Positions 1 through 64,000 of a stretch of 64,000 nt of DNA are shown piece after piece. A model generated the notes under the pieces. The model did not search any database and was not told the origin of the DNA. It saw only the letters and a program-made list of their open reading frames with translations. The DNA is taken from contig OY987244.1 of assembly GCA_963920765.1 (NCBI GenBank), positions 1,614,501 to 1,678,500 on the forward strand, read 5' to 3'. Source of the DNA: Ulota crispa. Lineage: Eukaryota > Streptophyta > Bryopsida > Orthotrichales > Orthotrichaceae. Made by a program: the position numbers and the translations under genes. Within the stretch, counting starts at the first letter, position 1, and each line of letters begins with the position of its first letter.

Positions 1-341
1 CGCGGCTTACAACTGACAAATTCATTTACTTCCTAAATTTATGCTAGCCAGTATTACCAGGGGGCAGTAATTGAAATTACCTCTTTACTATTTATAACTA
101 CTTGAGGTAGTTTTGAAAATCACAATTGGCGGCCACGGATCATAACTTCATAATAGTTTCAAAAAGTAGTATTTTGAAATAAAGTGCTACTGCTAAGTTA
201 CACATGCTGACACGGAAAAAAATCTGCCAAGTGTCAGTTATTGGGACGAGTATCATATCTGTTTTGATTGCCCTTCAGGCTTAGTCGTAAGTTTACTTTA
301 CTCAGTACCACCACATTTGATTAATGAGGATCAGCATGTGT

Positions 342-349
342 CACGTGGC
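342..349 (+). promoter_or_regulatory. G-box/ABRE-like element CACGTGGC, copy 1
   Basis: The block GTGTCACGTGGCT lies in a stretch (about 320-360) conserved with 35440-35480 in the other duplicated block, where noncoding DNA has otherwise diverged widely. CACGTGGC is the classic plant bZIP/bHLH G-box and ABA-response core. In copy 2 it lies inside the inferred first intron of the acidic gene, so an intronic enhancer is as likely as a promoter. Confidence 0.4.
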
Positions 350-669
350 TAAAATGCTGGATAGAAAAGAGAGTTTTAACTTTTAACCCATGACCTGTCT
401 GTGTAAACAAAGCCACCTAAGCTTATCTGTCCGATCAATGCTACTTCTTTGCCCAGCCAAAGCCAAGTACGGTACGGAGTAGTACTTAACTTACGATAAG
501 CTTAATATGTCCTGAACTCCTGATATGTCTTTACCATTATGCTTTGCTTTCAACTTTACAAAGCTAATCCCAGCTTAGGAAAGTGACTAATGAAGCCAAC
601 ACAAGAACTTTACCCAAATGTAAATAGCTGATAACCAATGTTGGATGTTGGCTTGAAGGACAAAAGAAG

Positions 670-816
670 ATGCACCACTTCCATTGAATGAAAATACAGA
701 TGGTGACGGTAATTGGGATGATATCGACATTTCCTTGGCAATGGGGACTAATTTTGATGATTTGGTGATCCCCGTGAATATCGACCCTAAAGGAGAGTTC
801 AACTTTCCACCACTAG
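670..816 (+). CDS. Acidic modular gene, copy 1, exon A
   Basis: A 147-bp exon (49 codons) that is phase 1 at both ends. The acceptor is AGAAG at 669 and the donor is CTAG|GTTTG at 817. The product is acidic and includes NTDGDGNWDDIDIS and VIPVNIDPKGEFN. The same exon exists at 35754-35897 with the acceptor AG at the aligned base, the same phases and a length differing by exactly one codon. That supports both borders. No known domain was recognised. Earlier exons of this copy would lie left of the window. Confidence 0.55.
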
Positions 817-1652
817 GTTTGTTCCTTCTCTCCTTCACGCTTGGCTGTTGGCACACTAAGATGCTTAGATTGTCAATCAACATGATCTGAGTGAGAAGTT
901 TTATTTAATCAACATGGTGTCACAAAGCCATGATCAGTGTTCAAGGTATTCCTGTAAGTGTCTCTTTGGCTATGTAAGAGAAGATCATAACTAACAGTCT
1001 TTTTCCTCAATATGACCTCCACCTCATCGATCATCCACAAAGTGAAACAAAATACTCTTGAAGGACTCAAATGGCTTAACATAATGTCTGAGATTTGCCC
1101 AAATGTTGCTCAAGTTTCTAGTTGTCCAACTGAAACCAAAGTCTTCGTAACTCAAAAGTCTATCACTGGTGTAGATCCATTTCCAGAAGGCAGAAGGTCG
1201 TCCTGTTCATGGAGAAGCAGCAGTGATAGCACACTGCCATACACGCAAACGTCTAAGCACGAAAATTTTATATTTTCAGAAAGAATTGGAGCAGTGTTAA
1301 GTCATCTCATTCATGTCAATTGCCAAGGTGCTAGATTTCAATCAGATCTACCTTGCATGAACACCCATCCGGCCAAAAAGGGCCGACACTGTAATATTCA
1401 AGCACACAAACTCTTAGAACTAGAATTGGCTTGCAATCCTGTATAGCCCTACCTTCTGAGTTTACAGTATCGTACTTAGAAACTGCCATTTCTTATAAAT
1501 TACGTCTAAACAATGTACAAATATAACCATGATGATGATGACAGTCTCGAACGACAGTTCATTAAAAATTAAAGTATAAATTGTTCGCTGTTGTAATACA
1601 CGGCAGTCATTCAAGGTACTGACAAAACCTGTTACTGTGACAATGAATGCAG

Positions 1653-1880
1653 CCGATCAACATCCAGAAATACAAGCTCCCTTGCAAGACATCGACATCG
1701 ATCCAGTTGATCCAGCGGAAGCTGATTTGGCTATTTTGCTAGTGCAGGGTGAGGTAGTCGGCCTTCTTCAGCAGATTCAAAGGGATGAGGCAAACATAGT
1801 CACACGCCTGCAAATGCTTCCGCCCATCGCTGAAGAGGCTTTGGTTCCTCTGGATTTGGTGGCCGACGTAGCAGTTGGAG
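1653..1880 (+). CDS. Acidic modular gene, copy 1, exon B
   Basis: A 228-bp exon (76 codons), phase 1 to phase 1. The acceptor is AATGCAG|CC and the donor is TTGGAG|GTAAGC. The frame is open across it and reads PLQDIDIDPVDPAEADL, then the shared motif QQIQRDEANIVTR, then EEALVPLDLVADVAVGG. The ending closely resembles that of exon D (SEEVLVPPDMVGGVA), so the exons look like duplicates of one module of about 70-76 residues. It is rich in Asp, Glu, Leu and Pro, with no signal peptide or membrane span. Its copy 2 counterpart carries a frame-shifting deletion. Function unknown. Confidence 0.6.
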
Positions 1881-2223
1881 GTAAGCCCATTTTCAGCCAG
1901 TTTTGACTAAAGTTCAGGCTTCTTTGTCATCTTTTTTAGAATCGTCGACAGGTCTTTAACTACAAGAAGTGCATGAAATACTCCACTCATCCTGTTCGTT
2001 ACTTCTGGACACATTAATCTCTTTTCCCTCACTTCCTTGGCATTGTAGGATAGAACTATCATGTACGATGTTCTCAAAGAAGATAAGTTACTTAATTAAC
2101 TGAAAAATCTGACTATGTATAGAAATAAAAGGATGCAAGGCACTTAAAATGGTCAGTGGTTGCAGTTACTGATGATATCTGTGGTTGTCATTGCAATTGC
2201 AACTCCTCAACACCGCTCATCAG

Positions 2224-2460
2224 TACTACCGGCACCTGAAGTCGATGCGGATGATGATGCCCTAATCTTTGAGATGACCCCAATCGACGCACCAGATCTG
2301 GGGGCAGCCGTCATGGATAATACAACTCTGGGCTTGGCGTTCAGCATTCTTCCTCAAGAGATTGAAAGGCACGAGGCAAACATGGTCGGCCGCCCTAATC
2401 GAGTGCATGAGATCGTCGAAGTTCTTAACGTTCATGACAAACTTTTTCTGGTGAACTTAG
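2224..2460 (+). CDS. Acidic modular gene, copy 1, exon C (unique to this copy)
   Basis: The open reading frame includes PEVDADDDALIFEM, the shared motif QEIERHEANMVGRPN and KLFLVNLG. The donor TTAG|GTCTTC is in phase 1. The acceptor is less clear. The base aligned with the acceptor of the last exon reads GCAA instead of GCAG, but CATCAG|TACTAC at 2223 gives phase 1. In copy 2 the interval matching about 2020-2488 is deleted, so this module is absent there. Borders are inferred; coding character rests on the motif. Confidence 0.4.
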
Positions 2461-2693
2461 GTCTTCAGCTTCTTCAAGCAGCTCTAAACGAGCTTTGCGA
2501 GTCCTTTAAAGGTGGTATTATGTCCTCCTGTGCTTTACAGTATGTAAATTAGGTTACTGACCAACATTCAATGGATTATAGGCACCATGCATGTCCTCAT
2601 TTACAGTTGCTAGATGTGGTTGCTTATTGCGCAAAAGCAGTTTAAAATGTTTTGTACTGATGACAATGTACGAACTCTTGAATATGATTGCAG

Positions 2694-2903
2694 TTTCTCA
2701 GGACCTGTTGATACCCTCGGCAGTGCAGCAGGCCCTGATACCCGCAGTCAATGCTGTTGATTCTACATCCTGGGAAGTTGAATTGGCTGTTTACCAAGGG
2801 CAGGACGAGGCAAACACGGCTAGGCACCCTCAAGTGCCTAGTACGTCTACCTCTGAAGAAGTTTTGGTTCCTCCGGATATGGTGGGCGGCGTTGCAATAG
2901 GAG
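2694..2903 (+). CDS. Acidic modular gene, copy 1, exon D
   Basis: A 210-bp exon (70 codons), phase 1 to phase 1, with acceptor GATTGCAG|TTTCTC and donor ATAGGAG|GTAAGC. It reads VSQDLLIPSAVQQALIPAV, then a degenerate form of the shared motif (GQDEANTARHPQ) and SEEVLVPPDMVGGVAIGG. The copy 2 exon at 37333-37542 has exactly the same length, phase and open frame despite many substitutions, which suggests that coding was kept. The following intron (2904-4490) carries a Stowaway MITE. Confidence 0.6.
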
Positions 2904-3048
2904 GTAAGCCAGCTCGAAGCCTCAAACCAATCTGCCTTAGTAACCAGTGAGAAGTACTAGCACAGAACATATGTGTTGTAAAAGTAACTTCAGGGACGGA
3001 CACTGAATCTTTGAAGGTCAAGTAACAGAGATTGCTAAATGTATTGTA

Positions 3049-3374
3049 CTCCCTCCGTCCTGAAATGATCGTCCTATTACACAAATAGATTAAGCTTGAA
3101 AAGAACCATTTTCAAAAAAAATTGACCTATGAATAGAGTATGATGTCCTTCTATTGTTCTGAAATTTTGAGTTTCAAATTCATTTTCAAAGTGTGGTTTC
3201 AAAATACTTGAAAATTGAGTTTTTGAGGCACTTTTGAAGAGCACCAGTGACCACTCACTTGATGACACAGGATTGGTTAGCATATCCATACTTTTGGACT
3301 ATGTGCAAGTGTCACTAGCTTTCTTCCTCCTTCAACAAGAATATCATTTTGAGATCATTTTGGGACAGAGGGAG
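3049..3374. mobile_element. Stowaway MITE in intron of acidic gene copy 1
   Basis: A 326-bp element with ends CTCCCTCCGTCCTGAAATGA and TCATTTTGGGACAGAGGGAG, flanked by TA on both sides. This is the canonical Stowaway (Tc1/mariner-type) signature. It lies in the intron between exons D and F. Copy 2 lacks it, so it arrived after the duplication. Confidence 0.93.
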
Positions 3375-4490
3375 TATATGAATCGTCTGTATCTTCATTG
3401 AGAGGGAGATTATATCCAGTAATTGGAACGGATGAACACTGAGTGATGGACAAAATTAAAGTGGATGACTGTAGTGAGTGGAGATTCCCACAGTATGATA
3501 CTCGGAGTCGGATCTTGGTGGTTTCGTAGCTCTAGAATACCTGAACAGTTGCATTCGAAACTGAGAAGCAGAGTGGACTAAGCTTATTGCTTACAGGCTT
3601 GTGAACTGTCCTGTCACACATAAGATCGTGAACTGCTTGTAGGGAGAAATGCCTTCCTAGGCTACAAGGGGTCATGTCCCAAGACCAATCATAGGCTGTT
3701 AAATAACAAAAATTGTGAAAAAACAAAACTATAAAAAAATGGAAGGAGTGTATAATGGTAGCGATAAACACCATTCCTTGCGTTACAAAAGTATGAGCGA
3801 CTTGTCAATAGGAGAGTGGTAGAAATTGTAGAATGCTACCCCAATTATACACTTGGGATGTGGAGGTGTCATATACAGGAAAATTATACTACTTTCTCAG
3901 GGTTCATTCCCTTGTGAATCTCACTTTTCCCTCTGAGAATTGACACCTGTAAAAACTTACTAATTACAGTTATTTTGGACACGTGTTACAACTATACATA
4001 CATAGGGAAAAATGAGACTCACCGGGAAGTAACACCGGGAACGCGATATAAGTTTAGTATGATCATACTACGTTTCTGAAAAAATATCATATTCCCATAA
4101 CGACACTACTGTCATTCCTTGGATGCGTTTTTCTTTTGCCTCTTCTTCTTCTTGAGGCTCCTCATCTACAAAAAATTGAACTGACGTCATGGATAGGCTA
4201 GGCTCTTGAATCGGGTTTCATATATCTAGTGATGACCATTCATGCTTGTCGTCACTCTTTAGGATTCAATCTCGAGACTTCAAACTGCATGAAATACTCC
4301 ACTTTTTCAAAGAGTTTGTTCCATCAGTACTTCATCTCTCTGTAATCTGTAGTGTAGGGTAAAATGATTTCGTACAATGTCCCCAGGACAGTTTGCTAGA
4401 TAAACGGTTTCTTGAAAAAACTAATGCACGCAACTGAGTCAAAACACTAGTGCATGTTACTAATGGTGATATCCGTGATGATAATCGCAG

Positions 4491-4954
4491 GTTCTCAACA
4501 TCTCCCGACAATTCTTCAAGCGCCTCAGAGCGTTACAGGTGATGCTCCCGAGCATGATATCTTTCCAGCTTCTGACTCTTCGCCTGTGAGCTTTAGAGCT
4601 GATTCCCGAGAGCCTGAGATCAATGGAGCTGATGCCCTCACGCATGACATCGGTGCAGCTGGGATCGTTGCCATGGACGCACTGGATCTTCCTCAACATT
4701 TTGAAACGATCGGGCCAAATTCAAACTTATTTGAACCCAATGAAGTTGAAGACGACGCTGGTGAGACTTCAGTGCAGCATTTTAATCAGCTGGCCAGCCT
4801 GGCCTCTACTGATCCAGGGCATCCTCGAGTTGCGACAGCCGATCTGAGCCTACCTGCTGGAGATCTCAATTCCCACCTGGAAGTGCAAATGCCTTCTGCT
4901 GTCACAAAGGGAGGCGTCACAGAGGCCGAGGCTACTTTGCCCGAGGAAATATGA
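4491..4954 (+). CDS. Acidic modular gene, copy 1, terminal exon F
   Basis: The terminal exon opens at ATAATCGCAG|GT (phase 1) and ends at TGA, encoding about 153 residues. It is strongly acidic and Ser/Pro-rich (SDSSPVSF, EPEINGADAL, NEVEDDAGETSVQ). It carries a worn copy of the shared motif (DLPQHFETIGPNSN) and ends EAEATLPEEI. Most of it is expected to be disordered. The counterpart at 38289-38926 is about 58 codons longer, through extra ASEH-PEP units near its start. No domain was recognised. Confidence 0.6.
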
Positions 4955-5034
4955 TCTGGGGTGCTTAGTATAATACATGTAAAAAGCTAATTGTAACTTG
5001 GTACTACAACATTCTCGGAAAACTTTTTGAAATA

Positions 5035-5460
5035 AGGTAGGAGGCTTGAGAACCGACCATGTAAGGGCTCATCCCCTTTTCATGGTATACCGTGGATGGG
5101 AGAATTTTCAGTTCATTTGTCAGAAAGAACGAGAGAAATAAATGCGGAATGTAACACAAGTGGTTTCATATTTTTTGAAGTATTTTGAATTATTTATGAA
5201 TTTTTCAAGTGCATGTGTCATAGGTCCCTATTTCTGAGTTCTAACCCTAGACCTTCTAACTTCCAAGAACCATTCACTTGCAAGTTGTGAAGAGATTTGG
5301 GGAAGCAAGGAGATTGATTGGCTCTTTGCAATTAAAAACAACTTTTTTTCCATGCATTTAGTGACTATAAGAGGTTAATTTAAGAACCATCCATTGCACC
5401 ATTTCACAATCCTCTATATGACAATTCAAAATGCGTGAGCGGTTTTCAAGCTTCTTACCT
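5035..5460. mobile_element. AGGTAG-family MITE
   Basis: The terminal inverted repeat AGGTAGGAGGCTTGAGAACCG pairs with CGGTTTTCAAGCTTCTTACCT, with TA on both sides. Internal sequence resembles 6768-7279, 27836-28180 and 58331-58643. TA duplications suggest a Tc1/mariner-type mobiliser, but the ends are not Stowaway-like. Confidence 0.7.
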
Positions 5461-5466
5461 TATTAA

Positions 5467-6764
5467 CCTCTAAATGCCCGAGGGTGTTTTTCTTGGTTTT
5501 TGAAAGTAACTTTGAAATTTTTATTTTGTCCTTGTAAGATTATTTTTAAACATCAAAACAAAATTGTAACCGTTGAGTCTTGAACTTCAAGGCTTTTTGA
5601 TGGCACTACCCAAAAAAACCTCAAAATTGCCAAGTAGATTTTAAGATATTTGTGATTGAATGATGATGAGTATAATTTTTTTGTTTTTTTTGGAGTTGCC
5701 CAAAACTTCTAATGCAAATTGGAAACTTTTGGATACAAAATTGGGAAGCAACCATGGTTGTTACATCGGGCAACTTTTGGCAATCGGATGGGAGAGTCAA
5801 GCAGGCTAAAAAGATAGGATGGGCAGATGTGTCTGTCCTCTCATAGTTTTATGACCATTTTTAGGGTTTTTGACCTAAAAATGGAAGAATCAAATTATTA
5901 TTTTTCATTTTTATCACATGATATGGCTTTAAATCCACATTTTGACTTCATATTGGCAACAATGAGTATCATTAGCATGTATGAAGTAAGTTTTTTTTAG
6001 CATTTTGTACCATTTTTGAAGTCAACCATGAGTTGACCACATTGGACTGACATGAGCTCAATCGAGCACTTCTAACAAATGGACGGGCAGGCGAACAGGC
6101 GGCCCAATGTAACAACCATGGAAGCAACCACTTAATATGATGTTTTAGTGTTTAATATTGTTGTTATTTTAAAACTAATGACCTTCCTTCCAAATCCAAG
6201 ACCATAGTTTCACAAATAAGCTTGCAACGCAACTATCAAAGTGTAAACACTTGATACAAAGAAGTTTTTTAGCTTCTATTATTGACCAAAAATCAATTTG
6301 AATGAAAGAAAATTCAACGGTGAATGAATTCTAATTTCTATAACAAAAATATTCCAATTGGAATGAGTCCAAAAACACTTTTAGATTTTCTTAGGCATCA
6401 AAATTTCATTAAAAAGGCCCTTATTGCCCAAAGGAATGTCCAAAAGAAATCTTCACCTTTTGCTCAACTTGATGTCCATCTTTTCAATGTGGCAACTTCT
6501 CACAAGCTTTGAGACACTACTCATAAGTCACAATACTATTCATGATACTTTTCATGACACAATATATATGCTTACGGTTAATTTTCCACCAAAAACAAAT
6601 GGAATAAGATATAGAAGAAGTTGAATTTGAACACTAAAGCTAGCTTTAGTGCAAAACCTTTCCAAAAAAAACCTAAAAAAAATGAAATCTGCGCTTTCAA
6701 CAAGATTTCAAAGTTTCTTGAAAATTTTTGGACAACAAAATCTAGTGCCTTGAGCATTTAGGGG
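5467..6764. mobile_element. TTAA-flanked element (piggyBac-like ends), 1.3 kb, non-coding
   Basis: The ends are CCTCTAAATGCCC and GAGCATTTAGGGG, with TTAA immediately outside both (5463-5466, 6765-6768). It contains a nested 366-bp element at 5754-6119. No long open frame. It belongs to the same broad family as the TTAA elements listed below. Confidence 0.7.
5754..6119. mobile_element. ATGGTTGTTACAT element with 10-bp target duplication
   Basis: The ends are ATGGTTGTTACATCGGGC and GCCCAATGTAACAACCAT, with perfect 10-bp flanks GGAAGCAACC at 5744-5753 and 6120-6129. A duplication of 9-10 bp suggests a Mutator-like mobiliser. Relatives lie at 26483-26787, 30658-31031 (opposite orientation) and, in part, 8627-8780. 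It sits inside the TTAA element 5467-6764. Confidence 0.75.
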
Positions 6765-6767
6765 TTA

Positions 6768-7279
6768 AGGTAGTCGGCTTGTAAACACTAGAAGAAAATT
6801 GCGTTAGGATTCTCTAAAAATGTAAGGTAGTTTATATTGAGTTCCATGTTTCCAATGCAAAATTTTGCATTGTTCAACAAATTTTTGCGTTAGAAACATG
6901 GAACTCAACATAAACTACCTTACATTTTTTGGTGGGTTCTAACATAGTTTTCTACTAGTGAAACCAACCATCTTCGAGCTAAATGCCTGAAAGTGAATTT
7001 TGGAGAGGTAAAACTTTTTGAAATATTTTTCAATAAATTTTACTTGAAAGACAAGAAGAGTTGTCATGTAACCTAAGTTTTTCATATTTTTTGGAGTTTT
7101 ATGGAATTAGTTATGAAATTTTGAAGTGAAAAGATCATAGGGCTCTAAAACTGCCCACTCCTCAAATGTATGTCCCATGTACATTATTGAAAAGCTATGG
7201 AAAACAACATGTATGAGCTAAGTACATTTGAGGAGGTGAGCAATTTTAATGCCCTAACAGAGTTCAAGCCAACTACCTT
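6768..7279. mobile_element. AGGTAG-family MITE with nested CACTA mini-element
   Basis: The ends are AGGTAGTCGGCTTGTAAAC and GTTCAAGCCAACTACCT, with TA flanks. The left TA overlaps the TTAA duplication of the adjoining element. The insert at 6786-6960 is a separate CACTA mini-element. Confidence 0.7.
6786..6960. mobile_element. CACTA (En/Spm-type) mini-element
   Basis: It begins CACTAGAAGAAAA and ends TTTTCTACTAGTG, with AAA flanks at 6783-6785 and 6961-6963, the 3-bp duplication expected of CACTA elements. The whole 175 bp is close to palindromic and would fold into a hairpin. Confidence 0.9.
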
Positions 7280-7627
7280 ATTTTTCTTCTAGATATTTTG
7301 TGCAAAGCCTCTCATAGAAACTGCTTTGGATTCTACGAATAGAGGCAACAAGGTGGAAGTACCCATATCCGGTAACTTAAGCAATTATGCAAAGAACTAC
7401 AATGAGTTTGAGGCAAATTTTATTTTTCCCATGTAGATTGAAAGATAAGAAATTTTGGGATTGCAAATTTTTCATAATTTATTTGCAAAGCTGAAATTGT
7501 TGTGAAGTTTGGGAGTCAAAAAGAATTCCTAACTAGTTGCCAATGACTAGACTCATCACTCATGTAATTATGCTAATAGACAAACTATTTTCAGCTCATT
7601 AATTCCTACCTCACTTAGGGACATGTG

Positions 7628-7885
7628 AATACCATATTAGGTAAATTGGGGAAAATGATACATTTTGGGACTTTTGAAGATTTTAGGTGATCACCTAAAA
7701 CCAAGCTTGCAGCATTTTTTTTTGTACATGTGCCCTCACCTGAGAGGAGGAATTTGCAAGGGAAAAAATCTTAGTAGCTCAAATTGAATCTGATACCTTC
7801 AAATATGGTTCAAGGTAACTTTTTGGGTTTAAGGTGGAGTACAAAATGGTACCTCCCTTTTTCCCAATTTACCTAATATGGTGTT
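7628..7885. mobile_element. AACACC-family MITE with 4-bp duplication TGTG
   Basis: A 258-bp element with ends AATACCATATTAGG and CCTAATATGGTGTT and flanks TGTG at 7624-7627 and 7886-7889. Internal landmarks shared by the family are TACATTTTGGGAC, GTGCCCTCACCTGAGAGG and GGAGTACAAAATGGTACCT. Confidence 0.9.
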
Positions 7886-7970
7886 TGTGGCATGACTTAA
7901 GTGTCCCCAACCTTGAAAAAGAAAAAGAAATGCATTCCAAAAGCACCTATCTTTGCTTGTGATGGATAAA

Positions 7971-8095
7971 GCACACCCTATTGGTTGGGTATGAAGCGCA
8001 CCCTATTGGTTGGGTATGAAGCGCACCTTATTGGTTGGGTATGAAGCGCACCCTATTGGTTGGGTATGAAGCGCACTCTATTGGTTGGTTATGGA
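7971..8095 (+). repeat. 25-bp minisatellite, five units
   Basis: Five exact-length 25-bp units of GCGCACCCTATTGGTTGGG plus TATGAA run from 7971. The first begins GCACACCC and the last is diverged (GCGCACTCTATTGG). Each unit carries ATTGG, an inverted CCAAT box. It lies beside a MITE in a stretch without counterpart in copy 2. Confidence 0.93.
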
Positions 8096-8626
8096 ACGTT
8101 GGTGGGAATGGGTGTTCCACCTTCGATCATTAGCAAATGGAGTTGAAGGCAAGGCAATTAGCTCATTAGCTGTACTGATAGTGGCCTTCATAAATAATCT
8201 TTTTTTTCTCCCAATTTGGATATAAAGCGTAGATGAAAGTGGGAGCCGGGTCATATTAGAGCACTCGGAACTCAGAACCGTGTGCTGGCCTGCTGGGCTT
8301 CTGGTTCTTGCAGTGACATGCATGCAGAGAAATGTTGTGATATTTCCGCAGTACCTTCAGTTGTACTAAATTTTGAGCACTTACTATTCCCAAAGGTGAT
8401 GTCTCTTGCAATGGGTTTTGTGTACAGCTTACTGCGGTCGATATGTAACATTGATGGACATTCACAATTTCACATCATTGGCAGTTTTCAAAGATGGGTA
8501 CTTGAAACGGAACCAGTACCAATCCTAGTTTTAAGACTTTCGGTGATCAACTTATTTGTATCATGGTTCTCGCTTTGGGCAAGATTTAGCTCTCACACAG
8601 GACAAGTGGATAGGCGGTTTGTGACA

Positions 8627-8780
8627 TGGCTTTAAATCCATGTCTTGACTTCACATTGACAACCATGTGCGTAATCAACACGTATAAGGCTTTTTTTTAC
8701 CATTTTTTGAAGTCTTTCATGAATTGCCTTCATTGAACAAACAAGAGCTCAATTGAAAGGTAGGCACGGATAATTTTTTC
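8627..8780. repeat. Partial copy of the ATGGTTGTTACAT element
   Basis: It shares GTGACATGGCTTTAAATCCA, TTGACTTCACATTGACAAC and GAGCTCAATTGA with the internal parts of 5754-6119 and 26483-26787. The terminal repeats were not found. Confidence 0.5.
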
Positions 8781-8872
8781 AATTCGGCAATCATGATTTG
8801 TATGAAGTTATGAACTATGAAGTGCTGGTGTCAAACAAATGTCAGGCACATGAAATATATGAGTTTTTTTAT

Positions 8873-10012
8873 GGGAAAATATGAAAATAGGCCTGACAAT
8901 TGGCCATATTTCAAAAATAGTCTTGACCATTCATAAATTTAAAAAATGGGCCTCATCAGGGTCTTGAGTTTTTGCAATTGATTTCCTTCAATTCCCAAAC
9001 TAGTTTATTAAGGAACTTTTGCCATTATTTTCTCTATTACATATTATAAATATTGAAAAATTAGATTTTCAATTGGCTTTTCAACCAATGTTTACAAATT
9101 GCAAACAATTTTTTCTCATTTCAATTGGCTAGCTTTGAACTAGTTGTGGCTTCTTCTTGGACAACCTCATCATATACCAAAAGTAGGCCTTGCCACTAAG
9201 GGTACCAAAATTTTGTGCATGTTTATTTATGGGAATTGATATGAGCACACCTGGGGTTTGATATATGCACACAAAGAAAGGGGTAAAGTTTAGATATTTA
9301 CCATCAACAAGCTGAATTTGGAAATTCCAAATTTAGGTTTGGATTTAGAGATCTTGATTTAGTTTAGAAATACAATGGAGGTTAAAATTGAACTACACCC
9401 AATGGAAAAGCTTAAGTCTTTTTACAAACAAAGGTAAGAGTAAAAATTTGCCCCCTAGCTAAGCTTTCCTATTGGGCCTAATTCAATTGTAACCTCCATT
9501 GTGGTTTTAAAAAGTCTAAACTAAATCAAGGTCTCTAAATCCAAATCTAAATTTGTAATTTCCAAATTTAGCTTGTTGAATTGGTAAATATCTAAACTTT
9601 ACCCCTCTCTTTGTGTGCATATATCAAACCCCGGGTATGCTCATATCAATTCCCATAAATAAACATGCACAAAATTTTGGTACCCTTAGTTTCAAAGCCT
9701 ACTTTTGGTATATGATGAGGTGGTTTAGGAAGAAGCAACAACTAGTTCAAAGCTAGCTGGTTGAAATGAGAAAATACTGTTTGCAATTTGTAAACATTGG
9801 CTGAAAAGTTGATTGAAAATCTAATTTTTCAATATTTATAATATGTAACAAAAAAAATAATGGAAAAGTTCCTTGATAAACTAGTTTCAGAATTGAAGGA
9901 AATCAATTGCAAAAACCCAAGACTCCAATGAGGCCCATTTTTGATATTTCTGAATTGTCAATACTGTTTTTGAAATATGGCCAATTGTCAGGCCTATTTT
10001 TGATGTTTTCCC
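8873..10012. mobile_element. Mutator-like foldback element, 1.14 kb, arms about 545 bp
   Basis: The left end GGGAAAATATGAAAATAGG and right end CCTATTTTTGATGTTTTCCC are the classic plant Mutator-like terminus. Flanks TTTTTTTAT and TTTTTTGTT match at 7 of 9 bases. The inverted repeat runs nearly the full length: about 8873-9416 pairs with about 9459-10012, leaving a loop of some 40 bp. The uninterrupted site is readable in copy 2 near 40165. No transposase was seen, so it is non-autonomous and would give a very long hairpin RNA if transcribed. Confidence 0.9.
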
Positions 10013-10850
10013 TTTTTTGTTATTAGGATGTATGATATGAGTTTGCTTCGCTTTCTCTATTGAGTATCGAGGCCGTGGTTGATTATATTAGAATTATAAC
10101 GCAACTTACTAGATTAATAATTACACGCAATGAAGATGAATCGCTTTTTAGAATGTCAATTAAGAGGATTATTTGTTCCTTGTTATGATTTTTACTAATC
10201 GCAAAAAATACAATACAAAAATGATCAAAGAACATTATCAAACAAACATGAATGATAAGTATATTTTTAGAACTGTCATGAATGGATAAATTTAAGTATA
10301 TCATTTTGGTGATAAACATAGTAGTTAGATGGTTCCAGAACAATCAAAAACTTAAATCTAAGAAAGATGAATATGATAATCACTTATGTAAATGTTTTAA
10401 CACTTTCATTCATTGATGGTTGTCATTGTCAATGAACTTCAAGATTAATATTAATTTCTAAAGCACTTTATCTCTTGATCATTTTTGACAATGTTAAGAG
10501 AAAAACAAAGAGTCAGTTCAACTTCTTTGGTGTCAAGCCCTTAGTAAAGTAAAAATATTGATGAGTTGTTGATTTATGGACACATGGTTGATAAAAAATT
10601 GTCTTTGTTGCTATAATTCTCTAAACAAATGATATTAGATGTCAATATGTTTGGTACATTTGTGAAACATAGGGTTGTAAAATGTGAACAAATGAAAATT
10701 GCTATTTTGTTATCAATTGGTAATCAAGTAGGAGAAGATTGAGGAAATTTGAAATCACAATGAAGTCTTCTACTCCAAATAATGTCCTTTCTTGCCTTGC
10801 AAGTTAGGAGGATGTATGCACGTCTTTTTGCAAAGCTAGCGATACAAGTA

Positions 10851-12393
10851 GGGAATGACTAGGTGGACACCCCCAATTGCTATGCGGACACCCCCATAGC
10901 CCAACTTGTTAAATTTGAGATTATTTTGTTAAATTGTTATAAAATTAAAGTAATAAATATATGTACATTTGTGTTTACAAGCATTGCAAGCATATAACAA
11001 ATCTGCCTCATTTGTGACACGGTCAAGAGTTAAACCAATAATTGAAGGCTCGGAGGGTGCAGTGAGAGGTAGTAATAGAAATTACGTGCAACAAAATGAT
11101 AGGGTGCCTAAAAAACATTTGAAAAACAAATTATTATTTGGTTTTTTATACTATAGGATACAAAAATACCATGAGATGTCTTCAAACTACTATAGGGTTT
11201 TAAAAAATAGGTTCAATTAGAAAAAAATTAGACCTAGGATGCCCACCTTGTTATTCTTTTTTTTGGCTAAAAATTGTAAATCCTGTTGCCTTGTGAGTGG
11301 CATATTCAAAGTGTTCAATAATTTTTTAGACTTTACTAATTTCTACAATAGACATTAGATGGCTTTAGGTGGTTGTCATTTAATTTTGGAAATTGGCAGT
11401 TCTTGCTCCAAGCTCTCTGTTTGTTGTTTGTTGTTCAAGGTTCAAGGTCCAACTTGGGATTTGGGAATTGCTTAGTCTATCTTTTCCACTATCTCCATTT
11501 TTTGATTGCTATTCACAAATTATTTCTTACATATTATTTGGCATATGCTGAAGACATGTACAACACCTTGAAGCAAACATACGTACCGCATGTTTTTGCC
11601 AATCAAAGAGTTTACATAATATAAATTATATTTGGCAATTTTTTATTGTGCACCACGATTTAGTGAAGCATATTATTTTGCATATTGTAAAGACATGTAC
11701 AATACATTGAATCAAACAATGTAGGTTAAAGTAAAGTTAATATCAAAAATTGATATCTATGTCATTCATATTAATCATGTAAAAAGGACCTAAACCTAAA
11801 GTTCAATTTATATAGCATTCAATAATATGATACCTTCCTAGTAAACAAACGTCATTGACAATTTTTATGGAAGGTACAATAGTAGTATTGAGTACACCTT
11901 TTTGTTAAGGTATAGTTGAAACTTGAATATAGTCATTAGTAGGGAAAAAAAAAGTTTGAAAGAAGTTTAATGTTTAAAAAAATTGTAGTAGAATTTTTTG
12001 TTTTATCAAATTTACCATATCATTTATTCATATCAATTTGGAATTATAAGTAATGCAAGCCCCTTCTTTAATAACGCAAAGTAGAAAATTACATAATGAT
12101 AGGGTGTTTAAAAAAAATTAAAAAAACTAATAGCCCCCCTAAAAAATACTTGGTGTTTGCATCTATCTCTTTGTTTTTTTACACACTAACCCCCCCAAGA
12201 TAGAAGGGAGTGACTAGTTTAACTCCTAACCGTGTCACATATGAGGCAAATTTGTTGTATGTTTGCAATGAAGTATTACTTTGATTTTTATTTCATATTT
12301 TAGCGTCACAATAATCTCAAATTTAATAGACTAGACTCTTGGACTAGAGAGGTGTCCGCGTAACAATTGGGGGGTGTCCACCTAGTTGCTCCC
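10851..12393. mobile_element. hAT-like element with long inverted ends, 1.54 kb
   Basis: The left end GGGAATGACTAGGTGGACAC pairs with the right end GTGTCCACCTAGTTGCTCCC, and similarity continues about 190 bp inward. Flanks TACAAGTA and TACAAGTT match at 7 of 8 bases. An 8-bp duplication suggests a hAT-type mobiliser, and the sister copy at 21384 shows a perfect 8-bp one. The interior has no convincing coding region. The empty site is readable in copy 2 at about 43375. Confidence 0.75.
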
Positions 12394-12400
12394 TACAAGT

Positions 12401-12659
12401 AACACCATATTTGTTAAATTGGGAAAAATAGTACATTTTGGGAGTTTTAAAATTTTTAGGTGGTCACCTAAAACTAAGCTCGCAACATTTTTTTTTAGTA
12501 CACGTGCCCTCACCTGAGAGGATAAACTTGCAAGGGAAAAAATCTTAGTGGCTCAAACTGAATATGATACCTTCAAATCTGGTTTAAGGTGACTTTATGG
12601 GTTTAAGATGGAGTACAAAATGGTACCTCTGTTTTTCCCAATTTGACAAATATGGTGTT
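12401..12659. mobile_element. AACACC-family MITE with 4-bp duplication AAGT
   Basis: The ends are AACACCATATTTG and CAAATATGGTGTT, flanked by AAGT at 12397-12400 and 12660-12663. It landed inside the right-hand target duplication of the preceding hAT-like element, so it is the younger of the two. Confidence 0.92.
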
Positions 12660-12986
12660 AAGTTTGCTTTTCACACAACCAAGTAATAGGTTCTTGATGG
12701 AGGATCAAATTGCAACTTCTTTGTAAACATCTAGTCATCAATGTCTCCACTATTAATAGTTTGTATAAGCCTGTATTGTAAATCAATTTGATATCAAATT
12801 TTAATCTCTTGAGACCTTTGTTGCAACTATATCAACTAAACAAAAAGTAGACTATTTAGGTATTAAAAAAATTGTCAAGAGTAAGTCTAACAAAAAAAAC
12901 ATAATCTCAAAGTCAAATAAAATACAGACATTCTTTTGGTATCCAATAATCCTTTCAAAAAAAACAGTTTGAAAAGTGATTTTTAA

Positions 12987-13916
12987 GCCCTAAAGGTCCA
13001 AGCCTTCTTTTTTGTGAAAGCCATTGAATATTTCCACTTTTGGGGGAATGGGTAGAAAGGTAGGAAAAAATGGTTTTTCAAAATTCCAACAATAGAATCC
13101 AATTCTAAATTCTAGGAGGTACTTGCGGAAAAAAATTTAGCTCATTCTAGAAGTAGAAGAGTGAGATAATGACATCTAAAGTGCAAAAAAAAAATTCCCT
13201 ATTGCCCAAAAATTTCAGAAGCCTTTGACCTCTCTTATATCAAAAAAATTGCTCTACACAAAGTTGAGGTTTATTTTTTTTCCATGTAAAAGACCAAGTT
13301 AGGTAAGTGTGGGAGAATTTTCAAATGAATTGGAGGCGTAAATCATACTTTGTAAAATCTTGCAATGCTCTAAGGCCATGAGATTTGCATACACTCTAGG
13401 CAAAATTGGAGGATTCATGTAATATTGAGAAATCTAAATTACTTTGATCCAAATGGCAAAAACAAAGGAGCCTTAGTCTACTACAATTTGGAAAAAAAAA
13501 GTCAAAAAAATAAACTAAAGCACCAAATTTTACAAGGGGCAAAAGGAATGGAGATTTGGGAGTTCAATACCTACCCACAAACTAAAACTTCTTGATTATC
13601 AATCAAAATGGAATGATTCAAAGCTTCTGATATATAAAAAAAATTAAAGAACCAATTTCAAATTTAAATTTTTTTAAATGCAATTTTTAAAGAAGTTTTT
13701 TGGGCTGCCTAGATTGCTTGCCCTCCCTTGTTGTTCAGAAATTCATGCATAACTTCTTCAAAAAATGTCAAAATGAAGAAAAAATTAGTTGTGCATGCAT
13801 ATCTTTGAATTCCCCACCATCTTCAAAAGTTTCAAAAAATCATAAAAATTAGATTAATCATAGGTACATGCCCAAGGTCCATTTGCCCCCAAAGGGGACA
13901 TTTGGGCTTTTAGGGG
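12987..13916. mobile_element. TTAA-flanked element, about 930 bp
   Basis: The ends are GCCCTAAAGGTCCAAGCC and GGGCTTTTAGGGG, with TTAA at 12983-12986 and 13917-13920. The unoccupied paralogous site near 45385 has a single TTAA (GTTATTTTTAATTGC), so the duplication is demonstrated. The interior resembles the other 920-970-bp copies. No coding region. Confidence 0.85.
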
Positions 13917-13932
13917 TTAATTGTAACTTTTG

Positions 13933-14066
13933 AACACAATATTCTTTAATTTAAAAAAAACCAATTTAGGGACTTTTGGGTTTTATTCTCAAAAGAGTAT
14001 TTAGTATTTGCTAAATAACTTTACAAGAACATAAAATTCAAAAGTCCCCAAATTAAAGAATATTGC
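13933..14066. mobile_element. Short MITE, probably AACACC family
   Basis: The left end AACACAATATTCTTTAATTT pairs with AAATTAAAGAATATTGC about 130 bp away. The ends resemble the AACACC family, but no clear duplication is visible. Confidence 0.5.
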
Positions 14067-15513
14067 ATATTATGTGACATTTAATTGAAGTTTAATATCA
14101 AGTTTCAATTTTAATTTCAGCTATATAATTGAACTGATATTTCAAAGATACAAGCTAATAGATGTGATATATACACGTAGTGGAGTACTATCCCCTGAAA
14201 AAGACCAACCGACTGGGAGAATTAAAAAAAGAAAACCCATCCAAAGACCAGCCACCACACTCGTGTAAAAATGAAAAAAATCCAACCTTGCTAGTTCTCC
14301 ACCCCCACGTTAGGGATACAACAAACAGACTTCAGATATCCCATATTGTTTGTAAGCCAAACTCGTGTCACGCAAATCCAAGTATGGGGTGGGTATGTAT
14401 AGCTCATAAATTCCAGTCTCGATTTTGAACCAATAAAGTAGTGAACACATGTACTCTCAACTATTTTGGAAATGTCTAACCACCAATGCGTGAATGACAT
14501 GTGTACTCCCATTAATTTTCATACATGGTTTGGTTTTCAAAAGAGGCAGTGGCCTCACATAGTACAAATATTTCTTGCAAATTGCAACTACCTCCAATTA
14601 TTCATGCAACTGATCTGAGCTTTAATAACTCTGCAAGATTCTCTGTACAACATAATTTTGATTTTGAGTAGACTCTACAACCTTAAGAAAATTATCTTTA
14701 CTTTTATCATTTTAAGAAAACAAATAAAATCTAGATTTTACAAATAGTAGAAACAAAACTAGGTGGAATTCTCATTTTTTTAAAGAAATCATTGAAGAAA
14801 ATTGAAAGTTATGGAAGTTATTGGGAATTTTAATCAAGAAAACATAAATACATTACAACATGATCAGTAAATTTCAAATACCAATTCAAATTACATTACT
14901 CTATTGTGGACATTAAAGTGAAAATTATGTTTATTTTTAAGTATTTGAAATTGTGCTATGGTATGGCCAAAGATTGAGAGGTCATTGATTTCAACCAAAC
15001 AAATTGCAAGAAACCAAGGCTTTGGTTTCTTGACCCTTTGCATTAAGGTCCAAAGTCCAAAGTTCAAAGTTCAAACAGTCCTTTACTCCCCATGACATCA
15101 CCTTTTCATCCAAAATAACAGTCTCTCAAGAAAAGTTTGGGTCAAGCAAAAATGGAGACCCAAATTGTAATTAATTTCTTTCATAAAATAATAAAAAACT
15201 GACAAGATGATGGTCATTAGATTTGGAAGGTCTAATAATTGTTATGATTTTAGATTTTGGGCTTGGGCTCCAGAAGCTTCACACTATGGCCATTCAAGTT
15301 GAGAGGTTGTAGAATTTCATTGCCAAGAGTTTGGCCTTTGGACTTGGCTTTGGAGGCTTCACAATTCACACCAAGGGCAACCAAAGGTGTCAAAAAAATA
15401 TATTATTGCCTATTTTTAGCCCATTTCCTTTACCTCTCAAGTCTCAACAAAGTATGGCCACTCACACAATCCCACGGCCTTTTGACTTGATCAGCCATAG
15501 TTTGAAGGGGTCC
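14067..15513. other. Gene-free stretch
   Basis: The first kilobase is old duplicated-block DNA (pairs with 45405-46100) without coding signal. From about 15100 to 15513 no repeat ends or exons were recognised. Confidence 0.5.
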
Positions 15514-15517
15514 TTAA

Positions 15518-16435
15518 CTCCTAAAGGACTAAGCCCTCTTTTTTAGCAACATAGCAATTTTGGGCAAGTAATTCTGATTGCGGATTTTCATATTTTAGGC
15601 TAAAATTTTAATAGAATGTGGGAACGAAGGTTCTCTATCATATACACTAAATTTCATGACATTTGAAAGCATGAATAAGAAGATATGGCCTAATATGTTT
15701 TTTTTTCTCTTAATGGGCAGCCTAGGCAAATTTTTAAAAATCACTTTTTTCAAAAACAAAAGCTTTAAATTGGTTAATTAGACTTATGTGAATGTAGAAT
15801 GCTTTGAATTATTCTATTTTGATCAATGAGATGAAAATTATGAGGAGTTTTTGTTTGCCGGTAATTCTAGATTCTCTACTCTAAAAGTAACTTTGAAGTC
15901 ATTTATTTTACTCAATTTTTATTATTTTGGAAAAAAAACAAAGCCAAAGGATGCAAATTGTTTATTACAACATTGCAATCGTTGGGATTGGCAATTTCCA
16001 TTTTCATAAATAATTTCTCAACAATTTAGTGTTTTGAATCATTCTCTACTACTTTTCACTTACTATTATTTTCCCATATGTTGTATAATTCCAAATGATT
16101 TGAAACCTTTTTGACATGCACGCTACTTAGGTGGAATAAGTAGTCTAGAGAAGCACCACCTACACGGCCTTTTTTCCTTAAGAATTCCACCTTCTAAAGG
16201 GTAGCTGCCCAATTTTCACAAGATGTTTTTGAATATTCAAATTGTTGTATCTTCCAATTCACTTGGTGGAAAATTCTGAATTTTTTTTTCAACTCTTCTC
16301 AAACTATCCTACAACTCTACAAGATCCTACAATTACATACGCATAGAAATATTTTTGTTTTCAAACTTGGTTAATGCTCTAAAATGGGCAGTTTTGAAGA
16401 GCTTTTGGTGAAAATGTTGCTTGGTCCTTTAGAGG
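15518..16435. mobile_element. TTAA-flanked element, about 918 bp
   Basis: The left end CTCCTAAAGGACTAAGCC follows TTAA. The right end GGTCCTTTAGAGG is followed by TCAA (one change from TTAA). Its interior aligns with 12987-13916, 43545-44459 and 47710-48628. Confidence 0.7.
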
Positions 16436-16565
16436 TCAATCTAGAACTCCAAAGAAGGATACAACTAAACAACATCAAAATAGGGGACAAATTCTTACAA
16501 TAATTCTTGTTTGTAAAAAATACAAAGTTTTTCCACCCATGTGCAGTAAAACAAGGCATAACTTA

Positions 16566-16960
16566 AGGTAGTAGTATCCATAAGCGTTGCGTCCCCATGC
16601 CCGTCACCTGACAATGGCAGGGCTAATCAATAAAAAAACAAATGGTTGTGGGTGACTGAGTGATGGTTATGGGTGATGAAATGATGGTTATGGGTGACTA
16701 GTATGAAGTTTTGAGTACCCATCTCACTATTTAAGAACCAACAAGCCTTGTGATTAGCTTCTCTTACACATGGTTCTTACAATTTCAATGATTTTGAACT
16801 TTAAAAAATCTTTGTGAACAAATGCTTGCAATTGAAACCTTGAAATTAATGCCAATATTTTTGGTTTCCATTTCTTAACTTACAGCATTTTTTTCAAAGT
16901 TAGTCAATTATTCTACCTACTCCAAAACCCTTATTTCCACGCTTATGGGTGCGCCTACCT
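16566..16960. mobile_element. AGGTAG-family MITE, CCCATAAGC subfamily
   Basis: The ends are AGGTAGTAGTATCCATAAGCG and CGCTTATGGGTGCGCCTACCT, with TA on the left and AA on the right. It shares TCCCCAT-CCCGTCAC with 19053-19363. Confidence 0.65.
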
Positions 16961-17200
16961 AACTGAGAAGGACCTCGAAAAGATGAAGGGGCCTTCGTTT
17001 ATTGAAAAAAACTCAACTTTCTACATTGCTGCTAAAGCGTGGCCCAATAAAATATTACTCGCACATCCGCACATTATGGCTGAATCGGTAGGCTCCAGCA
17101 AAACTGGCAGTATTTCGTTGCGGCGATTCTGCGATATTTACTAGTCGATGCCGTCACATTTATGGAGCCAGGGGAACTGCCCCCTCAGGCCGGGGCTTAT

Positions 17201-17962
17201 GGCATCTCCAAGACTCCAACCAGGGTTTTTTTTTGTTTTCTGACCAATGGCTATGTGACATTTTTTGAAAATGCTTTGTAGCTTGCGGGCTTTATCCTAT
17301 TTTTGGTTGGAGTTGAAGGTGGCCTCTATGCATGGATTTTTGCTGCATCATGGGATCTTTTTTGTAGGCAAAAAGGATTCATTGACTTTTTTGAAAATAT
17401 CCAAAGAACTCTTGGCATTTCTTAATTATTGCATGGAATTGGATTAGACAATACTTCAAATAATTTTAAAATGATGGCATCAATTTTCAATTTGATAAGA
17501 ATTTTACGAAAGCTTATGCTCCAATACAATTTTCATTATTGCAATTTGGCATTTTTTGAAAAATTTCCCCCTTTTTTTACTATTGGGCTTGTTTGCTTGA
17601 AGCTCACATTTTTCTTTTGAGGCAATTGGGCCCTAAATTGCCCAAAAAAACCCATGTCTCCACCGGTGGCTCAAACATGCTCAAAGTGGATGAAAAGTGT
17701 TGAGGCCCCTCTCAAAACCCTCTCAAGACACTTTGTCCTACAATCCTACTGTGTCTAGCAAAAACCCTTCAAGACACTATTCATTCTAAGTTTAGTGAAC
17801 TTTATCCTCTACTTTACTTGACAAGTGGTCAACAAATTATTTATGGAGCATGTTGGAGTGCAATGTCACCATTTTGAAGAGCATGGGTGGAGATCAAGGG
17901 GCTTGGGGGTTGGCCAAAGAAGATGGAAAACTTTGGAAGAGCCCAGACCAATGGAGATGCTC
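17201..17962. mobile_element. Possible PIF/Harbinger- or hAT-like remnant
   Basis: GGCATCTCCAAGACTCC at the left faces GGAGATGCTCC at the right, resembling the common plant MITE end GAGCATCTCCA. No matching duplication was found, so the borders are tentative. The rest of 16961-18231 shows nothing recognisable. Confidence 0.3.
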
Positions 17963-18231
17963 CTCATGGCTAGTTTGCATTAGGGACTAGAACTAGAGGC
18001 TCTTCATGGTTGACCACATGCAAAGGAAAGAAAAAACTCTAAAATCTTGATTAGATGTACATTTTTGAAAGCAAGCTCCAATCTAGGGTCTAGAAGGTTC
18101 AAAAAGGTTATTCAACTTTTGCAGAGCTAAAGGTTGGAAGTCTAGGCTTGGACCCCTCCAATCCCAAAAGAAAATCGGCTCTCATTCCCTCTTGTGTGGA
18201 TGAATGGGGTCTTTGTCCATTGCACATTTGT

Positions 18232-18731
18232 CATTAAACCTCATAAGTAAAATGGGAGCTTTCCATTGAAAGGAGAGGTCATGTAAAGAAAAGTTGACAA
18301 AAGGTTTTATGTCAACTCAATTCAATTTGAGCTGAATTGACATAAAACCTTTCAGATTTTACCTAAAATTAGAAGGTTTTATTGCAATTTAGGACAATTC
18401 GACCTAAATTGCAATAAAACCTTTCAAAACTAACCTGAAATTGAAAAGTTTTAAGTCTCCTTTGGTTATTTTGGGAGGTGCCCAATCTCCCATTTTATTG
18501 AATATGAGGTTATTAGGAGAAATTTGAGCCTTCTAGAGGGCCCTCACGATTCCGTGCCTAATGTGCATATAGAGAAAATTTCAGATGTCAAATTTGACCT
18601 TTGTCACACAGTCAAATCAGATGACACAATGTACAAACTAGTAATTTTGTTTTTTTGTTTTTTTTCACCTCCGTTATGTAGCAGGCATGCATTCATAAAG
18701 GCCTTTTAGAGGTCTTAGAATTTTGCTAATG
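18232..18731. mobile_element. CATTAG-family element split by a MITE
   Basis: The left end CATTA(G)GAGAAATTTGAGCC pairs with GAATTTTGCTAATG at the right. Inner matches are CTTCTAGAGGGCC and GGCCTTTTAGAGG. A MITE (18237-18511) lies within the left terminal repeat. TGT on both sides may be its duplication. Related ends occur at 41610-41827 and 43513-45196. Confidence 0.5.
18237..18511. mobile_element. AACACC-family MITE with two internal hairpins, duplication ATTA
   Basis: The ends are AACCTCATAAGTAAAATGGG and CCCATTTTATTGAATATGAGG plus TT, with ATTA flanks at 18233-18236 and 18512-18515. Two near-perfect hairpins sit in tandem at 18301-18354 (AAGGTTTTATGTCAA arms) and 18373-18425 (AAGGTTTTATTGCAATTTAG arms). 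Confidence 0.85.
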
Positions 18732-19052
18732 TGTTTTTAGGTTAGGATGAAAAAACTCTATAATTTTGAGGCAAGGATAAAAGTTGTAATTTGTTCCCTA
18801 TTTTTGTAGTATTTTAATTATATCCTTCTTTTGGGTTTGAAATTTTTGAATGAATTGGAAACTTTGAGTCCAAATGTGGAGTCAAAATTTCCAAATTCAA
18901 TCTCCCAATGGTAAACTTTCAAACTCTCAAATTTGTTGAAATGTGAAAAGCAAAGATTTTTCACTTTGACCTTACAACCTTGTAAAGCAACTGCTTAAGC
19001 TCCCATCTCCATTAATCCAAGAAAGAAGCAATGAGGGGGTCAATTTGTTTTA

Positions 19053-19363
19053 AGGTAGAAGCACCCATAAGCATCAGTGTCCCCATATCCGTCACTTTTG
19101 AAATCTTGGAAAATCTGTGGAAAAGAATAAATGTAATGACAAGAATGTACAACATGTGAACATGAATTCTTAAAAGTGGTTATGGGTGCAATGGCAATTT
19201 GCTCTTTAAAAATTCATAACTTATTCTCACAGTATCCAAATAATAGATTTGAAAGTGCAAACTCATTTTTTTCTGTTCCTAATAGGATCCTATAATCTGC
19301 TAGTTGTATATTAATAGTCATCATGTTCAAAACCCTTAGTTTGACGTTTATGGTGCTCCTACC
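19053..19363. mobile_element. AGGTAG-family MITE, CCCATAAGC subfamily
   Basis: The ends are AGGTAGAAGCACCCATAAGC and GTTTATGGTGCTCCTACCT, with TA on both sides (19051-19052, 19364-19365). Confidence 0.7.
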
Positions 19364-20299
19364 TTACTCGTGAACTAACTCCCTTAAAACACTTGCATCC
19401 ACACATGCTTAGAGTTAGAGCCTTAGTGCCTCACCCACGCAATACTTGGATGATAAATTTTCAAGGTCCATCAAAATGTTCTCTTGACATTCAAATTGAG
19501 CTTGTCAACTTTGTTAAGCAATGGCTCTTGAGATCACTATTCATTTTTAGTTTAGTGAGCGCTACCTTTTACTCCACTTGATGATTGGTCAATGGACTAT
19601 TTCTGGGGTCGATTGACTATTTGTGAAGCACACTTGAAGAATAAAGGTAAGGAACAAGAATTTTAAGGGCTCTCCAAAAATAGATGGAAACAATTGGCAC
19701 GCAAGCCATGAGGGATTGCGTGCAAGGGTGCGGATGTTCTCATTGCCTCCTACTTGGTTGAATGGGTTTGGGAGCTTAATCAATTGCGTTATGATTATGT
19801 TGAGTTAGACTTTAGTTTAGAGTGCAAAAGCTTCATTTTTCACATTACAAAAGTTGTGAGGGTTTGAAAATTTATGTATTTGAGAAATTTGAATTCATAT
19901 TTGGAGTCAATGACCTGACGAAGTCAAGAGATTAGGAAGAGGGTATATTTAAACAATGTCAAAACGGGGGCAAATTATTAATTTTACCCTTATTTATACA
20001 ACTGCAAAACTTTTCTACCATGGTCCAAAAACGTGGATGTGCCGACTGGACAAAGCCCAAGACCACAGTCATCCATGTGGAGCAGTGAGGAAGTCAATTC
20101 TAATGCAGTTTTTTTTGGATTTGTTTTGCGTAAACCTTACCTTGATTTTTGTCTACCAAGTACCAAGCATAATATTAGGAAATTTGGGTGAAAGTATGAG
20201 TGAAGTCGCCAAAAGTGAAGTCGCCAAATCCCTCCCCAAGTAAGCATCAAGTTTGCCAAATTTAGGATGAAAGTTTTTAACAATGGTGTGTTTTAAGTT
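19364..20299. other. Gene-free stretch
   Basis: Short open frames only, with no splice-supported exon and no repeat termini recognised. Confidence 0.4.
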
Positions 20300-20303
20300 T
20301 TAA

Positions 20304-21270
20304 TCCCTAAAGGCCCACATGTCTCTTTCGGGGACAAATCAATTTTGGGTATGTATCTACAAGTTACAGCTAAACTAGTTTGTGTGAATTTTTGAAACCT
20401 TTATATAAAGTGGGGAATTTTAAGGCCTACGTAGACATCTAAATTTTTCTTCATTTTGATTTTTGACAAAAAAAATATTCAAGAATTTCCAAAACTAGGC
20501 AAGAAGGGGCAATTTGGGCAAGGCCTCTCCTTTGTGAGTGGGTGTTGATTTTAAAAAGGGTCAACCCTTACAAACATAAGGTGTGAATAATTGGACAAAG
20601 GGAAGTAGAGTGGAAGGAGCCCATCCTGGGGGAGTGGGGGACTTCCAACCCTCCACTAATTCCTTTTGCCTTTAGTAAAATTTGGTACTTTAACCTTTTG
20701 AGTGGTTTATTTATTTGTTTTTTAATTAATTTTTCCAAATTGTAATAGTCAAAAATTCCTTGGTTTTGAGTTTTTACCATTGGATTTATGTACTTCAAAT
20801 TATTGAATTTTCAATAAACCCTCCAATTTTACCTACTATATTTGCAAATTTTATGACCTTCTGGTGTTCAAAGATTTTTTGAAGTATATTGCTTACATCC
20901 AATTCATTTGAAAATTCTCCCACACATACTTGATTTGGTTTCCAACATGGAGCAATTAAACTTCAACTTTGTGTAGAGCAATTTTTTTGTTATAAAAGTG
21001 GTCAAAGGCTTCTAAAATTTTTGGGCAAGAAGAAAAAAAAACATTCTTCTTCACTTCAAATGTCAATATCTCACTCTTCTCCATTAGAAATGAAGCTAAT
21101 TTTTTTTGCACAAATACCTCCAATAGTCTAGAGTCTAGACTCTAAGGCCTAGGGCAAGATATTACAATTGGATTTAAAAAAAAAACTTCTTCTCCTACTT
21201 TTCAACTCATTCCCCTCAAAGTGGCAGATTTTAGTGATTTTTATAGCAAGAAAGACTTGGGCCTTGAAGG
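20304..21270. mobile_element. TTAA-flanked element, about 967 bp
   Basis: The left end TCCCTAAAGGCCCA follows TTAA (20300-20303). The right end TGGGCCTTGAAGG is followed by TTAA (21271-21274). Its interior lies in the opposite orientation to 12987-13916. Confidence 0.65.
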
Positions 21271-21383
21271 TTAAGGATGAACATGCACATGTCATTCATT
21301 TCATCCAATTCTATCCAAGTTTTACTTACCTGCTTGCATTGTGGAGTGCGCGTCGCTCAATTAGCAAAAATGCAAAAAATAAA

Positions 21384-21782
21384 GGGAATGACTAGGTGGA
21401 CACCCCCCAATTGCTACGTGGACACCCCCATAGCTCAACCTGTTAAATTTGAGATTATTATGTTAAAATTGTTATAAAATCAAAGCAATAAATGTGTGTA
21501 CATTTGTGTTTACAAGCATTGCAAACATACAACAAATCTACCTCATTTGTGACACAGTCAAGAGTTAAACCAATAATTGAAGGGAACAACTACTTTAACT
21601 CCTTACCGTGTCACAAATGAGACAAATTTGTTGTATGTTTGCAATGCTTGTAGATGTAAATGTACGCTGAAATATTACTTTGATTTTATTTCATATTTCA
21701 GTGTCACAACAATCTCAAATTTAATAAACTGGACTGTTGGACTATGGTGGTGTCCGCGTAGTAATTCGGGGGTGTCCACCTC
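21384..21782. mobile_element. Deletion derivative of the hAT-like element at 10851
   Basis: A 399-bp version made almost wholly of the two long inverted ends of 10851-12393. Flanks AAAATAAA (21376-21383 and 21783-21790) are a perfect 8-bp duplication. The right terminus is a few bases shorter than in the long copy. Confidence 0.8.
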
Positions 21783-22109
21783 AAAATAAACCCTGGTCAG
21801 TTCACCCCTGACCCATTTATGGGAACTTGGGGAGTTGGCGATCTCAAAGACTATCGTGTCATTTTTATTTGTCTGAAGCTCCAAGAGTCAGGAAGGAAAA
21901 TTGATGGAAACGAGTAAACGAAGTTATGACAACTGATCACCATGTGGCGTGTTGCACTGTGAACGCGGTTCTACTGTGCCGAATTCGCCATACAGAGCAC
22001 TTAACTTTCGTCGGTTAATAATTATACAATAGTTGGACTGTTTGACAGTTGGACAATGCCAATTATGGTGCTGATTATAAGTTAGTATTGAATGCTCGAA
22101 TCCTTTCAG

Positions 22110-22301
22110 ACAGTGATTCTGGTGCCGTTATCGGAGCTCAGGCCATTCTGTTGTTGTTGATAACAGTTGTCGGAATGCTGCTGTCATTAACCGTCAGCAT
22201 TGTGCCGTCGTGTATCGCCAAATCACCAGTTGTTCACAGCAGAGAGTTTCTTAGTTTTTCAATTCATCAAGCGGGTGGCACCCATGAACGCTTGCTGGTA
22301 A
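22110..22301 (+). CDS. Possible exon with a membrane span
   Basis: An open frame follows a good acceptor (CCTTTCAG|AC, phase 1). It reads DSDSGAVIGAQ, then the hydrophobic stretch AILLLLITVVGMLLSLTVSI (about 20 residues, a plausible membrane helix), and meets a strong donor GCTG|GTAAGAAG. The donor phase (0) does not match the next proposed exon at 23318, so another exon or donor may lie between. GC content is higher than in flanking repeats. Identity unknown. Confidence 0.35.
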
Positions 22302-23317
22302 GAAGAAAATAGACACAGTCTCTCAACTTTTTCTCGTGTATCTATAATTTCACTCCATGCATCACTCCAAGCATCACTCCAAGCACGAGCAGGTGTCTCG
22401 AAGACTTTTCACTAAGTCATCAAGGACAGCCAAAGTTGCGAAACTAGAGCCCAGGCCATAACTTAGTAGAGGCTTTTACGAATGAGTGATTGAGTGGTCA
22501 CCTCATTTCTATACTCAAGATAACAGCCCAACAGGGTATACTATTACACCGTGCCTACTGCCTTCATGAATTTTATTTACTAAACCACCTATAGCTGGTC
22601 CGCGGACATGTCAACCTCTTACAGCCCACAGTGGCATTCACAGTATCTGTAATTTCAACTTTTATTGAGAACTTTCATCCAAAAATTGACGGACCTAATG
22701 TTTTTTGGTAAGGAAGTTGGCAAGTACATCCATCTCTTCATCCAATTTATTTAATGTTAATGTACAGCACGGATGTCAAAATGAGGTAATTTAGGGCAAA
22801 ATCTTGCCCAGAAACTGTTAGCTGGCAATGCGGCAGAGACCTTAAACCTTAAACGCCAAGGCAGACATGGTTCGTCCGATAGTTAACAAAAAAATAGATG
22901 GAAAAAAAGCTATTTTACGTTTGATTGATTTTTTTTTCTAGAAGTCGATGCATGATCCATCACGGAAGAGAAAAAAAACTATTTCATCACATGCACTCAT
23001 GTTTTTAGGTAGCTCAAAATTTGAGAAAATTCACATACATGGTGTTACGGGTTAGGCCCCATGTTATCCTTCTTATAATTTCCATGAGGGTAGCATGCCC
23101 TATTGATATCATTATTATTATAATGATTGAACACTTATCACACGAATGTAGTGCTACAGCATAGAGCAGCCACAGTGACCATCCCTGGCCGTTTAGGGGC
23201 TAGCATGAGATAAAATACTACGATCACTAAATGTCTGAGATTTGAGACTTCGAACGATATTCCCGTATGTTTCCATTCACGACTTTCGAGTATTCTTTGA
23301 CTCCGTTTCCTTTGCAG

Positions 23318-23407
23318 GTTTCGTGGCCGCGGCCCGTGGTTACTTATCGTTTGGTTTACTTACAGCAATGACCATCCTTGTCTTAGTTATTTGCTTGACT
23401 AACAAAG
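23318..23407 (+). CDS. Membrane-span exon of an unrecognised small gene
   Basis: Exactly 90 bp (30 codons) between a textbook acceptor GTTTCCTTTGCAG|GT and donor AACAAAG|GTACTG, phase 1 at both ends. It encodes FVAAARGYLSFG followed by LLTAMTILVLVICL, one membrane helix. Joined to 24289-24350 the frame continues cleanly to a stop, with a charged tail after the helix, as in a tail-anchored or small membrane protein. No family recognised. Confidence 0.45.
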
Positions 23408-24288
23408 GTACTGTCTTGAACTCCCGATTGAACTTTCGGATTTCTAGCAAATATTACGGAAGGACAGGATGAATTCGTTGACGTTGCCAATTTATGCAAT
23501 AGTTTGAAGTATCTCGACCCCTAAGTTAGTCGCCTTCGCGAGGGGGGGCTGAATCTACCTTGCGAGGTCAAAGTTACATATGACTTGTTCAGCTACAATT
23601 GCTCCGCTGAGCACTGACTGTACCTGAACTCCTGCACAGGCCTCGGCTGGTTTTCGGTGCGGCACTCCACTGCGCCAAATAGTAGTAAATTATGTCATGT
23701 CGGAAGCTGTGCTGTTGTACTTAACTTATATTTCAAGCTTGTATCAAATGGGACTCTCACATCGAGAACGATGCACAAGTTTTAGAATGATCTCCTGTGC
23801 TGTAAGTTGGACGGTTGGTGTTCGACATCAATACTTCTTAGTCTATATAACTTACATACAAACACGGACACAGGAAGGATTTTGCGTACTGAGAGAAAGT
23901 CTACTCCGGAATCGGTTTCAATTTTCTAGAAATATTAGCCTGAGTGTTCTTTCAGTTCTTGATGTAGCAATGACTCGCGCTCTGCTACTGCAGGGTAGGA
24001 TCGGTGATCGATGATCGATGTCGATCAGTACCTGAGATTCTCCTATTGTATAGGCGAGGCACCTCTTCTGTTTGTGTTCTACACAGCACCTCTGAAAATC
24101 TCTAGATGTATCATTACCTAGTCATCGAACTGATTGTGCACTAGCAATTAGCAAAGTGTGTTGAGCAGTCGGAAGACATTTTTTCAAGTACGTTGCTTTG
24201 GACCGGTATGACAAATAACTATGTATATATGGTGGAAATCGATAGCTTATATGTAGATATGCTGTGTGCTAATTTTGCTAAGTTACAG

Positions 24289-24350
24289 AAATCTTTGTAG
24301 AAGAGTTTTCCCAAGAGTTGCAGAAGAGAAAAGTCGAACAAGAATATTGA
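24289..24350 (+). CDS. Probable terminal exon of the small membrane-protein gene
   Basis: The acceptor GCTAAGTTACAG|AA is in phase 1 and fits the donor at 23408. The frame reads IFVEEFSQELQKRKVEQEY and then TGA at 24348-24350. A short charged coil after a membrane helix is plausible as a cytosolic tail. Assignment rests on phase and splice-site match only. Confidence 0.4.
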
Positions 24351-26377
24351 TCGATAGTCTTGTAGGCTGTCGACGATTCTTCTTCCTTGTGTGGATGTCT
24401 ACCGTTTGCTTTCGTGGTTGGTCTAGTACTCCAGTAACCTGGAGTAGTACCTTTCAGATCTTGCCTCCTCTTTGTTGCTGTTTTGCTCTCGATTTTTTAT
24501 ATTAGATTTGTTCTCTCGGAGCTCGACCAGGTGTACTCACACACCTGATGTCTTCTTATGGTAAGAGTGGTGTTAGACAGGGTCTAGTATCTAAGGAGTC
24601 GAATGAATCAAGTACACCCTGGTTTGCACTTTCAATCCCAGGCTCACTTTGCTAAGAGTCCAGGCCTCCAGGGTCACGAGCACCAAAGAAATACTTGCCT
24701 TTTTTATAAGCAGGATGGTCAACTTTTGTTAGAGTATAAAAGATATGTCTCAAAGTACTAAAATAGAGACACTTAAGTACAGTTAGCTCTAAAAACTGTG
24801 CCTGTTATTGATCTGAGGATGTAGATGGGCTTTTGGAAAAGTTTCTATTATGTTGTACCTCGCCACTTTCAGGAACGCAAAATCTAGAACACAAATAACA
24901 TTTTTTTGCTGTGTATTTTATATTCCGGCATGCATATTTGATTAGTGGTGCAATAGGCTCACTTGGTTTCCTTTGGGATTCCTTGTTTTGTCTTTCAGAC
25001 TTTGATGCTGAGTGAGTAAGCATCTGGATCTTCAACATGCAAGGCTGTAAGGGCTGTCATCTTTTCTTAGGTACTTACGTAGTTACGTAATCATTCAGGA
25101 TGTTTACAAAACTCATTGTCAGTATAAAATAATTCTTAGGTGGGAAGGGTTTTGTTTAGTGTCTACCAATAGTAGATTTTTGTTCATTTCTTTTTTTCCT
25201 TGTGGACATCTTCTATTTTCCATATTAAATATATTCATGTATAATTAATACCATTTTCTACTGGATGTACCGTTGCAGAGGGCTACCATGCTAGGACGAG
25301 TTTCGTTGTGTTGATATCAAAAACCAACCATTGGTCTGTCACGAAAGTAATGAGTTCAAAAGAATCCACTTGAAGGATACGGTACGTTTGCAAAGTTGAG
25401 ATGTCTGGATATCTCGAAGTGTGGGACTCACACAGACGACATGAAGGACCACTGGCTGGCAAGCTTTCAACAAGGACGGGTGCCAAGTGCCCAAATATGG
25501 TTGGAAGTGACTCGGATTTATATATTGACAGCTATTGAATTTTGAAATAAATTTATTTCAACATTTTGGAAGATGGGCTTGATTGCGCACTTGGAAATTT
25601 GGAATATCATGGACAGGATGGATACACGGCCTTGGTATTGCACATCTTGGATTTGTGGACATAGTGCTTCTGAATTTTGACGTGTATTTTCTATGCAACA
25701 TTTATTTTCTCAACTTTCAAAATCAAATGATTCAAGTCAGCGGATTTTTTTTTGGTAATTTGTCTCCAGTAGGTGAAAAATCTAGCCAATAATACATCAT
25801 CCCACTATTTATAGAGCAATGGGCTGGAGCCATTGCAAATCTGGCGAAAACAGATTTACCCTAAAAAATGTCTTGATTCAAGTCTAAGCCTACATGGTTG
25901 GAGCCTTGGAGGCATAATGAAGACTCTTGGAAAACTCTTGGCAAAGAAGGAAGCATGGATTTGGGTTTGGACAAGTTGGATTTGTGAATCAAAACTCGAA
26001 AGTTGTTCCAAGTATTATCTTTCTAAAAAGCAAAAAATTAGGATAAGGGACCGACATAGGTACACACGGGCTTTTTTTTTAGTTAGGTGATAGGATGAGA
26101 CTTGGTTTTGCATTATTTGAAATGAAAAGCTATTGAATTGAATTTCAGCAATGCTACCCATACACGCATACACCATAGTTGCATATCAAGCAAGGTTGTT
26201 ACTTTGGGCAACATTTGGTTGTCAAACAGCACAAGCGTATCTGCGTATTGCTTAACCTTTGAATGGCCCATAGGCCATCTTTGGCCGTATGTACGGCCGT
26301 ATATATAACCGTGTTTGAGCTGCTTTGAGGGCTTTCCAAAAAAAATTATGCACCCACCATTGTACAACCCTTCAATA
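24351..26377. other. Gene-free stretch with near-average base composition
   Basis: No repeat termini and no convincing exon. It is less AT-rich than most intergenic DNA here, so diverged untranslated or regulatory DNA of the preceding gene is possible. A right end of a TTAA-type element (CCTTTTAGGGG|TTAA) occurs alone at about 26467-26481. Confidence 0.4.
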
Positions 26378-26482
26378 TGTATGGTTGTAACACTTAATTT
26401 CTAGCTAATTCAAATTCTGAATATTGATTATGACCGTATTTGGTACCAAATCTCTATATCCAAGGGCCTTTTAGGGGTTAAG

Positions 26483-26787
26483 AAGACATGACAAATGGAC
26501 GTGTCCATTTGCTTATGTTTTTAAGGCATTTTTAAGATTTTGACTTAAAAATAGAAGAAATTATCATTTTTCATTTTATTACATGATATGGTTTTGAATC
26601 CACATTTTGACTTCACATTGACAACAATAGGTGTTACTAGCATGTACAAAAAAAGTTATTTTTATTATTTTGTACCATTTTTTAAAGTCAACTATGAATT
26701 GACTATATTATTAGACTGACTTTGAGCTCAATTGAGCACTTTGAACTTACGTGCAAGCAGGCGGACAGGCGGCCCAATGTGACACCA
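26483..26787. mobile_element. Copy of the ATGGTTGTTACAT element, left end unclear
   Basis: It shares TCCACATTTTGACTTCA, GAGCTCAATTGAGCACTT and CAGGCGGCCCAATGTGACA with 5754-6119. The right terminus is recognisable. The left is replaced by unrelated DNA including an isolated TTAA-element end. Confidence 0.6.
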
Positions 26788-27718
26788 TAATACCAAGGTC
26801 TTACTCTTAGTTTGGTTCAACTATGGAAGGACCTAGCATTCAAAATCTTCATAACGAATGGAAATGAATAAGTCTCAGATTTACTTGAGTTTGGAAATTC
26901 AGTTTTCTTATCCATCCGTAAGTTTTTAGAATCTTATGTTAGCTTCTCAACCTTGATAACCGTATATTTACTATGTTTTTTTTCAACTTTGGTACAATTC
27001 ATAGACAACAAATACAATACTTAGGGAGCTAGTTTTTTAGACTAAAAAGGACCCTTCTAAAGTTGTTTAAAAAATGAGTAGGAAAAATATGTAGATTACC
27101 ACTACAATTAAAATTGAAAGCTTTAACTATAAAGATTTTGAATGTGAAATATATTCATTTTAAATCATAATCAACTATTAAAAAATTCAATTTTTTTTGT
27201 TTTACTTTAGTTTTATTTTTTATACATTAGAAGAAAAATGAGCTCAAGAGAAGGCCCTTATGGGAAGTGGTTAGAGGGGTCAAAAGCATTTAAATATAAT
27301 GTTCTTTTTCAAATAAAAAGAGACTAATCTCCTATACCCGCTTACAAGTACTTCATGAGAACATTTTCATTTTACAATATCATATGCTTTTTGTTTGATG
27401 AGTGTCCTTGTTTTGGATTGGGAATTCTAGTCCTAGTTTATTCTTGTGTCCCACTAAAGGTCCTTGCATTTGTCGTTGTCATGTTATAATATTGTTTTCC
27501 ATCATCAATCCTTTTGTTGTGTACCAAGGTACATTTGAGTACCTAGAGACCTTGGTGTAGGTACTCGACCTATGCTTCTCCTACTTCAATAAATAGGGTA
27601 GTTTGTTAAGGTGTAGGGGCCTTCTCTTGAACTCCTTTTTCTTCCAATGTGTTGCTGAGTTGAAAAATAAGCTTCAATAATACAAAAATGGTTGTTTTCT
27701 AAATACATGGTTTGAAAG
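26788..27718. other. Gene-free AT-rich stretch
   Basis: No coding signal and no recognised element ends. Confidence 0.4.
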
Positions 27719-27746
27719 TATATATATATATATATATATATATATG
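27719..27746. repeat. (TA)n microsatellite
   Basis: About 14 uninterrupted TA units. Confidence 0.95.
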
Positions 27747-27835
27747 AATATGAATAAACTTATTCCAATTCTTAAAGAGTTATTGGTCAATACTAATAAT
27801 TTGGTGGAGTTCAATTTTAATATGATTGAGGTCTG

Positions 27836-28180
27836 AGGTAGGAGGTTCTAGTTCAAAGCAAGCTCAAAAATGGAGCACCTCCTCAAACGTGCTTTGTGTG
27901 TACATGTTGTTTTTCATAACCCTTCCACAATGTATATGCAATGTACATTTGAGGAGGTGCTCCATTTTAGAGCCTTATGGCCGTTCCACCTCAAAATTTC
28001 ATATCTAATTCCACAAAGTTCCAAAAAATATGAAACAAATATGAAACAACTTGGGTTAGATGACAATTTTTTTAATCTTTCAAGGAAAATTTGTTGAAAA
28101 TATTTCAAGAATTTTTATCTATCCAAAATTCAGTTTCAAGCTTTCAGCCCTTAGATACTCCATTCATGAGCCTCCTACCT
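27836..28180. mobile_element. AGGTAG-family MITE
   Basis: The ends are AGGTAGGAGGTTCT and GAGCCTCCTACCT, with TA on the right and TG on the left. The inverted repeat extends inward through AAAATGGAGCACCTCCTCAAA. Interior resembles 58331-58643. Confidence 0.7.
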
Positions 28181-28927
28181 TAGTTCAAATAAGTTTGTCA
28201 ATTGTGGGACAATAAATAAAACATGTCACTAGTGTATAGTGTAACTATACTTTGAGTTGCATGTTGAATATTAAGAAAAAGGTAGCAAAGAAATTGAATG
28301 CTAATTCTTATATGTGGATAGTATGGTCATACTCTTAACATTTCTTGAGGTGGATATTGGATAATGAAACCATTATTATTTCTTTGTTTAGCATATCCTA
28401 TTTTTTGAAATTCATGCAAATAAGGGATACATTTTGGTACTTTGCAAGTTTGTATTGCATTGCAATAGCAAAATCAAGCTTTTGAAAGTCAAAAAAATAT
28501 ACTATGATCTAAAAAATAGTACCATATTGTATTGAGCAAACCATTGAAAAGCCTTAAATTTCTATTTTCTACATCAATGAGTAGTTAATATCACTCTTTG
28601 AGAGGCCATAATCACAAGTTTCAATTGCTCAATAGCAAAATCATTGCAATAGTGCAACCAATCTTGCAACGTGCAATGGAAATATTGTTTGCAATGAATG
28701 GTAGATCTTTTTGTGATAGGACAACTCTTTTTTGTGAAAGTTGTGAACTTGTGATGTAAACTTATTTTCCACAACAAGGAACTTGTATGATAGTGTCCTA
28801 ACTTACTATGACTATTAAAGTTTCTTTTAGCAGTTACTTAGTTTGTTACCTTATAGACCAGTTCCAATTCCCAAGAGAAAGCCCCATATCACTATATTTT
28901 TTGTACTTTGTCTTCTTTTTGTTGTCA
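28181..28927. other. Gene-free stretch
   Basis: AT-rich, with no exon or element ends recognised. Confidence 0.4.
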
Positions 28928-28930
28928 TAA

Positions 28931-29611
28931 GAGCATCACTACTCGGCCTCTTTTTTGAGGCCAAGTTTGGCTTGCAAATTGGGGGAGCATCCACTTTTTA
29001 GGCCGCGAGAAAGTGGATAGCCCCATGCCCCCATCCATGGCCTCTTAAGAGGTCAATTGTGGGAGGGAGGGGGAAGAAATTGTTCTAAAGGTTGGTGAAT
29101 ATCAATGCCAAGTCACTCCCAATTCTTGAAGCCGTGGAAACTCCATTTTGTTTTGTCTCACTATGTTTTGCAAGCCGTTTGGGAGCCTGCAAGCAAACAA
29201 TGCAATATTAGTTAATTTTGGAAAAATGGTACATTTTGGGACTTTTAGGAAATGAGTTAGGAAGTTTGAGGTGATCACCTCAAACTGACACTTGCCCTCA
29301 CATGAAAGGAGAGATTTGCAAGAAAAAAAGTCTTAGTGACTCAAACTAAATCTAATACCTTCAAATCTGATTTTAAAGTAACCTTTTGGGTTTGAGGGGA
29401 AAACAAAGTGAGACCCCTGTTTTTCCCAAATTAACGAATATCTTGTTTAACCCCCTTTTGCAAGCCGACCAAGCCGACCAACATTTGCAAGCTGACCTCT
29501 TCACAAGTTCATCCGTTTTCCAAGGCCAGAGGGCCAGTGGGGCAGTTTTGGAGGCCAATAGCCACAAATCATTCGTTTGGGGACTAGTTTTGAGGGCAAG
29601 TGGTGATGCTC
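28931..29611. mobile_element. PIF/Harbinger-type (Tourist-like) MITE
   Basis: The ends are GAGCATCACTACTCGG and CAAGTGGTGATGCTC, with TAA flanks at 28928-28930 and 29612-29614. It is GC-richer than its surroundings. A second MITE (about 29196-29447) is nested inside. Confidence 0.85.
29196..29447. mobile_element. AACACC-family MITE nested in the Harbinger-type MITE
   Basis: Its interior matches the family (TACATTTTGGGACTTTTAGG, CACTTGCCCTCACATGAAAGG). The termini are diverged (AATATTAGTTAATTTTGG and CCCAAATTAACGAATATC), and the duplication cannot be read. Confidence 0.65.
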
Positions 29612-29907
29612 TAAGCTGAGCAACAATGGCATCATCTTCTCTCACTTTTTGACCTTGTAGCGTAGCACAACACTATTGTCATCGTATAAGATATCTCCAT
29701 TTGGAACATACTGCCTTCACGGTTTCATCTGAGTTTCTTCACAAGGAAAGAGATTGACAAACACTCTTCTAAAAAGTGTTGATTGAATTGAAATTCTTGA
29801 CAGCAAATGTTCCACAATTGCTAATCCTCTAGTTGGACTTAAAAGCACACCAAAAGATTTGGTGCAGCAAAGGTATTACCATTTCCTTTATCAAAAGTGA
29901 ATATCAA

Positions 29908-30419
29908 AACACCATATTAGGTAAAGTGGGCAAAAGAGCACATTGTGGGACTTCTAAAGATTTTTTGAAGGTTTGAGGTGATCATCTCAAACCAAGTTCC
30001 AATGTCTTTTTTGGTACATGTGTCCTCACTTGAAAGGAGAAATTTGAGAGGGAAAAAACTATAGTGGTTTAGATTGAATATAATACCTTTGAATCTGGTT
30101 TAACCCCTGAGTGCCTAGGCCATATTCACTCAAATCCATACCCTTGTGTACTTAGTTCAATAAAAGTATTATCTAAGTAGAGTCAAATAGCTTGAATTTT
30201 TTTGAGTGGTAGTAGACACATGCCTAAAGGTACATGAAAAAGTACAAGTCCTTTAACTTTACCATTAAAAAGAGGATAAGAGTCAAACTTGAACTTTTTT
30301 GAAAACTGAGCACCCCATTTTGGGGTGCTGGGGCGCTCAAGGGTTAAGGTAACTTTTTGGGTTTAAGGTGGAGTACAAAATGGTACCTCTGTTTCTCCCA
30401 ATTTACCTAATATGGCGTT
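29908..30419. mobile_element. AACACC-family MITE (duplication TCAA) split by a TTAA element
   Basis: The ends are AACACCATATTAGG and CCTAATATGGCGTT, with TCAA at 29904-29907 and 30420-30423. The element is interrupted at GGTTTAA by the 240-bp TTAA element 30104-30343. Confidence 0.9.
30104..30343. mobile_element. TTAA-flanked element, 240 bp, GAGCGCC subfamily
   Basis: The left end CCCCTGAGTGCC and right end GGGCGCTCAAGGG lie between TTAA at 30100-30103 and 30344-30347. Sister MITEs read CTGGTTTAAGGT at this point (12583, 33314), so a single TTAA was duplicated. Confidence 0.92.
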
Positions 30420-30657
30420 TCAAGCTCTTAAAGAGGCAACTGAGGCCATTATGTGGCTATAATCTTTACTCAAAAAAGTTGCAACTCCAACAAGTCAAAC
30501 CAATATAATTCCATTGCAAAAACTGAGGGAGACAATGTTATCAAATTGATGTTCACCACATTGAAATAAGATCAAGTAAATAAGTATTGAGTACCTCTTT
30601 CCTTAGTCCTTACCATGTTTTTTTTTTGTCTTAACAAATATACATTTGCAATACACA

Positions 30658-31031
30658 AGGTTATTACATTGGACTGCTTGTCTGTCCGCTTGCCCGTATG
30701 CCCAAAATATCAAATTGAGCTTATGAACCATTTGATGTAATCAACTCATAGTTGATTTCAATAAATGATAAAAAATGACACAAAAAACTTACTTTGTACA
30801 TGCTAATGACGCTCATTGTTATTTGTTGCCAATATGGAGTCAAAATGTGGATTTAAAACCACATCATGTAGTAAAAATGAAAAATAGTAATTTGATTCTT
30901 CCCTTTTTAGGTCAAAACCCTAAAAACACCCTAAAAAGAAAGTGGGGATAGACGTGTCTGTTGGTGTTGTTTGTTTTTTACATCTGCTTGTGCTATTCGA
31001 CAATCAAATCTTGCCTGAAGTAACAAGATTT
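30658..31031. mobile_element. Copy of the ATGGTTGTTACAT element, reversed
   Basis: The left end GGTTATTACATTGG and right end GAAGTAACAAGAT match the reverse complement of 5754-6119 along its length. The target duplication is not readable. Confidence 0.65.
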
Positions 31032-31474
31032 CATGACTCCAACCTTAGCCCGTAACAGTGCCAGCGTCCACTTCCATGCAGTCATGCAGAGTGTGTACGA
31101 TGGATGACTTCAAACGCGTATTGCAGGAACCCTGAATGTTTGGATTGTTGATGCTTTGAAATGTTATCTGCTTTAGTGAACTAGAAGGACTGCAGGGCTG
31201 TAGAACATGCCGGTGCCTCAAATGTTGCAGGAATAAGCTCAGAGTGTTTTTCAAATGCTAAGTTATGACCTTTAATTCTGCACTTCTGCATGTTACAATG
31301 GTCCATGGTAGCAAGAACATGGCTGAGGGAGGGAAGGCTTAAAGATTAATATTATGGATTAAAATTGTGAATTCAACTTCCTGTTGTACTGCACATCTTT
31401 TAATTATTTATTTTGGCTGCAAGACTCTTGGTAAGTTTATTTTGGTTGAATTGCTGATTTGGTTTGTAAACAGT

Positions 31475-31564
31475 TGTGAGGCTGTGACCCACGAAGAATT
31501 GGAGACCCGTTGTGGATTCGACCAGTCTACAGGAGACTCAGCTGCTGCTATCTGTACAGATTAA
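31475..31564 (+). CDS. Possible terminal exon of an unrecognised gene
   Basis: After TTGTAAACAG the frame reads CEAVTHEELETRCGFDQST and runs to a stop at 31562. Composition is more gene-like than the flanks, as is 31040-31250, but no partner exon could be joined. A strong donor at 31430 would leave an intron of only 44 bases, shorter than plants normally use. Confidence 0.22.
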   Translation, partial: CEAVTHEELETRCGFDQSTGDSAAAICTD

Positions 31565-31644
31565 TCTGAGAGACAGACATCGCATGTTAGGTCAGTTGTC
31601 ACAAACTCAATAATCCATCATCATTATTTTGTATAATTTGGTCA

Positions 31645-31845
31645 AGGTAGGAGGCTCTAAAATGGTGCTAGGTCTAAAAGCATCCTTCAAATATTTAGCA
31701 TTGTCATTGATAAGTTACTTGAGTTTAGATGTAAACTAAACCCACTTAACTCATCAATGACAATGATAGATATTTGAAAGAACATGTCAGTAGTACTTAG
31801 AAGTGGATGTTTTTAGAACTTGCACCATTTTAGAGCCTCTTACCT
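31645..31845. mobile_element. AGGTAG-family palindromic MITE, 201 bp
   Basis: The ends are AGGTAGGAGGCTCTAAAATG and CATTTTAGAGCCTCTTACCT. The arms continue nearly to the centre, making a near-complete hairpin. TA lies on the right and CA on the left. Confidence 0.75.
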
Positions 31846-32129
31846 TAGTATATATGCACTTATTTCACTTTTACCTCCTTCTGTAATGTGTCATTGATTT
31901 AGTTATGGAAGCTTTCTTACTAAAATTTGAAATTCTAAGAATGATATGTTTGTAATGTTTTTAAGTCTTTTGCAAATTCACAACCTTTGAAATAGAAATA
32001 AAGGTGAAGAACCTGAAAACTCCAATTTTTATTTAATGATAAATAATGCTATTCAAAGATTGAAAATTTACATTTGCAATACTAATTTATAAAATGCATT
32101 TAATACATATTTAAGGGATAACATTACAA

Positions 32130-33010
32130 AAGATAGACCAATTACTATGTCCCATACTATTAGGGCTAGCTTGCACTAATTCAAGTAGAATAGCCAAATA
32201 TGTGACTTGTAAGTTGCACTACAAAAGTAGTTCATTATAATTTAGGTTAATTTAATAAGTTATGAATTATAGTATTTAAATGCTATCTCAATTAACTTGA
32301 TTAAAGTGCTCTTTTACTAGCGTGACTAAATTGTCCAAAATTTCAAAGAGATTTTACTAGCATGTAGTATTGTAGTTCAATTACAGTGCGTGTAATACAC
32401 CACATTAAGGCCTTTGCCACCATGTTGCTACTTGAGAGTTGAGGCTTGAGCCCTGAGGGGCAACAAAAGATTGTGACCAAAAATTCAAAATCCTACCTTG
32501 GAAACAAGTGCAAGAAGGCATGAACACCATATTCATTAAATTGGGAAAAATGGAGGTACCATTTTGTACTCTACCTTAAACCCAAAAGGTTACCTCAAAC
32601 CATATTCAAAAGTATTAGATTCAGTATGAGCCACTAAGATTTTTTCCCTCACAAATTCCTCCTTTTAGGTGAGGGCACATGTATAAAAAAAAACGATGGA
32701 GCTTAGTTTGGGGTGATCACCCCAAACCTTCAAAAGTCCCAAAATGAATGTTTTGACCCAATTTAATGAATATGGCCATGATAGTGGGTTAGCCATTACT
32801 CACCCAAATTACTATGAAAAAATACCACACTATTCAAAGTCTTGCATTGATTCAAATAACTCCTTTTCAATTTTTATAGAATGTTAAATCAAAATTAAAA
32901 ATTGCAAATCATATCTAGAATAGCAATTAAGTGATTAACTACCACGTTTTTGTATGTTAGGAAATTCTTAATAATTTTAATTTGTATCAACTTCCTAAAT
33001 AATCATTCAA
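32130..33010 (+). repeat. Duplicated block, copy 1 (right part)
   Basis: Matches 54200-55140 in order. The region around GCACTAATTCAAG (32175) pairs with GTGCTAATCCAAG (54238). The stretch GCAACAAAAGATTGTGACCA (32461) pairs with GCAAGAAAAGGTTGTGACCA (54913). CACCCAAATTACTATG (32800) pairs with CACCCAAATCAATGTG (54985). The MITE 32523-32776 is absent from the partner. This extends the duplication to about 33 kb. Confidence 0.6.
32523..32776. mobile_element. AACACC-family MITE with duplication CATG
   Basis: It begins AACACCATATTCATT and ends AATGAATATGGC (last bases lost), with CATG at 32519-32522 and 32777-32780. Its interior lies in the opposite orientation to 7628-7885. The paralogous site near 54970 is empty. 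Confidence 0.85.
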
Positions 33011-33128
33011 GAAAATAAAAAAATGGCAATCACATGACCGCACATTATTTGGAGTTCCACCTTTCTAGGATAATGGTCTTTCTAAGAGAATCTACAATCA
33101 TGTTATCTTATGCAATATGAATGCTACA

Positions 33129-33395
33129 AACACCATATTTGTTAATCTGGGAAAACAGTACATTTTGAGACTTTCAAATTTTAAAGTGAAAGTTTTAGGA
33201 GGTCTCCTAAAACCTAGCTCGCAGCGATTTTTTGTACACTTGTCCTCACCTAAGAGGAGGAATTTGCGAGGGAAAAAATCTTAGAGGCACCTATTGAATT
33301 TGATACCTTGAAATTTAGTTTAAGGTAACTCTTTGGGTTTAAGGTGGAGTACAAAATGGTACCTGCTTTTTTCTCAAATTAATGAATATGGTGTT
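33129..33395. mobile_element. AACACC-family MITE with duplication TACA
   Basis: The ends are AACACCATATTTGTTAA and TTAATGAATATGGTGTT, with TACA at 33125-33128 and 33396-33399. Confidence 0.92.
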
Positions 33396-33967
33396 TACAC
33401 TAAATGTTGCTTATAGGTTGCCTTAACAATTAGGTTGCTTTACCATGGTAAATTACCTTGTGACTTATCACTTGGTCACTTGGAAGCGCATGCAATTCTT
33501 TAAATACTTGCCACTTTATTGTTGTTGCTAAGCCCAAGCCCTTTAATTATGATTTTCTGTAATAAATTTTGATGAGAATTGCTGTAGCACCAGTAAATAT
33601 TTATATAGTGTAAAATGTTGAGAAATTAGTGTGAGGCAATCTAATCGCAATATTCCGTGTAGGTGAGGTGAGCACTGAGCAATGGATTGATATAATGTTG
33701 ATTTTCACATTCCAAACTCTAACTAGCATACAATATTTACACTGAGATTATGGTACTGAGAATGTTCCCTCTGATTTTATTGGCTCTATAAGAAAGCACT
33801 TCCTAAGTAACCCACTGCGGGATATTCCAGGTAATGACACAACTAAGGTTTGATGTATAATACAATGGCCCCAACTGCAATTCTTGAGATTTCACATCCA
33901 TTCGACGTTGAGCGAGAGTGCGAGTGCGGCTTCTCATCCTTTTCGGCTCGAGTTCTGTATCGAAATC

Positions 33968-34007
33968 ATGGCGCGACGAGGGCGAGGGGGTAAGGATGGC
34001 GACGATG
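33968..34007 (+). CDS. Probable first exon (MARRGRGG...), likely acidic gene copy 2
   Basis: An ATG lies in a GC-richer island (33880-34210), unlike the repeat-filled DNA around it. The frame reads MARRGRGGKDGDDG and meets a strong donor GATG|GTAAGATG in phase 1. A second donor, GGGG|GTAAGG at about 33991, is also in phase 1. The downstream exons at 35754, 36758, 37333 and 38289 all take phase-1 introns, so this is the simplest start for that gene. The link is inferred, since 1.7 kb of intron separates it from exon A. Its copy 1 equivalent would lie outside the window. Confidence 0.35.
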
Positions 34008-34009
34008 GT

Positions 34010-35129
34010 AAGATGCAGGTTGTGTACGCCTTCCTCGCCTGGCTCTGTCGCTTTAGCGGCTTAGCGAACCTGTGGCAACCTAATCGAGAGCAGAATGCAC
34101 TCCTATCATCAACCCCGCGAGTTAAGCAAATGTGCTCAAGGTTAGTGATCCATGGATGTCAGTTACCGGGTCAGTTACTAACGCGATCCTTGTTATTGAC
34201 CTACTGATCTCGATCTGGTTTTTTTTCTCTTGTGATCATCCGTTTGCTGTGTATAGTCGGTGCACATGATTTGCTGACATGGTCTTCTCCGGAGTCTACA
34301 GCTCCGCGAGCCCGCCGGATACGAGTCGAAGCGTATGCAAGATGCAACTACTAGCTAGGCACCGATCTACTTCGAAGACTGGAATTTGCGCTCGCATTCT
34401 TCAGGGTTATATGTTCGAAGAACTGCAAATTTGAATGTATTTTGGGAAATTGTTGAACACTGAAAACCTAACTTTGGGAAAGGGTGAACATAACAGCTCA
34501 CGCAGCAGATCTGGAAATAAGTATAATTTTTCAGTGGTTGTCGGATGTACAGCTCAAGTAGGTGGATGTTTTCTGAAATCAGAGTTCCCAATTTAAGAAC
34601 ATCTAGCAAAACTTCTAGACGAAAATAATAATTGCAAGGACAAACCTGAAGACTTGAGTGTTGGATTTGAACATATTTAGTACTAACACTAGTTCTTTCA
34701 GTTAACCCCTAAAGGATGTTGCTGTTTTGTATATGGACTCCCAAGTTGTATACGGATGGGGTATTTGGATAGCACATGAACCCTATTGGAGTTGTAAGTT
34801 TCAAGCCAATTCATAGACATACTACTTGTCAACTAGGATTTTTTGGGAAATTTTTAACATTTGTCATATAGTCATTTCTTTAATTAAGTACTAAATGACT
34901 CTTTTACAAATACAAACAACACTTTTGGTAGGCAACATCCTTTACGGCAAGACTACTTCACAATAAAGTAGGTCCAGTTACCCTACCTCAGATAGTCACG
35001 TGATCACCTCTGTAGTTAAGGTCAACTTCTATTAGAGAATAACTTCTATAAATCAATATCTTGCAAATTGAGTGGTTCTACTATAATGATTTACCACCTA
35101 AATTACTAACAGTGTAAACTATTTTATTT
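34010..35129. other. Gene-free stretch, probably intron of acidic gene copy 2
   Basis: If the first exon at 33968 belongs to the gene at 35754-38926, this is its first intron. It contains a small TTAA element (34706-34949) and otherwise nothing recognised. Confidence 0.35.
34706..34949. mobile_element. TTAA-type element, small and worn
   Basis: TTAA|CCCCTAAAGGATGTTGC at the left faces GGCAACATCCTTTACGG at the right, with a degraded right duplication. Confidence 0.55.
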
Positions 35130-35465
35130 AGTGAGGCAGCGGCTTGCAACTAAATTCATCTATCTCCTAAATGAATGATTAGGGCGTAGTAATTGAAAAA
35201 ACCTGTGTAATGTTTACAACAACTTGAGGTAGTCTTGAAAACTACTACTGCGGTCACTTAGCCGGTTAGCCCTGAGCCCCTGACCCTAAATTATCAATGC
35301 TATCAAAAAGTAATATCTGAAATTAAGTGCTACACATGCTGACGTGGAAAAACTCTTGGCCAAGTGCCAGTGGTTGAGACAAGTATCATATCTGTTTTGA
35401 TTGCCCTTCTTAATGGAGTTCACTTAGTATTACTGCTGCATTGATTTCTGAGGATCAGCATGTGT

Positions 35466-35473
35466 CACGTGGC
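35466..35473 (+). promoter_or_regulatory. G-box/ABRE-like element CACGTGGC, copy 2
   Basis: This is the counterpart of the site at 342, within the same conserved context (GATCAGCATGTGTCACGTGG). It sits about 290 bp upstream of the first recognised internal exon of the acidic gene, copy 2. Function is inferred only from motif and conservation. Confidence 0.4.
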
Positions 35474-35753
35474 TGGAATGCTGGATAGAAGACGGTTGTA
35501 ACGTAGAACCTGTCAGTCTAATGAAGGCATCCTATCTGTCCAATCAATGTCACTTCTTTGTCCAGCCAAAGCCAAGTGGTAGTTGAGTACTTACTATAAG
35601 TCCTGATACGTCCTTCACATTATGCTTTTTTTTCAACTTTACAAAGCTGCCTCTCGCTTAGGAAATTGATTGATTAAAGCCAACACAAGAGCTATACCCA
35701 AATAAAAACAGCTAATAACCAACGTTGGATGTTTGCTTGAAGGCCTATTGGAG

Positions 35754-35897
35754 GTGTACCATTTCCATTTGTCGAATATACTGATGGTGTAGGAAATTGG
35801 TATAATATCGACACTGCCTTGGCAAGGGGGACTGCTCCTGATCATTTGGTGATCCTTGTGAACATCGACCCTGAAGGAAGGTGCAACGTTCCACTAG
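35754..35897 (+). CDS. Acidic modular gene, copy 2, exon A
   Basis: A 144-bp exon (48 codons), phase 1 to phase 1. The acceptor is TTGGAG|GT and the donor is CACTAG|GTTTG. It reads TDGVGNWYNIDTALARG and VILVNIDPEGRCNVP, colinear with exon A of copy 1 (670-816) apart from one codon lost before the donor. It is less acidic than its sister. Frame retention between diverged copies is the main evidence for coding. Confidence 0.5.
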
Positions 35898-36215
35898 GTT
35901 TGTTCATTCTCTTCTTCACGCTTGGTAGTGGGCTCACTAAGATGCGTAAATTGCCAATCAACATGATCAGGGAGATACTTCCTATGATCAGCCATGGTAT
36001 CACGAAGCCAATTGTAGATCGATGTTCAAGGTATACTGTACGTGTAAAAGTCTCATTGGCTAGGAAGAGAAGATACAGTCCTTTTCCTCAATATGACCTC
36101 ACCCTCATAGATCATCCACAAAGTATGTAACAAAATACTTTCGAAGAAATAGAATGGCTTCAAATTATATTCAAAGAGATTTTGCCAAATCTCAATGTGC
36201 CAAAACGATGCTCAG

Positions 36216-36327
36216 GTTTCCAGTTGTCCAACTGAAACCAAAATCTTCATAGTTCAAAAGATTATCACTAGTGTAGATCCAGTTCCAGAAGATAAAAGGT
36301 TGTTTTGTTCATTGAGAAGTAGCAGTG
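36216..36327 (+). other. Possible alternative exon between exons A and B, copy 2
   Basis: An open stretch reading VSSCPTETKIFIVQK lies between TGCTCAG|GT and a strong donor CAGTG|GTAAGC. The matching DNA in copy 1 (about 1115-1220) keeps an open frame (SSCPTETKVFVTQKSITG), but its donor reads GATAGC. The acceptor phase (0) does not fit the phase-1 pattern of the gene. I treat it as a doubtful cassette or conserved intron. Confidence 0.2.
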
Positions 36328-36757
36328 GTAAGCTGGTAGCAACACACTGCTATACAGGCAAACGTCTAACTGTCTTAGCATGAACATGTTGTGTTTTTAG
36401 AAAGAACTGGAGCAGTGCTAAGTCATCTCATTCATGCCAAGGTGCTAGATTTAACTCAGGTCTCCTTGTATGAATATCCATCCGGCCAAAAAGGGCCACC
36501 ACTGTAATATCCAAGCCCACATCAAACTCTTAGAACTAGAATTGGCCTGCAATCCTGCGTAGTCCTTCTGAGTTTACGATAGGGTAGTTAGAAACTGCCA
36601 CTCCTTGTTGATTATGTCTACACAACGTGCAAATATATCTATGATGATGACAGTCTTGAACATCAGTTCACTGGAAAAGTATAATCTGTTCGCTACTGTA
36701 ATATGCAGCAGTGATTCGAGGTACTGACGGAACCCGTAACTTTGACTGTGAATGCAG

Positions 36758-36975
36758 TCGATCAACTTCCAGAAGTACCAGCTCCCTTGCAGGACATCGA
36801 CGACATCGAGCCAGTTGATCCAGCGGAAGATGATTTGGATCTTTTGCTATTGCTTGGTGAGGTAGTCGGCCTTCCTCGGCAGATTGAAAGGGATGAGGCA
36901 AACATAGTCACACGCCCGCAGGTGCTGAAGAGGATTCGGTTCCTCTGATTTTGGTGCCCGACGTAGCAGATGGAG
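36758..36975 (+). CDS. Acidic modular gene, copy 2, exon B (frame disrupted)
   Basis: Counterpart of exon B in copy 1, with acceptor AATGCAG|TC and donor ATGGAG|GTGAGC. It opens well (PLQDIDDIEPVDPAEDDL, then RQIERDEANIVTRPQ). Relative to copy 1 it has one extra codon early and a 13-base deletion after the motif. Its length becomes 218 bp, and the frame runs into TGA before the conserved ending. Because neighbouring exons are all phase 1, skipping it would keep the frame. Alternatively CCGCAG|GTGCTG inside it could act as a donor, or copy 2 may be decaying. Confidence 0.45.
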
Positions 36976-37332
36976 GTGAGCTACTTTTAGAGAGGATTGA
37001 GTAAAGTTCAAGCTTGTTGTTCTTCTATTTGAGAATCGTCGAGAGATCTTGATTTACAAGAAGTGCATGAAAGACTCCACCAATCCTGTTATTTCCTTCT
37101 GGACAATTGAGCTAGGCGAGTCCTATAAAGGTAGTATTATGTCCTCCTATGGTTTACAGTGTGTAAACTAGGTTGCTGAGCAGATTTTAATATTTAAAGC
37201 ATGTATAGGCACTGTACATGACTGTCCTCAAAACTCAAATACAGTTGCTGGTTTCTTATTGCGCAAATGCAGTCTAAAGCCTTAACTGTTCTGTACTGAT
37301 GACACTGTGTGTGCCCTTGAATGTGATTGCAG

Positions 37333-37542
37333 TTTCTCAAAACTTATTGATACCCCCGGCAGTGCAGCAGACTCTCGAACCCGCAGACAACGCTGATGAT
37401 TCTGCATCCCGGGAAATTGAACCAGCTGTTTTTCAAGTGCAGAACGAGGCAAACACAATCAATCTCCCTCAAATACCTCGTACGTCTACCACTGAAGGGG
37501 CTTTGGTTCCTCTAGATTTGGAGGGCGGCGTTGCAGGTAGAG
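37333..37542 (+). CDS. Acidic modular gene, copy 2, exon D
   Basis: A 210-bp exon with acceptor GATTGCAG|TTTCTC and donor GTAGAG|GTGAGC, phase 1 at both ends. The product includes LLIPPAVQQTLEPADNADD, FQVQNEANTINLPQ and EGALVPLDLEGG. It is identical in length and phase to copy 1 exon D, with no stops, although many residues have changed. Confidence 0.55.
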
Positions 37543-38288
37543 GTGAGCCAGTTCGAAGCCTCAAACCAGTCTGCCTTAGTAATGAGAGAAGTAAGTACGT
37601 TTAATGCACAATACATGATACTTGGACCTTGGTGGTTTGACCTCGTAGCTCTAGAGTACATGAAGAAATGCATTAAACACCGGGAAGCAAAGTGGACTCA
37701 TGCTGGCATGCTTGTGAACTGTCTTGCTTGTGAACTGTCCTGTCGTACAGAAGTCAGAAGGTTGTGAACTATTCGTAGGAGAGTGGTAGTAATGTAGAAT
37801 GCTACCCCAAATATACATTTAGGATGTGGAGGTGTCATTCTACGTACTTCCTGAAAAGGTCTCATATTCCCATAATGACACGAGTACCGTCATTTCTAGG
37901 GTGTAGTTTTTTTCAGCCTCAGTCTTCTGACTCTTCTCCTCCTTGAGGCTCCTCATCTACCAATAATTAAATCGACGTCATAGATAGGTGCTAGGCTCTT
38001 GTACTGGGTGTCATACATCAAGTGATAACCTTTCATGATTGCTGTCTCTCTTCAGGATTCAATCTAGAGGCCTTATATTGCATGCGTAGCTTAAATACTC
38101 CACTTTTTCTCTAAGAGTTATTTCCATCGAGGCTTCATCTCTCAGTAGTGTAGGGTAAAACGATCTCGTAAAATTTCCTCAAGGACAGTTTGCTAGACAA
38201 ACGGTTAATTATAAAAAACAAGAGTATGCAAAGGAGTCACAACTCTAGTGCCTGTTACTGATATTGATATCTCTCATGATAATCGCAG

Positions 38289-38926
38289 GTTCTGAACATC
38301 TCTCGACAGTTCTTCAGGCGCATGAGAGCGCTGCAGATGATGCCCCCGAGGATGATATCGATGCGGTTGATGCCCTCACCTCTGAGATCCCCGCCGGTGA
38401 GGCCTCCGAGCATGGTATCATTCCGGTTGAAGCCCCCGAGCCTGAGGTCTTTGCAGCTTCTGACTCTCCGCCTGTGAGCTTTGGAGGTGATGCTCCCGGC
38501 CCTGAGATCCTCGCAGATGAGGCCTCCGAGCATGCTCTCATTCCGGTTGATGCCACCGAGCCTGCGATCACTGGAACTGATGCCCTCGAGCATGACTTCG
38601 GTGCAGCAGGGAACAGTGAAATTGCCGCACTGGATCATCCGCAACAGATTGAAAGGGACGAGGGAAACACGAACTCACTGGAACTCAATAGAGTTGAAGA
38701 CGAAGCTCGTGAACCTTCCGTGCAACGAATTATTGAGCTGACCTCTGGTGATGGTGATCCAGGGCATCCTCGAGTTGCGACACCCAGCCTGAGCGTACCT
38801 GCTCGAGATCTCAATTCCCACCTGGAAGAGCAGATGCCTTCTGATATAATCACCAAGGAAAGCATTACAGAGGCGGAGGCTAAATTGCTCGAGGATGTTA
38901 ATTACTTGGAGGGAGAGCCAGTCTGA
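38289..38926 (+). CDS. Acidic modular gene, copy 2, terminal exon F (expanded)
   Basis: It opens at ATAATCGCAG|GT (phase 1) and ends at TGA, encoding about 211 residues. The N-terminal half is a low-complexity array of Asp/Glu/Pro/Ala units, with EASEHGIIPVEAPEPE and EASEHALIPVDATEPA exactly 120 bp apart. It then carries the shared motif QQIERDEGNTNSLELN, followed by VEDEAREPSVQ and LEEQMPSDIITKESITEAE. Copy 1 has about 58 fewer codons here, so the unit count changed after duplication. It is likely an unfolded acidic tail. The opposite strand is also open in part, a by-product of the repeated codons. Confidence 0.6.
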
Positions 38927-39087
38927 GAGGTGATGGGTTCTGGGTAACTATCTGGAATGCTTGTGTATATGTCAAGTAAAAACCTGTATGTAATATATAT
39001 AGCGAACTAGCCTTCCTAAGATATTGGAAAAAACAGAAACGCTACAGTACTGAGGCTAAGCCTCCTTGTACCTAACTAGTAGTATCG

Positions 39088-39329
39088 AGCATTGAGCGCC
39101 ACAGGACCTCAAAATGGGGCGCTCAGAAATGAAAAAGTTCTTGTTTGATTTGTTATAATCTTTCTATTGGTACGGTCAAATTATTTGTTCTTTTCCATGT
39201 ATTTTGGAACTTGTCTTGCCTACCATTCCATACGGCTAGATTTTGCAGATCTTGGTTGTGATGATAATTTGGTTAGATTGAGTGTGAGTGGGTCTAGATT
39301 TTGATGAATATGGGCTGGGCGCTCAGGGG
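39088..39329. mobile_element. TTAA-flanked element, GAGCGCC subfamily
   Basis: The right end GGGCGCTCAGGGG is followed by TTAA. The left end is worn (CATTGAGCGCC). Internal matches to 30104-30343 include TTTTGATGAATATGG reversed. Absent from copy 1. Confidence 0.6.
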
Positions 39330-39909
39330 TTAATGTGATCCCTAATTGAGGTAGCCGTTACCAATTTGGCTACCTAACCTCATAACTAACGCTGTACAAG
39401 TGGCTTAACAGTCTGCTCCTGTCAGGACTTAACAACAATATACTATTCCAACATCCCCGAGAATAGTTTTGAAGTATCTTTCTTCTCCTAGATATTTTAT
39501 GTAAAACCCCTGATGACCTGATGAAAACTGCTTTCAATTATGAGTATAGAGACAGTAGAATATCAGCAGATCGAGTTGAGAGCAAGGCAATTTTCCAAAC
39601 TGTATATTGTAGCCTTGAATCTTGATATGTAATATTCTTTATTCTGATATTTTGGATGTCAAGTGTAGATGAAAGTGGGAGTCTGGTCACAGGAGAGCAC
39701 CCAGAGCCGTGTTCTGGTTCTTGTAGTTGACGTGCATGGCTGCATCATGCATGCAGAGAATTGTTGTGACGTTTCAGCTATACTTTCAGTTGTACTAGAT
39801 TGTGAGCACTTGGTATTCTTAGAGGTGATGTCACTTGCAGTGGTTTGTGTACACAGGTTACTAGTTACTACGGTTAATTTTGTTACACAGATGGACATTC
39901 GCAACAATC

Positions 39910-40028
39910 AACACCATATTCATTAAATGGGAATTTTGTAACATTTCGGGTTTAAGCTGACCAACTTAAACCGACCATTAGGGTACAACTTGTGAATCTG
40001 GTTTTCCCCATTTAATGAATATGGTGTT
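39910..40028. mobile_element. Minimal AACACC-family MITE, 119 bp hairpin
   Basis: The ends are AACACCATATTCATTAAATG and CATTTAATGAATATGGTGTT. It is nearly all terminal repeat. The empty site is readable in copy 1 at about 8476 (CACATCATTGGC). Flanks AATC and ATTG do not give a clean duplication. Confidence 0.8.
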
Positions 40029-40921
40029 ATTGGCACTTTCACTTGAAATGGAACCAGTACCAGACTAGCAACCCTAGTTTTAGAACTTTCTATGATCGAC
40101 GCATTTAGATGAAGTGCTGGTATCAGACACTTCATTCTCAGGCACATGAAATATATGAGTTGTTTTTTAATGGCAGGGTGCATGACATGTTACTTTGCTT
40201 CACTTTCTTTATTGAGGCCTTGGTTCTTTACTGAGGCCGTGGTTGATTATATTGGAATGAAATCAACTTACCAGACTAACCAACAGTCCGGGAAGTCTTG
40301 TAGGAAAATCGGTGCATTTTCTAGTTTGTTGACAAGGGTTTGCAAATTTTTTCCCCCTAGGAAGTTGCTTAAAGTTCAATTTTTTTCTCAATAAAAATCT
40401 GTTGTTTTTATTAACCATTCGGCATTGTTGGGTTTTTGAGTTTCTCTTGTGCCTAATTCACATTTTCAAAGGAGAGCAATGAGCATGGGTAATTTAGGGT
40501 TCTATAATATAATGTCCTTGAGATGATTTGAATCTAACCAAGTCTCCACCTTTTTGAGTTAACCCCTAAAGGCTTTTGAGTTTTGACCAAGTTCTCACTA
40601 AAATCGCTCCAAACTGCCATTTCTAGTGCAAGTACCGAATTTTAGAAAAAAAATCTTTTTAGACACATGTAATTGCAAGCTCTTGATGTACACTAATATC
40701 AAAAAATGGGGAAAAAAATTCCAAAAATTCAAAAATTTCCATCATGTAGAATTGTAGATCACTAGATTGCTAAATACTTGAGTTTGAAATTTGAATTGAC
40801 AAAAAGCCAATTTTTTGTCCTTGCAAAAATCTAGGCAGCTGCACTTGACAAAATGACAAGGTCATGTTTTTATGAAAAAAATTCCAAACTTGATGTAATT
40901 CTTTGGATTCATTCTTCAAAG

Positions 40922-41178
40922 AACACCATATTCATTAAAATGGGAGATTTCCACTAAATTTAGAGGTAGTTGAAAGGAAATTTGATGAAAGGTTTTATTG
41001 CAATTTAACTTGACTCGAGCTAAATTGCAATAAAACCTTTCAAAATTGACCTAAAATTAGAATGTTTTATGTCAATTCAATTGAAAACTCTATTTTTAAT
41101 GGAAATTGCTAATTCAAGTCGAGATCAGCATGGCTATTTTGAGAGGTGCCTAATCTCTCATTTTAATGAACTTGCTTT
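40922..41178. mobile_element. AACACC-family MITE, hairpin subfamily
   Basis: It begins AACACCATATTCATTAAAAT and carries the AAGGTTTTATTGCAATTTAA hairpin also seen at 18373. The right end is worn (AATGAACTTGCTTT), so the border is approximate. Confidence 0.65.
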
Positions 41179-41609
41179 AAGCATGTTGGGTACACACTTT
41201 GAAATTTTTAAAATCATTTGGAATTGTACAACACATGGGAAAAAAATAGTAAGTAAAAAGAAGTAAAAAATGATTCAAAACACTAAGTGCTTAAGAATTT
41301 AGTTATGAAAATGAAAATGCCAATCCCAACGGTAGAAATGTTGTAATATAAAATCTACACCCTTTGGTAGTTTGGCACTTTGGCTGTATTTTTTTCCACA
41401 ATATTGAAATTTGAGTAAGATAAAGAACCTAAAAGTTTATTTTAGAGTAGAGAATCCATAATTGCCAGCAAACAAAATTGCCTCATAACTTTCATCTCAT
41501 TGATAAAAATGGAATGATTCAAAGTTTCTCATGTATACATAAATCTAGAGAACCAATTTTTTTTTTTTTTTTTTTTTTTTGTAAATGCAATTTTTTAAAA
41601 GTTTTTTGA

Positions 41610-41827
41610 CATTAGAGAAATTCTAAACCCTCCAGAAGGCCCTTGTGAATGGCAGTGTGGTACATTACGGAGGTTTTTTTTTTTTAAGTACTAAAACCGC
41701 CGTGGCACTTGATTTGACAAACCCGCAAATGTCAAAATTTGTGTCAAAAATGGCAGCTTTTTTCTCTATTAGCACATCTCTCTTGTAATGGTAGGGGCCT
41801 TCTAGAGGGCTCAAATTTTCTCTAATG
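41610..41827. mobile_element. CATTAG-family element
   Basis: The ends are CATTAGAGAAATTCTAAACC and TCAAATTTTCTCTAATG. Inner inverted matches are CTCCAGAAGGCCC and GGGCCTTCTAGAGGG. It interrupts the parent TTAA element at a point continuous in 48410 and 13690. Confidence 0.65.
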
Positions 41828-42078
41828 GCTGCCCAAGCTGCCCAACAAACAAAAGAAACTACATGTCAATGTCATGTAATAACTTTCTAATCATATAGTC
41901 AAGATTCAAAAGTAATGAAAAATGTTGGACCTTAAAGTCAATAAAACTACTCATTGGGGCTTGGGCACATCATGTGTGAAAATGTCAAAGAAATAAAATG
42001 AAAAATCCATTTGTAGCAAGCTACCAAAAATTGCTATGATGCCAAAAAGAAAACATTGTTAGGGCCTTAAGGGGTTAA

Positions 42079-42700
42079 TGGTGTTGCTTTTGGAAAATGC
42101 ATGAATCAAAAAGGGGGTCCATGCATTTTTCAAAGGTTAGTAGTACAACAAAGCAACATGTGTAATTCAAAACCATGTATTGTCATGAGAATTAAGTAAG
42201 CCAAATAAACATGAAGCATTATTTGGACAAAGACCAATTAAACAAATCAAGTAACTTATAGGGTTAGGCGTTAGCATACTAAAATTGATACTTTCATTTT
42301 TTCACAAAGATGTGGTAGCATCAATCATATGATCAAACTCCTCATCTAGCCCTTCCAAAGCAATTGTAACTTTGTAAGCATGGCATCTAGATAATTACTT
42401 CAACTTCACAATTGGCAACTTTGCTTATGCAAGTCAAATTCAAGAACATAAAGGAGGAAATTAACTCTAGGCTCCTCTCACTTGGGCTCATCTCATTCAA
42501 TTGCTACTTTGTGCCATCACAAGCACTAGTTTAATTTTCATTTTATTTACTTTGTTAATTTATTTTTTTGGCAAAGAAAACTTTCCATCCTCTTGGTTTA
42601 AATCTAGAGAACATAAATCACAAATGGAAAATATTCTAACACCCAAGTAATGGTGAAATGGTTAGCAAAATAGTCCAGACTTTTTTATTCTCCTTGATTG
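42079..42700. other. Gene-free stretch
   Basis: No counterpart in copy 1 was recognised, and no element ends or exons. Confidence 0.35.
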
Positions 42701-43544
42701 ATTCCTAATTTCTCATTTTGGGGTTGGTACCTCATTGGCAAATTGCAAAAAAATAACAATAAAAAAATAATTCAAAGCACAATTAAGAACAAGCGTGAAT
42801 GATAAGTATATTAAAATATTATCAACATTTTCACAAAAAGATGAATATAAGAACATTATTTTGGTGACAAACAAAGTACCAAGGAGCGTTCTAGAACAAT
42901 GAAACTCATGTTTAAGCTGAACATGACAATCATTCAGTATTGTAAATGTTCCAATCCTATCACTCATTGGTGGTTGTCAACTTGTCATTGATAATAAACT
43001 TCAAGATTAATTTCTATATTTTTTTATCTCCCACTTCTTGATTTTTGTTGACAATATTGAGAGAAAAACAAAGAGTGTTGAACTTCTTTGGTGTAAGGCT
43101 TTGGTAAAAATATTGGTAAATTACTGAATTGTAACATAATTGATAGAAATTTTTACTTGCTGAAAGTCTGTAAACAAAAAATAGTACTATGTCAAAATAC
43201 TTGACATATTATAGTTGTGAACAATTCAAGTTGCTACCTGATTATCATTCAATAATCAAGAAGAATGAAGATTAAGGAAACCCCAAATTACAATGAAGCC
43301 TTTTAGTCTAAAAAAACCTCCTTTTTTGTAAGACAAGCTAGGAGGATGTAATCATGTTTTGTTGTTTTAGAGTTAGCAATACAATTTTGCTTTCTACTCG
43401 ACTAAGTGATAGATCCTTGATTCAAGATCAGAATTTAAAATTTAACTTATTTGTAAACTTCTTATCACCAATGTCTTCATTGTAATCTGTGTATGCATAT
43501 ATTATAAACCAACATTAGCAAAACTTTGAACCCTCCGCAAGGCC

Positions 43545-44459
43545 CCCTAAAGGATCATTGTCCATTCTAGGGACAAATGGGACTTTGGGCATGTACCTAT
43601 AGCTAAACTACTTTGCATGATTTTTTGAAACTTTTAATGAAGGTGAGAGATTCAAAGATCTACATGGGAATGTAATTTTTTCTTCATTCCGACATTTATT
43701 GAAGACGTTATGCATGAAAATTTGAAAAATATTACTCCCTGGGCAGCCAAAAATTTCTTTAAAATTTTCATTTTTTTCAAATAAAAATCTGAAATAGGTT
43801 CTTTAGACCTATATAGATAAGGGAAGCTTTGAATCATTCAATTTTGATAAATGAGATGAAATTTATGAGGAGTTTTTGTTTGCGGGCAATTTTAGATACT
43901 CTACTCTAAAATAAACTTTGAAGTCCTTTACTTTACTCAATTTTCTTTATTTTGGAATAAAAACAAAACCAAAGAATGTAGATTTTTTATCACAACATTA
44001 TAACTGTTGGAATTTGCATTTTTTATTTTAATAAATAAATTCTTAACAATTTAGTGTTTTGACTCATTCTCTACTTCTCTTTACTTACCATTTTTTCCAT
44101 GTGTTTGTATAGTTCCAAATGATTTGAAAATTCTCCCACACATACCTAACTTGGTCTCCTACATGGGAAAAATAAACCTCAACATTGTGTAGAGTAACTT
44201 TTTTGCTCTAAGAGTGGTCAAAGCCTTTTGAAATTTCTGGGCAATAGCAAAAAAAAACAATCTGCAATTCAGATGTAAATATCTCACTCATTTTTGTGTA
44301 GATTGAGATGATTTTTTTACCGCGTGCACCTCTTGTAGTCTACTATAAGATCTTATGGTTGAATTCTTGTAAAAAAAATTTTCTTACCATTGTACTTGCT
44401 TCCCCAAAACTGGCAGTTTTCTATGTTTTTCACAAAAAAATGGCTTGGTCCTTTAGGGG
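43545..44459. mobile_element. TTAA-type element, about 915 bp
   Basis: The right end GGTCCTTTAGGGG is followed by TTAA (44460-44463). The left end CCCCTAAAGGATC lacks its TTAA. The interior aligns with 47710-48628 in reverse. Confidence 0.65.
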
Positions 44460-44660
44460 TTAAGAATTGACACTCTTAGCATTTATTGAGCCTAGGCCGG
44501 ATCCATTAGGAACATGTGAGAACTTGCGTGAAGTGTCTCTACCTCGTATGACTTTCCTATTGTACATCACAAAAACTATGAATAGAAAATAACAATCTAG
44601 TACTATGTCACAATTCTTTGATTATTCTCCTACTATTGTACACAATCATAACTAAAAGTT

Positions 44661-44972
44661 ACCCTCACAAGTCACTTGTGAGGGATTTGGACCCAAAAAA
44701 GGATTGTGAGCTTGGATGTTCCCAATGCTAGTAACCAGCCACTGCTAGTTGTCAAAAAAAAGATTAAAAAGATTAAAAAATAACAAAGTCAAAAAAAAGT
44801 TTTTTTTTTCAAAACTTTAATTAAATAATAATTTCTGACGTGGTCGCCCTAATGCCATGTCATACTGCTGCAGATTGCCTATGAGGAATTGTTGTGGAAG
44901 TGTTCTCAAAGTTCCCATAGTTTTGAGGGAAGGGGCCCATTATTGGGTCCAAATCCCTTGTAATGATGAGGT
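44661..44972. mobile_element. Unclassified MITE
   Basis: GAGGGATTTGGACCCAA at the left faces TTGGGTCCAAATCCCTTG about 260 bp away. Termini and duplication are uncertain. Confidence 0.4.
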
Positions 44973-46334
44973 TGAAGATTTTAATATATAGAAAAATGAC
45001 CATGGCAATATGTACATGTAATTGTGACACCTAATGAAAATTGGACATGCCAATGTGAATCATGATTGTACTCAAAGAGATAGTAGGGTGTAAGGAATTT
45101 TTATTATCCCAAAGTACAAATCAAAACTATTAAGAAGACCCCTTGAAAGGGGTTCTTAGGGGCCTTGTGGAGGGCTCATATATTTTCTATTGTTAGACAT
45201 TTAATTTTGATCCCTTGACCCCTATTTTGCAACCAAACAAAAGATTGGCCATTTTAAAAAATAAAAAATAAGGTTAAGTGATTAAGTCTAATAAAATATA
45301 AATATTCTTGAAACCAAAAAAATACAAACACAATTTTGATACTCAATAATCCTTTCAAAATATAAGTTATTAAAGTTCAAAAGTTATTTTTAATTGCAAT
45401 TTCCTATTTGACATTGAGTTGAAATTTTATATCGGATTTCAATTTCAATTTCAGCTATATAATTGAACCGGTATTCATAGAGATAAGCTAAGGTGTATTT
45501 TAAATACAGTCACATACTGCAGTGGTAAAATAGTACAAACATTACTTGCAAGTTGCAACTACGTTCAATTATTCATGCAATTGATCTCGGCTTTAATGAC
45601 TTTGCAAGATTCATTATACAACACCATTTTGAGGGGTCTCTACAACTTCAACATTTTATTTTTACTTTCATTGTTTTAGTTTTATTTTAATTTTTAATTT
45701 TTTTTACAAATCATAGAAATGAAGCTAGGTGGGTTCTAAATTTCACATATATATTTTTAATTTTAAAGAAAAATTGAAATTTGTTGTAAATTATTGGAAT
45801 TTTTAATCAAGAAAATTTAAATACATTACAACATGATCTACAATTTTCAAAACTCAATTGAAAGGTATAGCATTCTAGTGTATATTGTAAAAATAGCGTC
45901 TATATTTAAAAATTTGTGATTGTGAATCTTATATTCTTGTAAATTTAATTCCACTTACAATAGTAACAAATAAACACCCTTACTTTGAAGGAAGGTAAAC
46001 TATTCTATTGTAGACCTTTCTTCTATTGTTGGCAACCGAATACAGTCCCATTTCAACCAAAATAGCGAAAGGAAAATTGGGGTCTAATTTTCAACATTTT
46101 TTGTTTTGAATGAGAGTCATTTTGATCGTTGAAGTACTCATAATTGCTCCATTGTAAGAAATCACATGTTTTAAATGTATCATCAATGTTTTTGGATTGA
46201 CATATTTCTTTGAATTGATGCTACCTTTGTTAAAGGATTTTTATTTGACCACAATGGACAAATAAAACCACAAAGTCAATTTGTCAATAAAGTCTATAAG
46301 AAACATTGGCTCCGTCCATTATTGGCATTCACTA

Positions 46335-47063
46335 GGGTGATTGCAAGAAACACTTGTACTATTTTTTGTCCCCTTCACTTTGTGCAAGTGCTTTTTGGCT
46401 TGTAGCTTTTGCGCAGTAAGTTCTTTTGAGCTGAAATTGCAAAGGAAAGTACATGTCATAGTTATAGACCTTTGGGAATTTTTTTAGTTTTTTAAAATTA
46501 TTTTACTATTTTTAAGCAGCCCCCAAATAGGTGTCTACCTTAGCCATTTTGGGGGTTTTTAGTACTATTTTTGGTCCAAAAAAGCTTTTCTAGGGCTATA
46601 AATCAAGGATGTTGTTTATGGAGCATGCTTACATGCATTTGTAGAAGGGTTTTGCAAAATTGTAAATTCCATGGCATCTACATTGTCTCAAAGTGGGCAT
46701 CCTATCTCCCTTCATTGGCAAAATACAAAGAAATTCCTCAGCAAAGCAACTATACCATGTGAATTTGTTTAATGGGTTCTCAAATGGCCAATTTTTATTT
46801 TATTTTTTTGAATTATTCTACTATTTTCTAAAAAGCAAGAAAGAAATTGGCTTTTTGTTGGTGATTTTGTTTTGTGCATAACTTTTAGAATAAAAAATCT
46901 CTAGGTTTGAATTTTCAGGAGTATGCTATTTTAAGTGCTTTACAAATTGTCCATATTTTATTTTATTAAAAAAAATTATTTCAAAAACTCATAGTAGTTC
47001 AGAGTACTACATAGTACTAAGGGTGTTTGAGACAAAATTGTGAAGTGTTTCTTGCAACTACCC
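46335..47063. mobile_element. GGGT-family element, copy 1, duplication ACTA
   Basis: The ends are GGGTGATTGCAAGAAACACT and AGTGTTTCTTGCAACTACCC, with ACTA at 46331-46334 and 47064-47067. Length is 729 bp. The core (about 46495-47025) is nearly identical to 55985-56515, while the outer parts differ. The 62-codon frame starting at 46693 has no independent support as a gene. Confidence 0.85.
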
Positions 47064-47067
47064 ACTA

Positions 47068-47705
47068 GCACTATTAAGCTATTTTTATGGTTTTAATGAG
47101 TCATAAAATGTCCACCATGGACCACATGAATTCTAGCACTTTTACAAATTTTAACAAGTGGTGTGATGCACATTCAATTTTAATTTCACCTCTCCAATTA
47201 ACAAATTGAATGAGTTCTTTTGGCATCATATTGTTATCTCAAGTTTGATACTTCAATATTCCAATTTAACATGCCAAAGTAACAAATGTGATTATAATGG
47301 TGTACTTTACCTTACATTTACAAGAAGCAGCCTTCAAATCTATTGAGTGGGTAAAGATCTAGTTTGTACTAGAAAGTAGATGTCATAAAAATTATTGCAA
47401 CCTTAACCAATTAAGAGGGAAAATTTCTAGGAATATATTGACGGCTGCTCTATATGGAGGTTAGCCACGTAAAGAACCGTCTACCCATTCCCTAAGTTAA
47501 ACAAAGCAAATATCAACCTAGAATTTACCTTGAAAGCATAATGGTTACAGTAGTTTTGCAACAAGGACAATGGTGCAATCTCTTGGAACTACTAGGTGTC
47601 TCTAGTTTCTCACTTTGGCTTTGCTGATTCAAGATTGTCCTCTTGCCATGCTCAGCAATTATTACATATCGTAGCACTTGGGCTATTTATTCCTAAATTT
47701 TGATC
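47068..47705. other. Gene-free stretch
   Basis: AT-rich, with no exons or element ends recognised. Confidence 0.35.
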
Positions 47706-47709
47706 TTAA

Positions 47710-48628
47710 CCCTTAAAGGATCAAGCCCTTTTTTCTGCCAAAATCACTAAAAACTGCCACTTTTACAAGGTTTAGTAAAAAAGGAATTTTATATTTTTTT
47801 TTGGGAAATCCAACTATAGGATCTTGCGCAGATTGGAAGAGGTACTTGTGGGAAAAAAAATCAGCTCATTCCAAATGGAGAGGAGTAAGATATTTAAATC
47901 TAAAGTGATTTTTTTTTTTTTTTCCATGCTCCCCAAAAATTTTAGAAGCCTTTGACCACTCTTATAACAAAAAAATTGCTCTACCCAAAGTCGTGTTTTA
48001 TTTTTTCTATGTAGGAGATCAAGTTAGGTATGTGTGGGAGAATTTTCATATCAATTGGAACTATACAACACATGGGAAAAAATAGTAAGTAAAAGGAAGT
48101 AGAGAATGAGTCAAATCACTAAATTGTTAAGAACTTAATTATGGAAATGAAAAATGCTAATACCAACGGTGATAATTTTGTGATAAACAATCTACTTCCT
48201 TCGGTTTAATTTATTTCCAAAATATTGAAAATTGAGTAAAATAAAGAACTTCAAATTTTATTTTAGAGTAGAGAATCCATAATTGCCCGCAAACAAAATC
48301 TCCTCACAACTTTCATGTCATTGATTGAAATTGAATGATTCAAAGCTTCTCATGAATAAAAAAATCTAAACAACCAGTTTCAAATTTGTGTTTTGAAAAA
48401 AGTAATTTTTAAAGAAGTTTTTTGGTTGCCTGCACGAGCAGTCCTCCCATAAATTCATACACAACTTCTTTGTCAAATGTTGGAATGAAAAAAAAATTAG
48501 ATGCCTATGTAGATTTTTGATTTCCCAACTTTCAATAAAAGTTTCAAAAAATTACACAAAATAGTTTAGCCATAGGTACATGCCCAAAGTCCAACCTATC
48601 TCCCAAAGGGACCATGGACCTTTAGGGG
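47710..48628. mobile_element. TTAA-flanked element, 919 bp
   Basis: The ends are CCCTTAAAGGATCAAGCCC and GGACCTTTAGGGG, with TTAA at 47706-47709 and 48629-48632. It is one of the best-preserved members and has no coding region. Confidence 0.85.
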
Positions 48629-48990
48629 TTAACATTCATTCAAAATGCATTCAAAATGATTCCGTTTTTCTTTTGTACAACAACAAGCTGAATGAAACCT
48701 TCCAAAGTCTAATGCTAATTTGTTGAAGCTTTTCAGAAATTTTCTAAGAATGAGTATTATATTAGAATTTGAAGTTAATAAACCAACCAACTATGATTTC
48801 AGTTATAGAATGACACATAGATTTGGTTTACAGTACGACTTGTTCACTATAATATACGTGCAGACCTATGGTAAATTAAATTAGAATACAAAGCATTTTT
48901 GTGTTCCACATGAGTCTTGTTCATTTTTTCTTCAAAAATTCATGGCAATTCCAGATCTTCACCAAAAAATCTGAATATTTTAGTACTTAA

Positions 48991-49738
48991 CCCCTGAGAG
49001 CCCATAGTTGTTTCACCAAAATGAGGGTTTTTGGAGACTTACAACTTTGATACATCATACTTTAGTCAATTGGATGATCCACAAAAAGTGACCATTGAAA
49101 ACAACGGAACACCAACTTGGAAAAAAGCTTGCAAATTTTGGGAACAATTGATTGTGGGAGATGGGAGATTATAACATTTGATCACACAACACTTGATGGC
49201 AAAATCTCATATTTTGGCAAGCAATTGCTATTTGTTGATTTCTACAAAATTCTATAAGCCCTTGATTCATCCCAAATTTTGTGGGTAGCAAGATTAGATG
49301 TGAATGCACACACTTGCAAATTATCAAAGATTGTACTCCTTTGAATGCTAAGTTTGAGGGTTTCAAACCGCAATGGCACAGAAAACAATGCTCAACAAAG
49401 TCAATGAGAATTACCTTGAAAAGGGTCTAGAACATGTTTGAACCCTTGCTAGTGAATTCCTTGTTACCACAAAATACGTTGCAAGGAAGTTTGCAAGAGA
49501 TATTGATTCATTGCAACGTGTAAAATGCTCCTTGCCAACTCGCCAAATATGGTGTTCCATGCAATCATAACTCCCTAGCTACTTGTACAACATTCAACTA
49601 GACTTGCCATTACTTCACTTGCAAGAACCACTTGAATACTTTGATAATTGTAGTTTAGTGCAAAATCTATTAGATCCGGTCCCCCAAGAGCCTAGTGAAA
49701 TCCTAATCGACAAGATCCTGCCTGTGGGGCGCTCAGGG
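48991..49738. mobile_element. TTAA-flanked element, GAGCGCC subfamily, 748 bp
   Basis: The ends are CCCCTGAGAGCCC and GGGGCGCTCAGGG, with TTAA at 48987-48990 and 49739-49742. Short open frames inside are not supported as genes. Confidence 0.8.
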
Positions 49739-49742
49739 TTAA

Positions 49743-50994
49743 GTAACAGAAGTATCAAAACAGCGTGGAGAGCCGACACAGCTTCAAATTCCCCTCGGAA
49801 CGCTGCTTCAGTATTTGGTTCATATAGATAGAACAATGTGGCAAAACTTTCAATGGAAGAACTTGTCCTCCATAAAATCCACATTTCATGAAGGATGGTG
49901 CCCTTCATTATGCTCTACTAATAATGGTACTTGCAATTGACATTCCCAAGGAACTTTAACCAAGGTCTTAGGACAATCTCTATAAAAGAATAAAAACAAA
50001 AAATGCAAACTGGAGCATACAAAGTGATAGATTTTGAAGTTCAAGAACATTGTCATAGGCTCCATCCTTCGAGAGGATTAAAAACACTAAAGCAACGAAT
50101 CCTCAAATATGACGCACGCTGAGATAGACATGCGCTTCAACTGCCTCAAGAAACACACTTCTAGATCCATCGCGAATACTTCTCTTATCTCAAATAAAGG
50201 TGGCAAAAGTTGCCATTTTGGCAAAGTGGAAAGGTAAATCAAAGAATGAAAAAACCAAAAATCCAAGGCAAAAAGGAAGGCTTCGGAAGTAATTCCAAAA
50301 AAAATCGCTACTCTTTTGTACACACAGGACCTTTCAACCATGTCAGGCTATGCAACTTGTCGAACAACTAGGGTTTTCCTGGCACAGCATTTAAAACTTC
50401 AATTCTTGTTTGCAATGATATCGTATACGATATTGTCTCCGATACCCACCAAGCTTTCCGGATTGTTTAAGGAGATCCTTCAATTTAGAGCGTTGTCTGC
50501 TGAATTTGTATATAACTTCTTGAATTATGCCTGTCAACCACATAAATGAAAGAAAAACTTGTCAGCGGAGCTTCTAGGGAAGGTCTTACTTACTCCAAAA
50601 TCTCGTATCACCTCCGAACTCTTTAGCCACATCAGAGTAATACACTAGGAATGCATCAGGAGAAAACGACAAAAGGATTTTAAAATCATAACAGCATCTT
50701 GAATTAAAATTACATGAGGAACAGATCATGACCTCTTAGGATGCTGTAATTGCGTTGAAGTCTAATTACGTCCAAATAAACTTCACGAACCACCTACGTC
50801 GGTTTGCAATCGAGATACAGATAGCTTGTTCAAAGAGCCACTGATTATTCTCATCTTGGGTCGGCAGAAAGCAGAAACAGCGAGGTTAAGCATTGAATTC
50901 TAAGGTTCATAACTAACATGACAACCAAAGCTCTGGTTCCTGATCCCAAATTCTCTGAAGGTGGTTTAGGGTTTCCAGAAGGATCCAAAAGCTA
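49743..50994. other. Gene-free stretch downstream of PRP17
   Basis: No element ends recognised. The last few hundred bases probably hold the PRP17 3' untranslated region. Open frames here lack splice or codon support. Confidence 0.4.
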
Positions 50995-52749
50995 TTAGTC
51001 CCAATACTTAATGAGACCATCCCAGCCACAGGTGGCCACTTTCGATTGCTCCAAGGGATGCCATTCTGCTCCTATACATACACTATCATGACACTTAAGA
51101 GTGCGAAACACTTTACAGGTTTTCCAGTCCCAAAACCAGCAGCGACCTTCACCATCTCCGGACATTATGAACCGCCCATCTGGGGAGAAGTTCACTTGGC
51201 ATGCGTACCCAGCGGCAATGTGCCCAGCGAAACGCTTCTTCTTATTTAACCTGAACCGCTCCCGCGTACTGTAAATCAGAATCTGATTGTCTAAACTTTG
51301 AGCAGCAAACCAGTTGGAATTCGGGTGGACGGTGATAGCAGGCATGGAGTGCATGTGCGGCTCGCTAATATACTTAATCACCACAGGTATGCCAAACTCC
51401 CACACACGCAATGACTTATCATCACTGGATGTGACAAATCTCCGATTATCATCCACAAAGGTAATTGTGTTCACAGCACCCAAGTGCTGATCATACTCTT
51501 GGTTAATCTCTCCGGTGTTCATGTCCCACTGCACAATTTTCTTGTCACTCATCCCCGCCAGCAGCACGTTCTGCTTATCCTCATCTGGATTGAACTTCAC
51601 CACATAAGGAATCTTTCCTGTCGTGAAAGTCGACACCACTTGCCCAGTCTCGGTATCCCAAAGCTTGATCTTTCTATCATACGAAGCGGTCAAAAACTTG
51701 GACCCATCGTTATTGAAAGTAATGTCCCGAACTGCTTTCGAATGTCCCATGTATGTGCGCATGCATTTCCCACTACCATGAACATCCCATATCTTCACCT
51801 TCGTGTCCATACTAGCGGAAAGAAGAAGATGACCATACTTAGGAAAAAACCTAATTGCAGAAACACCCTTTGTGTGTCCACTCCATGTGTGCACCCATCG
51901 CTTCGGAATGTAGCAATGCTCATTAGTAGCCTTAACATCCTTCGGAGGACTAATCCAAGATCGACCTTGGTAATCCACCTCCTCCTTCCCATGGAATGTA
52001 CTCTTATCATCAAACTCCACCTTCTCGCCTTTCTCCTTTTGACTCTTCTTCTCCGCATGAAGCTCGGCGTGCGCCATCTGCTCCTCCGTCAGCTCGCCCT
52101 GCAAACCCTCCTTCTTTCCAGCCCACGGCGACTTTGAGTTCTTAAGCAGCCATTCCTCCGAAGCAGGATTCTCAACATTCTCCTCGTCCACGTCCACGTC
52201 CACGTCCCCGTCCCTGGGCCTCTTCTTGCGCTGCTTTCGATGCTCGTGCTGCGATAAATTGTACACCGAGGCTCCATCCGTGGCTTCAATGGCGCTAAAA
52301 TCGCCAACAAGATTACTCCCCGTCGTAGCGCTGGGATCCGCCGCGAATCCATATGCATAGAACGTATTGTACTGCTCATCGAACATGAAAGGCGCGATGG
52401 ACGCGTCTTCTACAAACCCTATTTTGTGATTGCGAAGGCCCTGCGCTATCCCGTCCTTCGCATACGGGTGCGCCGGGCCTGCCACTGGTGCCCATAGCTG
52501 CTCGGCCGTGGGGTTGTAGCTCACCTTCCGCTGGGAAGGATCCAAGGGTTTGCGAGCATCCGCAGAAGTCACGCCTCCGAGCACGAGCATGGAATCGCTT
52601 ACCTCCGGTGCGGCTGAGCGCCGGGGCTCCAGAAGCCGGATTGGCGATGAGTCGGGCGACGATGAGCCGCTGGTGGTGACCTCGCCTTCTGCTTGCATGT
52701 GCGAGGACGGATCCTCCACCCCGTCGCTGTATTGCGCCAGGAGATCCAT
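50995..52749 (-). CDS. PRP17: Pre-mRNA-processing factor 17 (PRP17/CDC40), WD40 splicing factor
   Basis: A 584-residue protein in one uninterrupted exon, the usual length for this family (about 570-580). PRP17/CDC40 is a nuclear spliceosome protein that acts around the second catalytic step of splicing. The N-terminal half carries the family opening [10 protein letters not shown], a basic patch RKQRKKRPR (residues 171-179), an acidic run [10 protein letters not shown] (181-190) and the family motif DYQGRSW (259-265). About seven WD40 repeats fill residues 290-584, with diagnostic strings [69 protein letters not shown] and the C-terminal [12 protein letters not shown] place the start at 52749 because family members begin MDLL. 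The frame stays open 67 codons further upstream to 52950, but that stretch is Cys/Arg-rich and unlike the family. No frameshift or missing blade was seen. The gene stands alone among repeats, and no paralogue remains at the matching place in the other duplicated block. Confidence 0.97.
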
Positions 52750-53700
52750 GGCGCGCTTGATTCTAAACCCTCCCCGCCCGCGCTTCTTCGTATTCCCTAC
52801 GACGGATGGAATAGAAACGGAGGCTCTCAGATGAATTGAAACCAACACTACGCCATGTACGCAATCCAGCCGAGCACAACGAGCACAACGAGCACACTCG
52901 CGACACCGACAGAAAAGTGGAGCTATGGAAACGCCGGGACGAAAGCCCAAAACCCTAAATCCCTGTAACCCCTGTTAGAGGTTCACGAAGGACGATACCA
53001 GTATTAGTATAGCATGAAAATACCGTGGCAAACTCTCTTATTGCACCAATTTCGAAAGACCAATTTCCGCGGATGTATAGAGGTCAGGCCCGGTTCAGAC
53101 TAGCGTCCGGCCGAAAATTTCTGAAACGTGATTGGTTGAAATTTGGCTTTTCTCCGTTGTTAGGTTCAGGTTGCGAGTTTGTTTGGTACTTTTACATCCA
53201 TTTTCACCACCGTGTGGACCACCCTATATAGATACGTTGGCGGCCAAGATAGTGAAGATTTGGGGCCTGCTCTAAGGGTGGTATCAAACTTGTCCGACAG
53301 AGGTACACTCTTGAATGACACGCAATTACATGGAAAAGTTTCTATTGGGCAAAACACCAGATGGGATGCCGATTTTTGTGTCTCGGTCGATTGCTAGTCT
53401 AAACCGGGCATGAGAATATTGTGTGACAGCACTTTCAGTTTCTTATTTTAGAAAGTGTTGAAATGGTGAAAATAAATTATTGTGAAGCCATATGTTTGCA
53501 CATCAATACTTTAAATTAGGCTATTTGTTTGGATGTTTGTTTGTTTGTCACATTAAGATCTTCCAAACTGTATGTCCCCTGTCACATGCTTGATAATACC
53601 ATAAAGCTCTTGCCAAGGAGGGTTGCACAAGCTTGGTTTTGTGACATTTGGACATACGGTGAGAAAATTATTGAATTTCAATACAAAATTATGGGTTAAA
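52750..53700. promoter_or_regulatory. Probable PRP17 5' UTR/promoter region
   Basis: This is gene-free, repeat-poor DNA just upstream of the PRP17 start. It is clearly less AT-rich than the surroundings up to about 53400. No mobile-element ends were found, in contrast to nearly every neighbouring kilobase, which fits a retained promoter and leader. The in-frame open extension at 52750-52950 on the minus strand is more likely leader than protein. No TATA box or transcription start can be fixed from the sequence alone. Confidence 0.4.
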
Positions 53701-54199
53701 AATTTAAATATTTTATTTTATTTAAAAAAAAGAAAAGCATGATAATTAGGATGAAAATTGGGCCAACAACATAGGGACACTAGTTCTATTTTATTAATTC
53801 ATGTTGTTTAAATCTAAGTTTGACAATTTCACCTCCTACTCTATAAAGATGAGAGTTGACATGGCATGGCAATACAATTCTCTCTTTTTTTTTCATTTAT
53901 AACCCAGTTGTAGCAATATGGCACTACCTTGTCCAAAAAATAACTTATTGTGTGACATGTGTTTATAATATTACTAAGGGAGTATTACAAAGGGAGAAGT
54001 AAAATCCTTGTTATCAAGGCCTTGGCCTCAAAAATATCAATTCGCCATTCATTTGATTACCTCCATATTGCTGTATTTTGTATCCCAATCATCCTCCCAT
54101 GACATTGGAACGTGTACTATTGTTCATGTTCCGAGAATTTGAATTTGAAAACATTTAATAATAGATTTTTTATACAATAGTAGAATAGTACACAAGTTG

Positions 54200-55140
54200 T
54201 TTTGGATTTTTGCGTCCCACATCAACAACACTAATTTGTGCTAATCCAAGAAACAAGTGAATTTGCTAGGCGCACTAATAAAGTAACTTAAAATAACTAT
54301 TAGTTTAATTCAATATATTGTGGTTTTTAATATTTTAATATTGTCTCAAATAGTGTTATTTGAGTGACTTAGATTTTGAGGAAATCTTGCAAGCTCATAT
54401 TTCAACTAAGGTAGCAGCATTCATAATTGTTACTGTCCCCTTGGACGTGGCGTACTCCTATAGATTCTCTGAGATTGCGTCAGGGACTCACAAATATTTT
54501 AAAATTAATTCTAGGTGACAAAAGTGATGGTTTTGGATGATTGGCATGATGGTTTTAAATGCTCCATCTCACTATTTAAGAACTCCTCAAGTTAGTATTA
54601 TGAGCATATGAGCACACTAAAGACTTCACTAAACATCTTTTTTAGCATCTCCTACACACAACTATACGTTTTCACTAATTTTGGACTTTGGAAAATCTTT
54701 GTAAACAAATGCTTGCAACAAGAACTTTCAAATTGATGCCAATATTTTTAGTTTCCTCTTTCTAACTTAACAATAATTTTTTTCAAAGTTCATTAATTGA
54801 TTTTCCTACCCCAAAACCCTTAGTTTCATGCTTAAGGATGCTGCTACCTTAGAGAGTATATGAAAGATGCCACTTTATGGAAGTTGTGATGTTAGGTTGC
54901 TATCCAAGAGGCAAGAAAAGGTTGTGACCAACATTCTATTTGAAGAACATGTGCAAAAAGGCATGCCATGTTTTTACATTGCTTGAACAAAATTCACCCA
55001 AATCAATGTGAAGATATCTTTTATTGTTCAAAGTCTTACACAAATTAAACTTACTAATTTAATAAACAAAAACATTAATTAGTAGGATTTTAAAGCATAA
55101 ATGTATTATCAACACAAACTACTAACCTTGTTTTTTTTAA
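54200..55140 (+). repeat. Duplicated block, copy 2 (right part)
   Basis: Partner of 32130-33010. It contains its own insertion, an AGGTAG-type MITE at 54409-54849 that the other copy lacks. Confidence 0.6.
54409..54849. mobile_element. AGGTAG-family MITE
   Basis: The ends are AGGTAGCAGCATTCATAA and TTAAGGATGCTGCTACCT, with TA on both sides (54407-54408, 54850-54851). It interrupts duplicated-block DNA continuous in copy 1. Confidence 0.75.
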
Positions 55141-55805
55141 AAATTGATTTAAAAAAAGAAAGACAACAAATGAGAGCTACATTTATAAACAAATTGTAGA
55201 TTCCACTTGTACTTTCTTAAAGAACATACCACAAATAAACTAAACACCAATTTCTTACAAAACCAAAATTTTAAAATCACACTCTAAATGCAAACCCCTA
55301 AAGGACCAAAGTCCTTGTAGGGGACAAAATGGAATTTGGGCATGCTTGTGGTATTGGGATTCTTGATCAATTTTTTTGAATTCTTTTCAAAGCTGCGGGT
55401 TATGGGAAAAAACCCCTAACGGGGGAAAAACCAGGAGCAACCCGAGATTCGGTTGTACTAAATCAGTATGAAATGATACATGAAAAACCCCTCTTTTTTA
55501 GGGGAAAAATACTTGGAAACCCTTAAATGGAGAAGAAAACCGGGAGGGTTATGAGCCTATAGCCACTAGGCAATGTTGTGACTTTTTTTTATTGAAATCA
55601 AATTATAGTTCAGAGTTATGGGGGTTTTAGGAGAATTTTATTTGAAGGGCAAATCAAGCATGCCATTTTTCATTAACTTCTCTCAAGATTAATCAATAAG
55701 TTAGGGCATGATTCTTCACAATGACTACAATATGTCCAAAACAATGGTCTATTAGATGAATGCATTATTGTATTAGAAGAATACGTTGATGTTTAAATTA
55801 CAATA
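55141..55805. other. Gene-free stretch with an isolated TTAA-element end
   Basis: AAACCCCTAAAGGACCAAAG at about 55289 looks like a lone left end of the 920-bp TTAA family. A run of G3-5/A4-6/C3-4 blocks at 55395-55540 is unlike its surroundings and unexplained. Confidence 0.4.
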
Positions 55806-56786
55806 AACACAATATGGGTGATTGCAAGAATGACCTATACTACATTCTGTCCCACGTACCTTCTGCGGCATATTTTTTGCTTGTAACTTTTGCAAAAGAA
55901 GTTATATTGACTTGTCCTTTTAAGGTAACGTAAACATGCAAGTTATTGACGTTCAGTGATTTTTTGGTTTTTTTAAAATTACTTTGCTATTTTTAAGCAG
56001 CCCCCAAATAGGTGTCTACCTTAGCCATTTTGGGGGTTTTTAGTACTATTTTGGATCCAAAAAAGCTTTTCTAGGGCTATAAATCAAGGATGTTGTTTAT
56101 GGAGCATGCTTACATGCATTTGTAGAAGGGTTTTGCAAAATTGTAAATTCCATGGCATCTACATTGTCTCAAAGTGGGCATCCTATCTCCTTTCATTGGC
56201 AAAATACAAAGAAATTCCTCAGCAAAGCAACTATACCATGTGAATTTGTTTAATGGGTTCTCAAATGGCCAATTTTTATTTTATTTTTTTGAATTATTCT
56301 ACTATTTTCTAAAAAGCAAGAAAGAAATTGGCTTTTTGTTAGTGATTTTGTTTTGTGCATAACTTTTAGAATAAAAAATCTCTAGGTTTGAATTTTCAGG
56401 AGTATGCTATTTTAAGTGCTTTACAAATTTTCCATATTTTATTTTATTAAAAAAATTATTTCAAAAGCTCATAGTAGTTCAAAGTACTACATAGTACTAA
56501 GGGTATTTGAGACAAAACAAGCAAGTCATTCTTGCAACTACCCATATTCATTAATTTGGGAAAAACAAGGGTCCCAATTTGTTTTCCCCTCAAACCCAAA
56601 AAGTCACTTTAAAGCCAGATTCAAAGGTATCATATTCAATTTGAGCCACTAAGATTTTTTCCCTTGCAAATTCCTCCTGTCACGTGAGGGCACGTGTTGG
56701 TTTGAGGTGATCACCTCAAACTTCCTGACTCACTTCTTGAAAGTCCCAAAATGTACCATTTTTCCCAAATTAACAAATATCGAGTT
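55806..56786. mobile_element. AACACC-family MITE (duplication AATA) split by a GGGT element
   Basis: The left fragment AACACAATAT (55806-55815) and the right part from ATATTCATTAATTTGGG (56544) to AATATCGAGTT rejoin across the insert. AATA flanks at 55802-55805 and 56787-56790 confirm the outer borders. Confidence 0.85.
55816..56543. mobile_element. GGGT-family element, copy 2, duplication ATAT
   Basis: The ends are GGGTGATTGCAAGAATGACC and AGTCATTCTTGCAACTACCC, with ATAT at 55812-55815 and 56544-56547. Length is 728 bp. The core is nearly identical to copy 1, while the ends belong to a different sequence variant. Confidence 0.88.
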
Positions 56787-56790
56787 AATA

Positions 56791-57466
56791 ACTATTAGAG
56801 ATTTAGTTCTATTTCAAATTTTTTTGTGGTTGTCAATACAAATAAGAACTTTGAACCCAATGCTTATATTTTTTCTTTTCTAAGAATGTCCTTTGGAATT
56901 TTGGTTTGCAAAAACCCTTAGTATAGTGTAAATCTCAACTCTCAAGCACACATTTGCAATGCAAGCCCATCAATCATGTAGGCTTGTAGGGTGTGTTCCA
57001 TGTCTTCATTGGCCATAAACATTTGTGAAGATATGCCTAACATGATTTAGAACATGTTGGACAAATCTATTCCTCAATCTATTCAACATATGCAGTGCAA
57101 AAAAGTCTAAAACATATAGCAAAATAGACTTGAAGATTTTGGAGCAAAGGTCAAAAATACTTTTATACTAACTTCAAATAATCATACCTCTCAATCTGTA
57201 TGGTCAAACCTAATGAAACTTTTGCCATGTTCTCTTATGCAAGTCTAATACAAGATTCTATGATTAGATTTGTGTAAAAAATTAAGATTTTTTCTTGGAA
57301 TCAAATAATCAAAAATGGTAGGTTTGAATGTATTTTGAGAAAGAAAATGGGCTTGAACCTTGAAGGGTTAAAATAATTGAAACAACATCTCTCTTAGAAG
57401 TAAAAGGACAAAAAAAAAGCATTAACCCATCTTTTAAAAATATTGGATGTGATTTAGAAGCCAATT
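56791..57466. other. Gene-free stretch
   Basis: Nothing recognised apart from CCTTGAAGGGTTAA at about 57358, a possible worn TTAA-element end. Confidence 0.35.
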
Positions 57467-57580
57467 CTCTACAAGAAAATATGACCCTAATCTGTGTTGA
57501 TTTGGACATCTTGATTATGACATTTTGTACATAGTAGTGTTGATTAGGACCACTTGATTAGGACCCATTTTCTACTAGTG
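57467..57580. mobile_element. CACTA mini-element, 114 bp
   Basis: The left end CTCTACAAGAAAATATG (first bases changed) and right end CATTTTCTACTAGTG are flanked by ATT at 57464-57466 and 57581-57583. Confidence 0.75.
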
Positions 57581-57877
57581 ATTGTAGAAAATTGAATTGA
57601 AGATGCTCAAAATCCTGAAATTAATGGTGTTTGCTATCAAGCAAAATAAGTTAACATGATGCTCAATGATATTCTCCAGTCTCTTAGCTCTCAAGCATTT
57701 TCTTCTAAATGATGCATTTATTTACCTTATAATCACAACAATGATAAAGAACAATCCAAATCTAAGAATCAATCCATGATACTTCTCTAAATTACACACT
57801 TACAGCAAAAAGTAAGCTTAGACATACTTTTAAGGCAGCTGGATTGAATCTAGCTACCTTCTTTTTGGGCCCCACAG

Positions 57878-58053
57878 TTTTTACCAGATCACAAATGTCC
57901 ACAAATTATTGGATAACAAATGGAGGGGCCAGCCCATATGTGTACAAGCTTCTCAAATTTGTAGCTATGACTTCAGAAAAAAATGCGTTGCCTGGAAGTC
58001 GACTTCCTTGGGAGGATCAAGCACAGTCTGGACGTCTGGAATTGACTTTGTAA
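57878..58053 (+). CDS. Orphan terminal exon of an unrecognised gene
   Basis: The acceptor CTTTTTGGGCCCCACAG|TT (phase 1) opens a frame to TAA. It reads MSTNYWITNGGASPYVYK, then SEKNALPGSRLPWEDQ and GRLELTL. The sequence looks like an ordered, conserved C-terminus rather than chance. No upstream exon was found in the AT-rich DNA to the left, so it may be a gene fragment carried here. I could not assign a family. Confidence 0.35.
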
Positions 58054-58330
58054 ATTAAAACTTTTAAAATTGTTACTATGGCTATAGGCAATGTAGGGTG
58101 TTACTGAATGATCCACTCATTAAGTGAAGGTGCGTACAACAAAGTGCCTTCATTGGCAGTTTGAGAAGAGCAATGATTAGGTGGACCTAGGGTGGATGAT
58201 TTTTTTGTTTTAGACTCCCTCTCTCCATCAAGTCCATTGCGCTACAGTAAGCTGACGGTTATTCAACTAAAACTTACACCTTGATTTAAACAAATGTGAG
58301 AAAATACTTGAAGAAATTAATGCTATATGA

Positions 58331-58643
58331 AACCATGGAGGTCCGTTGTCCACCTTTTGATGCCCCCAATGGAACATTCTGAGTTTATCAAGGTTCATTA
58401 AAAAAAATCAAGGATTAGTAATTCTTGCCTTCACCCATGAACGGTAAGTGTAATCCATGCTCACAAACTTTAAAAAATCATGATCAATTTCACTAAAATC
58501 CAAAAGAACATGAAACAACATGAATTAGATGCTAATTCCGGTTTTTCTTTTAAAGAAAATGTAGCAAAACATGTTTCAAGGAGTCCAGCTCCTCCAAAAA
58601 TACAATTCAGGTGGTAGAAGTTTGGTTTAAGGACCTCCGACCT
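58331..58643. mobile_element. AGGTAG-family MITE, diverged
   Basis: GGAGGTCCGTTG at the left faces GGACCTCCGACCT|TA at the right. Its interior (AAGAACATGAAACAACATG and onward) matches 27836-28180. The left border is approximate. Confidence 0.5.
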
Positions 58644-58883
58644 TAGCAGGCCTCCTCATCGAGTCAGATTCCGTGCCACCTCCTCCTTATTCCCTGTTGA
58701 GTGTGTTAATGCAGAGCCTCCAGAGCTGAAGGCTCATGATTTGCAGGTGTAGATAATTGCTTGAATCTAATATACTTCGAGAGTGAGGCCCCCTGGTCTA
58801 TACAAGATTGTTTAAGCGGAAGAGTCCTGACTGTGATCAGGGTTGAAATTTTCCTCTGCCAGATGATACTGAGAAAAGGGGGT

Positions 58884-59186
58884 TTAGACTGGGTTTGCAA
58901 GTACTTCGGCGCCCTCTATGGGAGTTGGCCTGCGGAGATCCAAGCTGGGAACAAAGCTGGGCACTCCCTTTTCGTCCACGTCCATGGAAAATGTAGCCAC
59001 TCTTCCTTCAGAGACGGTACTGGGCACATGATCAGACCCTTTGACCGTGTTTACCGCCTTCGGTGATGGGTCAGCTGGATTATCCACGGTTGCAGATAAT
59101 CCCAACCGGGATCCCAACTCCCAAATAGTAGATTCATAGAATGAATCAACTAAGCTTATAAGCTTGTCGGCAGCAACAGGCTCTGC
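58884..59186 (-). CDS. Possible coding segment of unknown nature
   Basis: A minus-strand frame starting MNAEPVAADKLISLVDSF continues through ELGSRLGLSATVDNPADP and FSMDVDEKGVPSFVPSLDL to a stop. Base composition is much more balanced than in neighbouring DNA, which suggests real or former coding. No domain, partner exon or transposon hallmark was recognised. It could be a gene fragment or part of a worn mobile element. Confidence 0.28.
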   Translation of the reverse strand, partial: AEPVAADKLISLVDSFYESTIWELGSRLGLSATVDNPADPSPKAVNTVKGSDHVPSTVSEGRVATFSMDVDEKGVPSFVPSLDLRRPTPIEGAEVLANPV

Positions 59187-59198
59187 GTTCATAATCAA

Positions 59199-59692
59199 CC
59201 AACGTAAGTAAGAGCATCATTCCCCAAACCCCAATGCAGTCAGTTACATTCTCCTGGTACCTGTCATAGCATTAGGTAAATTTTGAGCCCTCCAAGAGCC
59301 CCCTTCAATATCTAAAAAAGATCCCAAGATATGTACTAACTTATTACAACAAACTAACTACTAATCTACTATTTTTGTCCACCTTTTGAGTTCAATGCAA
59401 TCATGAAGGTTATATTATTATGTCATCCCAATTGCACAATACTATGGATACAAATGTATAATAGAACCATAAATTATATTTTACTCTATGGTGGGTAGTT
59501 TTATTAGGCATACAGTATTTGACAGCTACCATTTTACCTAGTACATTAAACACTACCAAAAATCTCAAACATGATGTCAATTGCCAAGTAAGCTCGTCAT
59601 GTATCCATTTCTGTAATAGGACCTATTGCTTGGTAGATATAGTTAATTTGGCAAAACCTTGACATTCAAGTGCAGAAATCATTAAACTATAA
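59199..59692. other. Gene-free stretch
   Basis: TTTTGAGCCCTCCAAGAGCCC at about 59281 recalls the CATTAG-family inner end. Nothing else recognised. Confidence 0.35.
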
Positions 59693-60133
59693 ATGCTGTA
59701 TTTGTGAGTTCATTCTAAAAAAGCTTCAAATCCCTTCAATGATAAAATAAGTAGACCCTTTAATAACATTTTGGGACTTTTGGATTTTTTGCTTTTTATT
59801 GAATACTCTTTAAAAAAACATAAAATCCAAAAATCCAAAAATGTCATTTTTTCCCCATTTAATGAGTGATCCACTAATCCGTTGGGTATGTTAGACATTG
59901 TATCGCACAATAGACTGAAAATGAACTTATACAATTGTAACCTGCACTAAATGCAAAGGGAGAATGTTTATTCTGATTTTCCCCTTTTGCTTTAGTTCCT
60001 ATTCTTTTGGGATATGTCCTCTTCTTTTTAGATTTTATATGAAAGAATAATGATATTCAAGTTGTGTTTCATTGTGTTTCATGTGCACAGGAGCTCGGAT
60101 TAAGGTGACCACCTTTTTAACGAATATGGCGTT
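59693..60133. mobile_element. Probable AACACC-family MITE, diverged, duplication ATAA
   Basis: The left end ATGCTGTATTTGTGAG and right end TTAACGAATATGGCGTT are flanked by ATAA at 59689-59692 and 60134-60137. Its interior contains a near-palindrome (TTTTGGACTTTTGGATTTT type) around 59770-59850. Confidence 0.45.
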
Positions 60134-60572
60134 ATAAGTTCATTTTTGCAGTGATGAAAGAAATAAAAGGTTTGACCAAGGTTTTTTCACGCATGTAATA
60201 ATAGGATGATTGGAATGCGTCGTCTCTTTATAAAACAAGTGGACATTCTTATCAATCGAAAACAGTTGAAAATTAAGAAACTGAAGAGCTACCAGCCTAC
60301 CACCTAGTTACGAAATGTGCTTAAACTTTTGAATTTTTCAAAAAGGTTGTACTTCATAGTATCAAACAATCAAGTGTAGATTCTCTACAAAAATATTTTC
60401 AAGACTTAAAAGTTTTATTGAAAGGGGTTTATGATTTGCAATGTATTTTGTCTTTGACCTAATTAGCTACAAATTGCTACAAATTGTTGTAAAAGACTCA
60501 AGACTGTTTCCCAATTTCCTTCATGTGTGAAGTGGGTAATAAGCTAGTCTAGACTTCTTGTGTGTGGTATCC

Positions 60573-60807
60573 AATACCATATTTATTAACTTAAGTCTTT
60601 TCCAAAATTAAATTTTGCATTTGTGAGAATGTTTTGTGATTTATAATGAATTTTTTTTATAATTCCTTCAAGATATTTCATCATTGTTGTAAGGTCTTAA
60701 AAAAATCATCATAGCATCCACTCTATACCACCCCAAATCTCTTAATAACATAAAATCCAAAAGTTCCAAAATTGCTTTTTTTTCCCCAAATTAACTAATA
60801 TTGAGTT
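60573..60807. mobile_element. AACACC-family MITE, diverged
   Basis: The ends are AATACCATATTTATTAA and TTAACTAATATTGAGTT, with flanks ATCC and ATCG (3 of 4). Confidence 0.6.
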
Positions 60808-60946
60808 ATCGTTAGTAGAGTTTCAAAGAAACGAAAGAAAATATCCTCTTCAACCCTATAATGAAGTACATTGCCAAATGCCAAAAGATTATAAGACAAA
60901 AAGTGAAATAAAATGGGACTGATATTCAGGGAGTATATAATATCAC

Positions 60947-61174
60947 CTTGGTTCCCATTGAAAGCCCCTGGCTGGTCGAGCAGGATTGTAGTAAGAGGTT
61001 CGTTCACGACAAGTACTTCATGGCCAACGTTGACATCTTTGACAACAGAGTTTGGAAATCGCCGCTTGTTGATGACGCGCAATTTTCTGGCTATCCTGGT
61101 ACTTGGTTCTGGTGGTGCTGTCACTGCTATGACCGCTGGACCAGAAGGGAGTGATGCTTTGACCACAGGAGTAG
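60947..61174 (-). CDS. Probable internal exon of an unrecognised minus-strand gene
   Basis: Exactly 228 bp (76 codons) between acceptor GTTTTTGCAG|CT and donor AACCAAG|GTGATA, phase 1 at both ends, with no stop. It reads ATPVVKASLPSGPAVIAVTA, then a basic part (RIARKLRVINKRRF) and VGHEVLVVNEPLTTILLDQ. Length and phase equal exon B of the acidic gene, but the composition (basic) and sequence differ, so homology is not claimed. No domain recognised. Confidence 0.45.
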
Positions 61175-61871
61175 CTGCAAAAACGCCAAAAACCTCACAT
61201 TTTTGTATTCAGCATTTGGTGCACTTTAAAAGTCTATTATTATATCATAGTAAGAGAACAAAAAAGCAATTACAAATCTACTGTTGTTCTCCACCAAAGA
61301 AGCCAGTTTCAGACTTTCAGTATACTGGCACTTCTGGAATTATTTCGAGCTCCAGAATTGTGGCATTCAGCTTTCTAAATCTCAGGCATCACGAAAAGTA
61401 CCAGTGAGGGTTGTGCATATACATTATATTGAAATTCAAATATTATAGGTTACCATTGACCACCGTCATTTTCATTTGAAAGTACATCACTCACATGAAT
61501 TAGCAATTACTCAAAATCACAGTAATATCAAGCATAACGTAATTGAACAAGTCAAGCCGTAAGTTCTCTTTAGTGAGCGTCTAACGAGAATAACGAGACT
61601 GTTTGAATTCAACAAACAGATACAATACGCTACACAATACGCTACACTTGTCTCAACTACATTGTTCACTAATGAGTCCTCTGCCAGTCTACATGGTAAC
61701 ATGGCACTTGCAAAGTATTTATTTGGAACATTTGGCCACTGGACATTCACGTTTAAATATTCATGAAGAACAGTTATGAAAGAAGGGCATGATCAACGCA
61801 TCAAGCTGCAATAGCATAGAAACCCCGATACCCGCGTGCTTGAAATTTGAAAGTTACTTTATGAATTTTAT

Positions 61872-62045
61872 GCTAACCTCACGCATGGTTGCTATACTGG
61901 GCAGGTTCCTATTCAACAAACATCCCATGATGTACATGCGACGTAGATCCTTGGACACAATCAATGTCTCAACTGTACGTCTCTTGTGCATCATGAAACA
62001 TTTGATGAATATGAACCCATTCAACATCACAACCATGACGTTTAG
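61872..62045 (-). CDS. Possible exon with hydrophobic segment, same minus-strand gene
   Basis: An open frame reads VMVVMLNGFIFIKCFMMHK (a weak membrane-span candidate), then RRTVETLIVSKDLRRMYIM, and ends near CGTGAG|GTTAGC. The acceptor is unclear and the donor phase (0) does not fit the 60947-61174 exon. Kept as tentative. Confidence 0.25.
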
Positions 62046-62256
62046 AGTAAGCATACGTTTACTTTTGGAATAAGGGTACAATTTAAACTGGTATCAAACC
62101 GAGATTCTTTTGTAGACAACAGTCAAAGTTGACTATAATTCTTAGATGATACTAGCTTTGTATGCACAAGTGTGTCATGTTTGGTAAGTCTTTTCAACAA
62201 GCACAGAGTGACGGACAAACTCACAAACCTCGTATCGGCAAGTAGTCACCTGGAAA

Positions 62257-62366
62257 ATCGATGTCCTTCCAGATTTGCCCATGGCGTCTCACAATTGGTT
62301 TCTCTAAGGCTTTGTTGATGACGCCATCACCATCAGTGGTCTCTGGCGGAACGTTTACTACGGCCT
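62257..62366 (-). CDS. Possible upstream exon of the minus-strand gene
   Basis: The frame includes VVNVPPETTDGDGVINKALE and RRHGQIWKDIDFPG and meets the donor TTTCCAG|GTGACT in phase 1. An acceptor in the same phase is available at ATCAGAG|AG. That would pair by phase with the exon at 60947-61174. No domain recognised. Confidence 0.35.
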
Positions 62367-62424
62367 CTCTGATAATCATTCCCAGCACACATGCAACCAT
62401 GATATTTAGAAACGAAGACAACAA

Positions 62425-64000
62425 CGGTCACATGCAACACCGACGAGAATATGAGCATATGAGATCAACTTGATTTGTACCAGAAGTACAAGTATATGTA
62501 CTCTTTGACGCTATCGTAACCTTAAGTTAGCAATTACTAGGAGAATCAAGGGAGATAGCCTCACAGATATAAAAAAAGTCCATGAGCGCTACATCATTGG
62601 ACTTATGCTACATCTCTCATTACAGACTATCTAGACTTTCCAACAATTCTAGCATATATGGTGATTGTTGAGGAGACAGACAACCCCATCGTGCATGCAG
62701 GCAGTTACCTACTACGGGCTGGTTCCACTAGGGGCTGGTCCCGATGATTATATAACCTAAAAGGAAATTTCAGTTCAAGTTTGCAAGATTCTCATTGCCA
62801 AAAAGGAGACACACAAGTGGTTTGCAGCTTTCTTTGATAACTGAAACAGAAATCGATCTCAATACTGTACTGAACTATGTCAAATAAATGAAAATCTCCG
62901 TGACGTTAACCTCTTCTCATATGCTTACTAATTAGAGGGATTGCCAACCTTTAGTCGTCCCAGCTATCGTCTGAGTCATGGAGCAAGGAACGGAGAGATA
63001 CATGTGACCTAGCTTTGAAGAATGGGAAGTACAAAGACACCAGGTGAGACAATGAGGTCAAGCATTCAGTTGGACTACATATTTCTTATTTAGCATTAAT
63101 ATAAACTCCGACGGCGAGGAGAACGTGCAAGTCTGCTGGATAACAGGGTCAGACGCCATGTATTCAGACCACTCTATAATCTATATAGCAGAACGTATAC
63201 ATTTTGTCCAACTTCCATCATCGAAACCCTTGCGCTTCTCAGTGACGTTCAGACTAAGCACTTCAGACCACAGAGATTCTGCAGGGTTTACGTAACTTAG
63301 AAGATATTTGCCATGGATCGTACCTGGCGGAAGAAGTTGCAGGGTTTCCCTCAAAATTCATCTTTAAACCCGACCACAGTGCCTAACCGCGACGCTCAAC
63401 AAACTACTGTACTGTACAACTTGATTGTACGGGAGAACTAAGTGCAGATTGTGCAGCAGAAGAGGTGTAGCGCTCGTCCAATTCTGCCCAAATTCCGTAG
63501 GCTCACAGCTAATTAGAACTTCATCCAATCTATAGTAAACGTCTGCCGCGAAACACCAAACTCAACTGATCTTTAGTTGGCTTCTTACGAAGTAAAAAAA
63601 TATTTGCAAGCCGAACACTCCCAATTGTTGGTAAAAACTCAAACACCTCTCTTGGTACGTGACGGACTCGCTGAAGCAACTGCAATTTGAGTATCGAGAT
63701 GGTGGGAAGAGGGGGCTCTTGGAGCAACAAGGCTGGGAGGGCACAGTTTGGGGAGGGGCGGGGGCTTTGGGAAGCAAACACACGCCCAGCACACACCTAC
63801 AATATGGTGACACGGTGGCAAAAAAGTGGTGCAGGAGCAGAATTGCGGGACTCGGAACTCAGAAGCACCAATATAAGTACAACCCTTTGTATGAGCCTTG
63901 GGTGGCTCACGGGTGATAAAGTATAAGCACCCACAACTCCGTGGGTAAAAATGTACAGTACAGTTCGAGCCTTAGAGGGTAGAAACAACACCTACTTGGG
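62425..64000. other. Balanced-composition stretch, probably 5' part of the minus-strand gene
   Basis: It is less AT-rich than the repeat-filled regions and has no element ends. The minus strand has the acceptor TTCCTTTTAG at about 62754 and the donor GTAGTAG|GTAACT at about 62708, possibly a small exon. Frames at 63530-63820 are Pro/Leu-rich and not convincing. Promoter or leader DNA of this gene, or the start of a further duplicated block, are both possible. Confidence 0.3.

Follow-up and report, generated by a model that had tools for sequence, protein, structure and literature searches.

Two neighbouring genes of Ulota crispa built from duplicated acidic exons: reading frame and net charge appear to be under selection, amino acid sequence does not

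Can a multi-exon gene be maintained by selection if its exons diverge as much as its introns? The question is raised by two neighbouring gene copies in Ulota crispa, which were analysed within a window of 64,000 nucleotides (contig OY987244.1, positions counted from its first letter). In line with a moss origin, a LEAFY DNA-binding segment from this genome has as its best PDB match chain 4bhk_A, a protein of the moss Physcomitrella (E 9e-73, against 7e-51 for the second-best chain), and its D residue is characteristic of the moss type. Copy 1 begins outside the window. Its modelled first exon, with the ATG, lies 3.3 kb upstream (L010:6726-6925, G000:C3:1611226-1611425; 200 bp, phase 2 out) and would be spliced to exon A in phase 2. 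Because this upstream exon ends in phase 2 and the acceptor GCTTGAAG before a G is common to both copies, 659 is the preferred start of exon A (659..816, 158 bp, phase 2 in and phase 1 out), the remaining alternative being a start at 670 (147 bp, phase 1). There follow, on the plus strand like all exons within the window, exon B at 1653..1880 (228 bp; QQIQRDEAN, ending EEALVPLDLVADVAVGG), exon C at 2224..2511 (288 bp; QEIERHEAN and a C-terminal helix), exon D at 2694..2903 (210 bp; DEAN, ending EEVLVPPDMVGGVAIGG) and the terminal exon F at 4491..4954, which runs to a TGA and is acidic with a degenerate motif. Exons B, C, D and F have AG/GT borders, and their phase-1 joins yield a single open frame. 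The first-pass annotation had described all supported exons as phase 1 at both ends, which is correct for B, C and D (1-1) and for the entry of F, and incorrect for exon A, entered in phase 2. The predicted proteins have 515 aa and a pI of 4.07 for copy 1, and 391 aa and a pI of 4.20 for copy 2 modelled without B and C, confirming their description as acidic.

Copy 2 (33.97-38.93 kb) consists of a first exon at 33968..34140 (MARRGRGG...QMCS; 173 bp, phase 2 out), exon A at 35743..35897 (155 bp), exon D at 37333..37542 (210 bp) and the terminal exon F at 38289..38926 (638 bp to a TGA), the latter carrying in-frame tandem repeats, now diverged, with periods of 30/60 bp (10/20 residues; the 60-bp unit is present 4.0 times with 62% matches). 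For every exon that both copies possess, the start, donors and acceptors are identical. Two of the six exons were lost in copy 2: B (36758..36975, 218 bp) is frameshifted by +3 and -13 so that its inclusion leads to a stop, and C is deleted down to a remnant at 37109..37132 (the last 22 nt and the donor GT), with the preceding ~480 bp missing. The earlier statement that length, phase and open frame are held between the copies therefore applies to four exons, with copy-1 and copy-2 lengths of 200 and 173 bp (first exon), 158 and 155 bp (A), 210 bp each (D) and 464 and 638 bp (F), and not to B and C.

The proposal that the gene grew by exon duplication holds on nucleotide homology among the modules beyond chance. 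The strongest match joins B and D (58 nt, 84%, E 7.9e-13), followed by copy-1 C with copy-2 F (35 nt, 86%, E 2.4e-5), B with C (39 nt, 82%, E 3e-5) and, within copy 2, B with F (25 nt, 92%, E 6.5e-5); moreover, the introns preceding C and F share a 21-nt match at 95%. At the protein level, 32 cross-module pairs were compared by Smith-Waterman alignment, each against 1000 shuffles, and five reached at most 10/1000: copy-1 B with copy-1 C, copy-1 B with copy-1 D and copy-1 C with copy-2 B (0 each), copy-1 B with copy-2 D (3) and copy-1 C with copy-2 F (10). The link between C and D runs through B only (copy-1 C against D, 945/1000), and copy-1 F scored at chance level against all other modules (247 to 966 of 1000 shuffles). 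Among the duplicated exons, the phases match at both ends in B, C and D and at the entry of F; exon A (phase 2-1) is not a module. The RDEAN motif, previously assigned to B, C, D and F alike, is full in B and C, shortened to DEAN or NEAN in D and degenerate in copy-1 F (QHFETIGPN); copy-2 F reads QQIERDEGN.

A coding signal is visible in the base composition. GC content at the three codon positions is 0.68/0.38/0.44 in copy 1 exons A-F against 0.41/0.40/0.35 in the A-B intron. Of 2000 noncoding windows, none matched the codon-position contrast of B, C or F, and 63 and 19 did so for D; the periodicity of exon A is weak (180 and 102 windows as strong) and that of the first exon is not significant (180 and 633). 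Exons A, D and F and the unbroken portion of B contain no in-frame stops, against 5.2 and 5.5 expected (P 0.007 and 0.002). At 83% identity, and with about one indel per 31 bp in the introns, the net frame is retained in the first exon, A, D and F of both copies. If indels are set 2.4 and 4.6 times rarer than in the intron, the chance under neutrality of finding A, D and F all intact is 2.7e-4 to 2.6e-6; at the full intron rate F was intact in 0 of 3000 neutral runs. The P values for frame retention are optimistic, since the exons were chosen for being open. Open runs common to both copies also extend across splice sites; a 131-nt one is entirely intronic (A-B). Synonymous codon use in the frame differs from that of the genome's PPR genes and WD40 gene, and another frame scores higher.

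Net charge is -49 and -48 in the two copies over 324 aligned residues. Neutral simulation predicts -22 to -29 (SD about 6), giving z of -3.0 to -4.1 in all six simulations, in a test of two sequences only with two of the three matrices derived from the exons themselves. Third-position GC agrees with these neutral simulations. Together, these observations suggest that selection acts on the frame and on overall acidity. Both encoded proteins are probably mostly disordered. Structure prediction covered modules F and C, and AlphaFold gave low-confidence models for both: a mean pLDDT of 52 for F (6-row alignment), and 64 of 95 residues under pLDDT 50 for C (4-row alignment), in which a helix at 69-94 was predicted with block means of 81-91 across residues 71-95. 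By the charge-hydropathy rule, both proteins fall on the folded side of the boundary, copy 2 only narrowly.

Sequence divergence gives a different picture of the locus, since exons (K80 0.193) have diverged no less than introns (0.191). Between the copies, dN/dS is 0.97 by NG86 (bootstrap 0.73-1.32), and the maximum-likelihood omega is 1.00 with the first exon, which aligns poorly (20/57 residues; 14 nucleotide gaps, mostly not multiples of three), and 1.4-1.6 without it. The NG86 and ML tests gave no sign of purifying selection at the amino acid level (dN/dS below 1), and an omega of 0.5 was rejected for the pooled exon sets (2 delta lnL 23.8-35.1). Selection on amino acid identity is not seen, and a dN/dS near 1 is the value that the first-pass annotation itself had set as refuting. 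It is not read here as refuting a coding gene because of the retained frames, the codon-position composition and the preserved net charge. Values above 1 raise the idea of positive, diversifying selection of the type acting on reproductive or host-conflict proteins, in a gene that keeps its frame and acidity. For exons A, B, D and F, omega is 1.51 (2 delta lnL against 1 = 4.49), with 1.63 for nucleotide-consistent codons under F3x4 (5.39) and 1.47 under uniform codon frequencies (3.41), and the copies differ least at third positions (0.164 vs 0.222 and 0.207). However, the signal is marginal and sensitive both to the codon-frequency model and to exon B, which is broken in copy 2 and has an omega of 6.85 when taken alone. 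With A, D and F only, it falls to 1.37-1.48 (2 delta lnL 2.1-3.2), D alone gives about 1, inclusion of the first exon removes the excess, and everything comes from one paralogue pair, so that positive selection appears quite improbable.

It is somewhat less improbable, albeit still unlikely, that the locus is a decaying pseudogene pair, or a formerly coding gene now only producing a spliced long non-coding RNA, with exons drifting like introns. The equal divergence of exons and introns, the dN/dS near 1, the disappearance of exon C and of the frame of B from copy 2 and the unusual synonymous codon use all fit such decay. Against it stand the net frame kept in the first exon, A, D and F of both copies, the zero stops where more than five are expected, and a net charge held against drift.

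The pair also has no detectable relatives in the collections searched. In each of two protein searches of the genome, all 10 matches fell within the two loci. No match was obtained in Pfam, NCBIfam or PDB sequences at E up to 1, in agreement with the earlier remark that no domain is recognized, nor in PHROGs for six modules at E up to 0.1. Copy-2 module F gave 13 and 314 pattern matches in viral and prokaryote collections, respectively, none of which was confirmed, and an origin from a known domain, a virus or a prokaryote was rejected. A search of Rfam over the window returned nothing at the gathering score.

The explanation considered probable is a lineage-restricted coding gene pair (restriction being judged from the own genome and the prokaryote and viral collections) that arose by one local duplication and encodes an acidic, probably disordered protein whose frame and charge, not sequence, are selected. 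Splicing and translation are inferred to proceed as in the models. The coding order would be a variable N-terminal exon that includes a hydrophobic stretch, exon A, and modules derived from the duplication of one phase-1 exon; owing to the phase-1 symmetry, a module could be added, removed or skipped and the remainder would stay intact. Copy 1 would use B, C, D and F, while copy 2 has lost C and probably skips the frameshifted B. The product might be a tethered, flexible, negatively charged chain, with the number of modules setting its length and charge, and these properties might outweigh sequence, for example, in binding basic partners or spacing surfaces. Such a cellular role is the weakest step and is proposed only tentatively. 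Slightly more doubtful still is an extreme version, where selection sees only frame and total negative charge in a polyelectrolyte gene free of sequence requirements, possibly shaped by conflict: residues would be replaced no more slowly than under neutrality (omega 1.4-1.6) at constant charge, and module number would be tuned as phase-1 exons are gained, deleted or skipped.

The classic cases of duplication and shuffling of symmetric (1-1) exons are folded extracellular domains of animals. The Ulota crispa modules resemble them in that phase-1-bounded units were duplicated and lost with the frame elsewhere undamaged, but a confident fold prediction is here limited to one exon C helix. Plant orphan (lineage-restricted) genes typically have no relatives, likely disorder, fast change and few copies. 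The pair is similar in all these respects, being without relatives in its own genome and the prokaryote and viral collections, likely disordered, fast-changing and of few copies. In yeast, stabilising selection on net charge is described for the disordered regions of Ste50 and other proteins (PMC6634968). The likeness to those regions is that sequence diverges while charge or acidic content departs from neutral simulation, and a test of this type was applied in both cases. The yeast work drew on numerous orthologues, in part of known function, against one paralogue pair here, and the charge in Ulota crispa, unlike theirs, sits on duplicated exon modules (PMC6634968). A conventional dN/dS analysis would dismiss this locus as neutral, whereas the frame and charge tests disagree. 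If transcribed, the pair would be a compact natural experiment both on the growth of a new multi-exon gene from one duplicated phase-1 exon and on whether bulk charge alone can be a protein's selected trait.

Two additional exon candidates between A and B were discarded. The segment 1096-1227 is open in both copies, but its phase (2-2, by eye) does not suit phase-1 neighbours, and the 30-codon segment 1351-1441 has an omega of 0.14, but it belongs to a list of 20 segments on the plus strand and 25 on the minus strand. A transposon or multicopy family was rejected as well, since the protein matches are confined to the two loci and the DNA matches elsewhere belong to a MITE. This Stowaway-like element occupies 3047..3376 in the D-F intron of copy 1, does not belong to the gene, has 24-nt inverted ends beginning TACTCCCTCCGTCC and is absent from copy 2; 38 of the 45 genome DNA matches listed for 660-5000 (40 of 620 candidates scored) fall on it.

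The acidic-protein gene is present in two neighbouring copies, modelled in a genome of 274.8 Mb (157 contigs), in which the window is C3:1614501-1678500, with the 20 kb 5' of the window also examined. The organism is probably a moss, since a LEAFY DNA-binding piece of its genome matched PDB 4bhk_A, a Physcomitrella protein, at E 9e-73, well ahead of four further LEAFY chains (E 7e-51 and weaker). The first exon of copy 1, with its ATG, lies in the fetched DNA upstream of the window (L010, 6726-6925; MARQGQGDEN...QPCS) and leaves in phase 2 at CAAG/GTAATT, and that of copy 2 occupies 33968-34140 (MARRGRGG...QMCS; donor CAAG/GTTAGTG). In both copies exon A is preceded by the acceptor GCTTGAAG/G (659 in copy 1, 35743 in copy 2), and from these positions exon A carries on the frame of the first exon from phase 2. 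Because of this shared, frame-continuing acceptor, exon A of copy 1 probably spans 659-816 (158 bp), rather than 670-816 as in the first-pass annotation; the phase 1 proposed there stood at all later junctions, those of exons B (1653-1880), C (2224-2511), D (2694-2903) and the terminal F (4491-4954). The joined model of copy 1 predicts 515 aa with a pI of 4.07, and that of copy 2, without B, 391 aa with a pI of 4.20, in agreement with the acidic character first proposed. The stop positions differ, copy 2 extending a few residues beyond. Exon C is missing from copy 2 apart from its last 22 nt and the donor, and since these remain, the simpler reading is that copy 2 lost it by deletion; exon B of copy 2 carries indels of +3 and -13 and its reading ends in a stop. 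The open frame described as held between the copies is retained in the first exon, A, D and F, and not in B and C of copy 2.

Growth by exon duplication, also proposed earlier, was borne out by nucleotide matches. Within copy 1, B (1830-1887) matched D (2853-2910; 58 nt, 84%, E 7.9e-13) and B (1763-1801) matched C (2349-2387; 39 nt, 82%, E 3e-5), as did the introns preceding C and F with each other (21 nt, 95%, E 0.001). Within copy 2, B matched D (57 nt, 77%, E 4e-7) and F (25 nt, 92%, E 6.5e-5), and exon C of copy 1 matched both F (35 nt, 86%, E 2.4e-5) and B (47 nt, 81%, E 2e-6) of copy 2. When protein scores were compared with those of shuffles, 5 of the 32 cross-module pairs were related at ≤10/1000, C-D kinship passing through B only; at this threshold, no module was related to F of copy 1 or to exon A, the closest pair of the latter being A of copy 1 with the intact part of B of copy 2 (18/1000). 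Of the RDEAN motif (QxIxRDEANxxxR), claimed for B, C, D and F, exons B and C carry the full form and D no more than DEAN or NEAN; terminal exon F has a nearly full form in copy 2 and a degenerate one in copy 1.

The selection suggested earlier from exon length, phase and open frame did not show on residues in dN/dS between the copies. NG86 over 381 codons gave dN 0.282, dS 0.290 and a ratio of 0.97 (bootstrap 0.73-1.32), or 1.07 (0.78-1.54) without the first exon. Maximum likelihood (GY94-type model, purpose-written script) gave an omega of 1.51 for A+B+D+F (2 delta lnL versus 1, 4.49), 1.00 with the first exon, and 1.50, 6.85, 1.23 and 1.47 for A, B, D and F separately. With codons consistent with the nucleotide alignment, two codon-frequency models yielded 1.63 and 1.47 for A+B+D+F (2 delta lnL 5.39 and 3.41) and 1.48 and 1.37 for A+D+F (3.15 and 2.10), omega 0.5 being rejected by at least 23.8 in the pooled sets. 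K80 was 0.193 in exons A, B, D and F, 0.191 in introns outside -115..658 and 0.190 within that stretch. With ratios near or above 1 and exons diverging like introns, no purifying selection on residues is therefore visible by NG86, ML or K80.

The charge behaved differently from drift. Over 324 aligned residues (A, intact part of B, D, F), 38% of which differ, the two sequences on which this test rests have net charges of -49 and -48; neutral simulation with three substitution matrices (one intron-derived, two exon-derived), in both directions, gave -22 to -29 (SD ~6), placing the observed values at z -3.0 to -4.1. First-position GC was held (z 1.6 to 4.0), and third-position GC matched drift (z -1.4 to 0.7). 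The first run put hydropathy and the combined content of cysteine and tryptophan within 2 SD of drift, with an excess of acidic residues in one direction (z 3.9, against 1.4 in the other) and a shortfall of basic residues in the opposite direction (z -3.9, against -0.7). PMC6634968 describes such a pattern where stabilising selection acts on bulk features of disordered regions; the pattern here is of the same kind, drawn from two sequences.

The alternative that the locus is decaying or non-coding, which we regard as unlikely though not negligible, was weighed against the reading frame. The introns contain 92 indels <60 nt per 2867 aligned bases (22 multiples of three). In exons A, B, D and F, 7 indels were entered versus 33 expected (P 5e-8) in a codon alignment of 1026 bases, which conceals frame-breaking gaps; a free nucleotide alignment contained 14 (17 if the F end is counted), still about half of 33. 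No stop interrupts exons A, D and F or the intact part of B, versus 5.18 expected from copy 1 (P 0.007) and 5.51 from copy 2 (P 0.002). In simulations that combined intron substitutions with indel rates of 0.007 and 0.0136 per base, the chance of A, D and F all staying intact was 2.7e-4 and 2.6e-5 from copy 1 and 9.2e-5 and 2.6e-6 from copy 2, and at the intron rate (0.032) F was intact in 0/3000 runs; these exons were selected for openness, B and C of copy 2 having failed, and allowing 20 choices of three from six exons leaves the weakest chance at ~0.005. Against selection on the frame, open runs common to both copies continue beyond splice sites, and a shared 131-nt run lies inside the A-B intron; on the minus strand the longest shared run (141 nt) lies opposite exon F, and the A-B intron holds another of 110 nt.

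GC by codon position was 0.68/0.38/0.44 in copy 1 exons A-F, 0.69/0.44/0.45 in A, D and F of copy 2, and 0.41/0.40/0.35 in the A-B intron. Among 2000 equal-length noncoding windows, none had so strong a contrast as C, or as B (intact part) and F of either copy; D was matched by 63 and 19 windows, A by 180 and 102, and the first exon by 180 and 633. In-frame synonymous codon preference, with 4925 PPR codons plus a WD40 gene as reference, was -0.014 per codon for exons A-F of copy 1, and higher in frame 2 (0.138); being unlike the reference, it speaks against an ordinary gene with high expression.

Searched against the genome, the draft copy 1 protein had 10 matches at E ≤0.01 (11/11 candidates scored), and that of copy 2 also had 10, here with E allowed up to 10 (9/9 scored); all lie on the two loci of these gene copies. 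Most likely, as far as sequence can tell, the gene would encode a protein restricted to its lineage (own genome searched), grown by phase-1 exon duplication and kept in frame and acidic, not in sequence; module loss in copy 2 would then be harmless. AlphaFold gave copy 2 exon F (6-row alignment) a mean pLDDT of 52 and a single weak C-terminal helix; exon C (4 rows) had pLDDT <50 in 64/95 residues, a helix at 69-94 (block means 81-91 from residue 71), and its RDEAN-like stretch within a low-confidence helix. The first exon has a 13-residue hydrophobic stretch in both copies (FWDFVFALLYSLL, VVYAFLAWLCRFS), with flanking residues that barely align. Disorder is likely, not certain, because the charge-hydropathy rule leaves the whole proteins off the disordered side.

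Both copies have a small ATG-to-TAG frame in the A-B intron (1357-1446, MNTHPAKKGRHCNIQAHKLLELELACNPV; 36470-36562, MNIHPAKKGHHCNIQAHIKLLELELACNPA, by eye), with pS 0.35 and pN 0.05 in segment 1351-1441. This could be conservation of a small ORF or of an intronic element, or chance among the 45 segments listed. A MITE in an intron of copy 1 only (3047-3376), which we take to be Stowaway-like, has at least 38 further genome copies (85-88% identity). Between the gene copies lies an inverted repeat (9018-9303/9582-9867; 286-nt arms, 92% complementary, 278-nt gap), and at 7969-8093 a 25-bp unit is repeated in tandem five times (95% matches). On the minus strand, a 659-codon intronless open stretch with WD40 repeats (50995-52974), presumably resembling splicing factor PRP17/CDC40, may be an intronless gene or retrogene. 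Mosses have one or two LEAFY genes; the six genome matches to SAM_LFY above the cut-off (contigs C4, C1, C3, C10, C5 and C2) exceed this number, and those with weaker scores may belong to other genes with a SAM domain.
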